The notes under the pieces were generated by a model. The model did not search any database and was not told the DNA's origin. It was given only the letters and a program-made list of their open reading frames with translations. A stretch of 59,367 nucleotides of DNA from an uncultured Prevotella sp. (lineage in GTDB: Bacteria; Bacteroidota; Bacteroidia; Bacteroidales; Bacteroidaceae). The DNA lies in NCBI GenBank assembly GCA_902798285.1, contig CADBVZ010000018.1, positions 1 to 59,367 on the forward strand, written 5' to 3'. Below are positions 1 through 59,367 of this stretch, piece after piece (the first letter of the stretch is position 1; each line of letters begins with the position of its first letter). The translations under genes and the position numbers were made by a program.

Positions 1-63
1 GACACCTGGCCCATCTTGCGACAAACCTCAGAAACACCCCAAATATCTGTCGCAAAAGGGCAT

Positions 64-94
64 AAAAAAGCCAGTAAAAGGTGTATTTACTGGC
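64..94 (-). terminator. Rho-independent terminator of the nucleotidase gene
   Basis: A perfect 9-bp stem (GCCAGTAAA at 70-78 with TTTACTGGC at 86-94, 7-nt loop) is followed on the minus strand by six T (64-69). It lies about 30 bp past the stop of the nucleotidase gene at 123. Nothing else is supported in bases 1-122. Confidence 0.85.
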
Positions 95-122
95 TCTAAA
101 TGATATAATAGGTATATGGAAC

Positions 123-1664
123 TTAGTCCGTCACAATCTTGATACGCCCCTGAGGCTGAGCATAGGCCTCTCCTGTTGTACCTCCAAGAACCTTTCTTAA
201 GTAATCGGCCAACGCCTCGTAGTAACGCAGTGAACTCTCGAAGAGCACTGGACACTTCTTGAAGCTATCGAAGAAGCCACCTCCCTCATGGTTATAGTTC
301 GTCAAGGCCACACTATAGGTATGATGCAGATCGATGGGCGCATAGCTTCCATCCTCCTGAAGAATCTCAATATCGCTTACGTTATGGCTCTTGGCATAAA
401 CCACGAATCGAATACCAGAGCACTGAGGGAAGTTGCCATCAAGCACAGGAACGAGCGAAGTACAACGCGTCAGCATCTCCTTCAGTTGTTCACCGCTAAC
501 CGCAATGCGACGCAAGGTATTATCGTAAGGCAGCATACCGATAATATCGCCATAGGTGATGTCGCCGGCGAGGATATCGTTACGAATACCACCTCCATTC
601 TCTAAACCTATATCGGCTTTCAAGGCATGGCGATAGGCATCAGCCACGAGATCGCCAGCATTCGTCTCCTCACCACGCACTACCCACTGGGCATTCTCAT
701 CGCTTACTACCAAGCGGTAATCGCTATGGGCTACCACCTCTGAGGTAACAGCCTCCACCATCTTGTGGATACTATCAGTAGTTGCTGAAATCTTTGCATT
801 CTCGTTGGGGATATCCTTGCCTTTTATCAGTTTGGTGATAAATCGTCCATCTGGGGTTATGACCAATTTGCCCACGTTGGCGAACTGGGTACCCGTCTGT
901 GTCACAATAATCTCCTTGCCATCAAGGTTCTTCACCTTGACACCTTCGAAGATCTCATGAGAATGTCCATCGAGCACCACATCGATGCCACGGGTGTTAT
1001 TGACGAGTCGATGCGAGCTGAATCCCATCGACTGGGGTGTTTCTCCCACATGTGAAAGCAGCACCACATAATCGGCTCCCTCAGCACGGGCATCATCAAC
1101 AGCCTTCTGAATCAGTTGGTAGAAGGTCTTCGGCTTCAAGTCGTAGAGCAAGATGCCGTTGGTATCGTAGAACGAATAACCTTCGAGGATCATCGTTTCT
1201 GGAGTACAAGCCCCAACGTAGGCCACCTTCTTATCACCATACTGATGGATGACATAGGGTGCGAATATGGGTTCCGGTTCACCTGCCTCATAGAGATTGG
1301 CGCAAACTACAGGGGTACCTACCTGCTCCAGCAGCTCTTTAAGACGAGGCACACCATAATCGAACTCATGGTTTCCTAAAGTCAAGGCATGATAGTCCAT
1401 ATAGCGCAAGATATCTGCAATGTATTGTCCCTTCGATATAGCTCCTGTGGTGTTTCCTTGCAGGAAGTCGCCACAACATACTGCTGCAGCGTATGCCGTA
1501 TCCGAACTGTTAATGGCATCACGCAGACCAGCTATCTTTGTATAACCATCAATTCCACAATGGGCATCATTCTCATACAGAATGACGATGCTCCTTTGAG
1601 CCAAAGCTACATGGCAACCCATCATCAGGGCTAACATGCCTAAAAAAAGTTTCTTATTCTTCAT
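123..1664 (-). CDS. UshA-type 5'-nucleotidase / bifunctional metallophosphatase
   Basis: Exported enzyme expected to dephosphorylate nucleotides or related phosphoesters outside the inner membrane. A signal peptide (first ~23 residues, ending ALA-Q) is followed by a calcineurin-like metallophosphoesterase domain with the metal-binding series NDAHC, CGDFLQG, GNHEFD, LLSHVG and GHSHE. The C-terminal 5'-nucleotidase domain has NAGDLVADA and ENGGGIRNDI, the usual substrate-binding segment. The 513-aa length fits a complete two-domain member. I start at the ATG at 1664 because the reading frame further upstream is not signal-peptide-like and holds the promoter. A TATCTTTG box (1691-1698) lies upstream and a terminator follows. 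The exact substrate cannot be read from sequence. Confidence 0.9.
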   Translation of the reverse strand: MKNKKLFLGMLALMMGCHVALAQRSIVILYENDAHCGIDGYTKIAGLRDAINSSDTAYAAAVCCGDFLQGNTTGAISKGQYIADILRYMDYHALTLGNHEFDYGVPRLKELLEQVGTPVVCANLYEAGEPEPIFAPYVIHQYGDKKVAYVGACTPETMILEGYSFYDTNGILLYDLKPKTFYQLIQKAVDDARAEGADYVVLLSHVGETPQSMGFSSHRLVNNTRGIDVVLDGHSHEIFEGVKVKNLDGKEIIVTQTGTQFANVGKLVITPDGRFITKLIKGKDIPNENAKISATTDSIHKMVEAVTSEVVAHSDYRLVVSDENAQWVVRGEETNAGDLVADAYRHALKADIGLENGGGIRNDILAGDITYGDIIGMLPYDNTLRRIAVSGEQLKEMLTRCTSLVPVLDGNFPQCSGIRFVVYAKSHNVSDIEILQEDGSYAPIDLHHTYSVALTNYNHEGGGFFDSFKKCPVLFESSLRYYEALADYLRKVLGGTTGEAYAQPQGRIKIVTD

Positions 1665-1690
1665 TGAATTGTTTTTTAAGTTTCCGCCTG

Positions 1691-1698
1691 CAAAGATA
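1691..1698 (-). promoter_or_regulatory. -7 box (TATCTTTG) for the nucleotidase gene
   Basis: Matches the Bacteroidetes -7 consensus TAnnTTTG, about 27 bp upstream of the ATG at 1664. A clear -33 TTTG at the standard spacing is not seen. Confidence 0.6.
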
Positions 1699-1730
1699 CA
1701 AAAAAAACTCGTATCAATATACATTTATAA

Positions 1731-4082
1731 CTAAAAATCCTCAATCCGCCATTCTTCCTTCCATTCAATTTGCGGTTTACCTTTTTTAAAAACTATCGGC
1801 AAGAAGACATAGGTGGCATTATAGGTTACATCCCATGTGGTACGCACCTTTTCGCGTTTATCCTTTGGCTTTGGAGCTGAGAAGTCCTTGGGGAAAGGCT
1901 TGTGCTTCTTATATTTGGGGATACTGCGTTTCACCTCTTCTGCTGGTTCTGTCGTATTCGTAATCTGAGGCATCCAGCGATCGGCTACTGCCACAAAAAG
2001 ATCACGTCCAGGAATCTTTACCACATCGGTAATCTGAGATCCAAAGGAGTGATTGTAGGGATCCGTGGGATGGGGATTGCCTAGATTCTTGTATTTACCA
2101 TGATAATCATCGAACGACGCAATCATCGACACATTGGGATAATAGCCCGTAGTGCCGGAGGTGAAGAGATAATGCTTACCCTTATAAACAAAATGTGTAG
2201 GTGCCTCACGGGTATACGGAGGTCGTTTACCCACAAAATGACTCGAATAAACGGGTGTCACATCAGTATAGTCGACAGAAAGATCGGCACAAATAAGTTC
2301 CCAGTGAGGTCGTTCGAACCATACGTAGCCCTTACCCGTTTCAGGATCGGCATAGAGATCGAAATCGCCCACGCCAAAACCCTCTGGCTTCAGAGAGCGC
2401 ACATACTTATAGGGTCCGAGGATATTGTCGGCCTGAAGAATCACAAAGTAACCATCCTCGTCCATCGACTTGATCCAACAGACATATTTGCCAGTTTTCT
2501 TGCAGTGAATAATATGCGGACGATCGAGACTCTGCGTATAATGTAGAGGCGAAAGATAATCAGTGGTATCAGGTGGGATGATAAGCCCACAATCCTCCCA
2601 GTTATAAAGATCAGTTGATTTGTAGCAGCGAATACCCCATGTCCACACATGACTGCCTCTGACCGTTCTTTCCTTATTCTCACCATACCAGTAATACACA
2701 CCATCCTGTTCCATCACCTGAAAACCGTGTGCCTGAATAGGTTTGCCGTTGGTGTCGAGCCATATCTCACCAGGACGGATAGAGGTATAAGGTTGACGGT
2801 TTTCCTGAATTAGCAGAATATCTGCCAAAGTCATCTTTTCAGCAGAAACCTGCTGATTGGCAAAGCGAACTATAAACTCATTCTTACCAGCCCTTAAAGC
2901 ATTTGTCACATCTACCCTAAAAGGCTTATTTGTTACCTTACCAACCTCTTGTCCATTGACGCATACCTCCGCTTTAGTACCTACTCTCTCAAGATCGAGA
3001 ACAAAGCGACCCTGCTTTAACTCGAGTTCAGCTATCAGAACTTGATTATGGAAGCCAGAATCTGTTGCCATCCATGGTGTATCCATATGTCGGAAAAGAA
3101 TCTCTTTCTGTTCTGAAAGATTTTGTTTGCGATAGTAGGCATCCACGCGATCAGCCATATTCTGGCGAATGTAGGGGTAGTAGAACTTCAGTTCCAAATG
3201 GTGATAATTGCCAGGGACTCCAATAACGGGCATAGGCTTATCGTTGGTATAGCCACTCACCAATACCAAACGACTTTGTGGATCCAAGCTGGCAGAAAGG
3301 GTGTCATTCTGCTTACGACCATAGAACACAAACGGGGCACTCACGGTATCAGTACGCCAGTTGACGGGATTAATACAGAAAATATTGCCCTCACTTACGA
3401 TCGGGATCCCGCAATTAGGGGTTTTTGCGGAGTTGAAACAGATGGTAACACCCGTATCCGTTGCACCTTGGGCTGGATGCAGATGACGACAAGAGGCAGT
3501 ATCCTTTCGGGTAATCTTATAACCAATGCAATAAGCCGCCACCATTCTTTTGGCGATGCTATCAGGCATCTGTTTCATGATTTCCACCAGCGCATAAGAG
3601 CCCTGACTGAAACCAGCCAAAATAAAAGGACGACTTTGATTGAAATGCTCAATATAGTATTGGAAACTTTCCACACAGTCCTTCATTGGCAAAGGTATAC
3701 GCGACATCGCCAACTCCTCTGTAGCCCAAGACTGCATCGAGGCCTGACGATAATAGGGAGAGAAGTAATTGAGTCGACCTGAATAGAAGGAGTCAACAGC
3801 ATGCATTTCATGTTCCATACGCCCTCGCAGATAAGAATCACGCACATCGGCAAAATGGCAAGTATCATTGCCTATCATATGATCACCCGTCTCTGTAGAA
3901 ATAACGTAGAAGATATCGGCATCACCACCTCGATCCCGAATATACCACATTGAGGAATCTGAATAGTCAGGTTTCGGGGGTATAGGTCCAATAAGGTCAT
4001 TCTGCCCATGATCCCACGAAGAGAAAACGAGCATGAAAGCTATCACGAAGATAGCCACAAAGAGGTTTCTTAATTTAGCCAA
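1731..4082 (-). CDS. DUF3089 hydrolase fused to sugar-binding and GH43-like domains
   Basis: 783-aa exported multidomain protein. Residues 1-22 form a signal or anchor. Residues ~35-320 resemble the DUF3089 alpha/beta-hydrolase family, with nucleophile-elbow GFSQG (Ser159) and a later G-x-Y-HH segment that may hold the catalytic His. Residues ~325-430 look like the beta-sandwich sugar-binding domain found at the ends of GH2-type enzymes (DLERVGTKAEVCVNGQEVG, then R-V-D-V-T). Residues ~436-783 look like a five-bladed GH43-type domain (QAHG, YYWYGE, DFDLYADPE, TREAPT); the Asp of DLYADPE and the Glu of REAPT would be the modulator and general acid, while the usual first Asp appears replaced by AHG as in some GH43-like families. 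A combined esterase and glycosidase acting on a decorated glycan is an inference. Confidence 0.8.
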   Translation of the reverse strand: MAKLRNLFVAIFVIAFMLVFSSWDHGQNDLIGPIPPKPDYSDSSMWYIRDRGGDADIFYVISTETGDHMIGNDTCHFADVRDSYLRGRMEHEMHAVDSFYSGRLNYFSPYYRQASMQSWATEELAMSRIPLPMKDCVESFQYYIEHFNQSRPFILAGFSQGSYALVEIMKQMPDSIAKRMVAAYCIGYKITRKDTASCRHLHPAQGATDTGVTICFNSAKTPNCGIPIVSEGNIFCINPVNWRTDTVSAPFVFYGRKQNDTLSASLDPQSRLVLVSGYTNDKPMPVIGVPGNYHHLELKFYYPYIRQNMADRVDAYYRKQNLSEQKEILFRHMDTPWMATDSGFHNQVLIAELELKQGRFVLDLERVGTKAEVCVNGQEVGKVTNKPFRVDVTNALRAGKNEFIVRFANQQVSAEKMTLADILLIQENRQPYTSIRPGEIWLDTNGKPIQAHGFQVMEQDGVYYWYGENKERTVRGSHVWTWGIRCYKSTDLYNWEDCGLIIPPDTTDYLSPLHYTQSLDRPHIIHCKKTGKYVCWIKSMDEDGYFVILQADNILGPYKYVRSLKPEGFGVGDFDLYADPETGKGYVWFERPHWELICADLSVDYTDVTPVYSSHFVGKRPPYTREAPTHFVYKGKHYLFTSGTTGYYPNVSMIASFDDYHGKYKNLGNPHPTDPYNHSFGSQITDVVKIPGRDLFVAVADRWMPQITNTTEPAEEVKRSIPKYKKHKPFPKDFSAPKPKDKREKVRTTWDVTYNATYVFLPIVFKKGKPQIEWKEEWRIEDF

Positions 4083-4109
4083 TCTGAAAAATTAGTCACA
4101 AATAATATG

Positions 4110-4117
4110 CAAAAATA
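4110..4117 (-). promoter_or_regulatory. -7 box (TATTTTTG) for the DUF3089/GH43 fusion
   Basis: TAnnTTTG match on the minus strand, 28 bp upstream of the start at 4082, in the divergent spacer shared with the aldolase gene. Confidence 0.5.
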
Positions 4118-4160
4118 GAAAAAAACTCTGAACTATGCAAATAAATAGAGAAAGTTTATG

Positions 4161-4168
4161 TAATTTTG
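4161..4168 (+). promoter_or_regulatory. -7 box (TAATTTTG) for the threonine aldolase gene
   Basis: TAnnTTTG match 23 bp upstream of the ATG at 4191; no convincing -33 TTTG. Confidence 0.5.
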
Positions 4169-4190
4169 CCATCAAAAAGTAAAACTGAGT

Positions 4191-5225
4191 ATGTTATCAT
4201 TTGAATGTGACTATAATAACGGGGCTTGTCAGGAGGTACTCGACAACCTTATTAAATGCAACAATGCTAAGCCGACACCCTATGGTTTCGACGAATTCAG
4301 CGAGCGTGCCAAGAATCGTATCCGCGAAGCCTGCGGACTACCCGACGCCCAGATATTCTTTCTGACTGGCGGAACCCAGACCAACGCCACTACCATTGAC
4401 TCGATGCTCTATCAATATGAGGGTGTGATTTGTGTGGGTAGTGGACATATTAATGTTCACGAGGCAGGTGCCGTGGAGTTTACAGAACACAAAATCATTA
4501 CCATTGCCGACACCGACGGAAAGATGGAGGCCAAGACGCTCGACAAGTATCTCGATGACTACATGCACGATGGCAATAAGGACCATGCCGTACATCCAGG
4601 ACTGGTATACATTACCTTCCCTACGGAACTTGGTACGCTCTACAGTGCCAAGGAGCTTGACGATCTCTATCAGGTTTGCCAACATTACGACATACCGCTT
4701 TATATTGACGGAGCCCGTCTTGGCTACGGTCTGATGGCAGAAGGCACGGATGTTACCCTACCCTATCTGGCCCGTCACTGCGATGTATTTTATATCGGTG
4801 GTACGAAGATTGGGGCACTTTGTGGTGAAGCCGTTGTCTTTACCAACCGCAAGGCCCACAAACATTTCTTCTCCATCCAAAAGCAGCATGGTGCTGTGAT
4901 TGCAAAGGGTGCTTTAATTGGTATACAGTTTGAGGCCTTGTTTACGGATAACCTTTATTTCAAACTGTCAGAACATGCTATCAAGATGGCTATGCGGATG
5001 AAGGATATCTTTATCCGCAAAGGTTTCAAGTTCTATGTAGACTCGCCCACTAACCAACAGTTTGTCATCATTGACAACGAGCAGGTTGACCGTCTGGGGC
5101 AAAAGATGCAGTTTACCCACTTCGGACAGGCCGACAAGCGTCATACCATCTGTCGTTTCGTTACCAGTTGGGCTACAACAGAAGAGGAGATTGACGAACT
5201 AGAAAGAATACTTGATAGTAAGTAA
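4191..5225 (+). CDS. Low-specificity threonine aldolase / beta-eliminating lyase family
   Basis: Cytosolic PLP enzyme of fold type I. It likely cleaves L-threonine or L-allo-threonine to glycine and acetaldehyde, although this family also includes other beta-eliminating lyases. The 344-aa length is normal. Visible motifs are LTGGTQTNAT (phosphate-binding loop region), IDGARLGYGL (the Asp that pairs with the pyridine nitrogen, and a conserved Arg) and YIGGTKIGAL, whose Lys is the expected Schiff-base lysine. The ATG at 4191 is used because the family signature begins directly after it (FECDYNNGA). The gene stands alone between a divergent fusion gene and a convergent lipoprotein gene (15-bp gap), so context gives no pathway clue. 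Confidence 0.85.
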   Translation: MLSFECDYNNGACQEVLDNLIKCNNAKPTPYGFDEFSERAKNRIREACGLPDAQIFFLTGGTQTNATTIDSMLYQYEGVICVGSGHINVHEAGAVEFTEHKIITIADTDGKMEAKTLDKYLDDYMHDGNKDHAVHPGLVYITFPTELGTLYSAKELDDLYQVCQHYDIPLYIDGARLGYGLMAEGTDVTLPYLARHCDVFYIGGTKIGALCGEAVVFTNRKAHKHFFSIQKQHGAVIAKGALIGIQFEALFTDNLYFKLSEHAIKMAMRMKDIFIRKGFKFYVDSPTNQQFVIIDNEQVDRLGQKMQFTHFGQADKRHTICRFVTSWATTEEEIDELERILDSK

Positions 5226-5240
5226 TCTCGTTACTAACTA

Positions 5241-6728
5241 TCACAAAGAGGGTTCTTTGCGCACGCCAAAGTTTTTGCGGTAGTCATCGTTGATGATCCT
5301 GCTGGCGTTACGGCCATCGAAACGGGTTGGTCCAATGATGAAATCGGGCACATTGAAGGAGAAGAAGCGTTCGCGGTAGAAACGGCGCGGATTCCGCTGC
5401 GGCAGCATGAAGGCTTTGCTGACATTCCCCTTGGCATCAACATGACAGAAATAGGATCTCGTAAAGAGGCCGTCGTCGCGGCGTGAACTCAGCACCATCC
5501 AGCGCGAGTTAGTGCTCCAGTTATGAAAAGATTCCGTATCTTCCGAGTTAGCAGCTGTCATAGCACGGCTCTCTCCCGTTGAGAGGTCGAGCAAATACAG
5601 GTCTGCTTCATGGTGCCAGATGCTGAACTGTCCGTAGTCGGAAAGCGTGTAGCAGAGGAAACGCCCATCGTAGGAGGGACGGGGGAAGGATACCGACTTT
5701 CCCTGCGCTACGGCGTCGAGTACAATTTCTATACTATCACCGAAGCTACCTGTCTCCGGATCGAAATCAACACGACAGAGATTATAGCGGATAGAATCGA
5801 GCTTATAACTGCCCTCAGGAATGGATTGAGCCGCACAGAAGTAGAGCGAACATCCGTCAGAGGAGAAAACGGGAAAGGTCTCATAGACGGAGTCCTGCTT
5901 GAGAAGCGGAGAGAGCAGCAGCTCATTCTTCCCGACGTCATATACCTGAAGGTCGGAAGCGGTATCAAAGACCTCAATACGGTTGGGGTCAGTACTGTGG
6001 AACAGCTGACTAGTGGCGTTGGTGGAATAGGCAATGTAGCGACCCGAAGGATGCCAATAAGGGTAGACGCAGAAACCAAGCGTCTGATCGGTCTTGGTGT
6101 TATAGGCAGTGAAAGGGCCGTTGTTCTGACGCAACAGCGTGGCACCATGAGGGCCACGGATATGAAGGCTCATATCGGCAGAGTTGCCACGATTGAAACT
6201 ATGGCAGTTGACACAACCTTCGAACTGGGTGTTCTCTATCAGGGCACGCTCATCAAACGAGGAGAGGTCGCGTTCGTAGATGCCCATCTTGCTCCATACC
6301 TCATAGCCAGGTTCGATCAGGCGGTAGCAGATACCATAGTCGATGCCGTCAGGGCTGACGTAGATAGAGAATGGCTGATAGGTGTGCCAACCATCATCAT
6401 ACTTAGCCGAAACAGTAACGCTGAGTGAGTCGCCACGATTCTGTCCAAGCAGCTGATGCCAGTCGTCAAGGTCGAAGTCGACCGATTCCTTACCTTGGCT
6501 GTGCAAGGCATTGCCATGACTATCCGTAATGATGGCATCAACAAGCATAGCCGTCTCATCAGCCATATTGAAGCAGAGAGGGGCGATATTCACGGGTATG
6601 GTAACACCGATGTAGTCTGGATAGATCTGAGGCAGAATGCTTTCCTGCTTTGCATTCTCTACGGTAGTCGTGCAAGATGACAACAACCAACAGCCAACAC
6701 CTATTATATCATATAGAATCTTTCTCAT
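5241..6728 (-). CDS. CxNCH-motif beta-propeller lipoprotein (copy B)
   Basis: 495-aa predicted lipoprotein: an ATG at 6728 gives a signal sequence ending in the lipobox LLSSC. A GTG 39 nt further upstream would bury the signal and is not used. Residues 35-150 hold a conserved segment (IYPDYxxVTxPxNIAPL, later YRLIEPxY). A CVNCH haem-c type motif lies at 172-176, followed at fixed distance by Met186 and His189, possible axial ligands. Residues ~215-480 contain repeated TolB/PD40-like blades (YPYWHPSGRYIAYST, PVFSSDGCSLYF, SRRDDGLFTRSYF). The start overlaps the end of the preceding membrane-protein gene by 20 nt, so the two are almost certainly co-translated. It is a clear paralogue of the gene at 8133-9626. 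Covalent haem attachment is an inference; the motif could instead bind another metal. Substrate and partner are unknown. Confidence 0.8.
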   Translation of the reverse strand: MRKILYDIIGVGCWLLSSCTTTVENAKQESILPQIYPDYIGVTIPVNIAPLCFNMADETAMLVDAIITDSHGNALHSQGKESVDFDLDDWHQLLGQNRGDSLSVTVSAKYDDGWHTYQPFSIYVSPDGIDYGICYRLIEPGYEVWSKMGIYERDLSSFDERALIENTQFEGCVNCHSFNRGNSADMSLHIRGPHGATLLRQNNGPFTAYNTKTDQTLGFCVYPYWHPSGRYIAYSTNATSQLFHSTDPNRIEVFDTASDLQVYDVGKNELLLSPLLKQDSVYETFPVFSSDGCSLYFCAAQSIPEGSYKLDSIRYNLCRVDFDPETGSFGDSIEIVLDAVAQGKSVSFPRPSYDGRFLCYTLSDYGQFSIWHHEADLYLLDLSTGESRAMTAANSEDTESFHNWSTNSRWMVLSSRRDDGLFTRSYFCHVDAKGNVSKAFMLPQRNPRRFYRERFFSFNVPDFIIGPTRFDGRNASRIINDDYRKNFGVRKEPSL

Positions 6729-8127
6729 TCTTAATAGACATGAAGTGGTTAAAGCCTTCGCGGTCACCTGTCAACAGATAATAGGCTACTAGATACTGAT
6801 AGGCCAGGCGATTGTCCGTGTTGCTGAAATAGAGACTCTGAAGCATCTCGGGCGTCACATGATCACTGAAGTAAAATTCTTCCTTGTAGGCATACTGGCG
6901 GAGACGTCCGTATTCGGGATGGCTATCTATTGCCTTCTCATCACCAAGAAGCAGCAGGGTCTCATCCGCCCAGTAACGATAGAAGAGAGTCTTCTGCAGG
7001 GCAGTGAGATACTTGCGGGCCACCTCATACTGTCCGTTGATGAGGTTGGTCTGTGCCAGCCGTTTATAGCATCGGCCACTCTTCTGGAAGTCGAGGATCG
7101 CCTCCTGAGCCTCGAATACCGTTCGCTGAGCGACATTGATCATTCCCAACTGATAGAAAGCCTCGGCCGTAGGCAAGGGACTGGTGGCATCTTCCTTGAC
7201 ATCGGGCAGAAGACCGGCGATGCCGTTCTGTTTATAATTGAACATCTGGTCCAGGAGCGTACCATGCATTGCCAAGGCAAGGTTTTGTACCGTCACGCCA
7301 ATCTGGTTGTTAGGCTTTTCTTGGTTAACAGCATCAAGTATGCGGTTCCATTGCTGATGACAGGCCATGAAGTCATACTGCATCACCTTCTCCGCCTTAA
7401 AGTTGGTGTTCTTCCAGACTAAAGTCCCCATGATACCAGCAACAAGTGCTGTCAAGAGGAGAGAGGTGAGAGGGGTAAGGTGAGAGAAATGCTTCGGGAA
7501 GCGACGGATGAGAATAGCTATTCCTGCAAGTACCCAGATGGAAAAAGCCGCACCCCACAGAAGCCATGGGAAAACCGTAGGATAGCGGTAGTAATGCACA
7601 CCTGTCCATAGGCTGTCAATAGGTATCGGGAAACAGACGGGCCCCACCAAGATATAGAGTATAGGAATGGCGACAATGAACAGGATGATGCGTATCCGTC
7701 CTTTCGTTAACTTTACAATGCCCCATACTACAAACAGCGTGAGCAGTACTGCCCAAATGCCACCCAGCAGAGCATTCTCATCGAGCAGAAGGATCCATAG
7801 CAAAAACGAAGGTACGAAACTCAGGCCATAGAGACTGGGAGAGTTTGAGGGGGCTATCAGTTGGCGTGTCAGAAGCTGTACTGTCGAGAGCAACAGCGCA
7901 ATGATAAGAGCCCCTACCCAGGCATAAAGGAAAAACTGTGTGCAGAAACGCCCCAGCAGGTCGGCTACACCACCTGTATGCTTAATAATCTCGCAAACAT
8001 AATTGCTATCGAAAAGGAACAGCTGGTATTGTTCCTGATAATGCAGATGGTGCGGATAGGCCAATCCGAAAAAAAGGAGGACAGCCACACAGAAAAGGAG
8101 CGTGCATATAGTACGAGTAAACCTCAT
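6709..8127 (-). CDS. DUF6057-like polytopic membrane protein (copy B)
   Basis: 472-aa inner-membrane protein. About seven to eight hydrophobic segments fill residues ~5-255, starting with an N-terminal signal-anchor helix and a conserved YxxxFLFDSNY-like loop. The C-terminal ~210 residues are soluble and helical with TPR-like pairs (AFYQLGMINVAQRTVFEAQEAIL, TNLINGQYEVARKYLTAL). It resembles the Bacteroidetes family I recall as DUF6057, but that label is from memory and unchecked. It lies 5 bp behind the CxNCH lipoprotein copy A and overlaps copy B by 20 nt. A run of 7-bp repeat units (7458-7485) sits inside the coding sequence at the edge of the last membrane segment. It is shorter than copy A (591 aa), mainly at the C-terminus. 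No catalytic motif is recognised. Confidence 0.7.
   Translation of the reverse strand: MRFTRTICTLLFCVAVLLFFGLAYPHHLHYQEQYQLFLFDSNYVCEIIKHTGGVADLLGRFCTQFFLYAWVGALIIALLLSTVQLLTRQLIAPSNSPSLYGLSFVPSFLLWILLLDENALLGGIWAVLLTLFVVWGIVKLTKGRIRIILFIVAIPILYILVGPVCFPIPIDSLWTGVHYYRYPTVFPWLLWGAAFSIWVLAGIAILIRRFPKHFSHLTPLTSLLLTALVAGIMGTLVWKNTNFKAEKVMQYDFMACHQQWNRILDAVNQEKPNNQIGVTVQNLALAMHGTLLDQMFNYKQNGIAGLLPDVKEDATSPLPTAEAFYQLGMINVAQRTVFEAQEAILDFQKSGRCYKRLAQTNLINGQYEVARKYLTALQKTLFYRYWADETLLLLGDEKAIDSHPEYGRLRQYAYKEEFYFSDHVTPEMLQSLYFSNTDNRLAYQYLVAYYLLTGDREGFNHFMSIKNEKDSI
7458..7485. repeat. Four 7-bp units inside the copy-B membrane-protein gene
   Basis: GGAGAGA GGTGAGA GGGGTAA GGTGAGA on the plus strand. Read on the minus strand in frame they encode FSHLTPLTSLLL, almost the same peptide as the folP tail. 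Confidence 0.75.
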
Positions 8128-8132
8128 CCGAT

Positions 8133-9626
8133 CTATTTGTCAAACACTTTACTGAACTCGTTAACACTGATCTTCACAGGCTCTACCATGAACTCCGGTC
8201 GGTTGTAACTCTTCAGGAGGAATGTGTTTAATTCCGGGTCTTCCTGCGGCAACATAAAAGCCTTCTCCGCTTTTCCATTTTTAAAGTAGGAGAAATAAAC
8301 ACGGCAGAAGTTACCATCATCACGACGACTGGCCACCATGATCCAATGTCCGTTACTCGACCAACTCGGATAGCTGTCCGGACGTCCCTCGCTATTCACT
8401 TTGCTGAGGTCGACAGTCTGAGTCAGGGGAAGTCCCTGATCGAGCGGCATACAGACGATGTCACCGTCGTTGTGACGGATATGGAAACAGCCGTACTGTC
8501 CCTGGGCAAACAGAATATAACGTCCATCGGGGCTAATACGAGGCAGTGTGGCACTCTTGTCCTGTGATGCGGCATCATACACCAATTCCTCGTCGCCGAA
8601 GTTGTGCGTTGCCACATCGAACGAACGGCGGTAGAGGTTGTATTGTATCTTGGGATAGGTGGTTCTGATATCCTTGTCGCGCATCTCTTCAGGGAGCGGA
8701 ACAGACTTACAGTAATAAAGGTATTTACCGTCTGGCGACCAGGTGGGATATACCTCCAGGAGCGTGGAATCGTTGCTGACAACCTGCACCGAGTCAGTCT
8801 CCACATCGTAAAGAATCAGGTCGCTAGCAAGATCGTAGACCTCAATCTTGTTGGGATTCTGTGTATGGAATCCCTGACGTGTCAGATCGGTTGAGAAGGC
8901 TATCAGCTTGGCGGTAGGATGCCAGGACGGATAGACGCCAGAGGAAATGGTATAGTCGCGCTTCAGATTGACTCTAGATATCTTACCGTCGTTCACAATC
9001 ACAGTACCGCTATTAGCGAGACGTACGTGGAAAAGCATGTTGTCGGTCTTGTAGTTCTGATAGCTATGGCAGTTGATGCATTGGCCTATCTTCCTGTCAT
9101 TCATGGTAATCTCGTTGTTGAAGATTTGTGTCTCTTCAAACGTAGTGAGGTTACGCTGGGCAATCTCCATGAAGGTCCATGCCACATACGAAGGTTCAAT
9201 CAAGCGATACGACAGATATTCGTCGATAGGATCTTCTGCAATACGTATCTCAAACGGGGTGAACGACAGCCACTCACCATCTTTCTTGCCCCATACCTCA
9301 ACCTTGATGCTCTTGCTTTTCGAGGCATCAAGCATCGTGTGCCATTCCGACTCAGGTATCTGCACCTTTACGCCTTGGCCGTAGGTCTGCTGGTGGCCGT
9401 CTGGCGTGGTGATACGTGTCACACACTCCTCATACTCGTCGGCAGGGAGCATGAAGTTGAGAGGCGCGATGTTGCAAGGCACAGTGACATTGCAATAGTC
9501 TGGGTAGATAGCAGGCAGGCACTTGGCGTCTTTACTTGAGGAGGGCACATCGGGGTGACTGGCACATGATGACAACAACATGGCAACAGCCAATAACAAC
9601 ATATAGGAGTGAATATATCTTTTCAT
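8133..9626 (-). CDS. CxNCH-motif beta-propeller lipoprotein (copy A)
   Basis: 497-aa predicted lipoprotein with lipobox LLSSC at residues 17-21. The layout matches copy B: IYPDYCNVTVPCNIAPLNF, then YRLIEPSYVAW, then CINCH at 183-187 with Met197 and His200 at the same spacing as in copy B, then TolB/PD40-like propeller blades (YPSWHPTAKLIAFST, YPTWSPDGKYLYY, PRISPDGRYILFAQG, YPSWSSNGHWIMV) and SRRDDGNFCRVYF near the end. The haem-type motif, flanking ligand candidates and the strings PNKIEVYDLASDL and KAFMLPQ are shared by both copies, so they are likely functional. It sits 6 bp after the membrane protein copy A and 5 bp before copy B. A c-type cytochrome role outside the inner membrane is an inference. 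Confidence 0.8.
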   Translation of the reverse strand: MKRYIHSYMLLLAVAMLLSSCASHPDVPSSSKDAKCLPAIYPDYCNVTVPCNIAPLNFMLPADEYEECVTRITTPDGHQQTYGQGVKVQIPESEWHTMLDASKSKSIKVEVWGKKDGEWLSFTPFEIRIAEDPIDEYLSYRLIEPSYVAWTFMEIAQRNLTTFEETQIFNNEITMNDRKIGQCINCHSYQNYKTDNMLFHVRLANSGTVIVNDGKISRVNLKRDYTISSGVYPSWHPTAKLIAFSTDLTRQGFHTQNPNKIEVYDLASDLILYDVETDSVQVVSNDSTLLEVYPTWSPDGKYLYYCKSVPLPEEMRDKDIRTTYPKIQYNLYRRSFDVATHNFGDEELVYDAASQDKSATLPRISPDGRYILFAQGQYGCFHIRHNDGDIVCMPLDQGLPLTQTVDLSKVNSEGRPDSYPSWSSNGHWIMVASRRDDGNFCRVYFSYFKNGKAEKAFMLPQEDPELNTFLLKSYNRPEFMVEPVKISVNEFSKVFDK

Positions 9627-9632
9627 AATCGT

Positions 9633-11408
9633 TTATGCGTGAGTTTCGTTTCCAATTTTACCATGTACATTGAGAGGTTTTCTGCCGAAGATATTGTACC
9701 ACCAATAGGTATCTCCATATTCCGCACGCATCTCCTCACCAACTTGCTCTACAGTCATACCAGGCACTGCCTTACTTTCAAGCGACTCCCAAAACTGTTT
9801 GTAACGTTCGTAGATGCCCTGTTCGACAGGAATCATCATGCGCTTTTCTTCTGGGGTCTTGTCAATGAACAGAATATAGGCTTCTTGTGCATGCACAGGA
9901 AAGTTCTCGTTCATGTGCAACTTCACAAAATTACGCAGCGAAGGCCAGAATCGACGAGAGTCGCAACGCAACATGGCATAGAGCAAGGCTTGTTCTGATG
10001 CTACTTTATAATCGGATTCATACCAAAGACTGATGCCATTGACAATATAGCTGTCGCTGTTCTCTACGCCAGTGAGCTCATCGGAATAGGATTTTTTCAA
10101 TGTCTTTACCGTTTCCGTAACAGGAGCCGGCTGCCAATCATCATAGAAGAGATGATGATGTAGCTGGGTGGTATAGCGCTCCACCAGTTCTTTATCTCCG
10201 CAAGCCAAGGCGCAACGGGAAAGCATCTTCAGATAGAATGGAGAGAAACCTGCCTGTATGGCATTCTCGAAATTCAGACGGATGGCTTCATTCATCATTC
10301 CGTAGTTATAATAAACCAAAGGAGATGCTATGTCCAAAAGGGAGACATGAAGCGTATCGGGATTATAAATACTTGTAGGACTATTACCAAGTTTAAATGA
10401 ACGGTCAAGCAAGCCGCCTTCGTTCATCAGGGCAATATTCTTAAGAAAGATCATCGTACTTGTTGGCTTCTTGTTCTCTTCTGCCATATGAAGTACCTCT
10501 TTCCAGTTGTCATCCTCAGCATAGCGCACCATGCGCATCTCGTCGATATAGTTCTGATCATGGAACATGAGTGACGAGATAAAGTAGATGCCAGCAGCAG
10601 CACAAAGCACAGGAACGAAAGCCTTAGCCAGATACTTGCCACACAGCGGAATGAGCAGAGAGACAGCGCCCAGCACCCAGAACGGATTGGAAAGATGCGG
10701 GGTGTTGTCGCTAGGCGTTATAAAACGAGGCAAGCCAGCTAGTACGACATCGTCGAATCTCAAATTCGAATAGAACTGTGTATGCCAGATGCTAGCGGTA
10801 AAGATGAGGAGAACAATACCGAAAAGCTCACGCCAAGTAGGCTTTTCGAAAAGCACTAAGCATAATACGAAAAGTAACGCAAACCATCCAAGCACTGGAT
10901 AGAGGCAAGAAGCCAGCAGATACCAGACAAGATGCCATTTACGTGGAGTTTGGCGAGCTGCCCACAAAAATAGCAGCATAACGAGATAAGCTACCGACTG
11001 CGAAAACCAATAACCTCTAATCGTAGAGACATAGACCCAATAGCCCAAATCGACAATGGATGTGAGCAGACAGGCTACAGGCAAGAGCATCAGTGCAGAG
11101 GCACTTCCCTGTAACCGGAATGCTTTGGTACCTACAAAGAAAGTAAGCACCCAGATAGCCACTAGTACACCTGAGCCTATGGCTGGATAACAGAATAACT
11201 GCGTCAACCAGGCTCCTACATACTGCATGAGGCCAAAAGGCTTCTGCATCAGAGCATGAAAGAAGGGTGCCCCGAAAAGGAATTCGGAACGATCGTGTGC
11301 CGTATAGAATACCTCTTGGTTGATGTATAGGATATATACAACAAATAAAAAGAAAGCCAACAGACTTACATAGAGGACTATACTTGATACTTTGCTAGTT
11401 TTATTCAT
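9633..11408 (-). CDS. DUF6057-like polytopic membrane protein (copy A)
   Basis: 591-aa membrane protein and first gene of the four-gene module. About nine to ten hydrophobic helices span residues ~10-290. The remaining ~300 residues are soluble and alpha-helical, with TPR-like character (PLVYYNYGMMNEAIRLNFENAI, LSRCALACGDKELVERYTTQ). Topology and local similarity to the protein at 6709-8127 mark the two as diverged paralogues. The family label DUF6057 is from memory. It has its own good promoter (TTTG-N20-TACCTTTG, 11431-11462) and the upstream Sus operon ends in a terminator, so it is not simply a tail of that operon. Function is unknown; a membrane platform for the CxNCH lipoproteins is the simplest inference. 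Confidence 0.7.
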   Translation of the reverse strand: MNKTSKVSSIVLYVSLLAFFLFVVYILYINQEVFYTAHDRSEFLFGAPFFHALMQKPFGLMQYVGAWLTQLFCYPAIGSGVLVAIWVLTFFVGTKAFRLQGSASALMLLPVACLLTSIVDLGYWVYVSTIRGYWFSQSVAYLVMLLFLWAARQTPRKWHLVWYLLASCLYPVLGWFALLFVLCLVLFEKPTWRELFGIVLLIFTASIWHTQFYSNLRFDDVVLAGLPRFITPSDNTPHLSNPFWVLGAVSLLIPLCGKYLAKAFVPVLCAAAGIYFISSLMFHDQNYIDEMRMVRYAEDDNWKEVLHMAEENKKPTSTMIFLKNIALMNEGGLLDRSFKLGNSPTSIYNPDTLHVSLLDIASPLVYYNYGMMNEAIRLNFENAIQAGFSPFYLKMLSRCALACGDKELVERYTTQLHHHLFYDDWQPAPVTETVKTLKKSYSDELTGVENSDSYIVNGISLWYESDYKVASEQALLYAMLRCDSRRFWPSLRNFVKLHMNENFPVHAQEAYILFIDKTPEEKRMMIPVEQGIYERYKQFWESLESKAVPGMTVEQVGEEMRAEYGDTYWWYNIFGRKPLNVHGKIGNETHA

Positions 11409-11430
11409 ATTGTTATTCTTCTTTTCGTTG

Positions 11431-11462
11431 CAAAGGTAGTAACAATATTTATAATCCCCAAA
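11431..11462 (-). promoter_or_regulatory. Promoter of the DUF6057/CxNCH module
   Basis: On the minus strand a -33 TTTG (11459-11462) is separated by exactly 20 nt from a -7 TACCTTTG (11431-11438), an almost ideal Bacteroidetes promoter 22 bp before the ATG at 11408. Confidence 0.8.
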
Positions 11463-11490
11463 CTTTTATCAGAAAAACTTAATAACCAAA

Positions 11491-11523
11491 TAAAAAGAGG
11501 ACATATCGAAATGATATGCCCTC
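11491..11523 (-). terminator. Terminator of the SusC-SusD-lipoprotein operon
   Basis: An 11-bp stem (11497-11507 with 11513-11523, one mismatch or wobble, 5-nt loop) is followed by a short T run on the minus strand (11492-11496). It separates the Sus operon from the DUF6057 module. Confidence 0.75.
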
Positions 11524-11551
11524 TATAAATTATTATACTGATAAGGAATAA

Positions 11552-12283
11552 TTACTCCTCATAGTAAACAGCGTTCAGCGTCATAGAGCCGCTGTAGAGC
11601 ATGAGGTCGAGGTCACGACCTTCACCACCCTTAGCACACTCCTTAGCCAATGTCTCAGTGATCTGAAGCTCATTCAGACCATCCTGCCACTTCACGTGAT
11701 CATAGTAGGTGTTACTCCACCAACCGTTCATCACCTTCAGATCGAAGTCTGCAGTAACGTCTGATACGTCAAAGATCAGAGTCTTCAGGCCAAAGTAAAC
11801 ATCATCGGGAATAGTGGGCAGGTGTGCACCTTCAGTTGAGCTGAAACGCATAGCTGCTGCATCCCATGCTGCAGGCTGGAATGGAGTCTGCTCGGGAAAG
11901 CTTGCAACATCACCATAGATATAGTACTTCTGAAGAGGATCAGTGATCTCCTGACAGCTTACGGGGAATTCAGCAGTCAGTTCGGTACCGTCAGCACAAA
12001 GTGCAGTCAGAACAACAGTAAAATCACCAAGCTTCATCTTCTTAGTTGCATAGTTACCAAGGAACTCCTTACCACCGATAGACCACTTGGCATTAACAGC
12101 GGCAGATGTAGAACATGTAACCACGTTACCATTCAGGCCACTCGCAGCCTTATCGACAGTAACAGTAGACTTCGCCTTGAGTTCGTCAACAGAAATGTGA
12201 CCGCCATTGCTGATATCCTCATGAGTAGGATCGCAGGCAAAAAGCGCACATACTGCGGCAAAAATCAAAAATATCTTTTTCAT
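11552..12283 (-). CDS. SusE/F-position surface lipoprotein
   Basis: 243-aa lipoprotein (signal ending LFAC at residues 14-17), third gene of the Sus-type operon, 20 bp after susD. Residues ~30-115 look like a PKD or Ig-like beta domain (AKWSIGGKEF, GDFTVVLTALCADGTEL). The C-terminal half (YYIYGDVASF, then MNGWWSNTYYDHVKW, DLDLMLYSGSMTLNAVYYEE) is probably a jelly-roll ligand-binding domain, with exposed Trp and Tyr residues of the kind used to stack on sugars. Position and size suggest the SusE/SusF role of an outer-membrane surface binding protein. I do not recognise a specific family and the ligand is not predictable. The operon terminator follows within 60 bp. Confidence 0.75.
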   Translation of the reverse strand: MKKIFLIFAAVCALFACDPTHEDISNGGHISVDELKAKSTVTVDKAASGLNGNVVTCSTSAAVNAKWSIGGKEFLGNYATKKMKLGDFTVVLTALCADGTELTAEFPVSCQEITDPLQKYYIYGDVASFPEQTPFQPAAWDAAAMRFSSTEGAHLPTIPDDVYFGLKTLIFDVSDVTADFDLKVMNGWWSNTYYDHVKWQDGLNELQITETLAKECAKGGEGRDLDLMLYSGSMTLNAVYYEE

Positions 12284-12303
12284 ATTGATTGCTTATAATA
12301 ATA

Positions 12304-14241
12304 TTAATATATAACTGTATATGTGTACTCCTGAGCAGGTGTATTCTCATCCCATCCGGCGTTCTGAGTCATCTTACCACTCATCAGGGTAATCTGTGAC
12401 TGAGGCTTTGGCAGGAAGCCCTTGGTATCAGCATAACGCTTAGACCAAGAACAGGTCATGTGCTCCAAAGAACGCTTGTTGGCCTTCTGACCAAGGCATA
12501 CAATCTGCTTACCCTTCTGGGCCTGGAGGGCCTTAGCAGCGTAAGAAGACTCACTATGCTTATCAACACCTGACCAACGACGCATATCGTTGAAGCGGAG
12601 ACCCTCCATAGCGAACTCCCAACGGCGCTCGTTCTGAATGTTCTTCAAAGAATAAGCGGTTTCAGGAACACCAGCACGACGCTGAACCTGGTTCATATAA
12701 GAAGCATCACCAGTGAGCTCGGTGAGCATCAGCAGAACGTCAGCATAACGCATCAGATAGAAATCTTCGAAGTGGTCACCCTGCTGCTCATTGTCAAGTG
12801 AACTGCCAGTATAACCAGGAGCCTGCTTCCACCAAGAATCATTATCTTTCGGGTTGGCATCCAGGTTAACTTCAGCGTACTTCTTACAAGCATAACCTGA
12901 CTCTTCATTGTCATCCTTCTCGTAGGTATAGCTCTCGAGCTCGTTATCGAGGTCGATCAAAGAACCGAGCTTACGGATATCTGTATATTCACCAGTTCTC
13001 TCAGCATCTGTCCAGTCGTCCCAGATGTTGCAAGAAGGAGTACCCTGACCCCAACCCTGGTTGAACGGATAAGTCTTGTCACGCTTACCATTATCATTGG
13101 TAGCACCGTTACGAAGACCCCAGAAGCAAGACAGATAGTTAGAATACATACGCGGGTTATTGTAAGTACCACCAATGGCCCACTTAGAAGCATTCAGGAA
13201 CTGAATTTGGAAGATTTCCTCATCGTTGCCATTACCCATGCCAGGCTGGTCGAAGCAGTTCTCACGCTTCATGTCAGCGATGAATTTATATGCATGACCT
13301 GCGTCATCATGAGCCTCATCCCAAAGGAAGCTGTTAGAATACTGCCAGAGTGAACGGAAGTCCTCCAGGAGCTTGAAACGACCGCTTGAAACGATGTCCT
13401 TCAAATAGCTGACAACATCAGTCTGAGAAATAGAAGATGCGCTACAACCCTCCTGAGCAATAGCCTCACCATTACGGTCTGTCAGGCTGATAGCAGGAGC
13501 TGAGCCAGAAGCCAGCTCACCTACACCCTTATAGAAGCCAGCCCAGAACATATAGGCACGGGCCAACATAGCCTCAGCAGCATACTTGGTGGCATGACCA
13601 TCGCCCTGCAGACCATAGCCTGATGCTACATCCATGAGGTTCATACCAGACACGAAGTCAGCAATAATCTGTGGATAGATGACATCTTCAGCACTTACCT
13701 GCTGCTGCATCTCGTCGGTAATAACGGTTCCCGTAATCAGAGGTACATCGCCGTACAACTGAGTCAGCCACAGATTGTAAAGACCACGCATGAAGAAGGC
13801 CTCACCAAGAAGCTGATTACGCAGCGGCTTCTGAGCGTCAGTCCAAGTCACGTTATCGATGGTCTCAATCTGGTTATTGGCACGTGAAATACCACCATAG
13901 AGAAGGATAAAGTTAGCCTCATACTGGTTAGCACTTGCCGTTGTGAAATGATGCAGTGACTTATTAACATTATCCTGCAGACCACCACTTCCATAGCAGT
14001 TGTCCGACATCATCTCCCACCAATAGAAAGGATTATTACATACACCACTATTATCACCGCCACCCAGCGTATTCATGATACTGTAGGTAGCTGCATTCAG
14101 AGCATCAACATCTCCTGGCTTACCAGGGAATGTAGCCGCTGTCAACTCTGTAACACGAGGATCGGTGTCCAGCATGTCGTTACAGGCTGTAAACAAAGTC
14201 GCTGAAAAAACAGCTGCTGAAAATAAAATATATTTCTTCAT
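12304..14241 (-). CDS. RagB/SusD family nutrient-uptake outer-membrane lipoprotein
   Basis: 645-aa SusD-like lipoprotein (lipobox FTAC at residues 16-19, then NDMLDTDPRV). It shows the usual SusD layout: an N-terminal helical TPR scaffold (EAFFMRGLYNLWLTQLYGDVPLI, YAAEAMLARAYMFW) and a C-terminal region with RRWEFAMEGLRFNDMRRW, the family hallmark, and a final LPKPQSQITLM segment. It sits as a lid on the partner SusC channel and captures substrate at the cell surface. It lies 15 bp downstream of susC. Somewhat longer than the typical 500-600 aa, suggesting extra surface loops around the binding site. No CAZyme lies next to the operon, so the nutrient, a glycan or something else, cannot be named. 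Confidence 0.93.
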   Translation of the reverse strand: MKKYILFSAAVFSATLFTACNDMLDTDPRVTELTAATFPGKPGDVDALNAATYSIMNTLGGGDNSGVCNNPFYWWEMMSDNCYGSGGLQDNVNKSLHHFTTASANQYEANFILLYGGISRANNQIETIDNVTWTDAQKPLRNQLLGEAFFMRGLYNLWLTQLYGDVPLITGTVITDEMQQQVSAEDVIYPQIIADFVSGMNLMDVASGYGLQGDGHATKYAAEAMLARAYMFWAGFYKGVGELASGSAPAISLTDRNGEAIAQEGCSASSISQTDVVSYLKDIVSSGRFKLLEDFRSLWQYSNSFLWDEAHDDAGHAYKFIADMKRENCFDQPGMGNGNDEEIFQIQFLNASKWAIGGTYNNPRMYSNYLSCFWGLRNGATNDNGKRDKTYPFNQGWGQGTPSCNIWDDWTDAERTGEYTDIRKLGSLIDLDNELESYTYEKDDNEESGYACKKYAEVNLDANPKDNDSWWKQAPGYTGSSLDNEQQGDHFEDFYLMRYADVLLMLTELTGDASYMNQVQRRAGVPETAYSLKNIQNERRWEFAMEGLRFNDMRRWSGVDKHSESSYAAKALQAQKGKQIVCLGQKANKRSLEHMTCSWSKRYADTKGFLPKPQSQITLMSGKMTQNAGWDENTPAQEYTYTVIY

Positions 14242-14256
14242 AACTTAATTAGCGAA

Positions 14257-17200
14257 TTAGAATTTAATACTTGCACCTACAAGATAAGTACGAGATGGCG
14301 GGTAAAGACCCAGGTCAACACCAGATGCCCAGCCATTACCACCGGCTGAGTTACCTACCTCAGGATCGAGGCCAGTGTAACCAGTGAAGGTGATCAGGTT
14401 CTGAGCCTGAACATAGAAGCGGAGCTGCTGCAGAGGACAAGACTTCCAGATGTGCTTGAAATCATAACCGAGTGTAACGGTCTTGATCTTGAAGTAGTCA
14501 GCATCCTCCATGTAACGGGTTGATACCCAGTTGGTGTTCTGGTGACCGGTAGCAGAAACACGTGGCTGAGTGTTTGAAGTACCCTCACCAACCCAACGGT
14601 TCAGGATCGTGGTATCATAGTTCTGATAAGGAGCATCAGAGAATGAACGGTAAGAACGCATGATCTGCTGACCGAATGCACCTGCACCGTTTACAGCAAA
14701 GTCGAAGCCCTTCCACTGCAGACCGAGGTTCACACCAAGCATAATGTCTGGGTTAGGATTACCAATCTCATGACGGTCACAGCCCTCACCTTCGGCGTAG
14801 GTAATCACACCATCACCATTATAGTCATCCCAGATACAGTCACCAGGCTGTGCATTGTCAAGAACGGCCTTACCAGCCTGACGAGCAGCATCGATCTGCT
14901 CCTGGTTCTGCCAGATACCGCTGTATGACATACCATAGAAGTAACCGATGGGGAAGCCTTCCTGAGCACGATAGATGTATTCAGTACCCTGTGAGAGAAC
15001 GCCACTAGGACCATTGATGTATTTATTCTGGTTAGCGATACGCGTTACCTTATTCTTATTAGTAGCAAAGTTCACGCCAATGTTGTAGCTGAAGTCCTTG
15101 CCAATTCTGTCGTTCCAAGTAAGAGCAATTTCAATACCGGTATTCTCAACGTCACCACCATTGATGGCAGCAGGGTTGGTACCATAAATTGCAACATTCT
15201 CACCAGTGATCAGCCAGTCCTTAGTGGTCTTCTTATACCAGTCGAAAGTCAAACCCAGACGGCTGTTGAGGAAGCGAGCGTCGAAACCGAAGTCGAGCTG
15301 CTCAGAGGTCTCCCATGTGAGGTCGGGGTTCGGCACGATGTTAGCGTAAGCACCAGTATATGGAGTACCAGAAGTAGAATTCTCAATGGTAGAACCGAAC
15401 TTGTAACCACTGTCACCAGCCTCACCAGACAAGGCGATAGTAGCCAGATACTGATACTTGCTGATATCCTTGTTACCGTTCTGACCCCAAGATGCACGGA
15501 TCTTGAAGAAGTCGAGCCAGCTCTTAGTTCCCTCCATGAATTTCTCGTTGGTTACTACCCAACCTGCAGATACAGAGGGGAAGAAACCCCAACGCTTGCC
15601 ATCGGTGAAGATACTAGAACCATCATAACGCATGGTTACAGTAGCCATATAGGTCTCGTTCCAGTCCCAAGTCAAACGGCCGAACCAAGAAGCGAGGTAC
15701 TCTTCATCATTAGGCTTACCAGTTACGGTTACATCGGGAGCATTCACCACCTTGATGTTAGAGAGCCATGCAGAATCCCAACCTTTCAGAGTTGCGAGCT
15801 GATCGCCCCAGTTTACCTTGTTAGATCCACCAATGTTAAAGCTCCAAGCTGAGCTCTGGTAGGTCTGACCAACCATGGCGCTGATCTTGTGACCACCAAG
15901 CATAGGAAGGTCGTAAGTCAAGGTGTTCTCAATAGACCAACCTGAACTTAACCATGCGTTCTGGCTAACACTATATACGGTTGATGTAGCATTACCATAA
16001 CCAGAAGATTTGGGCTCATTATAGCTACGATAGCCACCTGAATTCCAATTATAGTTGAACTGAGAACGGAGTCTCAGACCCTTGATGGGCTGGATGGTCA
16101 TGAAAGCAGTAGCGCTGGTACCGATACTGCGGCTTTCTGCCAAAGCACCGAAGCCACCATGAACGAGGTTCTCCCATGGGTTGCTGAACAGAGAAGCGTT
16201 CCAACCCTGACCGTATGCCATTGTACCATCAAAATTCTGATAGCTATATACATCACCATTGTCAGCGTACTGTGGTACGAGCGGACAGGTCTGGAGCAGA
16301 CTGTGAATATAGCTCCAGTACATACCGTCCTCAGCGAGGTCGTGGCTCTTGGTGTAGCCGATAGAGATGTTCTCACCGATGGTGATGGCATCGAAATCCT
16401 TGGCCTTCAGGAGCACGTGGTCACTGTTGATACGGATGGTATGGCGCTTGTAGTCAGAAGCCATATCAGCACCCATGATACCCTCGTTACCGGTATAGGT
16501 GTAAGACATAGCGAACTTTGAGCGGTCAGTACCACCAGTCAGAGTTACAGAATGGTTCTGCTGCTGAGCGTTCTTATTCTCGAAAGCGCCCCACCAGTCA
16601 GTACCTTCCCAACCACCGTTCACTTTAGAGAGGATGTCGGCAGGAACGAAGCCAGCCCAATCCATCTTCTGACCAGAAGTATTGAAGGTGTACTCGTCGA
16701 TGATGGTCATATACTGCTTAGCATTGAGCAGCTGAGGACGTTTGTAGGCGTTTGACCAACCCATAGCACCATTGTAGCTAAGCTCGATCTTACCTTCCTT
16801 ACCCTGCTTGGTAGTTACCAGAATAACACCGTTGGCAGCACGGGCACCATAGATGGCTGCAGAGGCAGCATCCTTCAGTACGTCGATGCTCTCGATATCA
16901 TTCGGGTTGATACCGTCGAGGCTACCACCGGCTACACCATCAATTACATAAAGAGGTGCAGAGTTACCTGTGGTACCGATACCACGGATATAAACCTTGT
17001 AACCCTTACCAGGCTGAGAAGAACTCTGGGTAATCTGTACACCAGGAGTGCTTGACTGCATGGCCTCGAGGGCGTTGGTGGTGTTCAGCTTGGCGATATC
17101 CTCACCCTTTACCTGAACAGTAGCACCGGTAACCAGCTTCTTCTTCTGGACACCGTAACCTACTACAACCACTTCATCAAGAACGGCATTGTCGTCCTTC

Positions 17201-17526
17201 ATTGTGATCTGGAAGTTGTCCTTATTGGCAACCTTGATTTCCTGAGTTTCGAATCCGATGAACGAGATAACGATCGTTGCATTGGGATTCACGTTGAGAG
17301 TGAAGTTACCGTCAAAGTCAGTAACTGTACCATTCGTGGTACCCTTTTCTACTACGCTGGCACCGATAACGGGACCAGATGCGTCGACTACAGTACCTGT
17401 AATCTTCTTCGTTGCCTGCTGAACCTCCTGAGGAGCTTCTGAGGCATAGGTCTTAGGCGAGAAGCAAAGTCCCATAAAGGTAAATGCTCCTGTTAAAAAC
17501 GCTAATTTTCCTAAATTTTTGTTCAT
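14257..17526 (-). CDS. SusC/RagA family TonB-linked outer-membrane transporter
   Basis: 1089-aa SusC-type TonB-dependent transporter. After a signal peptide (ending in the YASEA region) comes a carboxypeptidase-regulatory-like beta domain (ITGTVVDASGPVIGASV, NGTVTDFDGNFTL), then the SusC signature DEVVVVGYG at the TonB-box position, a plug domain (IRGIGTTGNSAPLYVIDG, DIESIDVLKDAASAAIYGARAANGVILVTTK) and a 22-strand barrel region ending in an aromatic residue (ASIKF). The ATG at 17526 is chosen over the upstream GTG-type extension because it begins the signal peptide. It heads the operon susC-susD-lipoprotein. The promoter at 17732-17763 implies a leader of about 200 nt. No dedicated ECF sigma/anti-sigma pair or hybrid two-component regulator lies next to it. 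Confidence 0.95.
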   Translation of the reverse strand: MNKNLGKLAFLTGAFTFMGLCFSPKTYASEAPQEVQQATKKITGTVVDASGPVIGASVVEKGTTNGTVTDFDGNFTLNVNPNATIVISFIGFETQEIKVANKDNFQITMKDDNAVLDEVVVVGYGVQKKKLVTGATVQVKGEDIAKLNTTNALEAMQSSTPGVQITQSSSQPGKGYKVYIRGIGTTGNSAPLYVIDGVAGGSLDGINPNDIESIDVLKDAASAAIYGARAANGVILVTTKQGKEGKIELSYNGAMGWSNAYKRPQLLNAKQYMTIIDEYTFNTSGQKMDWAGFVPADILSKVNGGWEGTDWWGAFENKNAQQQNHSVTLTGGTDRSKFAMSYTYTGNEGIMGADMASDYKRHTIRINSDHVLLKAKDFDAITIGENISIGYTKSHDLAEDGMYWSYIHSLLQTCPLVPQYADNGDVYSYQNFDGTMAYGQGWNASLFSNPWENLVHGGFGALAESRSIGTSATAFMTIQPIKGLRLRSQFNYNWNSGGYRSYNEPKSSGYGNATSTVYSVSQNAWLSSGWSIENTLTYDLPMLGGHKISAMVGQTYQSSAWSFNIGGSNKVNWGDQLATLKGWDSAWLSNIKVVNAPDVTVTGKPNDEEYLASWFGRLTWDWNETYMATVTMRYDGSSIFTDGKRWGFFPSVSAGWVVTNEKFMEGTKSWLDFFKIRASWGQNGNKDISKYQYLATIALSGEAGDSGYKFGSTIENSTSGTPYTGAYANIVPNPDLTWETSEQLDFGFDARFLNSRLGLTFDWYKKTTKDWLITGENVAIYGTNPAAINGGDVENTGIEIALTWNDRIGKDFSYNIGVNFATNKNKVTRIANQNKYINGPSGVLSQGTEYIYRAQEGFPIGYFYGMSYSGIWQNQEQIDAARQAGKAVLDNAQPGDCIWDDYNGDGVITYAEGEGCDRHEIGNPNPDIMLGVNLGLQWKGFDFAVNGAGAFGQQIMRSYRSFSDAPYQNYDTTILNRWVGEGTSNTQPRVSATGHQNTNWVSTRYMEDADYFKIKTVTLGYDFKHIWKSCPLQQLRFYVQAQNLITFTGYTGLDPEVGNSAGGNGWASGVDLGLYPPSRTYLVGASIKF

Positions 17527-17604
17527 ACTTAAGTATTTACTATAGATTAATTGGTTTGTAATGAATACAAATTGATAATTGTGTGGAAGCAATAGCCTCC
17601 CAGT

Positions 17605-17629
17605 AGCCTGCAAGCCTGCTTGGCGGGCT
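17605..17629 (-). promoter_or_regulatory. GC-rich hairpin in the susC 5' leader
   Basis: AGCCTGC (17605-17611) pairs with GCGGGCT (near 17623-17629) with one wobble, enclosing AAGC/GCTT. It stands out in an AT-rich leader, about 80 nt upstream of the susC ATG. A regulatory role (attenuation or small-RNA target) is an inference. Confidence 0.5.
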
Positions 17630-17731
17630 TTCAGCTGGATGTTAGGAAGAGTTGTTCTGATTCATACGTTTTGGTTTCTTTTTTGAGTTAATATGCTAAA
17701 TAGTTGAAATAGATACACTCTTAATCGGTTG

Positions 17732-17763
17732 CAAAGATATATTTATTTTCTTAAAACAACAAA
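17732..17763 (-). promoter_or_regulatory. susC operon promoter
   Basis: Minus-strand TTTG (17760-17763), 20-nt spacer, TATCTTTG (17732-17739): a full Bacteroidetes housekeeping-type promoter. It sits 206 bp from the susC ATG. Confidence 0.75.
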
Positions 17764-17925
17764 ATATTATTCATAAAAGTTTTGGTTTCTTTACAGAAAA
17801 CCCCCAAAATGTAACATTTAACAAAGTCCTTGTTGCTTTTTGCAAATTAATCCTAATAAACGTTTGCTCGTTTTTAACGGAATCATAGACGTTTTAACTA
17901 TGGAATAGATACCTCACGAAAACCA

Positions 17926-17978
17926 ATTATATTATATAATATATGTACGCTGCGCACGCGAACATATATTAATATAAG
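17926..17978. repeat. Inverted repeat between susC promoter and recombinase remnant
   Basis: AATATATGT (17938-17946) and ACATATATT (17962-17970) form perfect 9-bp arms, and with one indel the arms extend to about 15-16 bp (TTATATAATATATGT). The loop is GC-rich with TGCGCA at its centre. It lies just past the recombinase stop codon. It could be a terminator without a T-tract or a remnant attachment/recombination site. Confidence 0.5.
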
Positions 17979-18016
17979 GGCATACTCTTTACAACGAATG
18001 TAAATTATACGCTTCG

Positions 18017-18886
18017 TCATATATTTAATTTTTCGGCAAGTCGATCCATGTCTTCCTCCAATTTATGCATTGTTATTTTTGCATAGATTTGAGTCGTTGT
18101 GATATTGGTGTGTCCAAGCAAACGGCTCAGACTTTCTATTGGCATTCCCTTGTTAAGTGCCAGTACGGCAAAAGTATGCCGGGCACAATGGAATGAGATT
18201 CGCTTTCTGATGCCGACTTCTTCCATCACTCTATGAATACGTTTAGCCATAGTTGCATATTCCATTTGCTCAAAAACATATTCTCCCTGATGTTGATATC
18301 TTATAATCACTTGATATGGAACTTCCAAGAGTTTAACTTGAAACGGAATGTTAGTCTTATGTCTTTGGGAAACAATCCATTTTGATCCATTGATGTCGAC
18401 AATATTCTCATATTTAAGTTCTTTCAAGTCAATAAAAGCCAGGCCTGTAAATGCAGAAAACACAAACACATCACGAGTAAAAGTCAGTGCCTTATCCTCA
18501 AATTCATGGTCCATCAGCAATTTGAGTTCACCCTCCGTGAGGTACTCTCTCGGACGGATGTTTTTAGCGAGACGGAATCCGGCAAAAGGATTCCAAGTAA
18601 GGACACCTCTTTGGTAAGCCCTCGTCACGACTCCTTTCAACTGTTGGCATGCCAACCATACAGTGCCGCCCCTTAGACCACGTTCTACACTCAAATAGAC
18701 ACTGAAGTCGTGAATAAACTGCGGTGTCAACTCTTTCATGGCAATGTCTTCCATGTTGAAATGTTCTTTTAGGCATTTCTCAACATAGGTCTTTCCTTGT
18801 AGCATTGCTTTCCATGTACTTGCCGAACGGTCTTTCCCGATGCGGCTTTCGAGACTTCTCAAGTCTTCTTCGTAAACAGACAACAA
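18017..18886 (-). pseudogene. N-terminally truncated tyrosine recombinase (integrase remnant)
   Basis: 289 codons from a TTG at 18886. The sequence corresponds to residues ~120 onward of Bacteroidetes phage-type integrases (normally ~400 aa). The SAM-like core-binding domain starts within LSVYEEDLRSLESRIGKDRS, and the catalytic domain follows with TGLAFIDL, HCARHTF (HxxR) and LGHTNITTTQIYAKI (His and the nucleophile Tyr). The arm-binding N-terminal domain is missing: no homologous sequence is seen in any frame upstream to 19025, and no ATG starts the frame. A nearby ATG at 18923 is in a different frame. The usual first catalytic Arg is absent from the TGLAF segment, which is common in this clade. 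Probably a relic of an integrated element rather than an active integrase. Confidence 0.8.
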
Positions 18887-19237
18887 TGTCTGTCTGTTCC
18901 TTTTTTTCTATTCTTTTTTTCATGTCTTTAGTTTTTGAGCTTAGTGCTCACAAAGGTAATATATAAATTTAAATTCTTAAGAAGTCCAGGAATGGCGATA
19001 CAATCTCCCGTATCGTCAATCATATTTGTATACATATTCACTAATTGCATATACTTGCGCTTTTAGACAACAAGTTTGTTTTCAACATGGAAACAGGGAC
19101 TTTCCTCGGAGTAAAGTCGGACTTTACTCCGAGGAAACCTCCACTTTACTCCGAGTAAACTTCCACTCTGAACCGTCCCTTTCAGAATGTATATTTATCC
19201 ATCGACTTACAAATCAACAGACTTTTCAGACTAAATA
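18887..19237. other. 351-bp non-coding region with palindromic repeat cluster
   Basis: Lies between the recombinase remnant and the NigD-like gene. It contains the palindromic element at 19101-19160 and otherwise AT-rich sequence with no supported gene. The missing recombinase N-terminus is not here. Confidence 0.7.
19101..19160. repeat. Palindromic TTTACTCsGAGTAAA repeat cluster (locus 1)
   Basis: 18-bp perfect arms (TTTCCTCGGAGTAAAGTC at 19101-19118 and its complement at 19120-19137) leave a 1-nt loop. A further unit, ACTTTACTCCGAGTAAAC, follows at 19143-19160. The same core occurs at 41097-41155, about 22 kb away, also between genes. Confidence 0.85.
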
Positions 19238-19906
19238 TTATTGTAAAGGCAAGGTCTTTACAACAAGACCTGAGTAGGAATTAATGGATATACGAACAGA
19301 ATCGGCAGTAAGTTGGGATGTGGGAATACTGACATAGGCTTTCGTAGAATAATACTCAGGTACACGGTTCTGATCATGATGAAGTAACAAATGATGAGTA
19401 CGAGCACCATTGGCATATGTCATGATGGTATCGGTCAGGAAAGCAAGTTGCTGCACTGCAGATGTATCCTCCGTAACACCTGTTTTGAGTTGAAGATAAA
19501 CATTCAGATATTTACCCGATTTACTCAACCACATACTTTCGAACTTAACCGGGTCGGTACGAAACTCCTTGTCAAACTCTTTTAGGGGTTGTACAATTGA
19601 ACAAGGCACTTGGCCTATAGAAATGACTTCAGCCTCAAACTGCCCCTTTGATTTTTCCACCTTATTATAATATAGCATGCAGCGATAAGTAGTATCCCCT
19701 GTGGTGATCCACTTAGCCGAATATGGATCTGATAAAGGCAATTGGTCTCCATCATCAGTCGTCATGGAGACAATCTGCTTATTGGCATTAACATGTGCCT
19801 CAACGAAATCGCCCCGCATGAGTGAATATTCGCCATCACCTTTTTCATACACTTCCTGTGTACAAGATACAGCAAACAGCAGAAATATGCCTAAAGCCTT
19901 TTTCAT
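19238..19906 (-). CDS. NigD-like lipoprotein
   Basis: 222-aa lipoprotein (signal ending FAVSC, residues 11-15). The sequence resembles the NigD-like family of Bacteroidales: an N-terminal OB-like beta domain (GDFVEAHVNANKQIVSMTTDDGDQL) and a C-terminal beta-sandwich (MWLSKSGKYLNVYLQLKTG, ending in an SVRISINSYSGLVV-type strand set). NigD was named from a Prevotella bacteriocin locus; the biochemical role of family members is not established. The start overlaps the acyltransferase stop by 4 nt (ATGA), so it is the last gene of the run that begins with the PASTA gene. No obvious terminator follows; the palindromic element at 19101-19160 is the only strong structure downstream. Confidence 0.75.
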   Translation of the reverse strand: MKKALGIFLLFAVSCTQEVYEKGDGEYSLMRGDFVEAHVNANKQIVSMTTDDGDQLPLSDPYSAKWITTGDTTYRCMLYYNKVEKSKGQFEAEVISIGQVPCSIVQPLKEFDKEFRTDPVKFESMWLSKSGKYLNVYLQLKTGVTEDTSAVQQLAFLTDTIMTYANGARTHHLLLHHDQNRVPEYYSTKAYVSIPTSQLTADSVRISINSYSGLVVKTLPLQ

Positions 19907-21054
19907 CCAGCAGCAAGTTTATTCTTAACAGGGTTAGCATACATTGTCAGCATGCGTTCACGAAGGAAAGCCTCATCTTTATCTGGAAGATTTATCTTAG
20001 CCATCTGATTAGAAAGATACTCTTCAAAGCGTTGCTTGTCAGCATCCGTATAATATGAAGAATGATCAGAATTACCATTCAACTCATCCAGGGCAATATA
20101 GTTACAGGGATAAAGCTGATAGCCCCTATGAATCCCCTTATCCATTCGTTCTGCAAGGGACTTATAGAATTCTGCCTTGGGAAGGTCGGAGAGCTCATCA
20201 ATCCAGGTGTTAATAGGAAGGGCTGGACGATATACGACACGTCCTTTATAACCAAACAGGCCTATTTTCATATTATCAAGGTCATCCTGGCGCGACTTCT
20301 TGAAAGCTGGGTTATCACGCTTCTGCTGGAATTCCTGGGCCTTGAGATAATCACATGGATCATATTCATAACTGATTGTGAGGGGTACGATATTGAGCTC
20401 TTTCAGGTCTCCTCCCATAGCAAGCATCTTCAGTACAGCATCCTGAGTACGATCGTTTGAGTCCTTTGCCCTACCCTCACGCTGGGAAATCCAAATATTT
20501 TCATTCTTCTTGGTTACGGCAAAGTGAATATAACGGCTCATCAACTGAGAGGCAGAAAGTGTTTCACGGAGTGAGAGACCACGACGCACAGTGAACGCTT
20601 TATTCATACGAACCAGTCGCTTAATCCAAGGATAGATAAGCAGATTATCGCCAATACCGATCTCAACCGTCGTAGGATAGCCAGCATCTACCAGCATAAC
20701 ATCCAAAAATGCAGAATCGAGAACTATATCACGATGGTTTGATACAAAAGTATATCGAAGTTCACGGGAGCCTGGCCCCGTAAAACCCTTATCATCGAAA
20801 GTACATCCATCGGTATACTTACGAATAATGTACTTCACAATAGGTTTCATGAAACGTTTCTGGAAATCGAGTGGTGTTTTTACGCCAGTAAAAGCCAGAC
20901 GCAACAAGCCGTTACGTATTGGTTTGGGCAACCAAGGCGCAAAACCCTTTAGGATGACATTCAGTTGGCGATCGTTGAGCAAATCCTCGAACGCCTGCTT
21001 CATCTCTTCCGGCTCGTACGGCCGGATCTCGCTAAATTCCTCCGGAACCTTCAT
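19903..21054 (-). CDS. Glycerolipid-type acyltransferase (PlsC-like)
   Basis: 383-aa acyltransferase of the 1-acyl-glycerol-phosphate acyltransferase superfamily. The acceptor-binding catalytic motif appears as SNHRDIVLDSAF, close to the classical HX4D but with one extra residue before the Asp. The downstream ISQREGRAKDSND segment corresponds to the EG-x-R motif that contacts the phosphate. A basic block (RRGLSLRETLSASQLMSRYI) lies between them. It probably moves acyl chains onto a phospholipid or membrane-lipid acceptor at the inner membrane. It lies 17 bp downstream of ddl and overlaps the NigD-like gene by 4 nt, so it shares a cell-envelope operon. The exact acceptor cannot be told. Confidence 0.75.
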   Translation of the reverse strand: MKVPEEFSEIRPYEPEEMKQAFEDLLNDRQLNVILKGFAPWLPKPIRNGLLRLAFTGVKTPLDFQKRFMKPIVKYIIRKYTDGCTFDDKGFTGPGSRELRYTFVSNHRDIVLDSAFLDVMLVDAGYPTTVEIGIGDNLLIYPWIKRLVRMNKAFTVRRGLSLRETLSASQLMSRYIHFAVTKKNENIWISQREGRAKDSNDRTQDAVLKMLAMGGDLKELNIVPLTISYEYDPCDYLKAQEFQQKRDNPAFKKSRQDDLDNMKIGLFGYKGRVVYRPALPINTWIDELSDLPKAEFYKSLAERMDKGIHRGYQLYPCNYIALDELNGNSDHSSYYTDADKQRFEEYLSNQMAKINLPDKDEAFLRERMLTMYANPVKNKLAAG

Positions 21055-21071
21055 GATTTCATTACTACTTT

Positions 21072-22064
21072 TTACACAAACTGATTCTCAACAATCTCTG
21101 AGAGTACATCTGTCATTGAGAGCCCTGCAGCACGCACCTGCTGTGGAATAAAACTGGTAGCAGTCATTCCTGGCGTGGTATTAACCTCAAGCATGGATAT
21201 CTTACCCTCCTTCGAGATGATATAGTCAATACGAATAATACCATTACAATGCAGAATGTCGTAGATATGGCTAGTAATCTGACGTACCCTTTCCGTAACA
21301 TCCTCTGGCAGACGTGCGGGAGTGATCTCTTGTACCTGTCCATTGTATTTGGCATCGTAATCGAAGAACTCATTAGAAGTTACAACCTCAGTAGCAGGTA
21401 ACACTACCGATTTCTGTTTTGTTTTATAGACTCCTATAGATATTTCCGTACCATCAAGGAAGCTTTCGACCATAATCTCCGGACTCTCCAACATGGCCTT
21501 ACGGATGGCAGGAGCCAGCTGATCCTTGTTCTTCACCTTTGAAACACCAAACGATGAACCGTCGGCAGCAGGCTTGACAAAACAAGGCATACCTATGCGT
21601 TCTTCTATCTCATCATCGGAAACCAGTTCTTCGTAGCCCTTACGAATTAACATGGAATCGGCCACACTTACACCATAGCCACGCAAATACTGGTTAAGCA
21701 CGAACTTGTCGAAAGTCATAGCCTCCACCAAAACACTACTGGTACTATAAGGAAGTCCTATCAAGTCGAAATAACCTTGCAGTATTCCATTCTCACCCGG
21801 GGTACCGTGAATGGTGATATATGCATAGTCGAAGAGTTTCGCCTTACCATTTTCCATAAACGAGAAATCGTTACGGTCAATGGCGGCTGTTGTACCATCA
21901 GGCAGTTCTACATGCCAGTCCTGGCCTTTTATATCAACGATATATACATTGTAGCGCTCCTTATCGAAGAAGGAGTACAATCCCTGTGCAGAGCGCAGTG
22001 ATACGTCATGTTCCGATGAGTCGCCACCACAAACGATGGCTATAGTTCTCTTTAAGTTTTTCAT
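21072..22064 (-). CDS. ddl: D-alanine--D-alanine ligase
   Basis: 330-aa ATP-grasp ligase that joins two D-Ala for peptidoglycan precursor synthesis in the cytosol; the product is used by MurF, encoded in this window at 36399. Motifs: AIVCGGDSSEHDVSLRSA at the N-terminus (the G-G-x-S-x-E-H-x-V-S signature), IHGTPGENGILQGYFDLIGLPY, CFVKPAADGSSFGVSKV (ATP-grasp), GTEISIGV, RIDYIISKEGKISMLEVNTTPGMTATSF (metal-binding Glu and Asn). Length is normal. It sits 8 bp after the pseudouridine synthase gene in the PASTA-rluD-ddl-acyltransferase-NigD run. Confidence 0.95.
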   Translation of the reverse strand: MKNLKRTIAIVCGGDSSEHDVSLRSAQGLYSFFDKERYNVYIVDIKGQDWHVELPDGTTAAIDRNDFSFMENGKAKLFDYAYITIHGTPGENGILQGYFDLIGLPYSTSSVLVEAMTFDKFVLNQYLRGYGVSVADSMLIRKGYEELVSDDEIEERIGMPCFVKPAADGSSFGVSKVKNKDQLAPAIRKAMLESPEIMVESFLDGTEISIGVYKTKQKSVVLPATEVVTSNEFFDYDAKYNGQVQEITPARLPEDVTERVRQITSHIYDILHCNGIIRIDYIISKEGKISMLEVNTTPGMTATSFIPQQVRAAGLSMTDVLSEIVENQFV

Positions 22065-22072
22065 TTCTTTCT

Positions 22073-23143
22073 TTATTTCGATTTAATATATTTTCTCCAT
22101 TTTTCAATCAATGCTGTCATATCCTCAGGCCAATCCGATGTAAAGTCCATCTGTTGTCCCGTCGTAGGATGTATGAAGCCCAAGGTCTTGGCGTGAAGCA
22201 CCTGACGGGGGCAAAGTTTGAAACAGTTCTGAATGTATGCCTTATAACTGGCCGTACGTTCTCCCCTAAGAATTTCGGTACCACCATAGCGTTCATCAGC
22301 AAACAGAGGGTGACCGATATGTTTCATATGAGCTCGGATCTGGTGGGTACGACCTGTTTCCAGAACACATTCCACCAAAGTTGTATAGCCATACCGTTCC
22401 ATCACCTTGTAGTGAGTAACGGCGGGTTTGCCTATCTCCGAATCAGGAGGAAAAACTTCCATCCGCAGACGGTCTTTCGGGTCACGTCCGATATTTCCTT
22501 CTATCCGTCCTTCATCCTCTACTATATTTCCCCACACCAAAGCATTATAACTCCGATGAGTAGTCTTATTAAAGAATTGCTTACCAAGAGATGTCTTGGC
22601 ATCAGGCGTTTTCGCAACAACAAGTAGCCCACTGGTATCCTTGTCGATACGATGTACAAGTCCCACCTCCGGATCATTGGGGTCATACGATTCCAAATCC
22701 TTCAGATGCCAAGCAATGGCGTTTACTAACGTTCCACTGAAATTTCCACAGCCAGGATGTACCACCATGCCCGCTGGCTTGTTAATAACCATCAAGTCGT
22801 CATCTTCATACACCACTTCCAAAGGTATATCCTCAGGTTCGATGGTTGTATCATAGTGCGGACGGTCAAGCATCAGAGTAATGACATCTCCCGCGCGTAC
22901 CTTATAATTACTTTTTACCGGAGTACCATTTACCTGTATAAAGCCAGCTTCCGCAGCTTTCTGGACTCGGTTACGACTGGAATGAGGCTGATGTTCCACG
23001 ATATACTTGTCAATACGAACAGGCACTTGCCCCTTATCCACCTCCATACGGAAGTGTTCATACAACTGCCCATCGTTTTCCGATTCCTCGGAAATCTCAT
23101 CAGTCAACAAGTCTATATCATCCAGTTCTTCCTCGCCAATCAT
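22073..23143 (-). CDS. rluD: RluD-family 23S rRNA pseudouridine synthase
   Basis: 356-aa RluA/RluD-type pseudouridine synthase. An acidic N-terminal extension (~30 residues: EEELDDIDLLTDEISEESEN) precedes an S4 RNA-binding domain (VRIDKYIVEH, ~36-95) and the catalytic domain with VHRIDKDTSGLLVVAKT, whose Asp attacks the uridine C1'. Motifs ETGRTHQIRAHM and HAKTLGFIHP complete the family pattern. It is expected to modify helix 69 of 23S rRNA, by family analogy only. The ATG overlaps the PASTA gene stop by 1 nt (TAATG) and ddl follows after 8 bp. Confidence 0.9.
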   Translation of the reverse strand: MIGEEELDDIDLLTDEISEESENDGQLYEHFRMEVDKGQVPVRIDKYIVEHQPHSSRNRVQKAAEAGFIQVNGTPVKSNYKVRAGDVITLMLDRPHYDTTIEPEDIPLEVVYEDDDLMVINKPAGMVVHPGCGNFSGTLVNAIAWHLKDLESYDPNDPEVGLVHRIDKDTSGLLVVAKTPDAKTSLGKQFFNKTTHRSYNALVWGNIVEDEGRIEGNIGRDPKDRLRMEVFPPDSEIGKPAVTHYKVMERYGYTTLVECVLETGRTHQIRAHMKHIGHPLFADERYGGTEILRGERTASYKAYIQNCFKLCPRQVLHAKTLGFIHPTTGQQMDFTSDWPEDMTALIEKWRKYIKSK

Positions 23144-23787
23144 TATTCTATCAACTCCTCAAACTCATCCACATCACCATTTTGCATCATCTGATACTCT
23201 GGTTCTATATAGTCAATTTCTTCTCCTGCATCATATCGTCCACTACCTATCATCAACGTGAGAGGACTTTCTATCGACACATGATCGCCGGTAGAAACAC
23301 GTCGGCCCCTGCAAAGAATACCATAAACCCAGTCTTTCTCGCCTTCCACGAGTTTCGGCGGCAGTAATTTAAATCCCAAAGCCATCAGTTTTGCTTCTGC
23401 CTCACGATAACTACTATTATCCACTACATCAGGAATAGCGAAAGAAGGAGAAGAGGGTGAGTTAACCGTCACATAGATGGTATGGCCAGTCTTTACCATC
23501 GTACCTGGCCCAGGATTCTGCGAAAGTACACAATCGGCAGGTAAGTGCTTATTATAACCAGAGTCGCTGACAATGATATTCAATCCTTCGTCCAATATCA
23601 GACTGTGGGCATTTGCATACAACATTCCTTCTACCTTAGGTACTTTTATTCCTTCGCCATGGTGTGTATACCAGTCAAGTCCGTACTTCACCCCGAACAT
23701 CAAGCCTACCACCACAAGCAGCATAGCCAGCAGATTAAGTATCAGAAACTTACTGCAGAATTTTCCTAAGAATTCCTTTGCTTTCAT
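23143..23787 (-). CDS. PASTA-domain membrane protein
   Basis: 214-aa protein with one N-terminal transmembrane helix (residues ~13-35) and a periplasmic part made of PASTA repeats (IKVPKVEGMLYANAHSLILDEGLN; NPGPGTMVKTGHTIYVTVN; FAIPDVVDNSSYREAEAKLMALGFKL). PASTA modules bind peptidoglycan or muropeptides in known cases. There is no kinase domain, as is usual for the stand-alone Bacteroidetes form. It is the first gene of the envelope run with rluD and ddl, driven by a full promoter at 23809-23840. A role in sensing or organising cell wall near Ddl-dependent synthesis is inferred from context. Confidence 0.85.
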   Translation of the reverse strand: MKAKEFLGKFCSKFLILNLLAMLLVVVGLMFGVKYGLDWYTHHGEGIKVPKVEGMLYANAHSLILDEGLNIIVSDSGYNKHLPADCVLSQNPGPGTMVKTGHTIYVTVNSPSSPSFAIPDVVDNSSYREAEAKLMALGFKLLPPKLVEGEKDWVYGILCRGRRVSTGDHVSIESPLTLMIGSGRYDAGEEIDYIEPEYQMMQNGDVDEFEELIE

Positions 23788-23808
23788 TCTAATATCCTAT
23801 TTTGTTGG

Positions 23809-23840
23809 CAAAGGTACAAATAAAAGAGAGAAAAACCAAA
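23809..23840 (-). promoter_or_regulatory. Promoter of the PASTA-rluD-ddl operon
   Basis: Minus-strand TTTG (23837-23840), 20-nt spacer, TACCTTTG (23809-23816), ending 22 bp before the start codon. Confidence 0.75.
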
Positions 23841-23847
23841 TTTTAGC

Positions 23848-23890
23848 AAAAAAAACAGAAAGAAGCAAAGAATCTTCTCTACTTCTTTCT
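23848..23890 (-). terminator. rpmH terminator
   Basis: GAAAGAAG/CTTCTTTC arms followed by a T-rich tract on the minus strand (23848-23855), 35 bp after the rpmH stop. Confidence 0.6.
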
Positions 23891-23924
23891 ATTTAAACCA
23901 ATATTTCCTTGATAATGCGGATCT

Positions 23925-24080
23925 TTACTTTCCGTGATTCTCGTCAGAAACAGTTAACTTCTTGCGACCCTTTGCACGACGTGCAGCCAGTACGCGACGG
24001 CCATTCTTCGTAGCCATTCTCTCACGGAAGCCGTGCTTGTTTACGCGACGGCGATTGTGGGGCTGAAATGTTCTCTTCAT
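23925..24080 (-). CDS. rpmH: 50S ribosomal protein L34
   Basis: 51-aa basic ribosomal protein, short enough to be missed by ORF filters. The translation starts [20 protein letters not shown] and continues [20 protein letters not shown], the near-invariant L34 sequence; the C-terminal tail [10 protein letters not shown] is lineage-specific. It has its own -7 box (24128-24135) and a terminator, and is divergent from efp. The usual bacterial partner rnpA is not adjacent here. Confidence 0.97.
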
Positions 24081-24127
24081 TGCTTTTTTACTTATTTAAT
24101 TCTGTTATTATTTACCGATTTGGGGTG

Positions 24128-24135
24128 CAAAAGTA
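24128..24135 (-). promoter_or_regulatory. -7 box (TACTTTTG) for rpmH
   Basis: TAnnTTTG match on the minus strand, 48 bp upstream of the rpmH ATG. Confidence 0.55.
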
Positions 24136-24230
24136 CTCATTTCTTTTGAATTACGCAAGTTTTATGCGAAAATTAGTGCAACTTTTTGTGTTTTTTTCCA
24201 AAAAAGAGGGATAATCACGAATAAAATGCG

Positions 24231-24238
24231 TAACTTTG
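24231..24238 (+). promoter_or_regulatory. -7 box (TAACTTTG) for efp
   Basis: TAnnTTTG match 38 bp upstream of the efp ATG. Confidence 0.55.
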
Positions 24239-24276
24239 CACCCGCAAAAGAAACAAAATCAATTATTTAAAGGTAT

Positions 24277-24843
24277 ATGATTAATTCACAAGACATTAAA
24301 AAAGGTACTGCTATCCGTATGGATGGTGGCATCTGGGTGTGCATCGATTTTCAGCACAGAAAGCCAGGTAAGGGTAACACAATTATGATCATCAAGGTGA
24401 AGAACGTTTCTGACGGTCGAGTACTGGAGCGTCGCTTCAACATTGGTGAAAAGCTGGAGGACGTAGTCATTGAGCGTCGTCCCTACCAGTATCTCTATGA
24501 AGATCAGTCTGGTCGTATCTTCATGAATCAGGAGACTTTTGAGCAGATTCCCATCGACAACGAACTCGTAATCGGTCATGAGTATATGAAGGAGAGCGAT
24601 ATCGTGGAAGTTGTTTCAGACACTACCGACGGTACTATTCTCTATGCAGAAATGCCTGTTAAGACCGTTCTTCGTGTAACACATTCTGAGCCCGGTATCA
24701 AAGGTGACACCGCTACGAACACGCTGAAGCCCGCAACTCTGGAGACTGGTGTAGAAGTTCGCGTACCCCTGTTTATCAACGAGGGCGACCTGATTCAGGT
24801 TGACACTCGCGACGGCAGCTATCTGCAGCGCGTAAAGGAATAA
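24277..24843 (+). CDS. efp: Translation elongation factor P
   Basis: 188-aa EF-P, three OB-like domains, which rescues ribosomes stalled on polyproline. The domain I loop reads RKPGKGNT, so the residue at the tip that is modified in other bacteria is a lysine here; no epmA/epmB-like modification genes are in the window. The C-terminal signature is THSEPGIKGDTATNTLKPATLETGVEVRVPLFI. The TAA stop overlaps the ATG of the following glycosyltransferase by one base, so the two are probably translated from the same message. Confidence 0.96.
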   Translation: MINSQDIKKGTAIRMDGGIWVCIDFQHRKPGKGNTIMIIKVKNVSDGRVLERRFNIGEKLEDVVIERRPYQYLYEDQSGRIFMNQETFEQIPIDNELVIGHEYMKESDIVEVVSDTTDGTILYAEMPVKTVLRVTHSEPGIKGDTATNTLKPATLETGVEVRVPLFINEGDLIQVDTRDGSYLQRVKE

Positions 24844-25877
24844 TGAAATACTCCATTATCGTTCCAGTCTATAATCGTCCCAATGAGGTCGATGAACTTC
24901 TGCAGAGTCTCTGTCAGCAGACGGTTAAAGACTTTGAAGTGCTCATCATAGAAGACGGATCGATAAAAACTTGCAAGGATGTTTGCGATAAATACGCAAA
25001 CATCCTTGTTTTGCATTATCATGCCAAGGAGAATAGCGGTCCTGGTCAAAGTCGTAACTACGGAGCCGAACGCGCTAAAGGGGAATATGTAATTATCCTC
25101 GATTCTGATGTTGTACTACCCAACACTTACATAGAGGCAATAGACAAATCTCTTACCTCTGAAATAATCGCTTTTGGTGGCCCTGACGCCGCTCATCCCT
25201 CTTTCACTCCTATTCAGAAGGCAATCAGCTATTCCATGACATCCTTCTTCACAACAGGTGGCATCCGAGGTGGAAAAGCCAAACTAGACAAGTTTTATCC
25301 CCGTTCGTTCAATATGGGGATACGTCGGGATGTCTATCTCCAATTGGGTGGATTTACAAAGATGCGTTTTGGCGAGGACATCGACTTCTCCTACCGTATC
25401 GTCGAGGCAGGCTATCGCCCACAGCTTTTCCCAGAAGCATGGGTATGGCACAAACGACGTACAGATTTCCACAAGTTTTTCCGCCAGGTGTACAATAGTG
25501 GCATCGCACGCATCAACTTAGAGAAACGTCATCCCGGGACAATGAAGTTCGTTCATCTGCTGCCAACGGTCTTCACAGTTGGTGTTATCGGACTCATCCT
25601 GATCTCTGCCGTAGGACGTGCTTTAATGCACTATATCGATCGCGACCAGTTCTATTGGATGTGCTTTGCCCCATGGATACCTATTATATTATATAGTCTT
25701 CTGATATTTTTCGATTCATCTATCAAGAATCGCAGCTTGAAAGTTGGATTTCTATCTATCCCTGCAGCCTTTGTCCAATTGATGGGCTACGGCTTAGGGT
25801 TCATCGAATCATGGTGGAAACGTTGCATCCTTAAACAAGACGAATTTCAAGCATTTGAAAAGACATTCTACAAATAA
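24843..25877 (+). CDS. Family 2 glycosyltransferase, membrane-anchored
   Basis: 344-aa GT-A fold glycosyltransferase. It has an N-terminal nucleotide-binding segment (SIIVPVYNRPNEVDELLQSL), a D-x-D-type site (VIILDSDVVLP), a GEDIDFSYRIVEAGY acceptor/catalytic region and AWVWHKRRTDFHKFFRQVYN, a pattern seen in Q-x-x-R-W-like regions of this family. Two to three hydrophobic helices in the last third (around residues 240-265, 280-295 and 305-330) anchor it in the inner membrane. It is likely to act on cell-surface polysaccharide or lipid-linked sugar, but donor and acceptor are not predictable. Translationally coupled to efp; the radC gene follows after 26 bp. Confidence 0.85.
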   Translation: MKYSIIVPVYNRPNEVDELLQSLCQQTVKDFEVLIIEDGSIKTCKDVCDKYANILVLHYHAKENSGPGQSRNYGAERAKGEYVIILDSDVVLPNTYIEAIDKSLTSEIIAFGGPDAAHPSFTPIQKAISYSMTSFFTTGGIRGGKAKLDKFYPRSFNMGIRRDVYLQLGGFTKMRFGEDIDFSYRIVEAGYRPQLFPEAWVWHKRRTDFHKFFRQVYNSGIARINLEKRHPGTMKFVHLLPTVFTVGVIGLILISAVGRALMHYIDRDQFYWMCFAPWIPIILYSLLIFFDSSIKNRSLKVGFLSIPAAFVQLMGYGLGFIESWWKRCILKQDEFQAFEKTFYK

Positions 25878-25903
25878 ACAACAAGAAAACTTAAAATAAC
25901 GCT

Positions 25904-26590
25904 ATGGAAAAACTCAACATCAACCAATGGGCGGAAGAAGACCGTCCTCGTGAGAAAATGGCCAACCTAGGACCTGAGGCATTAAGCAATGCCGAGTTGC
26001 TGGCAATCCTCATTGGTTCAGGATCAGCTAAAGAGAGTGCCGTTGACCTCATGAAACGGTTACTCGTCGATTGCAAGAACAACCTGAACACACTTGGAAA
26101 AATGTCCATTCGTGAACTGTGCGAATATAATGGTATTGGCGAGGCCAAGGCCATCAGCATACTTGCAGCCTGTGAGTTAGGTAAGCGGAGACAGATGGAG
26201 AGTTCAGAAGAACGTCCGGACTTAGGTACTGCCACAAGAATCTACAACTACATGCGCCCATTGTTACAAGATCGTGATGTCGAAGAATTCTGGGTTCTGC
26301 TGATGAACCAAAACTACCGTCTCATCAAAAGAGTCCGAATCTCACATGGCGGCATCACAGAAACAGCTGTTGATATCCGCATCATTATGCGAGAGGCCGT
26401 ACTTGCCAATGCGACAATCCTTGCAGTTTGCCATAACCATCCATCAGGCAACATTAAGCCTAGCAATGCTGACGACCAACTGACAAGAGCCATCAGCAAG
26501 GCCTGTGAATTGATGCAAATTCGTTTCTTGGATCATGTCATCATCACCGACGGGCAATACTACTCTTATAACGAGTTAGGGAAATACTGA
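25904..26590 (+). CDS. radC: RadC family JAMM-domain protein
   Basis: 228-aa RadC. An N-terminal helix-hairpin-helix-like region (LSNAELLAILIGSGSAKESA, LCEYNGIGEAKAISILAACELG) is followed by a JAB1/MPN metalloprotease-like domain with the EFWVLLMNQ strand, the HNHPSG motif and a downstream Asp (SNADDQLT) that complete the zinc site. Historical annotation as a DNA-repair protein is not well supported in the literature; the biochemical role is unclear. Probably in one run with efp and the glycosyltransferase. Confidence 0.92.
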   Translation: MEKLNINQWAEEDRPREKMANLGPEALSNAELLAILIGSGSAKESAVDLMKRLLVDCKNNLNTLGKMSIRELCEYNGIGEAKAISILAACELGKRRQMESSEERPDLGTATRIYNYMRPLLQDRDVEEFWVLLMNQNYRLIKRVRISHGGITETAVDIRIIMREAVLANATILAVCHNHPSGNIKPSNADDQLTRAISKACELMQIRFLDHVIITDGQYYSYNELGKY

Positions 26591-26644
26591 ACACGAAAAT
26601 GCATAATAAATCCAAATTTATTTTGCTTTTTGCTCACTTAATCG

Positions 26645-26652
26645 TATCTTTG
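26645..26652 (+). promoter_or_regulatory. -7 box (TATCTTTG) just before the DUF59 gene
   Basis: The box ends only 8 bp before the ATG at 26661, so transcription would start within a few bases of the start codon, which suggests a nearly leaderless mRNA. Confidence 0.55.
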
Positions 26653-26660
26653 CACCAATT

Positions 26661-26981
26661 ATGACACAAGAGGAGAAGACAAAGATAGAAGAAAGGATTG
26701 TGGATGTGCTTAAAACCGTTTACGATCCTGAGATTCCCGTCAATATCTACGACCTGGGAATGATTTATAAAATTGACGTCCAAGACGATTATACTGCAGA
26801 GTTGGATATGACCTTTACTGCACCGAATTGTCCTGCCGCCGATTTCATATTAGAAGATGTACGTACTAAGGTTGAAAGTGTAGAAGGCATCAAGAATGCA
26901 AACGTCAACCTGGTCTTTGAGCCCGCATGGGATCAGAGTATGATGAGTGAAGAGGCCCATGTCGAACTTGGATTCGATTAA
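26661..26981 (+). CDS. DUF59 / MIP18-family Fe-S cluster assembly factor
   Basis: 106-aa protein of the DUF59 (SufT/MIP18-like) family. It contains DPEIPVNIYDLGMIYKI and the conserved Cys in TAPNCPAADFI, which in characterised relatives contributes to Fe-S cluster delivery. Length matches the stand-alone family members. No suf genes are nearby. The TATCTTTG box 8 bp upstream suggests its own promoter. The lpxH gene follows after 18 bp and may be co-transcribed. Confidence 0.88.
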   Translation: MTQEEKTKIEERIVDVLKTVYDPEIPVNIYDLGMIYKIDVQDDYTAELDMTFTAPNCPAADFILEDVRTKVESVEGIKNANVNLVFEPAWDQSMMSEEAHVELGFD

Positions 26982-26999
26982 AGACGAAATGGTGAAAGA

Positions 27000-27764
27000 A
27001 TGAAACCGATTTATTTCCTTAGTGATGCCCATCTTGGGTCGCTTGCCATTCCTCATGGCAGAATGCAGGAGCGTCGGCTTGTTCGCTTTCTCGATTCTAT
27101 CAAGGAGAAGGCTGCTGCCGTCTATCTATTGGGCGACATGTTCGACTTCTGGTACGAATACAAATACGTCGTACCAAAAGGCTATACCCGTTTCTTGGGG
27201 AAGATCTCCGAACTGACCGACATGGGTGTGGAGGTGCATTTTTTCACTGGTAATCATGACATCTGGGCCTACGATTATCTGGAAAAGGAGTGTGGAGTAA
27301 TTCTACATAAGCAGCCTGAAACGACAGAGATCTACGGCAAGATGTTTTTTCTGGCGCATGGTGACGGGCTTGGTGATCCAGATAAGAAATTCAAGTTCCT
27401 GCGCTATCTATTCCACTCCAAATTTTGCCAATGGGCACTCTCTTGTGTGCATCCCCGTTGGGGCATGTGGCTTGGACTCAACTGGGCCAAGCACTCTCGT
27501 ATGAAACGCCCTAATGGCGAGGAACCTGCTTATATGGGTGAGGAACGTGAACACCTGGTGCTCTTTACAAAAAAGTATATTCAATATCACTCTAATGTAG
27601 ATTACTTCATCTACGGTCACCGTCATATTGAGGTAGATTTGCAGTTGACCAAGAAAGCTCGCATGATTATCCTCGGCGATTGGATTAGCCAGTTCTCTTA
27701 CATCGTCTACGATGGCAACCACCTACTAGTATCCCAATTCATCGAAGGTGAGAGTCGACCGTAA
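27000..27764 (+). CDS. lpxH: UDP-2,3-diacylglucosamine diphosphatase
   Basis: 254-aa calcineurin-like metallophosphoesterase. It should hydrolyse UDP-2,3-diacylglucosamine to lipid X on the cytosolic face, a lipid A step. Metal-site motifs appear in order: FLSDAHLGS, LGDMFDFWYEY, FFTGNHDIW, LAHGDGLG, YGHRHIE. The CVHPRWGMWLGLNWAKHSR segment is typical of the Bacteroidetes LpxH-like group. 18 bp downstream of the DUF59 gene. Confidence 0.87.
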   Translation: MKPIYFLSDAHLGSLAIPHGRMQERRLVRFLDSIKEKAAAVYLLGDMFDFWYEYKYVVPKGYTRFLGKISELTDMGVEVHFFTGNHDIWAYDYLEKECGVILHKQPETTEIYGKMFFLAHGDGLGDPDKKFKFLRYLFHSKFCQWALSCVHPRWGMWLGLNWAKHSRMKRPNGEEPAYMGEEREHLVLFTKKYIQYHSNVDYFIYGHRHIEVDLQLTKKARMIILGDWISQFSYIVYDGNHLLVSQFIEGESRP

Positions 27765-27788
27765 TAAGTAAAAAAGAAACTAAACAAT

Positions 27789-28814
27789 ATGGACAAGAAG
27801 AAGATAGTTACCTTTGGAGAGCTTCTGCTCAGATTCTCTAAGCCAGATCATCTTAGACTGACTCAAGGGGATATGTTTACAAGCAAATATGGTGGAAGCG
27901 AAGCAAACGTTGCCGTTTCATTAGCCACCCAAGGAGATGATGTGACCTATATCACTCGTCTGCCTAACACACCTGTGGGTCATGCGGGTGCAATGAACTT
28001 ATCACAACTTGGCGTAGATACCAGCCAAGTTATTTACGGCGGACAACGTATAGGTACCTACTATTTCGAGCCCCCAGCAGGAATGAGAGCTGCAAAGGTT
28101 TTCTACGATCGTTCCAATTCGGCCTATTCTGACCTGAAACCAGGCATGATTCCATGGTACGATATTCTAAAGGATTGTACCTATTTCCATGTCTCAGGCA
28201 TTACGGCTGCTATCTCACAACAGGCAGCCGACGCCACCTTTGAAGCACTTGATATCGCCGATGAACTTGGCGTCACCATATGTTTCGACATCAATTATCG
28301 CAAGAATTTATGGCGTTACGAAGGAGCCACTCCACGTGAGACCCTCAGCCGTATGCTGGCTCACTGTGATATGATGTTCGGCGATGCTATCGAGTTTGAG
28401 TGGTTGAGCCAACATCCCCAACCTCCTTTCACGGCTACCGACTCCAATTTCCAGATGCAGATGGATGAATATGGAGAATGGTTTGATGAACTGCATCAGC
28501 AATTCCCACGTCTAAAGAACTGGATGATGGGCATGCGAAACATTGTCAGTTCAAAGCACCACACGCTGACATGTTTACTATGGACTGAGGGGAAGTTACT
28601 CCAGGCACCAATCATCGATATTCCCGACGTTGTGGATCCTGTCGGTGTTGGCGATGCCTTTATGGGAGGCTGGCTCCATGCCATCAGTCTCTTCCCTGAA
28701 GACAAACAAATGCAGCTGAACTACTCATTGGCAGCAGCTGCATTAAAAAACACAATCCCGGGGGATTTCAATCTGTCAACAGAAGACGAGATTATGGATG
28801 TTCTACTTCCCTAA
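27789..28814 (+). CDS. kdgK: PfkB-family sugar kinase, probable 2-dehydro-3-deoxygluconokinase
   Basis: 341-aa ribokinase/PfkB-type kinase. Substrate and ATP motifs are GGSEANVAVSLATQGDDVTYITRL near the N-terminus and DVVDPVGVGDAFMGGWLHA near the C-terminus, whose Asp in GVGDAF is the catalytic base. The overall pattern (FGELLLRFSKP, IGTYYFEPPAGMRAAKVFYDR) is that of KDG kinases, which phosphorylate 2-keto-3-deoxygluconate from uronate breakdown. The partner aldolase is not next to it, so the exact sugar is less certain than the kinase call. The stop codon abuts the convergent CotH gene with no spacer. Confidence 0.85.
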   Translation: MDKKKIVTFGELLLRFSKPDHLRLTQGDMFTSKYGGSEANVAVSLATQGDDVTYITRLPNTPVGHAGAMNLSQLGVDTSQVIYGGQRIGTYYFEPPAGMRAAKVFYDRSNSAYSDLKPGMIPWYDILKDCTYFHVSGITAAISQQAADATFEALDIADELGVTICFDINYRKNLWRYEGATPRETLSRMLAHCDMMFGDAIEFEWLSQHPQPPFTATDSNFQMQMDEYGEWFDELHQQFPRLKNWMMGMRNIVSSKHHTLTCLLWTEGKLLQAPIIDIPDVVDPVGVGDAFMGGWLHAISLFPEDKQMQLNYSLAAAALKNTIPGDFNLSTEDEIMDVLLP

Positions 28815-30476
28815 TCACATCCTGTCATATTGACTCTTGAGCCATTCCATTCGCTTCGTCAGCCAATCCTTGACTGACTGAACCTCATTCTGATAGCAGC
28901 CCCAAATCGCAACATTTGGCACACTGTAGTTATAAAAAGTGTGCCACCTGTCCTCATTGGCAACCATAGAATATTTCAAGTATTGTCCTGTTGCATCAAT
29001 CTCACGCATAATCTCTGGCATGTGAGCATAAAAATAGTCAAAGCGTTCTTTCACTCTCTCCACGAAAGCAGGATCATCAAAGAGTCTGCTGAACCAGTCC
29101 GAATTCTTTATCCAGAAGCCTTCCGGGCCACGTTCATAATAATCCGTATTACCAAACGCAAGATCAAAATCCCATAATGGACCCATCTTCAATTTTTCAC
29201 CACGCTTCAGACTCATAAAGCAACTGGTAAACATCTGAGCATCCGTATTATGGGTAATCTCATTTATCAGATACCAATCCACAAACGAATCCATATCCAT
29301 ATAGGCCTGCCATCCCTGAGAGGGATCTCTGAAACTGGAGCTATAGAACACATTGTCAATATGTTCCATGTAATTCACAATATACTGGTAATCAGCATCA
29401 TCATACTCAACTTCTGGCTCTTTGATATTGATGGGTTCCTCAAGACTATAAAGATAGAAATAACGAGAATCCGACTCTTCTGGCGCACGAGAATCAACCT
29501 CAAGCAGGAAGCCATCATCGCCAACGGCCACCCTGTGATCTGATACCTTTACCTTCTCACACAGCTCATAAGTACCATCGTATCTGCCATTCAGGAACAA
29601 TTCTACAAAATGCGAACTTGAGGTGTAATCAAGATTACTGATTTTGCCCATATAGAAGGCTGCGTGATTACGAAGCGCAGACTTATCGGCAAAGTTAGCC
29701 AACAACACCCACGACTTGTCCTTATGCTCACCTAATAGGGCTATCTTCTCGTCAAACTTCAGTCGATACGGCTTTTTCGGATAATCAGTTCTCCACCAGG
29801 TTGAGTTACCACGACCCTTGATCCGCAGGTCAGCCTCCACCACATCACCAGCACCACGGGTCTTGACATCCTCCGTCAGTGTCATGTGAGCATTCAAATA
29901 AATCTCCTTAGAATTAATGAAACGACCGTTCTCCACATCTATTCTCATCACAGGGAGTCCTGTGTATGAATATACATAAACTGTATAATCCTTTGTTTCT
30001 TTAGAGGTAGCAACCGTAAACGTTACTGGCTCTGAGAAATCAATGGCAGTAGAACCGCTCGTCACTTCCGTGGAGCCCATCAGCACCAGAGTTCCTTCAA
30101 AGGTGAAACGGGGAATCAGAGTCTTGGGATCATCCAGACTTGTCAGCCAACAATTCACAACACCAGTAGAGGAGTATACTTCACATGTTATGTTATCAGT
30201 TAATCCTGCATTATCTGCTCTTTTAAACTCCATCGTCAGCAACTGAGGTTCAGGCACCATACCATTTTTCTGTGCCTCCAACTCCTCTAATCTTTGTTTC
30301 AAGCGCTCCAGTTCCTTCTTTTTCTCTGCATTCTTCCGATTTTCCTCATCTATCAGCTTCTGCTTCTCTGCATTAGCCTTTTCTATTTCTTCTTTCTGCT
30401 GGAGATATTCCGTTGTGTCCTCTGAACAGGCTGACAACACAAGCAACGCAAATAATATGTATAGTATCTTTTTCAT
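28815..30476 (-). CDS. CotH-family kinase lipoprotein (apparently active copy)
   Basis: 553-aa lipoprotein (lipobox LSAC at residues 14-17). A charged coiled coil fills residues ~22-72, then a beta domain (EVYSSTGVVNCW, LIPRFTFEGTL, TKDYTVYVYSYTGLPV), then a CotH kinase domain from ~175. The expected ATP-binding KGRGNSTW is at 220-227 and the metal-binding GPLWDFDLAFGN has WDFD at 435-438. CotH proteins in spores and secretion systems are atypical protein kinases; a surface kinase in this organism is an inference. It follows a paralogue (30494-32131) by 17 bp, so both are in one operon, and it ends head-on against the sugar kinase gene. Confidence 0.85.
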   Translation of the reverse strand: MKKILYILFALLVLSACSEDTTEYLQQKEEIEKANAEKQKLIDEENRKNAEKKKELERLKQRLEELEAQKNGMVPEPQLLTMEFKRADNAGLTDNITCEVYSSTGVVNCWLTSLDDPKTLIPRFTFEGTLVLMGSTEVTSGSTAIDFSEPVTFTVATSKETKDYTVYVYSYTGLPVMRIDVENGRFINSKEIYLNAHMTLTEDVKTRGAGDVVEADLRIKGRGNSTWWRTDYPKKPYRLKFDEKIALLGEHKDKSWVLLANFADKSALRNHAAFYMGKISNLDYTSSSHFVELFLNGRYDGTYELCEKVKVSDHRVAVGDDGFLLEVDSRAPEESDSRYFYLYSLEEPINIKEPEVEYDDADYQYIVNYMEHIDNVFYSSSFRDPSQGWQAYMDMDSFVDWYLINEITHNTDAQMFTSCFMSLKRGEKLKMGPLWDFDLAFGNTDYYERGPEGFWIKNSDWFSRLFDDPAFVERVKERFDYFYAHMPEIMREIDATGQYLKYSMVANEDRWHTFYNYSVPNVAIWGCYQNEVQSVKDWLTKRMEWLKSQYDRM

Positions 30477-30493
30477 CTTTACTCCTCCCTCCT

Positions 30494-32131
30494 TTACATT
30501 TTGCTGAATTCCTCATTCAACCAGTCCAGACGTTTCTCCAACCATGACTTCATGGCCGTCACTTCATTCTTATACTGTCTGTTAAGCTCTGAAAGCGTAT
30601 AAGCCTCAAATACCTCCCACTTATTATTATTCTCAGGAATGGCATTTCTCAGATAATAAGCATCAGCATCGATTTCTTTAAGAATATCGTTCTTATGATT
30701 ATAGAAATGTGTAAAACGCTCCTTTACCTTTGCTACAAAAATGGGATCCTGGAACAAACGGTCAAACCACTTTGCTTCCTTAATCACGAAACCGCTTGTA
30801 CTCGACTCATCGTATCCGAAGGATTTCTCCATCTTCCACAACGGACCCATCCTTAGCTTTCCGTCACGCTTCATATTCATATAACAGTCTGCAGAGAACG
30901 CACCTTCCTCATTCTTGGCAATCTCATTGATCAGATACCAGTCAACAAAAGAGTCCATATCAAGGTACTTTTGCCAACCTTCATCTGCATCAGTGAAGTT
31001 AGAGCTGAACAGAGCAGCATCAGCTGTTTTCAGAATATTAGAAACATTACGATATTCATCATCGCCACTGGTCACTGACGGATATACCACACTTACAGGT
31101 TGTTCTATGTGGGCCGTCTTGAAGTTAGCCTTAGCTGCCGAGGCATCAATCTTTACGATATAGCCATCAATTCCCACATCAGTACGTTCTCTAGTATAGT
31201 CAATCACATCACCTAACAGATAAGTACCATAATAACGCTCATTCAGCATCAGATCGGCAAAATGGAAAGTTGGGGTGAAATGCAGATTACTAATATTTCC
31301 AAAATGGAAACCAGCCTGTGTATGAAGCAAAGTCGGGTCGATGGCATTCGACAACAACTCCCAATCAGCGCAGGTAGGTCCGTCAAGTACAGGTTTTACC
31401 GTGTTAAGCGTAAAACGATAAGCATTCTTACCCAATTGATCAGAACCGTCATTCTTTGATTCAACCCATGAAACAGGACCTACTGCTTTCACCTTAACGT
31501 TGTCTTCAATCACATCGCCAGGTTTACGGGTTCTTGCATTCTCCACAATCTTCACTGTACCCTGGTATATCTTCTCACTAACAGAGATATTTTCCATTTT
31601 GGCTGTCGTCAGCCAGACCACAGGTAGTCCAGTATAAGAATAAACATATACCTCATAGTCTTTAGTCCGAAGATCCGATGAGATTGTCAACTTAAGAGGC
31701 TTGCCAAAGTCAAAGGAAGTGACACCACTCTCTGCCGGTTTTCCATCTATAGTCAATGACTTTCCCTCATAGCTGAAACGAGGTATCAGGACCTTATTGG
31801 GCATAATGTTCGATACCCAACATACGATACTGTCACCAGCAATCTCACATCTGGTATCCTCTACCACCTGGAAAGGATTATCTTCATGCAGGAATTCAAA
31901 ATACGCTAAAGACACTTTGTTGATATCCCAAAGAGTCTTATCGATCTCATCCTGGGTCTTATCAATATTCTGCTGCGTTTCATCATTGACTTTCTTGATA
32001 CTGTCCTGCTGTTTCTGCAACAGTCTGGCCTGTTCCTCCAGATCGGCGATATCTTTCTTAAGATCGTCAATCTCCGAACTACAAGCCAACAGACAACATA
32101 ATGCGATTACGGAAAATAAACACTTTCTCAT
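30494..32131 (-). CDS. CotH-like lipoprotein with degenerate kinase motifs
   Basis: 545-aa lipoprotein (lipobox LLAC at residues 14-17) with an N-terminal coiled coil (~20-70, IDDLKKDIADLEEQARLLQK) and the same architecture as its neighbour, including TKDYEVYVYSYTGLPV and SFVDWYLINEI. The ATP-binding motif position reads KAVGPVSW (215-222) instead of KGRGNSTW, and the metal-site motif reads GPLWKMEKSFGY (WKME at 432-435) instead of WDFD. Both catalytic signatures are therefore lost although the frame is open over its full length. It is likely a pseudokinase or binding partner. First gene of the pair, with a TAATTTTG box 42 bp upstream. Confidence 0.82.
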   Translation of the reverse strand: MRKCLFSVIALCCLLACSSEIDDLKKDIADLEEQARLLQKQQDSIKKVNDETQQNIDKTQDEIDKTLWDINKVSLAYFEFLHEDNPFQVVEDTRCEIAGDSIVCWVSNIMPNKVLIPRFSYEGKSLTIDGKPAESGVTSFDFGKPLKLTISSDLRTKDYEVYVYSYTGLPVVWLTTAKMENISVSEKIYQGTVKIVENARTRKPGDVIEDNVKVKAVGPVSWVESKNDGSDQLGKNAYRFTLNTVKPVLDGPTCADWELLSNAIDPTLLHTQAGFHFGNISNLHFTPTFHFADLMLNERYYGTYLLGDVIDYTRERTDVGIDGYIVKIDASAAKANFKTAHIEQPVSVVYPSVTSGDDEYRNVSNILKTADAALFSSNFTDADEGWQKYLDMDSFVDWYLINEIAKNEEGAFSADCYMNMKRDGKLRMGPLWKMEKSFGYDESSTSGFVIKEAKWFDRLFQDPIFVAKVKERFTHFYNHKNDILKEIDADAYYLRNAIPENNNKWEVFEAYTLSELNRQYKNEVTAMKSWLEKRLDWLNEEFSKM

Positions 32132-32172
32132 CCTTTTTCAATACTGTCTTAACGATTTTACATAATGCGCTG

Positions 32173-32180
32173 CAAAATTA
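32173..32180 (-). promoter_or_regulatory. -7 box (TAATTTTG) for the CotH pair
   Basis: TAnnTTTG match on the minus strand, 42 bp upstream of the ATG at 32131. Confidence 0.5.
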
Positions 32181-32264
32181 ATGTATTTTTTGGAAACGGG
32201 CGCACCTTTTTTCGTTTTTTTGTCAATACGAGGTGTTTTTATACGCCTAATAGACAATCTGTTA

Positions 32265-32297
32265 CAAAAAAAGGCGACCTTTTAACGGGTCGCCTTT
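32265..32297 (-). terminator. pta-ackA terminator
   Basis: A perfect 10-bp stem (AAAGGCGACC at 32270-32279 with GGTCGCCTTT at 32288-32297) and a T run on the minus strand, 19 bp after the ackA stop. Confidence 0.9.
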
Positions 32298-32315
32298 ACT
32301 TAGTATGTTCAATTC

Positions 32316-33509
32316 TTATTTCAGCAAGTTCATTGTATCGGTTGCAATCATCAACTCCTCATCAGTAGGAATAACCACCACCTTTACCTTTGAGTCATCA
32401 GCAGAGATGATGCACTCTTCACCACGAGCTTTGTTCTTCTCCTCGTCGAACTTAATGCCCAGGAACTCCATGTTCTTGCACACCTCGGAACGCATGCTGG
32501 TCTGATTCTCTCCAACACCTGCAGTGAATACCACGACGTCGAGTCCACCCATAGCAGCAGCATAGGCACCGATGTACTTCTTAATACGATAGAAATACAT
32601 ATCCTGAGCCAGTTTTGCCTTGGGATCGCCACTCTTGGCAGCGCTCTCCACATCACGCATATCGCTTGAACCACCGGTAAGACCAGCCACACCGCTCTTC
32701 TTGTTGAGCAGGTTGCTCATACCGTCAGCATCCAAACCGAGCTTCTTCTCCAGGAAAGTCACAGCGCCACCATCGATATCACCAGCACGGGTACCCATGA
32801 CGAGTCCCTCAAGCGGGGTGAGACCCATTGAGGTATCAATACACTTTCCATCAACTACGGCTGCGATTGAACCACCATTACCTACGTGGCAGGTAACCAT
32901 CTTAGTTCCCTCAGCAGGAATGCCAAGGAACTCGCAAGCACGCTGAGATACGTAACGATGAGAGGTTCCATGGAAACCATAACGACGTACACCGTACTTC
33001 TCGTAAAGCTCGTAAGGAATAGCATACATATATGCCTTAGGAGGCATGGTCTGATGGAAGGCAGTATCGAATACACCTACCTGAGGCAGGCCAGGCATCA
33101 GCTCCTTCACAGCGTTCACACCCTTCAAGTTGGCAGGGTTGTGCAGGGGAGCCAAATCAGAGCACTCCTCAAAGGTCTTCAGTACCTCATCGGTCAAGAT
33201 AACTGACTTATTGAATTTCTCGCCACCATGCACCATACGGTGACCTACTGCATCGATCTCATCGAGACTCTTGATGACACCAATCTCAGGATCAGTAAGC
33301 AGAGATAAGATAAACTTCACGCCCTCGGTATGCTCAGGGATATCATGCATAATCTGCTTCTTCTCACCATTGGCCAGCTTCACCTTTACAAAGGCACCGT
33401 CCAAGCCTACACGCTCTGCGCCACCACTGGTCATCACACTCTTATCATCCATATTGTACAAGGCGTACTTAATGGATGACGAGCCACAATTCAATACTAA
33501 TATCTTCAT
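32316..33509 (-). CDS. ackA: Acetate kinase
   Basis: 397-aa cytosolic kinase converting acetyl phosphate and ADP to acetate and ATP, the energy-yielding end of mixed-acid fermentation. Motifs: LVLNCGSSSIKYALY at the N-terminus, VGHRMVHGG (catalytic His and Arg region), VFDTAFHQTMP, GFHGTSHRYVS, HVGNGGSIAAV, GTRAGDIDGG, FTAGVGENQ. Full length. It lies downstream of pta; the spacer between them is made almost entirely of four 7-bp repeat units (33510-33537) that run up to the ackA ATG. Confidence 0.97.
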   Translation of the reverse strand: MKILVLNCGSSSIKYALYNMDDKSVMTSGGAERVGLDGAFVKVKLANGEKKQIMHDIPEHTEGVKFILSLLTDPEIGVIKSLDEIDAVGHRMVHGGEKFNKSVILTDEVLKTFEECSDLAPLHNPANLKGVNAVKELMPGLPQVGVFDTAFHQTMPPKAYMYAIPYELYEKYGVRRYGFHGTSHRYVSQRACEFLGIPAEGTKMVTCHVGNGGSIAAVVDGKCIDTSMGLTPLEGLVMGTRAGDIDGGAVTFLEKKLGLDADGMSNLLNKKSGVAGLTGGSSDMRDVESAAKSGDPKAKLAQDMYFYRIKKYIGAYAAAMGGLDVVVFTAGVGENQTSMRSEVCKNMEFLGIKFDEEKNKARGEECIISADDSKVKVVVIPTDEELMIATDTMNLLK

Positions 33510-33537
33510 TTTAATGTTTAATCTTTAATGTTTAATG
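33510..33537. repeat. Four tandem 7-bp units in the pta-ackA spacer
   Basis: TTTAATG TTTAATC TTTAATG TTTAATG on the plus strand. It fills 28 of the 30 bases between pta and ackA and forms the whole ribosome-binding region of ackA. Confidence 0.9.
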
Positions 33538-33539
33538 TA

Positions 33540-34550
33540 TTACTTCTTAGCGTCCATAGCCTGACAAGCTGTGATAGCTATCATATAGTAGATATCATCG
33601 ATAGAGCAGCCACGTGACAGATCGTTAACAGGACGTGCAATACCCTGCAGAACCGGACCGATAGCGATGGCATCGCCCAGACGCTGAACCATCTTATAGC
33701 CGATGTTTCCAACCTCAAGATTCGGGAATACCAATACGTTAGCCTTACCAGCAATGTCAGAAGCAGGAGCCTTCTTGGCGCCAACTGATGGAACCAGAGC
33801 AGCATCAGCCTGGAGCTCACCATCAATCTTCAGCGTGGGATCCATATCCTTGGCCAACTTTGTTGCCTCAATCACCTTGTCGCAAACCTCATGCTTAGCG
33901 CTACCCTTAGTCGAGAAGCTTAGCATAGCTACGCGAGGATCCTCGAAACCAGCCACAGCCTTTGCCATTTGAGCTGTGCAGACTGCAATCTGAGCCAGCT
34001 GATTAGCATCGGGCATTGGGGTTACAGCCACGTCGGCAATCACCAGGACACCATCCTCGCCATACTGCTTCTGCTTAGAGATGAGCAGCAAGCCACCACT
34101 TACGCAGGTGATACCAGGCTGGCACTTGATAATCTGCAATGCAGGACGCAGCGTATCGCCTGTAGTAGAGAGTGCGCCACTAATCTGACCGTCGGCACCC
34201 TCAGTCTTGATGATCATACAACCCAGATAAAGGGGATTCTTAATGAGCTTGCGAGCCTCCTCGATAGTCATACCTTTGCTCTTACGAATCTCAGCCAGTT
34301 TCTCAGCCAGCTCTTCGCTCTTGTCATAGTTATCCGGATCAATCAGAGTTGCCTTACCGATATGAGTCAGCCCCTTTTCCTTAGCCAGAGCCTCAACCTT
34401 AGCGGGATTACCAATCAGAATAATGTCTGCGATGTCATCAGCCAGAGCCTTGTCGGCTGCACAGAGTGTACGCTCCTCTTCTGCCTCAGGGAGCACGATG
34501 CGCTGCTTGTTACTCTTAGCACGCGCTACAATTTGACTTAATAGATCCAT
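33540..34550 (-). CDS. pta: Phosphate acetyltransferase
   Basis: 336-aa enzyme converting acetyl-CoA and phosphate to acetyl phosphate for AckA. The short single-domain form starts LLSQIVARAKSNKQRIVLPEAEEERTL and carries the expected SGALSTTGDTLRPALQIIK, MLSFSTKGSAKHE and DGELQADAALVP, with VLVFPNLEVGNIGYKM near the end. The gene leads a pta-ackA operon with a good promoter (34604-34634) and a terminator after ackA. Confidence 0.97.
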   Translation of the reverse strand: MDLLSQIVARAKSNKQRIVLPEAEEERTLCAADKALADDIADIILIGNPAKVEALAKEKGLTHIGKATLIDPDNYDKSEELAEKLAEIRKSKGMTIEEARKLIKNPLYLGCMIIKTEGADGQISGALSTTGDTLRPALQIIKCQPGITCVSGGLLLISKQKQYGEDGVLVIADVAVTPMPDANQLAQIAVCTAQMAKAVAGFEDPRVAMLSFSTKGSAKHEVCDKVIEATKLAKDMDPTLKIDGELQADAALVPSVGAKKAPASDIAGKANVLVFPNLEVGNIGYKMVQRLGDAIAIGPVLQGIARPVNDLSRGCSIDDIYYMIAITACQAMDAKK

Positions 34551-34603
34551 AATTTGTTATATTAAAATTGTTCTTAGATGACTTGTTTGTAACATTGAGT
34601 TTG

Positions 34604-34634
34604 CAAAAGTAATAAAAATATTCCGTAAATCAAA
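34604..34634 (-). promoter_or_regulatory. pta-ackA promoter
   Basis: Minus-strand TTTG (34631-34634), 19-nt spacer, TACTTTTG (34604-34611), 54 bp before the pta ATG. Confidence 0.7.
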
Positions 34635-34680
34635 CAGAATTAGTTGTATTTTCAAGAATTTTAAATGTAAACCTTTACGG

Positions 34681-35460
34681 TTAGGCCAATTCTTTCGTCA
34701 AGACGCTCTCCAATTCCTCTGCCGACAGACGCAGGCGGAAGTCGCCACCCATAGCCACAGAGATACCACCCGTCTCCTCAGAAACGATAATGGCAATAGC
34801 ATCGCTCTCCTGCGAGATTCCTAAAGCAGCCCTATGACGAAGGCCCAATTCTTTCGGAATATTAAGGTCATGACTCACGGGCAAGATACAGCCAGCAGCC
34901 TTGATACGTCGTTTGGAGATAACCATTGCCCCATCGTGAAGCGGAGCGTTCTTAAAGAATATGTTCTCTATGAGTTGCTGATTCACATTCGCATCAATCA
35001 GCGAACCTGTCTGCACAATATCTTCAAGGCGCACATGCCGCTCTATCACCATCAGAGCTCCAACCTTTCCACGACTCATATTCTGTGTAGCCATGACTAT
35101 TGGAATGATGCAGGTCATCATCTCCATCGTTGCTTCACGCTCATCATCGCCCTTGAAGAAAAATTTCTTCAAAGCTCGAACACGCTGATGGGCACCAAGG
35201 TTATAAAGGAATTTGCGGATGTCGTCTTGGAATATCACAATCAGCACGATGACACCTACCGACACAAGACTGTTCATGATAGAGCCCAACAAGCGCATCT
35301 CGATAACTTGCGATACAAAAATCCATACCACAATAATCACCATAATGCCTATAAACACATTCAGCGAACGTGATTCACGCATCAGTCGGTAGATGTAGTA
35401 AAGCATCATTGCGACTAGGAAGATGTCGATAAAATCCTTTATTCCAAAATCAAAGAACAT
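34681..35460 (-). CDS. cdaA: Diadenylate cyclase CdaA-type (c-di-AMP synthase)
   Basis: 259-aa membrane-bound diadenylate cyclase that makes the second messenger c-di-AMP from two ATP. Three hydrophobic helices occupy roughly residues 8-75, followed by the DAC domain with the catalytic APLHDGAMVI (DGA) and RHRAALGIS (RHR) motifs and the EETGGISVA segment. The start ATG lies only 4 bp after the folP stop, so the two are in one operon; this folP-cdaA pairing has no obvious metabolic reason but suggests a conserved arrangement. Confidence 0.93.
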   Translation of the reverse strand: MFFDFGIKDFIDIFLVAMMLYYIYRLMRESRSLNVFIGIMVIIVVWIFVSQVIEMRLLGSIMNSLVSVGVIVLIVIFQDDIRKFLYNLGAHQRVRALKKFFFKGDDEREATMEMMTCIIPIVMATQNMSRGKVGALMVIERHVRLEDIVQTGSLIDANVNQQLIENIFFKNAPLHDGAMVISKRRIKAAGCILPVSHDLNIPKELGLRHRAALGISQESDAIAIIVSEETGGISVAMGGDFRLRLSAEELESVLTKELA

Positions 35461-35464
35461 ATTA

Positions 35465-36268
35465 TTAGGTGTTAGGGGTAAGAGGTGAGAGGTGAGAGAA
35501 CACCTTTACACATTCCGCAGCTTCCTTCACATCGTGTACACGAAGTATGGAGGTTCCTTTCATCAGAGCTATTGTATTCAAGGCCGTAGTACCGTTAAGC
35601 GATTCATTGGGTGTACAGCCAAACAACTTATAAATCATCGACTTTCGGGAGATTCCTACGAGCAATGGCAGTTCCATGACCAGTAACTTCTCGAGTTCGC
35701 CCATGACCTCGTAGTTCTGTTCCAGCGTCTTCCCGAATCCGAAACCTGGATCTAGAATAATGTCCTTCACGCCCAAATCCCGTAGCTGCTGTACCTGGGT
35801 TGCGAAGGAAAGGAGCATCTTCTTGATGGTGGGCTGCTGCGACATTAATATATAAGGTACGCGAAGACGCGACACCATTCTATACATCTCCTCGCTACCC
35901 TCGCTAACGTCGTTGATGATGTCAGCACCAAACTCCTCCACAGCCATCCTCGCCACGTCAGGACGGAATGTATCTACCGAGATGACAGAATAGGGTAATT
36001 CACGACGAACGACATCCAGTCCGAAGCGCAAACGCTCCATCTCTTCTGCCTCAGAAACCTCCATCGCACCAGGACGAGTGGAATAGCCGCCTACATCAAT
36101 CATACTACCACCCTCAGCCACGATTTGATTGGCGCGAGCAGCAATATCCCGTTCCGTCTGCACCCTACTACCAGCATAAAAGGAATCGGGGGTAACGTTC
36201 AAGATACCCATCACTTGAGGCTGCGAGAAATCCATCAGCCTTCCGTGTAAATTCAGCGTATATTCCAT
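35465..36268 (-). CDS. folP: Dihydropteroate synthase
   Basis: 267-aa TIM-barrel enzyme joining p-aminobenzoate to the pterin pyrophosphate in folate synthesis, the target of sulfonamides. Motifs are VMGILNVTPDSFYAGS, GGSMIDVGGYSTRPGA, VISVDTFRPDVARMAVE, INDVSEGS, IILDPGFGFGKTLEQNYEVM, LLVGISRKSMI. The ATG at 36268 is used, since the TTG further upstream lies in the promoter. The last residues (FSHLSPLTPNT) are encoded by 7-bp repeat units (35477-35497) and look like a repeat-derived extension beyond the usual end of the enzyme. Confidence 0.95.
   Translation of the reverse strand: MEYTLNLHGRLMDFSQPQVMGILNVTPDSFYAGSRVQTERDIAARANQIVAEGGSMIDVGGYSTRPGAMEVSEAEEMERLRFGLDVVRRELPYSVISVDTFRPDVARMAVEEFGADIINDVSEGSEEMYRMVSRLRVPYILMSQQPTIKKMLLSFATQVQQLRDLGVKDIILDPGFGFGKTLEQNYEVMGELEKLLVMELPLLVGISRKSMIYKLFGCTPNESLNGTTALNTIALMKGTSILRVHDVKEAAECVKVFSHLSPLTPNT
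35477..35497. repeat. Three 7-bp units inside the 3' end of folP
   Basis: GGTAAGA GGTGAGA GGTGAGA on the plus strand. Read on the minus strand in the folP frame they give the FSHLSPLT tail. A related cluster lies at 7458-7485. Confidence 0.8.
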
Positions 36269-36277
36269 ATTCGCCCA

Positions 36278-36285
36278 CAAAGATA
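36278..36285 (-). promoter_or_regulatory. -7 box (TATCTTTG) for folP-cdaA
   Basis: It ends 9 bp before the folP ATG, so the transcript would have a 5' leader of only a few bases. Confidence 0.55.
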
Positions 36286-36297
36286 CAAATAATTATC

Positions 36298-36358
36298 CAC
36301 TAAGGGCACAAAGAACACATTTTTTTATTATTTTTTCGCCTCCTTTGTACCCTTAGTG
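36298..36358. repeat. 16-bp inverted repeat between folP and murF
   Basis: CACTAAGGGCACAAAG (36298-36313) and CTTTGTACCCTTAGTG (36343-36358) are complementary with one mismatch, 29 bp apart, between the two divergent promoters. It may be an operator or a dispersed repeat. Confidence 0.7.
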
Positions 36359-36370
36359 CACAAATTTCAC

Positions 36371-36378
36371 TATCTTTG
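36371..36378 (+). promoter_or_regulatory. -7 box (TATCTTTG) for murF
   Basis: TAnnTTTG match 21 bp before the murF ATG. A TTTG at 36344-36347 lies slightly far (23 nt) for a -33 box. Confidence 0.6.
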
Positions 36379-36398
36379 CAGCAAAAATTACGTAGTTT

Positions 36399-37739
36399 AT
36401 GGAAATTAAGGATCTATACAAGCTTTATCTGCAGCACCCTTGTATCACAACCGATAGTCGTGATTGTCCTGAGGGAAGCATCTTTCTGGCCTTGAAAGGC
36501 GAATCGTTCGACGGCAACAAGTTTGCTTTGTCTGCCCTCGAGAAAGGCTGTTCCTATGCTATCGTAGATGATGCATCGATTGCCCCCACGGGAGATGACA
36601 GATTTATCGTTGTCAACGATTGTCTGCAGACCTTTAAGGATCTGGCCCGTGAGCATCGTCGTCAGTTCGATATCCCAGTCATTGGCATCACTGGCACTAA
36701 CGGCAAGACTACCACCAAGGAACTCATTGCTGCAGTCCTTTCGCAGAAATACAATGTGCTCTATACTCAGGGCAATTTCAATAATGATGTAGGTGTGCCC
36801 AAGACGCTGTTCCGACTCACAAAGGAGCACGAGATAGCTGTCATCGAGATGGGCGCCAGCCATCCTGGCGACATCAAGACGCTTGCTGAGACTGCCGAGC
36901 CTACCTGCGGTCTGATTACCAATGTTGGCAGAGCCCACCTTCAGGGCTTTGGTTCTTTCGAGGGAGTTATCAAGACCAAGTGCGAACTCTATGATTTCCT
37001 CCGTACACGCGAAGATGGCCTCATCTTCATTAATGTGGACAACGAATTCCTCATCGATCAGATTGGCGACGATGAAGAAATCTGGATAACCCCCTACTCC
37101 ACTGATCCTGACAATCAGTACTCTTGCATCAGTGGCGAGATTATATCATGCGATCCCTTCTTGAAGTTCCGTTGGCGCGAGCCACTGATGACACTCGAGG
37201 AGGAAGGGCGTAGCACCAAGTGGCACAAGATTCAAACCCGACTCATTGGCTCTTATAATATTGACAACCTCTTGGCTGCCATCGCTGTAGGCATCAACTT
37301 TGGCGTTGATCGCAAGAAGATTTGTGCTGCCCTTGAGGAATACAAGCCTACAAACAATCGCAGTCAGATGACCATCACTGAGAAGAACCACCTGATTGTG
37401 GATGCCTATAATGCCAACCCAACCTCGATGCATGCTGCCCTCGACAACTTCAGTCTTATCCAGGCTGACAAGAAGATGGCCATCCTCGGACAGATGGGCG
37501 AGCTGGGCGAGGAAAGCGATAAGGAACATCGCATGCTGGTTGATCGTCTGGAGTCTGCTGGTTATGACGACGTTTGGCTCGTTGGTGACAACTTCAAGGA
37601 CATAGATTGTTCATTCCGCAAGTTCCATGATGTGGAGGAAGTGAAGGCTGCCATCAAGGACAACTGTCCTGAGGGATTCTATATCCTCATCAAAGGCAGC
37701 AATAGCAATAAACTTTTCCAATTGCCTGAACTACTGTGA
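36399..37739 (+). CDS. murF: UDP-N-acetylmuramoyl-tripeptide--D-alanyl-D-alanine ligase
   Basis: 446-aa Mur ligase that adds the D-Ala-D-Ala made by Ddl to the UDP-MurNAc-tripeptide in the cytosol. It shows the N-terminal substrate domain (TDSRDCPEGSIFLALKGESFDGN), ATP-binding loop VIGITGTNGKTTTKELI, EMGASHPGDI, TNVGRAHLQGFGS (carbamylated-Lys region follows) and the C-terminal domain with DAYNANPTSM and ILGQMGELGEESDKEH. Full length. The stop TGA overlaps the GTG start of the next lipoprotein gene, so the two are coupled. Confidence 0.95.
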   Translation: MEIKDLYKLYLQHPCITTDSRDCPEGSIFLALKGESFDGNKFALSALEKGCSYAIVDDASIAPTGDDRFIVVNDCLQTFKDLAREHRRQFDIPVIGITGTNGKTTTKELIAAVLSQKYNVLYTQGNFNNDVGVPKTLFRLTKEHEIAVIEMGASHPGDIKTLAETAEPTCGLITNVGRAHLQGFGSFEGVIKTKCELYDFLRTREDGLIFINVDNEFLIDQIGDDEEIWITPYSTDPDNQYSCISGEIISCDPFLKFRWREPLMTLEEEGRSTKWHKIQTRLIGSYNIDNLLAAIAVGINFGVDRKKICAALEEYKPTNNRSQMTITEKNHLIVDAYNANPTSMHAALDNFSLIQADKKMAILGQMGELGEESDKEHRMLVDRLESAGYDDVWLVGDNFKDIDCSFRKFHDVEEVKAAIKDNCPEGFYILIKGSNSNKLFQLPELL

Positions 37740-38599
37740 AGATTAGGGGATGCATCATATGGATCTGTCTGCTGGCCATCGTGGGCTGTCAGAAACAGAG
37801 GGAACTGCTCGACGAGGGCAATGCCGTCTATTATTGGCGCACTGACCTCAGACTTGACTCCACAGAAAGAGCCTTCCTCAGCCAGTACCATATTAATAAG
37901 GTGTATTGTCGCTACTTCGATGTGGTGATGAATGATGACGAGACAGAGCCCAAGCCCAATGCCACTATCACCTTCTCTGATAAGCTTCCTGACAGCATCG
38001 AGCTCATCCCCACCATTTATATCACGGAGGACTGCATGCACCAACCGCATCCTGATTTGGCAGAGAAGATTGTGAAGCGCATCCTCCAGATGAACGAGAC
38101 CAATGATATTAATAATGTACGCGAGATACAGATAGACTGCGATTACACTTCGAAGAGTCGTAATACCTATTACGAATTCCTGAAACAGGTGAAGGATGCC
38201 TGGGGTAAGACACTCTCCACCACTATTCGTCTGCACCAGCTCTCTATGAAGGTTCCCCCTGCCGATTATGGTGTGTTGATGGTTTACAACACTGGCGATC
38301 CTCGTAAATGGGAAGAGCGCAACCCCATTCTCGACATCCGCGATGTATCCATCTATCTCGACAAACTCGACGACTATCAGATGCCCCTGGCCTCAGCCTA
38401 TCCCGTTTTCCAATGGATCAGAAATATCCAAGGCGTCAGAGTGGAGCATACCGTCGAGGCCTCTGAGATTCTCTTGGTGAAGAAAGCCCTGGAGAAGGAG
38501 CGCAAGGATCTGAGTCGCTCTATCATCACCTATCACTTAGACAAAGATAACATTAACAGATATAAACCCAAAACCTATGAAGAGATTTATCATCATTAG
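37736..38599 (+). CDS. Unrecognised lipoprotein coupled to murF
   Basis: 287-aa predicted lipoprotein with a GTG start inside GTGA at the murF stop. The signal ends in the lipobox IVGC (residues 15-18). No family is recognised. The mature part has a regular pattern (VYYWRTDLRLDSTERAFLSQYHINKVYCRYFDV, IPTIYITEDCM, REIQIDCDYTSKSRNTYYEFL, GVLMVYNTGD) that looks like a TIM-barrel or glycoside-hydrolase-like fold: strands ending in acidic residues and a central D-x-D. This fold suggestion is tentative. The next gene starts 23 nt before this one ends, so murF, this gene and the 684-aa gene are one translationally coupled unit. Confidence 0.7.
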   Translation: MKIRGCIIWICLLAIVGCQKQRELLDEGNAVYYWRTDLRLDSTERAFLSQYHINKVYCRYFDVVMNDDETEPKPNATITFSDKLPDSIELIPTIYITEDCMHQPHPDLAEKIVKRILQMNETNDINNVREIQIDCDYTSKSRNTYYEFLKQVKDAWGKTLSTTIRLHQLSMKVPPADYGVLMVYNTGDPRKWEERNPILDIRDVSIYLDKLDDYQMPLASAYPVFQWIRNIQGVRVEHTVEASEILLVKKALEKERKDLSRSIITYHLDKDNINRYKPKTYEEIYHH

Positions 38600-40631
38600 T
38601 CTTCTGACAGCTCTCACGCTGCCATCGTTCGCTTGTGCCTGGGGCGACTGGGAGAACCCCTACTTGTACAGCATGTATACCCACGACCATTTCAGGGAGC
38701 GTGTTGAGAATGTGTGCAACGACAACTGGAAAGCCTATCTAGGCTCTACAGAGAAGTACTTCTGGTTCAACGCAGAAGAGGTGATCAAAGCTGCCCAGCA
38801 AAAGGGCGATGCCTTGATGGTAAGCTATGTGCAGAACCTGCAGAAGTATCTGGATTGCGTGAGCATTGAGGAGCGTAAGCAGTACGAGTGGAACTACCCC
38901 ACCAAGGAGGAGATCGATGCCCAGAAACGCGATCTTCAGGCCGTTCGCACCTACGCCCTTGGCAAGACCAAGAGTAAGCTCCGCTCTCAGCATGCCTTGC
39001 TCTACATGCGATGCAACATGATGCTGGGGCGCCATCAGGAGAACATCACTTTCTGGGAGCAGACTGCCAGCCAATTCATCGATACTGTCTACAAGGAGAT
39101 GATGAAGAACATCTATGCCGGAGCCCTTTACAAGACAGGGCGCGAGGCTGAAGCTGGAGAGTTGTTTGCCGAGATGAACGACTACGAGAGTCTGATGACC
39201 CAGTTCTATAAGAAGCGTTCTTACCTCGCTATTAGCCAGCACTACAAGCAGAACCCCAATTCGAAGGTGCTCCCCTTCCTGCTTCAGGACTTCGTGAACA
39301 ATGCCCAGGAGGCTGAAGACATGAAGAACGGAGGATTTGGAGGCAAGCTCTTCATTCGCGACATCAACGAGCAGGAATCCTGGCAGATGCAGCAATTCTG
39401 CGAGTTGGTACTTCGCGAGGGCAAGACTGAAACACCTATCATGTGGAAGGCAGCTAAGGCTTGGCTGGAATACCTCTCTGGTAAGAAAGAGGCAGCCCTC
39501 AAGGACATCAATGCAGCCATGAAGTTGGAAGGCACAGAGCGCATGAAGGAAAGCGCCCGAGTGCTGAAGCTCTACATCACAGGAGCCCAGGCCAAGCCCA
39601 GCGACGACTTCGATGAATATCTGGCCAACGAGCTGGAATGGCTCAAGCTGAAGGTCGGACAAGACGATTACTTCTCTCGCGCCATGTATCGCCTCTCGCA
39701 CCAGATCATCGAGCCCCACTATAAGTACAACTCTGAGCAACAGCTGGCCCTCATGCTCTTGACAGGTAACTATGGCTATGGGCTTAGCATCGACACCATG
39801 CAAGTGGACAAGCTGGAGAAGTTCCTCTATTACACCAAGACCCCAGGCAAGAAGCCCTTCGACAAATACCTCAAAACCCACATCGCACCTAAAGACTCCG
39901 ACCTCATAGAACTCATTGGTACGAAGTACATGCGAATAGCCCAGTGGGACAAGGCCATCGAATGGCTGAAGGATATCCCCGTGAGCTATTACAACAACAA
40001 TCGCACTAAGGGATACCTCTACTACTCCGTTGTGCGAAAATGGAATGTGGAGCCTTGGACTACTCGCCAGTGGGTGAAGGAGGATGAGATCTACCAGAGA
40101 GACCTCAAGTGGTGGAAGCATCGCAAACTCGACTTCTGCAAGGAGATGCAGATGATGGAGAGTTCGCTCAATCTGCTGAAGGGCAAAGCTCTCGAACAGC
40201 GCTATCTGAACCTCGCCACATACTACGCCCAGGCCAGCGTCAAGGGCGATTGCTGGTGGCTGTTGTGGGAAACAAAGAGCATTTACGACAAGGTTCGTGT
40301 CAACGAGGTCGACTTTGGCCAGAAGGCCTTGGAGTATCTGCAAAAGGCAGCTATGAGCAAAGATCCTGAAGTGAAGATGAAGGCCCTCTTCGCCATGGGC
40401 TATCGCGAGCTCTACACAGCTTCGCCCAATGCAGAGACCAATCTGTGGTATCACAGCGAATGGAGTTCAGAGGCAGGCGATATAGTTACAACCTATCAGC
40501 GTCAAAGTCCGCAGTTCAGAGCCTACCAAGGCCTCTTCGATCTAGTGGAGAACAGTTCGAAAGTGCCTACTTATATCAGTAAATGCGACGAGTTCCTGCA
40601 ATTCCGCAAGTACTATCGCCGAAATAAGTAA
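38577..40631 (+). CDS. Exported helical-repeat protein of unknown function
   Basis: 684-aa protein with a cleavable signal peptide (ends about SFACAWG, residues 18-22). The rest is almost wholly alpha-helical with repeated hairpins of TPR or SEL1-like character (LLYMRCNMMLGRHQENITFWEQ, YAGALYKTGREAEAGELFAEM, AAKAWLEYLSGKKEAALKDIN, GTKYMRIAQWDKAIEWLKDI, KALEYLQKAAMSKDPEVKMKALFAMGY). No enzyme motif is seen. It probably acts as a periplasmic or surface scaffold with the preceding lipoprotein, which it overlaps by 23 nt. A long open frame runs antisense to it but is judged a shadow. Confidence 0.7.
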   Translation: MKRFIIISLLTALTLPSFACAWGDWENPYLYSMYTHDHFRERVENVCNDNWKAYLGSTEKYFWFNAEEVIKAAQQKGDALMVSYVQNLQKYLDCVSIEERKQYEWNYPTKEEIDAQKRDLQAVRTYALGKTKSKLRSQHALLYMRCNMMLGRHQENITFWEQTASQFIDTVYKEMMKNIYAGALYKTGREAEAGELFAEMNDYESLMTQFYKKRSYLAISQHYKQNPNSKVLPFLLQDFVNNAQEAEDMKNGGFGGKLFIRDINEQESWQMQQFCELVLREGKTETPIMWKAAKAWLEYLSGKKEAALKDINAAMKLEGTERMKESARVLKLYITGAQAKPSDDFDEYLANELEWLKLKVGQDDYFSRAMYRLSHQIIEPHYKYNSEQQLALMLLTGNYGYGLSIDTMQVDKLEKFLYYTKTPGKKPFDKYLKTHIAPKDSDLIELIGTKYMRIAQWDKAIEWLKDIPVSYYNNNRTKGYLYYSVVRKWNVEPWTTRQWVKEDEIYQRDLKWWKHRKLDFCKEMQMMESSLNLLKGKALEQRYLNLATYYAQASVKGDCWWLLWETKSIYDKVRVNEVDFGQKALEYLQKAAMSKDPEVKMKALFAMGYRELYTASPNAETNLWYHSEWSSEAGDIVTTYQRQSPQFRAYQGLFDLVENSSKVPTYISKCDEFLQFRKYYRRNK

Positions 40632-40646
40632 TCCCCCTCGCTGAGG

Positions 40647-40725
40647 AATACGTGCAGAAAAGGGAGCCCCAAACCACCCAATTCAGTGGTTTTCGAAAAA
40701 AAATATCCCTTTTTCTGCACGTATT
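40647..40725 (+). terminator. Nested hairpin after the helical-repeat gene
   Basis: Outer arms 40647-40665 and 40706-40725 (AATACGTGCAGAAAA paired with TTTTCTGCACGTATT) enclose an inner stem AAACCAC/GTGGTTT (40671-40692), and a T-rich run follows the outer arm. It probably ends the murF transcript, although the long arms are unusual for a simple terminator. Confidence 0.55.
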
Positions 40726-40739
40726 TCATTTTTTTGCCG

Positions 40740-40747
40740 TAACTTTG
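40740..40747 (+). promoter_or_regulatory. -7 box (TAACTTTG) for tRNA-Pro
   Basis: TAnnTTTG match 33 bp before the tRNA 5' end. Confidence 0.55.
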
Positions 40748-40780
40748 CAGCCGATTTCTCAAAATCCGCCGATGGAAAAT

Positions 40781-40853
40781 CGGGATGTAGCGCAGTTGGT
40801 AGCGCACTACGTTCGGGACGTAGGGGTCGGGCGTTCGAGTCGCCTCATCCCGA
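40781..40853 (+). tRNA. tRNA-Pro (anticodon CGG)
   Basis: The 73-nt cloverleaf folds fully: acceptor CGGGATG/CATCCCG, D stem GCGC/GCGC, anticodon stem CTACG/CGTAG around loop TTCGGGA (anticodon CGG, reading CCG), TTCGAGT T-loop and discriminator A. The 3' CCA is not encoded (CTT follows). A terminator follows at 40880-40906. Confidence 0.97.
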
Positions 40854-40879
40854 CTTTTGAGACTTTACAGCATGATTGA

Positions 40880-40906
40880 GTGGTTGCCCAGCAGCCACTT
40901 TTTTTT
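40880..40906 (+). terminator. tRNA-Pro terminator
   Basis: GTGGTTGC/GCAGCCAC stem (one wobble, 3-nt loop) followed by eight T. Confidence 0.85.
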
Positions 40907-40929
40907 GTTTCCGAGCATAGAAGTTTAGC

Positions 40930-41035
40930 TTGTTTAGAAGTTTAGAAGTTTAGGATTTCAAGGTATATAGAAATAAAAATTAATTATATTTTTTTCTTTT
41001 TCTTATAAAATCCTAAATATCTAAACTTCTAAACT
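40930..41035. repeat. Long inverted repeat with 8-bp internal periodicity
   Basis: The arm at 40932-40958 (GTTTAGAA repeated, then GTTTAGGATTT) is complementary to 41007-41033 with two mismatches, separated by about 48 bp of AT-rich sequence. Confidence 0.75.
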
Positions 41036-41096
41036 TCATAACTTCCCCGGCCCATTAAGTAAGCACGTTTTTAGCCCATAATATAAGCGCTCAACC

Positions 41097-41155
41097 TTTA
41101 CTCGGAGTAAAGTGGGACTTTAGTCGGAGTAAAGTCCAGGTTTACTCCGACTAAA
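41097..41155. repeat. Palindromic TTTACTCsGAGTAAA repeat cluster (locus 2)
   Basis: TTTACTCGGAGTAAA at 41097-41111, then 15-bp arms TTTAGTCGGAGTAAA (41119-41133) and TTTACTCCGACTAAA (41141-41155) with a 7-nt loop. The paired change ACT/AGT keeps the hairpin intact compared with locus 1. Confidence 0.85.
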
Positions 41156-41242
41156 CCTCCAAATTCTCTAGAGAATTTTTGGGTTTGGATTATCCTCTCT
41201 ATCAGTCTGGATAGTTCTGACTATGACTTTGGATAGTCTAAA

Positions 41243-42910
41243 CTAATAGCTGAACGAGCTGCCGCCTAGGAATTCGCGGAGGAGCGAGGTGGGCGGAATC
41301 TGCGTTTCTGGGATGGGTTTGATGTAGCGCAGGAACTTCAGCAGGCGATAGGCCTCAGCATGTTCGGCGCAGTTCTCGGGCACGGCTTCGAGCAGGGGCT
41401 CTGCCTGACTCTTGATAACAGCAAGTTCGAAGAGCATGGCGGTATTGAACATAGCATCGGCATTCTCCTGAAATGGGAATATCCACTTGTTCTCGCCAGC
41501 ACGAACGGAAGGCCAGCGGCGAATGGTCTCCTGAGCCGATACGGCACGATACTTATGATCGCGGATGATGCGACGTAAGAGGCGGTTGTCGGTGGTGGGA
41601 ATGTAGTTATGATTATCGAGCAACACAGTAGTGAGGGCCGAGGCGTAAACACGGAATATCTGCTCGTTAGGTATCTGCGAGGTGAGCTCTGGATTCAAGG
41701 CGTGGATGCCTTCTACCACGAGGATCTCATTCTCATACAAACGGAGCCTTTTGCCACTCTTCTGACTAGTACCTGTGGGGAAGTCGTAACGCGGCAGCTC
41801 CACCTCGTCACCTCGGAAGAGGGCTGTGAGCTGTTCGTTGAGAAGAGGCAGGTTCAGGGCATGCAGATGCTCGAAATCATAGTCGCCCTTGGCATCGCGA
41901 GGAGTCTTATCACGATCCACAAAATAGTCATCGAGCGAGATGCCTACAGGTTTGATGCCATTCACGGCCAGCTGAACAGAGAGGCGCTTGCAAGTGGTGG
42001 TCTTACCCGATGACGAGGGACCAGCAATGAGCACTAGCTTAATACCTTTGCGCTGGGCTATCTCATCGGCTATCTTGGCGATTTTCTTCTCCTGCAGAGC
42101 CTCACTGACCATGATCAGCTGGGGCGAATAGCCCTGGGTGATGGCTTCGTTCAGATCGCCGATGGTGCGAAGGCCGAGGATGTCCTGCCACTGATGATGC
42201 TCCTTGAAGATGCCGAACATTTTGTCCTGATGGGTCATCTCGCCAAGCTCTTCAGGATTCTCGCGCGAAGGCAAACGAAGCAGCAATCCATCATAATATT
42301 TCTCGAGTCCAAAGAGATAGAGCTGCGAGGTGTTGGTAAGCAGCGAGCCATAATAATAGTCTATGTAGCCATCGATATCGTAATAGGTGGTGTAGAGTCG
42401 ACCCGTAGACTTGAGCAGCTTTACCTTCGAACGGTTATGCTTCTCATCGAACATGCGGATGGCCTCCTCGGTAGTTGTCTCATGGCGATGGATGGGCATA
42501 GCTGCATCGATGATCTCTTTCATCCTCTTACGAATACGGCCAGCATCGTCGAGCGTTACATCGTGACCTATATTGAGATTGACGTAATAGCCGTTGGAAA
42601 CGGGGATGTCGATGGCCACCTTACACTGGTCGTAGAGCTCGTGGACAGCCTTGCAGAGAACGAAGAAAAGGCTGCGAGTATAAGCGCGCAAGCCGCTGGA
42701 CGAGGTGACATCGAGGAATTCTACCTCCTTCTGCTTATAGGCACGGAAGTGCATGCCTTCCACCTTATTATTAACGTGGGCCGAAACAGGGCCGTACTTC
42801 ATCTTGAGATCGGAAAGCTGATAGATTTCTTCGAGTGTGGCGCCCATAGGAGCCTCGATAATCTGACCGTTGTTACGGATATAAATCTGAATGGTTTTCT
42901 CCATATTCAT
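41243..42910 (-). CDS. Nucleoside kinase (uridine-kinase type with N-terminal TGS-like domain)
   Basis: 555-aa protein. The N-terminal ~60 residues look like a TGS domain (IQIYIRNNGQIIEAPMGATLEEIYQL), the middle resembles the second N-terminal domain of threonyl-tRNA synthetase (DVTLDDAGRIRKRMKEIIDAAMPIHRHE), and the C-terminal half is a P-loop nucleoside/phosphoribulokinase domain with LIAGPSSSGKTTTCKRL, DDYFVDRDKTP, DYDFEHLHAL and VVEGIHALNP. This three-part layout is known in a family annotated as nucleoside or uridine kinase; substrate preference is not provable here. ATGs at 42910 and 42904 are both possible starts. Divergent from the Na/Pi transporter gene. Confidence 0.87.
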   Translation of the reverse strand: MNMEKTIQIYIRNNGQIIEAPMGATLEEIYQLSDLKMKYGPVSAHVNNKVEGMHFRAYKQKEVEFLDVTSSSGLRAYTRSLFFVLCKAVHELYDQCKVAIDIPVSNGYYVNLNIGHDVTLDDAGRIRKRMKEIIDAAMPIHRHETTTEEAIRMFDEKHNRSKVKLLKSTGRLYTTYYDIDGYIDYYYGSLLTNTSQLYLFGLEKYYDGLLLRLPSRENPEELGEMTHQDKMFGIFKEHHQWQDILGLRTIGDLNEAITQGYSPQLIMVSEALQEKKIAKIADEIAQRKGIKLVLIAGPSSSGKTTTCKRLSVQLAVNGIKPVGISLDDYFVDRDKTPRDAKGDYDFEHLHALNLPLLNEQLTALFRGDEVELPRYDFPTGTSQKSGKRLRLYENEILVVEGIHALNPELTSQIPNEQIFRVYASALTTVLLDNHNYIPTTDNRLLRRIIRDHKYRAVSAQETIRRWPSVRAGENKWIFPFQENADAMFNTAMLFELAVIKSQAEPLLEAVPENCAEHAEAYRLLKFLRYIKPIPETQIPPTSLLREFLGGSSFSY

Positions 42911-42935
42911 TGTTGGTTTTTAGTGAATTCTGTGG

Positions 42936-42943
42936 CAAAGATA
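42936..42943 (-). promoter_or_regulatory. -7 box (TATCTTTG) for the nucleoside kinase
   Basis: TAnnTTTG match on the minus strand, 26 bp before the ATG at 42910. Confidence 0.55.
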
Positions 42944-43002
42944 GGAGAAAAAGTTGATAATGCATAACCGTTGGTGGATAAATTTGCATCACGGTAGCAA
43001 AT

Positions 43003-43030
43003 TTTTCACTTTTCACTTTTCACTTTTCAC
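43003..43030. repeat. Four tandem TTTTCAC units upstream of the Na/Pi gene
   Basis: Four exact 7-bp copies, ending 9 bp before the TATCTTTG box, so they occupy the -33 part of the promoter. Confidence 0.9.
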
Positions 43031-43039
43031 TTTTTTTCG

Positions 43040-43047
43040 TATCTTTG
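43040..43047 (+). promoter_or_regulatory. -7 box (TATCTTTG) for the Na/Pi transporter gene
   Basis: TAnnTTTG match 31 bp before the ATG at 43078. The -33 position falls in the TTTTCAC repeat and has no TTTG. Confidence 0.55.
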
Positions 43048-43077
43048 TAGCCGAATTCGAATCAAAAAGATATCTTT

Positions 43078-44808
43078 ATGCTTGTAATTTTCAAACTACT
43101 CGGCTCACTCGCGTTGCTGATGTTCGGTATGAAGTCGATGAGTGAGGCTCTGCAGAAAATGGCTGGTCCGCAGTTGCGACACGTTCTCGGAGCAATGACC
43201 ACAAACCGCTTTACTGGAATGCTGACAGGTATGCTGGTAACAGCTTCGGTACAATCTTCAACGGCTACTACGGTGATGACCGTATCATTCGTGAATGCCG
43301 GATTGCTGACGCTGGCACAGGCCATATCGGTGATTATGGGTGCGAACATCGGAACTACGCTGACGGCGTGGATCATGTCGGCAGGTATGTCGTTCGACAT
43401 TACGAGTGCCGTTTATCCTGCGTTCCTCATAGGTATCGTGCTGATTTATCTGAAGAAATACCGTTATATAGGTGATTTCCTGTTCGGTCTCTCGTTCTTG
43501 CTCTTAGGACTGGGAACGCTGCGAATGACGGGCACAGAGATGCATCTGGGCGAGAATCAGGCGTTATTGGATTTCTTTGCCTCATTCGATCCCAATTCTT
43601 TCCTGACCACGCTGATATTCCTCTTTTTGGGAGGTGTGCTGACGTTCTGCGTTCAGTCATCGGCTGCCGTGATGGCCATTACCATGATACTCTGCTCGAG
43701 TGGTGCGCTGCCCATATATCAGGGTATTGCGTTGGTAATGGGTGAGAACATTGGTACCACAATTACCTCAAACCTGGCAGCCCTCTCGGCTAATACACAG
43801 GCTCGTAGAGCAGCCTTGGCCCACATGTTCTTCAACGTATTTGGTGTGGTGTGGATTCTCTTCGTGTTCCGTCCGTTTATCGATGCCGTTTGCGGATTGG
43901 TGGGCTACGATGTGACGATAACGAAGGAGAGCGTGACTACTGCCGTGTTCCTGGCCAATGCCGCCAAGTTGAGTTTTGTGCTTGCTGCCTTCCATACCTG
44001 CTTCAATGTTGCCAATACGCTTATACTCATCTGGTTCATTCCACAGATAGAACGTTTCGTATGCTGGGTTATCAAGCCTAAGAAGGTGGACGAGGAAGAG
44101 GACTTCCGTCTGCACTTCATTACCTCGGGTATCATGAAAACCCCTGAGCTCTCGGTGCTCGAGGCTCAAAAAGAGATTCAGCACTTCTCGGAGCGTATGC
44201 AGCGTATGTTTAACATGGTACGCGAATTGCTGACACTCTCGAGCAGTGCCAACAATAAGAAGGATAATAAGGCAGGCGACTTCAACAAGCTCTTCACTCG
44301 TATCGAAAAGTACGAGGGCATCAGCGATAACATGGAGCTGGAGATAGCCAAATACCTCGACTCGGTGAGTGATGCCCACCTTTCTGACGACACCAAGGCC
44401 AAGATCCGTGCCATGCTTCGTGAGATATCAGAGTTAGAGTCGATTGGCGATGCCTGCTACAATATGGCGCGCACAATATCGCGTAAATATAACGGCAAGC
44501 AGGATCACTTCATCGAGAAGCAGTATGAGCACATCCACCAGATGATGGAGCTCACGGATCAGTCGTTGAGTCAGATGAATCGCCTGATGCTGGGTCGCAA
44601 GGAGTCGTTCGATGTGAACCACTCGTTCAATATTGAGCACGAGATCAATAACTACCGCAACCAGCTGAAGCAGCAGAATATTGTAGATATTAACAATCAC
44701 GAGTATACCTACGCCGTTGGTACCATCTATATGGATATCATCAACGAGTGTGAGAAACTAGGTGACTACGTAGTGAATGTAGTCGAGGCTCGCATGGGAT
44801 TAAGGTAA
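43078..44808 (+). CDS. Na+/phosphate cotransporter family protein with PhoU domain
   Basis: 576-aa inner-membrane transporter of the NptA/Na-Pi family. Eight or so helices come first, with two inverted repeats bearing the signature QSSTATTVMTVSFVNAGLL and QSSAAVMAITMILCSSGAL, each followed by GANIGTTLT or GENIGTTIT. The C-terminal ~230 residues form a PhoU-like helical domain (FSERMQRMFNMVRELL, ELESIGDACYNMARTI, ECEKLGDYVVNVVEA). It probably takes up phosphate or a related anion with sodium. Own promoter and terminator. Confidence 0.92.
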   Translation: MLVIFKLLGSLALLMFGMKSMSEALQKMAGPQLRHVLGAMTTNRFTGMLTGMLVTASVQSSTATTVMTVSFVNAGLLTLAQAISVIMGANIGTTLTAWIMSAGMSFDITSAVYPAFLIGIVLIYLKKYRYIGDFLFGLSFLLLGLGTLRMTGTEMHLGENQALLDFFASFDPNSFLTTLIFLFLGGVLTFCVQSSAAVMAITMILCSSGALPIYQGIALVMGENIGTTITSNLAALSANTQARRAALAHMFFNVFGVVWILFVFRPFIDAVCGLVGYDVTITKESVTTAVFLANAAKLSFVLAAFHTCFNVANTLILIWFIPQIERFVCWVIKPKKVDEEEDFRLHFITSGIMKTPELSVLEAQKEIQHFSERMQRMFNMVRELLTLSSSANNKKDNKAGDFNKLFTRIEKYEGISDNMELEIAKYLDSVSDAHLSDDTKAKIRAMLREISELESIGDACYNMARTISRKYNGKQDHFIEKQYEHIHQMMELTDQSLSQMNRLMLGRKESFDVNHSFNIEHEINNYRNQLKQQNIVDINNHEYTYAVGTIYMDIINECEKLGDYVVNVVEARMGLR

Positions 44809-44832
44809 AGTAAAAGTGAAAAGGCGAAAAAG

Positions 44833-44868
44833 TCTCCGAAATGTTTGGCATTTCGGAGATTTCTTTTT
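44833..44868 (+). terminator. Terminator of the Na/Pi gene
   Basis: Perfect 11-bp stem TCTCCGAAATG (44833-44843) with CATTTCGGAGA (44849-44859), then a T-rich run. The next promoter box overlaps its end. Confidence 0.9.
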
Positions 44869-44875
44869 AATTTTG
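44868..44875 (+). promoter_or_regulatory. -7 box (TAATTTTG) for the thiamine uptake operon
   Basis: TAnnTTTG match about 10 bp upstream of the TPP riboswitch. Confidence 0.55.
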
Positions 44876-44884
44876 CAGCCGTTT

Positions 44885-44963
44885 TCAAGGGGTGTCTGCG
44901 GGTGCAGGCTGAGATGATACCCTCTAACCTGATCCGGATTATACCGGCGTAGGGATGGAATAC
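44885..44963 (+). promoter_or_regulatory. TPP riboswitch (THI element)
   Basis: Contains the conserved CTGAGATGATACCC (44909-44922), AACCTGATC (44926-44934), CCGG-AT-ATACCGGCGTAGGGA pieces and the closing AGGGATGG (44951-44958), the canonical TPP-binding core. About 60 nt of AT-rich sequence separates it from the receptor ATG; no strong intrinsic terminator is seen there, so control may be translational. Confidence 0.93.
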
Positions 44964-45025
44964 AGGATTTCTCAACACAAATTTCCCCCTTTACATTATT
45001 TATTAATTAAAGGTACTATTAAGGT

Positions 45026-47404
45026 ATGAAAAGATTGTTTTTAAGTATGGCTACACTGGTGTGTGTGGCGAGTATGAATGCACAAAGCAAAGCTGCACTT
45101 TATGATTCCACCAAGGTGGAGCAGCTGCAAGAGGTAGTAGTAAAAGGCGTACGTGCGCAGAAGAATGCGCCCTATGCCGTGACTAATATCAAAAAGCAGC
45201 AACTGAATGAATTCTCAACAACGGGTAAAGAACTGCCTTTCCTGTTCTCGCAGACCCCTGGTGTGCTGGCATGGAGTGAAAACGGAGTAGGCACAGGTAC
45301 CACTTATATGCGTATTCGTGGAGCCGGCGACTCACGTATTAATGTAACACTCGATGGTGTGCCCCTGAACTCGCCTGAGGATCAGTGCGTGTTCTGGGCC
45401 AACATGAACTCTTATGGTTCGCTGCTCGGATCGGTTCAGATTCAGCGAGGTGTGGGAACATCGACCAATGGCGATGGTGCCTTTGGTGGTACGATAGCCC
45501 TTTCATCGGCTACGCCCCAGCAGACGCCAGGCTTGGAAGTATCAGGTTCATATGGATCATTTAATACATTCAACGTAGGTGGCAAGTTCTCAACGGGATT
45601 ATTGTGGAAGCACTTGATCTTCGACGGTGCTTATCATGAGACAAATACTGATGGCTTTATTCATGGCACCTCAGGACGCAGCGGTAGTTACTATGGCGGA
45701 CTCACCTGGATAGGCGATAACTTCCAGATTCGCTATAAGAACATCGGCAACTTCGAGAAAACGGGACAGGCCTGGAATGGTGTTACGGCTGGCGATAACG
45801 ATATGAGTCTGATGGACGGCACATACGGCAGTAAGACGGGCATCAAGAACTATAAGGATATGTACGAGGTTGGACTGGGCAAGTATAACACGCTCTATGA
45901 ATACCTGACATACGATGCTGATGGCAACTTCGTGAAGGATGCCAACGGCAACTATGTGACAGCCCGTTACGCGATGGTCGACGGCACCTATTGGGACAAG
46001 ACTACCGATAACTTCTGGCAGAACCACAATATCCTCTCGGCTGCCTGGAACATCAGTGAGCACTGGACAACCACAGCCTCGCTACACTATACCTACGGCT
46101 ATGGCTACTATCGTGAGTTCCGTCCGTCCAACAAACTCGCGAAGTTTGGTATGACGGCTACCGATGCCAATGGCAAGAACATCAAGCGTACTGACTTCGT
46201 TCGCGAGAAGGGCCTTTCGCAGAATGCTTATGGACTGGTATGGAATATCAACTATCTGAATGACGCATGGGACATCATCGGCGGACTCTCAATCCAGAAC
46301 TTCGATGGCAACCACTTCGGCTACGTGACCTATGCGGCTAATGATATTGTACGCCAGAAGTATCTGGCTAACGGTGACTATAAGTACTATGACTCTGATG
46401 CCCATAAGCTCGATGGCAACGTATTCGTAAAGGCCGCCTATCACATTAATGAACAATGGGATGTGTTTGGTGATATCCAATATCGCCATGTGGGTTATAA
46501 GACCGATGGTATCAACGACAAGTTCTACGATGACGAAAGCGGTTACTATAACCAGAAGCTCGATATCGATGAGAAGTATGACTTCTTGAACCCGAAGGCT
46601 GGTTTCTCCTGGAGCCTGAATGGACATCGTTTGTATGGATCGGTAGCTATGAGTCATCGTGAGCCCGAGCGCAACAACTTTACAGACAATGGCTCTTATC
46701 CTGCTCCGAAGGCAGAATCGTTGATAGATTATGAACTCGGTTACACCTTCAATAGTGATATCTTCCGCGTAGGCGTGAACCTTTATTATATGGATTATAA
46801 GGACCAGTTTGTCCAGACAGGACTGAAGAGCGACATTGGCGAGAATCTCACTACAAATATCAAGGACTCATATCGTACAGGTATTGAGTTACAGGCTGGC
46901 ATCGATCCTACATCATGGCTCACCATCGAGGGTAACGCCTCGTTGAGTAAGAACAAAATCAAGGACTTTGACGAGGTGGTAGAGGACTGGGACAACGGCG
47001 AAACAACAATCCATTACGACAACTCCACGCTGGCCTTTAGCCCATCTACGATTCTCAATGGTTTTGTAAACCTTCACCACAAGGGATGGCAGGCCGTGTG
47101 GCACACGAACTTCGTGAGTCGACAGTATCTTGACAATACAGAGAATGTTGATCGTTCACTGCCTTGCTATTCAGTATCGAACATATCATTGGGGTATACT
47201 CTCAAGCCTAAGAAGGTGATGAAGGAGGCCATCTTCGGTCTTAACTTCAACAATGTATTCAATCGCCGTTATGCCAGCAGCGGTTGGGTTTATTCAGCCA
47301 TCTATGCCAGCGGCGGTCATCCCAACGACAACCGCTACTACCAGATAGGCTTCATCCCAATGGCGGGCTTTACAATGACAGCAAACGTAACACTGAGGTT
47401 TTAA
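45026..47404 (+). CDS. TonB-dependent outer-membrane receptor, probable thiamine transporter
   Basis: 792-aa receptor with signal peptide (ends about MNAQ, residue 20), TonB-box-like LQEVVVKGVRA, plug domain (PFLFSQTPGVL, MRIRGAGDSRINVTLDGVPLNSPEDQ, GSVQIQRGVGTSTNGDGAFGG) and a barrel ending NVTLRF. Control by a TPP riboswitch and the pnuT gene 22 bp behind it identify thiamine or its phosphates as the likely ligand; this arrangement is established in Bacteroidetes. It lacks the extra N-terminal domain of SusC proteins. Confidence 0.88.
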   Translation: MKRLFLSMATLVCVASMNAQSKAALYDSTKVEQLQEVVVKGVRAQKNAPYAVTNIKKQQLNEFSTTGKELPFLFSQTPGVLAWSENGVGTGTTYMRIRGAGDSRINVTLDGVPLNSPEDQCVFWANMNSYGSLLGSVQIQRGVGTSTNGDGAFGGTIALSSATPQQTPGLEVSGSYGSFNTFNVGGKFSTGLLWKHLIFDGAYHETNTDGFIHGTSGRSGSYYGGLTWIGDNFQIRYKNIGNFEKTGQAWNGVTAGDNDMSLMDGTYGSKTGIKNYKDMYEVGLGKYNTLYEYLTYDADGNFVKDANGNYVTARYAMVDGTYWDKTTDNFWQNHNILSAAWNISEHWTTTASLHYTYGYGYYREFRPSNKLAKFGMTATDANGKNIKRTDFVREKGLSQNAYGLVWNINYLNDAWDIIGGLSIQNFDGNHFGYVTYAANDIVRQKYLANGDYKYYDSDAHKLDGNVFVKAAYHINEQWDVFGDIQYRHVGYKTDGINDKFYDDESGYYNQKLDIDEKYDFLNPKAGFSWSLNGHRLYGSVAMSHREPERNNFTDNGSYPAPKAESLIDYELGYTFNSDIFRVGVNLYYMDYKDQFVQTGLKSDIGENLTTNIKDSYRTGIELQAGIDPTSWLTIEGNASLSKNKIKDFDEVVEDWDNGETTIHYDNSTLAFSPSTILNGFVNLHHKGWQAVWHTNFVSRQYLDNTENVDRSLPCYSVSNISLGYTLKPKKVMKEAIFGLNFNNVFNRRYASSGWVYSAIYASGGHPNDNRYYQIGFIPMAGFTMTANVTLRF

Positions 47405-47425
47405 TCAATAGTATATAGTTTACAG

Positions 47426-48019
47426 ATGACAGAGTTTTTGACGGCACATTGGCTCGATATTGTGACAACAATACTCGGACTGGCTTATATTCTGCTGGAG
47501 TATAAGGCAAGCGTCTGGATGTGGATTGTGGGTTTCCTGATGCAGGTGCTCGGTATCGTACTTTATTATCAGAAAGGGCTCTACGCCGATTGTGGTATGG
47601 AGTTCTATTATCTGACGGTAACGGTATATGGTTACTGGCGATGGGTTCGCAAATCCCCCCGCCATCAGGAGGCAGAGCTAAAAATCCGCCATTTCCCGTG
47701 GAGATTGGTGTTGCCGTGGACTCTGCTAATTTTGGGTGTCTGGGGTATCATGGACTGGTTTCTCGTCACCTTTACCGACTCAACCGTTCCTATGATTGAC
47801 AGCTTTACCACAGCCCTCTCCATCGTAGGTATCTGGGCACTTGCACACAAATATCTTGAGCAGTGGTTTATCTGGATTGTCGTCGATATATTCACCTGTG
47901 GACTATACTTCTATAAGGATATTCCTTTCAAGGCCTCACTCTACGCCCTTTATGTAGTGATTGCCGTTTTTGGCTACTTTAAATGGCGGAAGATGATGGG
48001 TGAAACGCAACACCGATGA
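47426..48019 (+). CDS. pnuT: PnuT-type thiamine transporter (PnuC family)
   Basis: 197-aa inner-membrane protein with about seven helices, of the PnuC/PnuT family. Motifs: GLAYILLEYKASVWMW, WIVGFLMQVLGIVLYYQKGLYADCGMEFYYLTVTVYGYWRW, and VDIFTCGLYFYKDIPFKASLYALYVVIAVFGYFKWRK (W-x-x-VN/D-x-x-x-x-x-x-x-K-family pattern). With the TPP riboswitch and the receptor it should carry thiamine from periplasm to cytosol. The thiamine pyrophosphokinase gene often found third in such operons is not present; a terminator follows. Confidence 0.9.
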   Translation: MTEFLTAHWLDIVTTILGLAYILLEYKASVWMWIVGFLMQVLGIVLYYQKGLYADCGMEFYYLTVTVYGYWRWVRKSPRHQEAELKIRHFPWRLVLPWTLLILGVWGIMDWFLVTFTDSTVPMIDSFTTALSIVGIWALAHKYLEQWFIWIVVDIFTCGLYFYKDIPFKASLYALYVVIAVFGYFKWRKMMGETQHR

Positions 48020-48032
48020 TATAAAAAAGTAT

Positions 48033-48070
48033 AAAATCCGGAAATAGATGTTTATTTTCGGATTTTTTTT
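48033..48070 (+). terminator. Thiamine operon terminator
   Basis: AAAATCCGGAAATA paired with TTATTTTCGGATTTT (one bulge or mismatch) followed by T run. Confidence 0.8.
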
Positions 48071-48071
48071 A

Positions 48072-48079
48072 TACCTTTG
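48072..48079 (+). promoter_or_regulatory. -7 box (TACCTTTG) for the sugar isomerase gene
   Basis: TAnnTTTG match immediately after the thiamine operon terminator, 45 bp before the ATG at 48124. Confidence 0.6.
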
Positions 48080-48123
48080 CATCCGTATCTGACTAAGCAT
48101 TACTTTATCAAACTCATTTGAAT

Positions 48124-49536
48124 ATGAATAATGTACCTGTAATTAAGATTGGAATCGTCGCCGTAAGTCGCGACTGTTTCCCTGAGTCATTGGCTGTTAA
48201 CCGTCGTAAGGCTGTTATCGCCGAGTATGAAAAGAAGTTCGGTAAGGACGGCATCTACGAGTGTCCTATCTGTATTGTTGAGAGTGAGATCCACGCTCAG
48301 CAGGCTCTCGAGGATGTTCAGAAGGCCGGTTGTAACGCTCTCTGCGTTTACCTGGGCAACTTCGGTCCTGAGATTTCTGAAACCATGATTGCTGACTGGT
48401 TCAAGGGCCCGTCAATGTTCATCGCTGCTGCTGAGGAGACTCAGAAGGACCTGATCGATGGTCGTGGCGACGCTTATTGCGGTATGTTGAACGCCAGCCA
48501 GGCTCTGAGCCTGCGCAAGACTCGCGCTTACATTCCTGAGGAGCCCGTTGGTGACGCTGCTCAGTGCGCTGAGATGATTCATGAATTCCTGCCTATCGCT
48601 CGTGCTATCGTAGGTCTGCAGAACCTGAAGATCATCAGCTTCGGTCCTCGTCCTAACAACTTCCTCGCTTGTAACGCTCCTATCCGTGCTCTCTATGATC
48701 TCGATGTTGAGATCGAGGAGAACTCTGAGCTCGACCTGCTCGAGGCTTTCCAGAAGCATCAGGGCGACCCACGCATCGACGATGTAGTTAAGGATATGGC
48801 TGCTGAGCTCGGCACTGGCAACAAGATTCCTTCAGTTCTGCCTAAGCTCGCTCAGTACGAGTTGACTCTGACTGACTGGATTGAGGGTCACAAGGGTTCT
48901 CGTCAGTTTGTGGCTATGGCCAACAAGTGCTGGCCTGCATTCCAGACCATGTTCGGTTTCGTACCTTGCTACGTAAACAGCCGTCTCACTGGTCGTGGTA
49001 TCCCCGTAGCTTGCGAGGTTGATATCTATGGCGCTCTGTCTGAGTACATCGGAACTTGCATCAGTCAGGATGCCGTTACCCTGCTCGACATCAACAACAC
49101 CGTACCTACCGATATGTACGAGGAGAGTATCAAGGGCAAGAAGTTTGCTTGCGATACATACACAGAGAAGGAAATCTTCATGGGCTTCCACTGTGGTAAC
49201 ACCGCTTCAAGCAAGGTTTGCAACTGCCAGATGTGCTTCCAGCGCATTATGGCTCGTGCTCTGCCTGTTGAAGTTACTAACGGTACCCTCGAGGGTGACA
49301 TCCAGCCAGGTCTGGCTACAGTTTATCGTCTGCAGTCTACTGCTGACACCAAGCTCCGCGCTTACATCGCTCAGGGCGAGGTTATTCCTGTAGCTACCCG
49401 CTCATTCGGTTCTATCGGTGGCCATCAGGGTAAGTATCTCTGGGAGGTTCTCAAGTACATGGGTATCCCCGTTGACGAGATTGACTACAACTTCCCGAAG
49501 GGTGATTTCTATCCCACAGAGAATCCATTCGCTTAA
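48124..49536 (+). CDS. L-fucose/L-arabinose isomerase family protein
   Basis: 470-aa protein related to the L-fucose and L-arabinose isomerase family, Mn2+-dependent ketol isomerases. The N-terminal part begins IKIGIVAVSRDCFPESLA with VCVYLGNFGPE-like and FGPRPNNFL segments, and the C-terminal domain has EVDIYGALSEYIGTCI, LDINNT and GFHCGNTASSKVC, which correspond to the metal-binding region. Codon use is strongly biased (CTC, CGT, GCT), suggesting high expression. The ATG at 48124 is preferred over the TTG 6 nt upstream. No fucose or arabinose genes are nearby, so substrate is open. It ends in a strong terminator. Confidence 0.82.
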   Translation: MNNVPVIKIGIVAVSRDCFPESLAVNRRKAVIAEYEKKFGKDGIYECPICIVESEIHAQQALEDVQKAGCNALCVYLGNFGPEISETMIADWFKGPSMFIAAAEETQKDLIDGRGDAYCGMLNASQALSLRKTRAYIPEEPVGDAAQCAEMIHEFLPIARAIVGLQNLKIISFGPRPNNFLACNAPIRALYDLDVEIEENSELDLLEAFQKHQGDPRIDDVVKDMAAELGTGNKIPSVLPKLAQYELTLTDWIEGHKGSRQFVAMANKCWPAFQTMFGFVPCYVNSRLTGRGIPVACEVDIYGALSEYIGTCISQDAVTLLDINNTVPTDMYEESIKGKKFACDTYTEKEIFMGFHCGNTASSKVCNCQMCFQRIMARALPVEVTNGTLEGDIQPGLATVYRLQSTADTKLRAYIAQGEVIPVATRSFGSIGGHQGKYLWEVLKYMGIPVDEIDYNFPKGDFYPTENPFA

Positions 49537-49563
49537 TGAATTAAGAAGTGAATTAATAGTAAC

Positions 49564-49599
49564 CCCGGAAAGGTATGATGCCTTTTCGGGATTTTTTTT
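49564..49599 (+). terminator. Terminator of the sugar isomerase gene
   Basis: 10-bp stem (49564-49573 with 49581-49590, one G-T pair, 7-nt loop) followed by eight T. Confidence 0.92.
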
Positions 49600-49607
49600 C
49601 AATATAA

Positions 49608-49639
49608 TTTGGCTATCTGCGTAGTTTTGCGTAATTTTG
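49608..49639 (+). promoter_or_regulatory. Promoter of the acyl-CoA ligase gene
   Basis: TTTG (49608-49611), 20-nt spacer, TAATTTTG (49632-49639); a second -7 match TAGTTTTG overlaps at 49622-49629. Confidence 0.7.
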
Positions 49640-49661
49640 CAGCGGATTATAGTATGTGCTT

Positions 49662-51470
49662 ATGCAGACAAACAGTCATTTATCGCGTTTGATCCACGAT
49701 CAAGCCAAGAAATATGGTGATCGTGAGGAGTTGATTTACAAGGATTTCGGCGGTTCTGAGTGGAAGTCGTTGTCGTGGAATCAGTTCTCGGCAACGGTGA
49801 AACAGGTATCGAATGCCTTGCTCAACCTGGGTGTCAAGGTGCAGGAAAATATCGGTGTATTCTCACAGAACTCAGTGCAGTATCTGTTCTGCGACTTTGG
49901 TGCATGGGGTATTAGGGCGGTGACAATCCCATTCTATGCCACGAGTTCTGAACAGCAGATTCAATTCATGATCAGTGATGCGCATATCCGTTTCCTGTTT
50001 GTCGGTGAGCAGGATCAATACGACAAGGCTCGTCGTGTCAGTGCCACTTGTAAAACTTTGGAGCGCATTATCATCTTCGACAGGAACGTCCGTATTTCGG
50101 ATCAGGATCTTAATGCCATGTATTTTGACGATTTCCTGAAGTTAGGCGAGAACCTGCCTCGACAGACGGAGGTGGAGGCTTTGCAGGCCAAGGCATCGAT
50201 GGATGATATTGCAAACATACTATATACCTCGGGAACGACGGGTGATTCCAAGGGCGTTATTTTGACCTGTGGTCAGTATGCGGCCGCCATGGAGGCTAAC
50301 AACAAGTGTGTACCCGTAGGCGAGAATGACCGTGTGCTGAATTTCTTACCTTTTACCCATATCTTTGAAAAGGGATGGAAGATCTTATGTCTGACGGAAG
50401 GTGCTAAGCTGATAGTGAATACTTATCCACAGGAAGTACAGCAGTCGATGAAGCAGACTCATCCGACATGTATGTCAAGTGTCCCCCGTTTCTGGGAGAA
50501 GGTTTATATGGGTGTTCTGGAACAAATTGAGAAAGCCAGTGCGCCAAAACGTAAGTTGTTTACTCATGCCCTCAACGTGGGTCGTAAGCATAACATTACA
50601 TACCTGTCAAAGGGAAAGCGTCCGCCGTTGGCATTACATATGGAATATGAGATGCTAAATAAGACCGTTTTCTCGCTGGTACGTAAGGAGTTAGGTCTGG
50701 AGAACGCGCATTTCTTCCCCACGGCAGGAGCAACAGTTAATCCGAAGGTTGAGGAGTTTGTCCATGCCATTGGTATCAACATGATTGTGGGTTATGGTTT
50801 GACAGAGAGTCTTGCCACAGTAAGTTGTAATCACTTAGGTGAGCCTTATACAGTGGGTGGTGTTGGCATTCCTATTGAGGGTATCGAGATTAAGATAAGC
50901 GAAGAAGGTGAGGTACTGTTAAAGGGTCCGACGATCACAAAGGGTTATTATAACCGTGACGACCTGACAAAGGCTGCGTTTACCGAAGATGGATTCTTCC
51001 GTACGGGTGACTCTGGTTATTTAGAGGGTGGCGAGCTGTTCCTGAAGGAGCGTATCAAAGATCTCTATAAGACCTCAAATGGTAAATATATCGCACCACA
51101 GATGATCGAATCGAAGCTCCTGGTGGATAAATATATCGACCAGATAGCCATTATTGCAGATCAACGTAAGTTTGTCTCGGCTCTGATTATTCCGGTTTAT
51201 CCATTACTGGAGGAATATGCTCGTGAGCATCACATTCAGGTAGAGAGTCGTGAACAGCTTTGTGCTGATCCGCAGATCAATGAGATGATGAAGGAGCGTA
51301 TTGACACCCTTCAGCAGCAGTTGGCTCACTATGAGCAGGTGAAACGCTTCACTCTGCTGCCCCACCAGTTCTCAATGGAGAAGGGCGAGTTGACCAATAC
51401 GCTTAAGATTAAGCGCCGCGTGTTGAATCAGAACTATGCCAAAGAGATTGACGCGATGTATGCAGAATAA
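49662..51470 (+). CDS. Long-chain fatty acid--CoA ligase (AMP-forming)
   Basis: 602-aa ANL-superfamily ligase activating fatty acids to acyl-CoA through an acyl-adenylate. Motifs: ILYTSGTTGDSKGVILT (P-loop), LPFTHIFEKGW, VGYGLTESLATVSCN, FFRTGDSGYLEGGELFLKERIKDLYKTSNGKYIAPQMIES (adenylate-binding Asp and the hinge), and a C-terminal lysine-rich NTLKIKRRVLN segment with the catalytic lysine. Start is the ATG at 49662. Followed closely by prfB. Confidence 0.93.
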   Translation: MQTNSHLSRLIHDQAKKYGDREELIYKDFGGSEWKSLSWNQFSATVKQVSNALLNLGVKVQENIGVFSQNSVQYLFCDFGAWGIRAVTIPFYATSSEQQIQFMISDAHIRFLFVGEQDQYDKARRVSATCKTLERIIIFDRNVRISDQDLNAMYFDDFLKLGENLPRQTEVEALQAKASMDDIANILYTSGTTGDSKGVILTCGQYAAAMEANNKCVPVGENDRVLNFLPFTHIFEKGWKILCLTEGAKLIVNTYPQEVQQSMKQTHPTCMSSVPRFWEKVYMGVLEQIEKASAPKRKLFTHALNVGRKHNITYLSKGKRPPLALHMEYEMLNKTVFSLVRKELGLENAHFFPTAGATVNPKVEEFVHAIGINMIVGYGLTESLATVSCNHLGEPYTVGGVGIPIEGIEIKISEEGEVLLKGPTITKGYYNRDDLTKAAFTEDGFFRTGDSGYLEGGELFLKERIKDLYKTSNGKYIAPQMIESKLLVDKYIDQIAIIADQRKFVSALIIPVYPLLEEYAREHHIQVESREQLCADPQINEMMKERIDTLQQQLAHYEQVKRFTLLPHQFSMEKGELTNTLKIKRRVLNQNYAKEIDAMYAE

Positions 51471-51497
51471 ATAAGAATATTGAATATAGAATTAAGA

Positions 51498-52622
51498 GTG
51501 ATTACACAGGATCAACTGAAAGATGTTTTGGAACGTGCAGAAGCTTTGCACCGTTACCTTGAGATAGACAAGAAAAAAATAGAATACGAGGAAGAGGATC
51601 TTCGTACGCAGGCTCCTGACTTCTGGGAAGACAGAAAGCGTGCTGAGGAGCAGATGAAAAAGGTGAAGGGTATTAAGAAATGGCTTGATGGTTATCATGA
51701 AGTACGTACCCTTGCCGATGAACTTCAACTAGCTTTTGACTTCTACAAAGATGAGATGGTTACAGAGGAAGAGGTTGAGGAAACTTACGCCAAGGCCATC
51801 AAAGCCATTGAGGATCTTGAGTTGAAGAACATGCTTCGCCAGAAGGAAGATCCAATGGAGGCAGTATTGAAAATCAATTCTGGAGCCGGAGGTACTGAGG
51901 CTCAAGACTGGGCCTCGATGTTGATGCGTATGTATCAGCGTTGGGCTGATGCTCATGGTTACAAAGTAACTATTTCAAATCTACTCGATGGTGATGAGGC
52001 TGGCATCAAGAGTGTGACCATGCAGATAGAAGGTGGCGATTATGCATATGGCTATCTGAAGAGCGAGAATGGTGTGCACCGTTTGGTACGAGTGAGCCCG
52101 TTTAATGCTCAGGGTAAGCGTATGACCTCATTTGCTTCGGTATTTGTATCGCCTCTGGTTGATGATACCATTGAAGTTTATGTTGATCCTGCTAAACTCT
52201 CTTGGGATACCTTCCGCTCTTCTGGAGCAGGTGGACAGAATGTGAATAAAGTAGAGTCGGGTGTCCGTTTGCGTTATTGGTATACGGATCCTGATACGGG
52301 TGAGGAAGAGGAAATCCTCATTGAGAATACCGAAACGCGAGATCAGCCAAAGAATAAAGAGCGTGCCCTGACATTGCTCCGTTCACAGCTTTATGACCGC
52401 GCGATGAAAAAACGCTTGGAGGCTCAGGCAAAGATTGAGGCTGGAAAGAAGAAGATTGAATGGGGCAGCCAGATTCGTTCATATGTCTTCGATGATCGTC
52501 GTGTGAAAGACCATCGCACCAATTATCAGACTACCGATGTTGACGGAGTGATGGATGGTAAGATTGATGAATTCATCAAGGCCTACCTCATGGAATTCCC
52601 CGTAAATGACGAAGAACAATAA
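51498..52622 (+). CDS. prfB: Peptide chain release factor 2, no frameshift
   Basis: Class I release factor for UGA/UAA stops: codon-recognition SPF (RVSPFNAQGK) and catalytic GGQ in SSGAGGQNVNKVESGVRL. The 374-aa product is given from a GTG start at 51498 (VITQDQLKDVLE matches the usual RF2 N-terminus); a TTG at 51480 would add six residues. In most bacteria RF2 needs a programmed +1 frameshift at a CTTTGAC site near codon 25. Here the equivalent stretch LHRYLEIDKKK is read straight through as CTT-GAG, with no in-frame TGA. The frame is open from start to stop. Confidence 0.93.
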   Translation: MITQDQLKDVLERAEALHRYLEIDKKKIEYEEEDLRTQAPDFWEDRKRAEEQMKKVKGIKKWLDGYHEVRTLADELQLAFDFYKDEMVTEEEVEETYAKAIKAIEDLELKNMLRQKEDPMEAVLKINSGAGGTEAQDWASMLMRMYQRWADAHGYKVTISNLLDGDEAGIKSVTMQIEGGDYAYGYLKSENGVHRLVRVSPFNAQGKRMTSFASVFVSPLVDDTIEVYVDPAKLSWDTFRSSGAGGQNVNKVESGVRLRYWYTDPDTGEEEEILIENTETRDQPKNKERALTLLRSQLYDRAMKKRLEAQAKIEAGKKKIEWGSQIRSYVFDDRRVKDHRTNYQTTDVDGVMDGKIDEFIKAYLMEFPVNDEEQ

Positions 52623-52648
52623 GAATAACAATAAAAACAATTAAGATT

Positions 52649-52807
52649 ATGGCACAGATTGCAAAAGCATCAAAAAGCACCCAGAAAAAGGTGGCTTATC
52701 AGAAGAAACAGGAACAAGGTGGCAAGAAGGTACTGGAGTGGATTTTCGGTGTACTGGTAGTTCTTGCTATCCTGTTTGTTGTTTACTCTATTTTCATCGT
52801 TTCTTAA
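52649..52807 (+). CDS. Small basic membrane protein (52 aa)
   Basis: Too short for most ORF filters. The lysine-rich N-terminal half (KASKSTQKKVAYQKKQEQGGKK) is followed by a single hydrophobic helix (WIFGVLVVLAILFVVYSIFI). The TAA stop overlaps the ATG of the CYTH gene by one base (TAATG) and the gene lies 26 bp after prfB, so expression is probable. No family is recognised; it could be a short membrane-anchored regulator or ribosome-associated protein, which is only a guess. Confidence 0.65.
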   Translation: MAQIAKASKSTQKKVAYQKKQEQGGKKVLEWIFGVLVVLAILFVVYSIFIVS

Positions 52808-53307
52808 TGAGCGGCCTGGAGATAGAACGGAAATTTCTGGTTTGTAACGATGATTACAAGCGGCAGGCTTTCAGTAGCAGCCGCATTCAGCAAGGTTATA
52901 TCTGCAGTGGTCACGGACGTACCGTCAGGGTACGTATCCGTGACAACCGCGGATATCTTACTATTAAAGGCCCATCGGGTGAAAATGGACTCAGTCGGTA
53001 TGAGTTTGAGAAAGAAATCACGCTCGATGAGGCAGAACACCTGATGGAACTCTGCGAGCCTGGCTGTATCGACAAAACCCGCTATCTCATAAAAAGTGGT
53101 GATCATACCTTTGAGGTAGATGAATTCTATGGAGAGAACGAAGGGTTGGTGATGGCTGAGGTTGAGTTACAATCGGAAGACGAACCTTTTGTAAAACCCG
53201 TTTTTATCGGTCGTGAGGTGACGGGCGATCGCAGATACTACAACTCACATCTACTTAAACATCCTTTTTCCACTTGGGGGAAAGACAAAGAATCAGCAGA
53301 CCAATAA
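52807..53307 (+). CDS. CYTH domain phosphatase/cyclase family protein
   Basis: 166-aa CYTH protein: the ExExK signature LEIERKFLV at the N-terminus, then VRVRIRDNRGYLTIKGP, LSRYEFEKEI, CIDKTRYLI, FEVDEFYGENEGLVMAEVELQ, the tunnel of charged residues that binds triphosphates. CYTH enzymes act as inorganic triphosphatase, thiamine triphosphatase or cyclase; which one is open. The ATG (rather than an upstream GTG that overlaps the small membrane protein) starts the family sequence. The last 53 bp overlap the convergent VanZ gene. Confidence 0.88.
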   Translation: MSGLEIERKFLVCNDDYKRQAFSSSRIQQGYICSGHGRTVRVRIRDNRGYLTIKGPSGENGLSRYEFEKEITLDEAEHLMELCEPGCIDKTRYLIKSGDHTFEVDEFYGENEGLVMAEVELQSEDEPFVKPVFIGREVTGDRRYYNSHLLKHPFSTWGKDKESADQ

Positions 53308-53662
53308 CGGCAGCAATAGTAACACCAGTGGCATTGGCGGCAAAATCAAGCCAATCGCCGTTACGATGTCCTCCTGTACAATATTCCTGTAAAAGTTCGA
53401 GGATGCCACTCATAACTATTGGCATTAACCAAGCCCAGAAGTATAGCTTTTCGTAATCGAACTTCTTATGTTTGGAGGCATATTCAATCCATAATATGGT
53501 GAAAGTTCCGCCATACATGATAAAGTGCACCCATTTGTCAATAAACTCAACGTTATCGAGTGGGGTTTCAGGGAAAAACGGAACCAGGGAAAGAATCCAA
53601 ATTAAGAGGATGAATACATCCGAAAAAGGGTATTTCTTGACTAAATGAAACAAATAACTCAT
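53255..53662 (-). CDS. VanZ-like family membrane protein
   Basis: 135-aa protein with four hydrophobic segments and a pattern typical of VanZ-like proteins: WILSLVPFFPETPLDNVEFIDKWVHFIMYGG, LWAWLMPIVMSGILELLQEYCTGGHRNGDWLDFAANATGVTIAAVIG. VanZ-type proteins are linked to envelope and glycopeptide resistance in a few cases; the function is usually unknown. The ATG at 53662 follows a TAATTTTG box at 53683-53690; an upstream extension is rejected because it contains the promoter. It converges on the CYTH gene with a 53-bp coding overlap. Confidence 0.8.
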   Translation of the reverse strand: MSYLFHLVKKYPFSDVFILLIWILSLVPFFPETPLDNVEFIDKWVHFIMYGGTFTILWIEYASKHKKFDYEKLYFWAWLMPIVMSGILELLQEYCTGGHRNGDWLDFAANATGVTIAAVIGLLILCLSPKWKKDV

Positions 53663-53682
53663 ATTTACTTGCAATTTCGGTG

Positions 53683-53690
53683 CAAAATTA
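53683..53690 (-). promoter_or_regulatory. -7 box (TAATTTTG) for the VanZ gene
   Basis: TAnnTTTG match on the minus strand, 21 bp before the ATG at 53662. Confidence 0.55.
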
Positions 53691-53702
53691 AGAAATAATT
53701 TA

Positions 53703-53710
53703 TACTTTTG
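53703..53710 (+). promoter_or_regulatory. -7 box (TACTTTTG) for the NSS transporter pair
   Basis: TAnnTTTG match 26 bp before the ATG at 53736. Confidence 0.55.
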
Positions 53711-53735
53711 CAAGCGAAAGACGAGAAAAGTGCAT

Positions 53736-55097
53736 ATGGCAAAAATAGAAAGAGTTAATTTTGGTAGTAAACTTGGTGTTATTTTAGCAACCGCAGGTTC
53801 TGCTGTAGGGTTAGGCAATATCTGGCGTTTCCCTTATATGACAGGCCAAAATGGCGGCGCGGTGTTTATCTTGATTTATGTTTTGTGTGTACTTTTACTC
53901 GGCATCCCCTGTATGATCAGCGAGTTTATCATTGGTCGTCATGGTCAGGCCAATACCGCAAGGGCGTTCCGTAAGATATCTGGAGGAACGATGTGGTCGC
54001 TGATAGGCTATATGGGTGTGCTGACAGGATTCCTTATTTCCGGCTATTATGCAGTAGTTTCAGGCTGGTGTCTGGAATATTTATGGGCTTCGCTAACAGG
54101 ACAGCTACAAGGTGATCCTGAATATATCAAGACATATTTCGCCACTTTCTCTCAGGATCCTGTCAAACCCGTTTTCTGGACATTTATCATTCTCTTGGCT
54201 ACCTATCTGATTATCGAAAATGGTGTACGCGATGGAATTGAGAAGGCATCAAAACTGATGATGCCCACCTTATTTATATTATTACTGGTCATCGTGGTGG
54301 CATCGTGCATGCTGCCAGAAGCGGAGAAAGGTATAGAGTTTCTGTTTAAGCCTGATATGTCGAAGTTTACCAGCGATGTGTTCTTAGGTGCGCTTGGACA
54401 GTCATTCTATTCGATGAGCATTGCCATGGGATGTATCTGTACTTATGCCAGTTACTTTTCCAAGCAAACAAATCTGGCCAACTCAGCCATGCAGATTGGT
54501 GTCATCGACTTCTTCGTAGCATTATTGGCTGGACTGGTTATTTTCCCTGCAGCCTTCTCTGTGGGAGTGAATCCCGATAGCGGTCCGTCGCTAATCTTTA
54601 TCACGTTACCGAATGTGTTTCAGCAAGCCTTTGGCAATGAAGTGATTGGATATGCCATCTCTGTGCTGTTCTATATTCTGCTATCGATGGCAGCCCTTAC
54701 TTCACTAATGTCTCTACATGAGGTGAGCACAGCCTTTCTTCAAGAAGAGATGGGTACTACACGTAAACGTGCGGCTTTGGGGGTAACGATAGGTTGTATC
54801 ATCATAGGAACGGTTTGTTCTCTTTCTTTGGGAGCATGGAGCCATATTCGCGTGTGGGGTATGACCATCTTCGATACCTTTGATTTTGTAACAGGACAGC
54901 TTTTCCTACCGATAGTTGGATTCCTGACCTGCATCTTTATCGGATGGTTTGTTCCCCATAAGATTGTGCACGACGAGTTCACAAACATGGGAACACTGCG
55001 TAACGGCACACTTTTCCACTTCTACATCTTCTTGGTTAAGTATGTTTGTCCCGTGTTTATTCTCTTTATATTCCTTCACCAATTCGGATTACTGTAA
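53736..55097 (+). CDS. Sodium-dependent NSS-family transporter, copy 1
   Basis: 453-aa inner-membrane transporter of the neurotransmitter:sodium symporter (SNF) family, LeuT fold. Signature SAVGLGNIWRFPYMTGQNGGAVFILIYV (helix 1 unwound region) and AFSVGVNPDSGPSLIFITLPNVFQQAF are clear. It likely takes up an amino acid or related compound with sodium. The next gene starts at the base after its stop and is its close paralogue. Confidence 0.92.
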   Translation: MAKIERVNFGSKLGVILATAGSAVGLGNIWRFPYMTGQNGGAVFILIYVLCVLLLGIPCMISEFIIGRHGQANTARAFRKISGGTMWSLIGYMGVLTGFLISGYYAVVSGWCLEYLWASLTGQLQGDPEYIKTYFATFSQDPVKPVFWTFIILLATYLIIENGVRDGIEKASKLMMPTLFILLLVIVVASCMLPEAEKGIEFLFKPDMSKFTSDVFLGALGQSFYSMSIAMGCICTYASYFSKQTNLANSAMQIGVIDFFVALLAGLVIFPAAFSVGVNPDSGPSLIFITLPNVFQQAFGNEVIGYAISVLFYILLSMAALTSLMSLHEVSTAFLQEEMGTTRKRAALGVTIGCIIIGTVCSLSLGAWSHIRVWGMTIFDTFDFVTGQLFLPIVGFLTCIFIGWFVPHKIVHDEFTNMGTLRNGTLFHFYIFLVKYVCPVFILFIFLHQFGLL

Positions 55098-56450
55098 ATG
55101 GATAAGCGTGGTACATTTGGTAGCCGTCTGGCCATTATCTTAGCAACGGCAGGTTCAGCAGTAGGTTTGGGCAACATCTGGCGTTTCCCGTTTATGACGG
55201 GACAGAATGGTGGTGCAGCCTTTATCCTTGTTTATTTTGCCTGTGTGTTGTTGTTGGGAATTCCCGGAATGGTCAATGAGTTTATCGTGGGGCGTCATGC
55301 CCAAACCAATGCCGCCCGTGCCTACAGCCAAATAGGTGGTAGGAAATGGCGATTCATTGGTTATCTGGGCATCTTGACCTCTACCATCATCCTTGGCTTC
55401 TATGCTGTTGTCGCAGGTTGGTGTCTGCAATATCTGTTTGCCTCGATAGCAGGACAACTAAATGGCGATCCTTCATACGTCATAGCATATTTCAGGACTT
55501 TTTCTTCTGACCCTATTAAACCATGTCTTTGGGCTATTGGATTTGTGCTGATTACCCATTTGGTGGTGGCTCAAGGTGTGGAGAAAGGTATTGAGCGGGC
55601 TTCTAAGTTGCTGATGCCATTACTATTGGTACTATTACTGATTCTGGTTGTTGCCTCGTGTCTACTCCCCAATGCATCGGCAGGTATTGAATTCCTGTTG
55701 AAACCTGATTTCTCGAAAGTCAGCCGCGACGTATTTCTTGAGGCCCTAGGCCAAGCTTTCTTCTCATTGAGTCTTGGAACTGCATGTCTGTGCACCTATG
55801 CCTCCTACTTCAAGCGCGATACGAACCTACTACGCTCTGCTACTCAGATTGCCTTGCTTGATTCTGCCATCGCCATACTTGCAGGACTGATGATATTCCC
55901 TGCAGCCTTCTCCGTAGGTGTCCAGCCCGACAGTGGACCATCGTTGATTTTCATTACCTTGCCCAATGTTTTCCGCGAAGCTTTTGCCGCCATGCCATTA
56001 GTGGGTTACGTTATATCCATTCTGTTTTATGCCCTTCTGGTATTTGCAGCCCTTACCTCAACTATCTCCATGCACGAGATAGGTACAGCTTTCTTCCATG
56101 AGGAGTTGAGTCTACCACGACAGAAAGCAGCTTGGATTCTGACGTTGGTTTGTTCACTGATAGCCATCTTCTGCTCATTGTCCGTAGGCGCCTATAGTAA
56201 CCTGCAACTTTTTGGAATGTCGTTGCTTGATTTTTGCGACTTCCTGACGGCTCAGTTGATGTTACCAGCTGGAGCATTCCTGACAAGCATCCTGATGGGA
56301 TGGTTTGCCAATCGTCAATTGGTACAGGATGAATTCACCAATAACGGAACACTCCATGCAACGTTCTTTAAGGCTTGGTATTTCTCTGTCCGATACATCG
56401 TCCCGCTATGTATCGCCTTGATTTTCTTACATCAGTTCGGAGTACTATGA
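55098..56450 (+). CDS. Sodium-dependent NSS-family transporter, copy 2
   Basis: 450-aa paralogue of the preceding gene (shared GSAVGLGNIWRFPFMTGQNGG, VNEFIVGRHAQTNAARA, AFSVGVQPDSGPSLIFITLPNVFREAF and the same C-terminal HQFG-L end). The two genes abut with no spacer and were produced by tandem duplication; divergence suggests different substrates. The stop overlaps the start of the HhH gene (ATGA). Confidence 0.92.
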   Translation: MDKRGTFGSRLAIILATAGSAVGLGNIWRFPFMTGQNGGAAFILVYFACVLLLGIPGMVNEFIVGRHAQTNAARAYSQIGGRKWRFIGYLGILTSTIILGFYAVVAGWCLQYLFASIAGQLNGDPSYVIAYFRTFSSDPIKPCLWAIGFVLITHLVVAQGVEKGIERASKLLMPLLLVLLLILVVASCLLPNASAGIEFLLKPDFSKVSRDVFLEALGQAFFSLSLGTACLCTYASYFKRDTNLLRSATQIALLDSAIAILAGLMIFPAAFSVGVQPDSGPSLIFITLPNVFREAFAAMPLVGYVISILFYALLVFAALTSTISMHEIGTAFFHEELSLPRQKAAWILTLVCSLIAIFCSLSVGAYSNLQLFGMSLLDFCDFLTAQLMLPAGAFLTSILMGWFANRQLVQDEFTNNGTLHATFFKAWYFSVRYIVPLCIALIFLHQFGVL

Positions 56451-57349
56451 TCCGCGAATTTTTCTATTTGCAGAAGTCAGATCGTAAGACTGTTCTGACA
56501 TTGCTTATTGCGATAGTAGTGGGGTTTGGTGTCATTTTTCTGACGGGTGGAGAGCAAGAGGAGGCCCAAGGAAGCCCCAAGGATTCCCAACATCATCCTA
56601 CAGCATCTAGGAACGTCAGCTATTACGTTGCTCCAAAGAAGGTGGAACGCTTTTATTTCGATCCTAATACAGCCGATAGTACTCAATTATTGCGACTTGG
56701 CTTACAGCCTTGGCAAGTGCGTAACATTTATAAATACAGAGCTTCAGGGGGCATCTACCGTAAGCCTGAGGACTTTGCTCGCCTGTATGGCCTGACCGTC
56801 AAACAGTATCGCGAGCTTCAGCCATACATTCGTATCTCTGACGATTACCTACCAGCATCTACATTACTTGGAAAGGAAAAGCATTCATATCATCAGGTAC
56901 GTGATTCCGTGAATCAGGCTGTCAACCATCGTGATTCCCACTATCCCGTAAAGATTAGTGAATCGGAGCATGTCATCCTGAATACTGCTGATACGACGAT
57001 ACTGAAGACAGTGCCAGGAATTGGTCCTTATTTTGCTCGTAAGATTGTACAATATGGTGAACGTCTTGGGGGTTATGTCAGTACCGATCAGCTCGATGAA
57101 ATCGAGGATTTCCCGCAGGAGGCCAAGCGCTATCTCGTCATCAATCAACCTCAAGTGAGAAAGTTGAATGTGAATCAACTCTCCCTCAACGAACTGAAAC
57201 GCCATCCTTATATCAATTATTATCAGGCAAAGGACATTACAGACTATCGCAGATTGCACGGACCTTTAAAGTCACTCAACGAACTCCGACTCTTAAAAGA
57301 CTTCCCGCCAGCAGCTATTGCCCGCCTGTTGCCTTATGTTGCGTACTGA
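56447..57349 (+). CDS. Helix-hairpin-helix (ComEA-like) membrane-anchored protein
   Basis: 300-aa protein with one N-terminal transmembrane segment (residues ~17-36), followed by three HhH-type motifs (DPNTADSTQLLRLGLQPWQVRNIYKYRASGG; LNTADTTILKTVPGIGPYFARKIVQYGERLGGYVS; VNQLSLNELKRHPYINYYQAKDITDYRRLHG). HhH proteins bind DNA non-specifically; ComEA of this type works in DNA uptake across the envelope. A DNA-uptake role here is an inference. The start (ATG at 56447) overlaps the NSS stop by 4 nt. Confidence 0.8.
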   Translation: MIREFFYLQKSDRKTVLTLLIAIVVGFGVIFLTGGEQEEAQGSPKDSQHHPTASRNVSYYVAPKKVERFYFDPNTADSTQLLRLGLQPWQVRNIYKYRASGGIYRKPEDFARLYGLTVKQYRELQPYIRISDDYLPASTLLGKEKHSYHQVRDSVNQAVNHRDSHYPVKISESEHVILNTADTTILKTVPGIGPYFARKIVQYGERLGGYVSTDQLDEIEDFPQEAKRYLVINQPQVRKLNVNQLSLNELKRHPYINYYQAKDITDYRRLHGPLKSLNELRLLKDFPPAAIARLLPYVAY

Positions 57350-57396
57350 TTTGTTAATAAATCATAGCGAATGCTTGATTTACGGAGAAAACTTCG

Positions 57397-57404
57397 TATA
57401 TTTG
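57397..57404 (+). promoter_or_regulatory. -7 box (TATATTTG) for tatA-tatC
   Basis: TAnnTTTG match 26 bp before the tatA ATG, with a TTGA around 20 nt upstream. Confidence 0.5.
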
Positions 57405-57430
57405 CAGAATAAACTTTAAACTTCGCGAAT

Positions 57431-57625
57431 ATGTTTGGATTAGGCATGCAAGAGATTCTCATTATCGCACTTATCGTACTGCTGTTTTATGGCGGCAAGA
57501 AAATTCCTGAACTCATGAAAGGCCTTGGAAAAGGTGTTAAGAGCTTCAAGGACGGAATGAACGAGGTGACAGATCTCAAGGAAGATAAAAAGGAAGACAT
57601 AAAGGAAGAAAAGAAGGATGAGTGA
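57431..57625 (+). CDS. tatA: Twin-arginine translocase subunit TatA/E
   Basis: 64-aa component that forms the Tat pore. Short N-terminal membrane helix ([16 protein letters not shown]), the conserved [20 protein letters not shown] hinge and amphipathic helix, and an acidic/lysine C-terminal tail. The tatC start overlaps its end by 8 nt. No separate tatB is present; in Bacteroidetes a single TatA-type subunit commonly serves both roles. Confidence 0.92.
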
Positions 57626-58364
57626 TACCCCGACCATGACGTTCTGGGATCATCTCGACGAGTTGCGCTCAGTTATCATCAGGGTCCTCGTCGTTACTGG
57701 GTTGGCAGCTGTGGTGGCATTCTGTCTGAAGGATGAATTATTTGCCATTGTACTTGCTCCCCGCTCGAGCGATTTCATTACCTATAGACTGATGGGCGTT
57801 GAGCCATTCAGTGTTCATTTGATGAATACAGGCTTGACTGAGCAGTTTATGATTCACATGAAGACAGCGATGTATGCTGGAGTGCTCGTGGCTTCACCTT
57901 ATATTATATATATGCTCTTCCGTTTTGTCTCACCAGCGCTCTATGACAATGAAAAGCGTTATGCCACCTTGCTCTGTGGGAGTGGATACGTGATGTTCAT
58001 TCTGGGCACAGCCATTAATTACTTCTTGATTTTCCCTCTGACTGTGAAGTTCCTGGGCACTTATCAGGTAAGTCCTGATGTGGCGAACATGCTGACCCTT
58101 CAGTCGTATATGGATACACTGCTGATGATGAGTCTTGTAATGGGCATTATCTTCGAGTTGCCAGTTGTTAGCTGGATTTTGGGACGGATGGGATTGGTAA
58201 ATGCCCAGATGATGCAATCGATGCGACGACATGCCATTGTGGCGATACTGGTTGTTGCTGCCATCATTACCCCAACCACCGATGCTTTCACGCTTCTTGT
58301 GGTTGCCCTGCCTATATGGTTGCTTTATGAACTCAGCATTGTAATAGTTAGAATAACTGAATAA
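57618..58364 (+). CDS. tatC: Twin-arginine translocase subunit TatC
   Basis: 248-aa six-helix membrane protein that recognises twin-arginine signal peptides. Motifs: [16 protein letters not shown] (the first cytosolic signal-binding region), [54 protein letters not shown]. Full length. Its start overlaps tatA by 8 nt. An iron-sulfur membrane protein follows after 18 bp. Confidence 0.95.
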
Positions 58365-58382
58365 CAAATACTTTATAGACTT

Positions 58383-59367
58383 ATGTTACGTAAAATCAGA
58401 ACAATCCTTGCAGCAGTGTTCTTTGTACTGATCACCCTATTGTTCCTCGACTTCACTGGGACGCTCCATCATTGGCTTTCGTGGATGGCCAAGATTCAGT
58501 TCCTTCCAGCAGTAATGGCGCTCAATGTGGTAGTCGTGGTAGCACTTATCGTCCTGACGCTCGTCTTCGGACGTATCTATTGTTCCACTATCTGTCCGTT
58601 GGGCGTGTTCCAGGATATCTTGGCACGTTTCCATAGGAAGAAGAATAAGTACTCCTATTCCAAGGAGGTGCGTTGGTTGCGCTATCCCATGCTGGTGGTA
58701 TTTGTCATTTCTGGTGTAGCTGGTATAGGTTCTTTGTTCCAGCTATTAGCACCATATAGCAGCTATGGACGCATTGCCACAATGATCTTCCAGCCTATAT
58801 GGAAGATGGGCAACAACCTCCTGGCTACTGTGGCTGAGCATTATGAGAGCTATGCCTTCTACAGTGTGGATACCTGGATGCGCTCCTTGCCTGTATTCAT
58901 CATTGCAGCAGTAACATTGGTGGTACTTTTCGTTTTGGCTTGGCGAGGCGGACGAACTTATTGTAACACCATCTGCCCTGTGGGTACTATCCTCTCTTTC
59001 TTCGCACGTTTCTCTTGGCTGAAGATTCATTTCGATGAGGATAAGTGCAAGAACTGTTCGCTTTGCTCGAAGAATTGTAAGGCAGCATGTATCGACTTCA
59101 AGACCCACTCGGTGGATTACAGTCGATGTGTGGTTTGTGGTAACTGTATCGACATTTGTAAGTTTGGTGCGCTGAAATATGATAATGCTAAGATCCATGT
59201 CAAAGCTCATAAAGAAGTGGATGCCTCCAAACGCTCATTTCTTCTGGCCTCAGCTTTGGTAACAACAACTGCGATGGCTCAAAAGAAGGAGAAACTCATG
59301 GATGGTGGCTTGGCGGATATAGAAGATAAAGTGGCTCCTAAACGCCAGTCACCATTGACGCCTCCAG
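58383..59367 (+). CDS. NapH/YccM-like 4Fe-4S membrane protein (3' end outside window)
   Basis: The open frame begins at ATG 58383, 18 bp after tatC, and runs to the edge (328 codons seen). Four or so membrane helices, two with the paired motifs GRIYCSTICPLG and GRTYCNTICPVG typical of NapH/NosR-type electron-transfer membrane proteins, then a cytosolic domain with two CxxCxxCxxxC clusters (CKNCSLCSKNC, CVVCGNCIDIC) for two [4Fe-4S] centres. Residues ~283-300 read KRSFLLASALVTTTAMAQ, a twin-arginine-like segment (KR) with hydrophobic stretch and AxA-type end, placed inside the protein. With tatA-tatC just upstream this may be a Tat substrate with unusual topology; the partner is unknown. Confidence 0.85.
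   Translation, partial: MLRKIRTILAAVFFVLITLLFLDFTGTLHHWLSWMAKIQFLPAVMALNVVVVVALIVLTLVFGRIYCSTICPLGVFQDILARFHRKKNKYSYSKEVRWLRYPMLVVFVISGVAGIGSLFQLLAPYSSYGRIATMIFQPIWKMGNNLLATVAEHYESYAFYSVDTWMRSLPVFIIAAVTLVVLFVLAWRGGRTYCNTICPVGTILSFFARFSWLKIHFDEDKCKNCSLCSKNCKAACIDFKTHSVDYSRCVVCGNCIDICKFGALKYDNAKIHVKAHKEVDASKRSFLLASALVTTTAMAQKKEKLMDGGLADIEDKVAPKRQSPLTPP

Follow-up and report, generated by a model that had tools for sequence, protein, structure and literature searches.

A conserved two-gene unit of a DUF6057 membrane protein and a CxxCH-bearing propeller lipoprotein in Bacteroidales

A lipoprotein with a propeller domain and a membrane protein of the family DUF6057, encoded side by side in a rumen Prevotella relative, form a real two-gene unit that is kept across many gut bacteria. 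Two such pairs occur as four neighbouring minus-strand genes in the open reading frame list of the window, by which we mean the whole stretch of DNA analysed (59,367 nucleotides, contig CADBVZ010000018.1 of an uncultured Prevotella sp.). The source genome is a 3.04 Mb assembly of 80 contigs with 84% completeness, and its closest named genomes among 184 GTDB candidates are rumen Prevotella assemblies, in which lipoprotein A is up to 87% identical. We read the lipoprotein as a single-haem c-type propeller protein of the periplasm that has its own dedicated partner in the inner membrane and is probably redox-active; the two-gene unit is the firmest part of this reading and the redox role the weakest. 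The block contains:

9633..11408, minus strand: DUF6057 membrane protein A, 591 aa (PF19529, E 4.5e-69)
8133..9626, minus strand: propeller lipoprotein A, 497 aa (lipobox Cys21, assigned by eye; PD40, E 2e-15)
9066..9080, minus strand: codons of CINCH (CxNCH), lipoprotein A residues 183-187, computed from residue numbers
6709..8127, minus strand: DUF6057 membrane protein B, 472 aa (PF19529, E 3.9e-133)
5241..6728, minus strand: propeller lipoprotein B, 495 aa (PD40, E 2.4e-4)
6201..6215, minus strand: codons of CVNCH (CxNCH), lipoprotein B residues 172-176, computed from residue numbers

A first-pass annotation of this DNA had described the four genes as two copies of one pair, a membrane protein and a lipoprotein, and had named the membrane family as DUF6057. 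Both descriptions hold: the membrane proteins match PF19529 with the E values given above, at bit scores of 445.8 and 234.3 against a gathering cut-off of 29.8, and the two lipoproteins are alike over 485 aa. The tight packing that it reported is likewise present, with gaps of 6 nt (9627-9632) and 5 nt (8128-8132) and a 20-nt overlap between lipoprotein B and the preceding gene when the ATG at 6728 is taken as the start. This ATG is most plausibly the true start and is preferred over the listed GTG at 6767, which would add 13 residues. In Pfam, the DUF6057 entry describes a family of unknown function; both membrane proteins of the window lie far above its cut-off, but the lipoprotein is not part of the entry, and solo relatives without a lipoprotein exist. 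One of these, a 383-aa protein encoded in the same genome, is homologous to DUF6057 by profile comparison (probability 99.7). The gene of this solo relative adjoins a glycogen-branching-enzyme-like gene (named by eye). We found no publication naming DUF6057 in the open-licence literature searched and, in agreement with the first-pass annotation, no described function for the pair there.

The pairing was counted in two samples. Among 60 related genomes, a DUF6057 gene lies directly upstream, on the same strand, of 70 of the 77 lipoprotein matches (secondary fragment rows of one DUF6057 gene left out). The exceptions are two matches at contig starts (G014, G018), two short fragments (G015 contig C54, G001), one lipoprotein with DUF6057 on its other side (G015 contig C63), and two on contigs without any DUF6057 match (G034 contig C75, G031 contig C85). 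At the genome level, with DUF6057 matches of at least 100 bits counted and a 49-bit fragment in G001 left out, 22 of the 60 relatives have both families, none has the lipoprotein only, one has DUF6057 only and 37 have neither (p = 1.6e-15). The second sample comprised 80 GTDB loci, the top 80 among 184 candidates that two peptide patterns other than the CxNCH motif had picked out. Here, 80 of 96 clustered genes directly follow a DUF6057 gene and 8 precede one, so that 88 of the 92 family genes adjoin DUF6057 once four non-family genes are removed; the remaining family genes lie at contig ends (L119_0, L127_0) or have no adjacent DUF6057 (L079_10, L116_6). The four genes of these loci that were rejected as family members are L119_1, a clustered gene and one row of alignment A2, which is a 5'-nucleotidase by Pfam, and three PD40 proteins of 285-292 aa, which lack CxxCH; none gave a profile match at E 10. 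The co-occurrence and adjacency count that the first-pass annotation had proposed therefore gives DUF6057 in 22 of 22 lipoprotein-bearing genomes and adjacency for 88 of 92 family genes. Of the two outcomes that it had named as speaking against its reading, families mostly apart and lipoproteins no closer to each other than to random propeller proteins, neither was seen.

Lipoprotein distances follow the distances between the DUF6057 partners closely (r = 0.905 over 89 pairs, one DUF6057 of locus L129 being counted in two pairs; maximum of 999 permutations 0.169). As a comparison of sequence distances, this shows joint descent and not contact, because genes passed on together as a block would show such a correlation anyway. 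The pairs themselves are only distantly related: lipoproteins A and B are 36% identical over 485 aa (E 3e-103; 37% in the distance comparison), and the two DUF6057 proteins have diverged far more, with 26% identity over 194 aa (E 2e-12; 17% in the distance comparison). Separate orthologues of either pair occur in other Prevotella at 70-88% identity with the A-B order kept, and in the orthologous loci L074-L077 the lipoprotein identities are 82-88% for A and 79-85% for B. Contig C9 of the same genome carries three further pairs, two of them in tandem but separated by a DUF4369 lipoprotein and one on the other strand, and lipoprotein B is closer to two of these three (43-47%) than to A. Since the orthologues of A and of B are each more alike across Prevotella than A is to B, pairs A and B are, judged by these identities, old separate lineages and not a local tandem duplication; the recently duplicated module of the first-pass annotation is not borne out.

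Both lipoproteins combine a PD40-type propeller (Pfam), a lipobox recognized by eye and one CxNCH, so the haem-type motif noted at first pass is a genuine one, CINCH and CVNCH both being canonical CxxCH sequences. In the 80 loci, every one of the 91 family members that reach 420 aa has CxxCH, in 90 cases as CxNCH and in one as CMSCH. Outside these loci, 19 further members were fetched by choice, weak ones included; 17 of them have CxxCH and 18 have a DUF6057 neighbour. The two members without the motif are L213, which also has no DUF6057 neighbour, and L214, which retains one. In a joint alignment of 111 rows, picked without regard to the motif, 109 rows conserve each of Cys183, Asn185 and Cys186, and 110 conserve His187; Arg158 and Arg202 occur in all 111 rows and Arg141 in 110. 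The motif asparagine is retained even in four distant relatives (CANCH, CGNCH). By sequence, the lipoprotein has a signal for lipid attachment, an N-terminal region that is conserved, a CxNCH site that is nearly invariant and a propeller of TolB/PD40 type. No invariant candidate for a second axial ligand appears in the 111 rows; the best are His200, His236 and His385, each in 105, and among these we favour His200 as the putative ligand because it is nearest to the motif.

CcsA is a cytochrome c synthase. CcsB/CcsA is described in PMC10663686 as attaching haem to CxxCH outside the inner membrane. In a sample of 296 Bacteroidales, CcsA was matched in 36 of 37 lipoprotein-positive genomes versus 204 of 259 others (Fisher p = 0.0057, uncorrected for kinship), with G219, a weak match over the propeller part only, placed among the negatives. 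Scoring covered only some first-look candidates in each genome, namely 5 lipoprotein and up to 9 CcsA candidates, which makes individual absences uncertain, including that of G275, the lipoprotein-positive genome without a CcsA match, which retains CLNCH. CcsA was also found in 46 of 50 further positive genomes, chosen from the 80 GTDB genomes mostly for long contigs. Within the 60 relatives CcsA did not discriminate, being matched in 19 of 22 lipoprotein-positive genomes versus 30 of 38 others (49 of 60 overall). The source genome has two CcsA and two ResB matches, arranged as nrfA-ResB-CcsA on contig C70 and as a second ResB-CcsA without nrfA on contig C28, and NrfA, another cytochrome c, occurs in only 21 of the 60 relatives. 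CcsA also serves other clients: in G028 a fused CcsBA adjoins a protein with two CxxCH motifs, and PMC10434189 places ccsA genes of Bacteroides next to nrfAH and next to a thiol oxidoreductase and a peptidase M75. Because kinship is uncorrected and CcsA is common anyway, with other clients, its co-occurrence with the lipoprotein is consistent with the haem reading and is not proof of it. The envelope or redox role proposed at first pass fits the near-universal CxxCH together with the CcsA co-occurrence.

Two features of a c-type cytochrome are therefore found, an exported protein with CxxCH and a cytochrome c synthase in the genome; a recognized cytochrome domain was not found among the Pfam matches listed, nor was any cytochrome family (63 lipoprotein rows; 25 of 31 families). 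NrfA-type and other System II periplasmic c-type cytochromes resemble the lipoprotein in being exported CxxCH proteins of genomes with CcsB/CcsA, but the lipoprotein has only one such motif, and the Pfam matches listed for it include neither a cytochrome nor NrfA. TolB of the Tol-Pal system shares the PD40-type propeller blades (TIGR02800, E 1.5e-8), yet the lipoprotein scores far below the equivalog cut-off of that model (34 versus 343.15 bits). To our knowledge, CxNCH is not a feature of TolB.

The partner protein is, by its sequence, polytopic with a large C-terminal soluble part, and all 62 rows of alignment A3 match DUF6057 at E 0.1 or better. In DUF6057 A the transmembrane segments are N-terminal and the soluble C-terminal part is long. 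For DUF6057 B, a simple script gave eight hydropathy windows, some overlapping, and these together with the loop charges suggest about seven transmembrane segments, an N-terminus inside and a periplasmic C-terminal part. TPR or RPN7 is matched weakly in a few members. Across the 62 aligned rows, every His and Cys column stays below 62% conservation, which makes electron carriage by DUF6057 itself unlikely and, for the same reason, argues against a role as a haem b or quinone-cytochrome protein.

Upstream of the block lie SusC, SusD and a small lipoprotein gene:

14257..17613, minus strand: SusC/RagA TonB-dependent transporter (TIGR04056, E 5.6e-270)
12304..14241, minus strand: SusD-like protein (SusD_RagB, E 3.1e-22)
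11552..12283, minus strand: small lipoprotein in SusE position, without a Pfam match; cluster 10 relatives present at 5 of the 80 loci
11496..11524, minus strand: terminator-like hairpin (fold z -7.8) between the SusE-position gene and the block
11431..11462, minus strand: promoter-like site TTTG-N20-TACCTTTG, from a pattern scan

This order is shared with the orthologous loci L074 (with one extra gene), L075, L077, L078 and L079. The one good promoter described at first pass is indeed there, as a site that we take to fit the Bacteroidota promoter consensus, but it does not define the module. Scans of 420-nt stretches did not find the pattern in the five orthologous loci (the L075 row of this hairpin and promoter scan was not valid, and the L075 sequence was taken separately). 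The position of the hairpin is kept in these five loci, with a different sequence in the window, and it is followed by the start codon after 15-17 nt in L074, L077 and L078 and after 37 nt in L079; in L075 the DUF6057 frame opens before the hairpin. Because the relatives leave little or no room between hairpin and start codon, a separate promoter downstream of the hairpin is a feature of the window and not of the orthologous group. The short spacing makes it probable that the block is read through from SusCD in most orthologous loci; a promoter before the hairpin may also serve them. What stands of the earlier interpretation is thus the conserved unit, its joint descent and the DUF6057 assignment, whereas the recent duplication and the promoter as a defining feature do not.

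Of the 80 loci, 26 contain a SusC-cluster gene (named by eye). Neighbouring proteins were compared in a near set (89 drawn from 95 neighbours, 2 repeats dropped) and a far set (99 drawn from 214, hand-cut to 76, mostly locus-edge genes), tabulated for the first 25 families. Among the matches listed, SusD_RagB is not enriched directly beside the pair (near 2/87, far 5/76), and a firm link to SusCD is thus limited to this orthologous Prevotella group. Fasciclin likewise shows no enrichment there among the matches listed (near 6/87, far 4/76). A conserved third gene or fixed pathway was considered and rejected, the direct neighbours in the 80 loci being diverse.

Distant homologues with VCxNCH and a propeller, and with no adjacent DUF6057, occur in G207, G275 and G219. 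Two of these homologues, L224 (916 aa) and L225 (893 aa), carry C-terminal TPRs and lie near SusC/SusD-like genes (named by eye). Their propeller is homologous to that of the lipoproteins over 437 columns (hhalign probability 100, E 2e-41), but they differ in having the TPRs in cis on one polypeptide and no adjacent DUF6057; we found no family name for propeller-TPR proteins with VCxNCH. Homology between these TPRs and the C-terminal part of DUF6057 found no support (probability 0.5 in a two-sequence alignment). A haem-propeller with a helical-repeat partner may be a general theme; this is no more than a hint, since the two helical domains are not detectably homologous.

For haem attachment, contact, substrate and electron path, we infer the following scheme. 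In the periplasm, CcsB/CcsA would attach a single haem c to CxNCH. The propeller would bind a ligand or partner, and DUF6057 would hold the lipoprotein at the inner membrane through a periplasm-facing helical domain. With its haem, the unit would then carry out a redox reaction or transfer electrons. Each paralogous pair would have a ligand of its own, and since pairs A and B follow SusCD in this Prevotella group, their ligand may be a SusCD import.

In one alternative, CxNCH would hold no haem and serve as a structural disulfide or metal site in a ligand-binding propeller held by DUF6057. This would suit the lack of a cytochrome domain among the Pfam matches listed, the lack of an invariant second ligand in 111 rows, the DUF6057 neighbour of the motif-less L214 and the missing CcsA match in G275. 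However, Asn185 (109/111) and His187 (110/111) are conserved like both cysteines (109/111), a plain disulfide would need neither, and CcsA is present in 36 of 37 positive genomes; we consider this explanation unlikely. Somewhat less likely again is a haem-based sensor, in which the lipoprotein would perceive redox state or a gas and signal through DUF6057 to tune nearby transport genes. Some sensor haems have no fixed second axial ligand, and the unfixed ligand here, along with the varied gene settings of the several paralogues in each genome, would agree with sensing, but DUF6057 members have no recognized signalling domain among the Pfam matches listed, and no recurring regulator was seen beside the pair.

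A third proposal places the activity in the membrane protein: DUF6057 would be a GT-C-like glycosyltransferase or polymer-handling enzyme with the propeller as its accessory. TM1 is followed by a long outside loop with a conserved Gln and then by TM2, a layout that presumably resembles that of GT-C proteins. Profile comparison gave probabilities of only 1.5% (TMEM260-like) and 1.3% (YfhO), from two families and shallow alignments, and the columns conserved at 62% or more include no Asp or Glu from the first outside loop; we hold this proposal to be very improbable. We therefore retain the redox-active haem lipoprotein with its inner-membrane partner as the probable reading.

A wider and rather doubtful extension of that reading is that import loci of gut Bacteroidota incorporate a redox step at a haem c, where single-haem propellers would act on or sense SusCD imports with a helical-repeat partner in trans (DUF6057) or in cis (TPR). 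We know of few c-type cytochromes in these anaerobes. If the haem reading is right, c-type haem lipoproteins would form a widespread, repeatedly duplicated class in Bacteroidales, many rumen and gut species included, which ordinary annotation as PD40, TolB-like or DUF6057 proteins masks. Where a genome lacks NrfA, this class would supply cytochrome c synthase with a client, and DUF6057 would gain a testable function.

The genome to which the window belongs carries three additional DUF6057-lipoprotein pairs on contig C9 (locus L006, 5075-15770), where a DUF4369 lipoprotein sits between two of the three pairs, while the third adjoins a regulator gene that by eye looks AraC-like. In five other loci (L084, L090, L091, L105, and L118), a large gene of cluster 14 comes after the DUF6057-lipoprotein pair, and SusC and SusD come next. 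Of the neighboring proteins scanned, 6 of 87 directly beside pairs carry fasciclin domains, as do 4 of 76 farther away.

Elsewhere in the window lie a composite reading frame and, near SusC, a recombinase:

1731-4082, single 783-aa frame with DUF3089, sugar-binding jelly-roll, and GH43-like domains
18017-18886, same strand as the SusC gene and upstream of it, tyrosine recombinase with Phage_integrase and Phage_int_SAM_5 domains

Because the inverted repeats between the recombinase and SusC genes are imperfect (75-77%), an invertible SusC promoter is not demonstrated in the window.

Lipoprotein family members without CxxCH occur in L213 (3562-4959) and L214 (3656-5167), the former also without a DUF6057 neighbor. 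A wider family, for which no name was found, is represented by VCxNCH propeller proteins in L224 (8516-13088) and L225 (7581-10262), two with C-terminal TPRs, which have SusC/SusD-like genes nearby.

Two cytochrome c synthase (ResB-CcsA) sets are present in the window genome, one without nrfA that adjoins glycosidase-like genes, named by eye (contig C28, L160 6739-8399), and a second behind nrfA (C70, L161). The same genome encodes a solo DUF6057-like protein of 383 aa (L015 6314-7465), adjoining a gene that by eye resembles a glycogen-branching enzyme, and many related genomes without the lipoprotein carry short solo DUF6057 matches.
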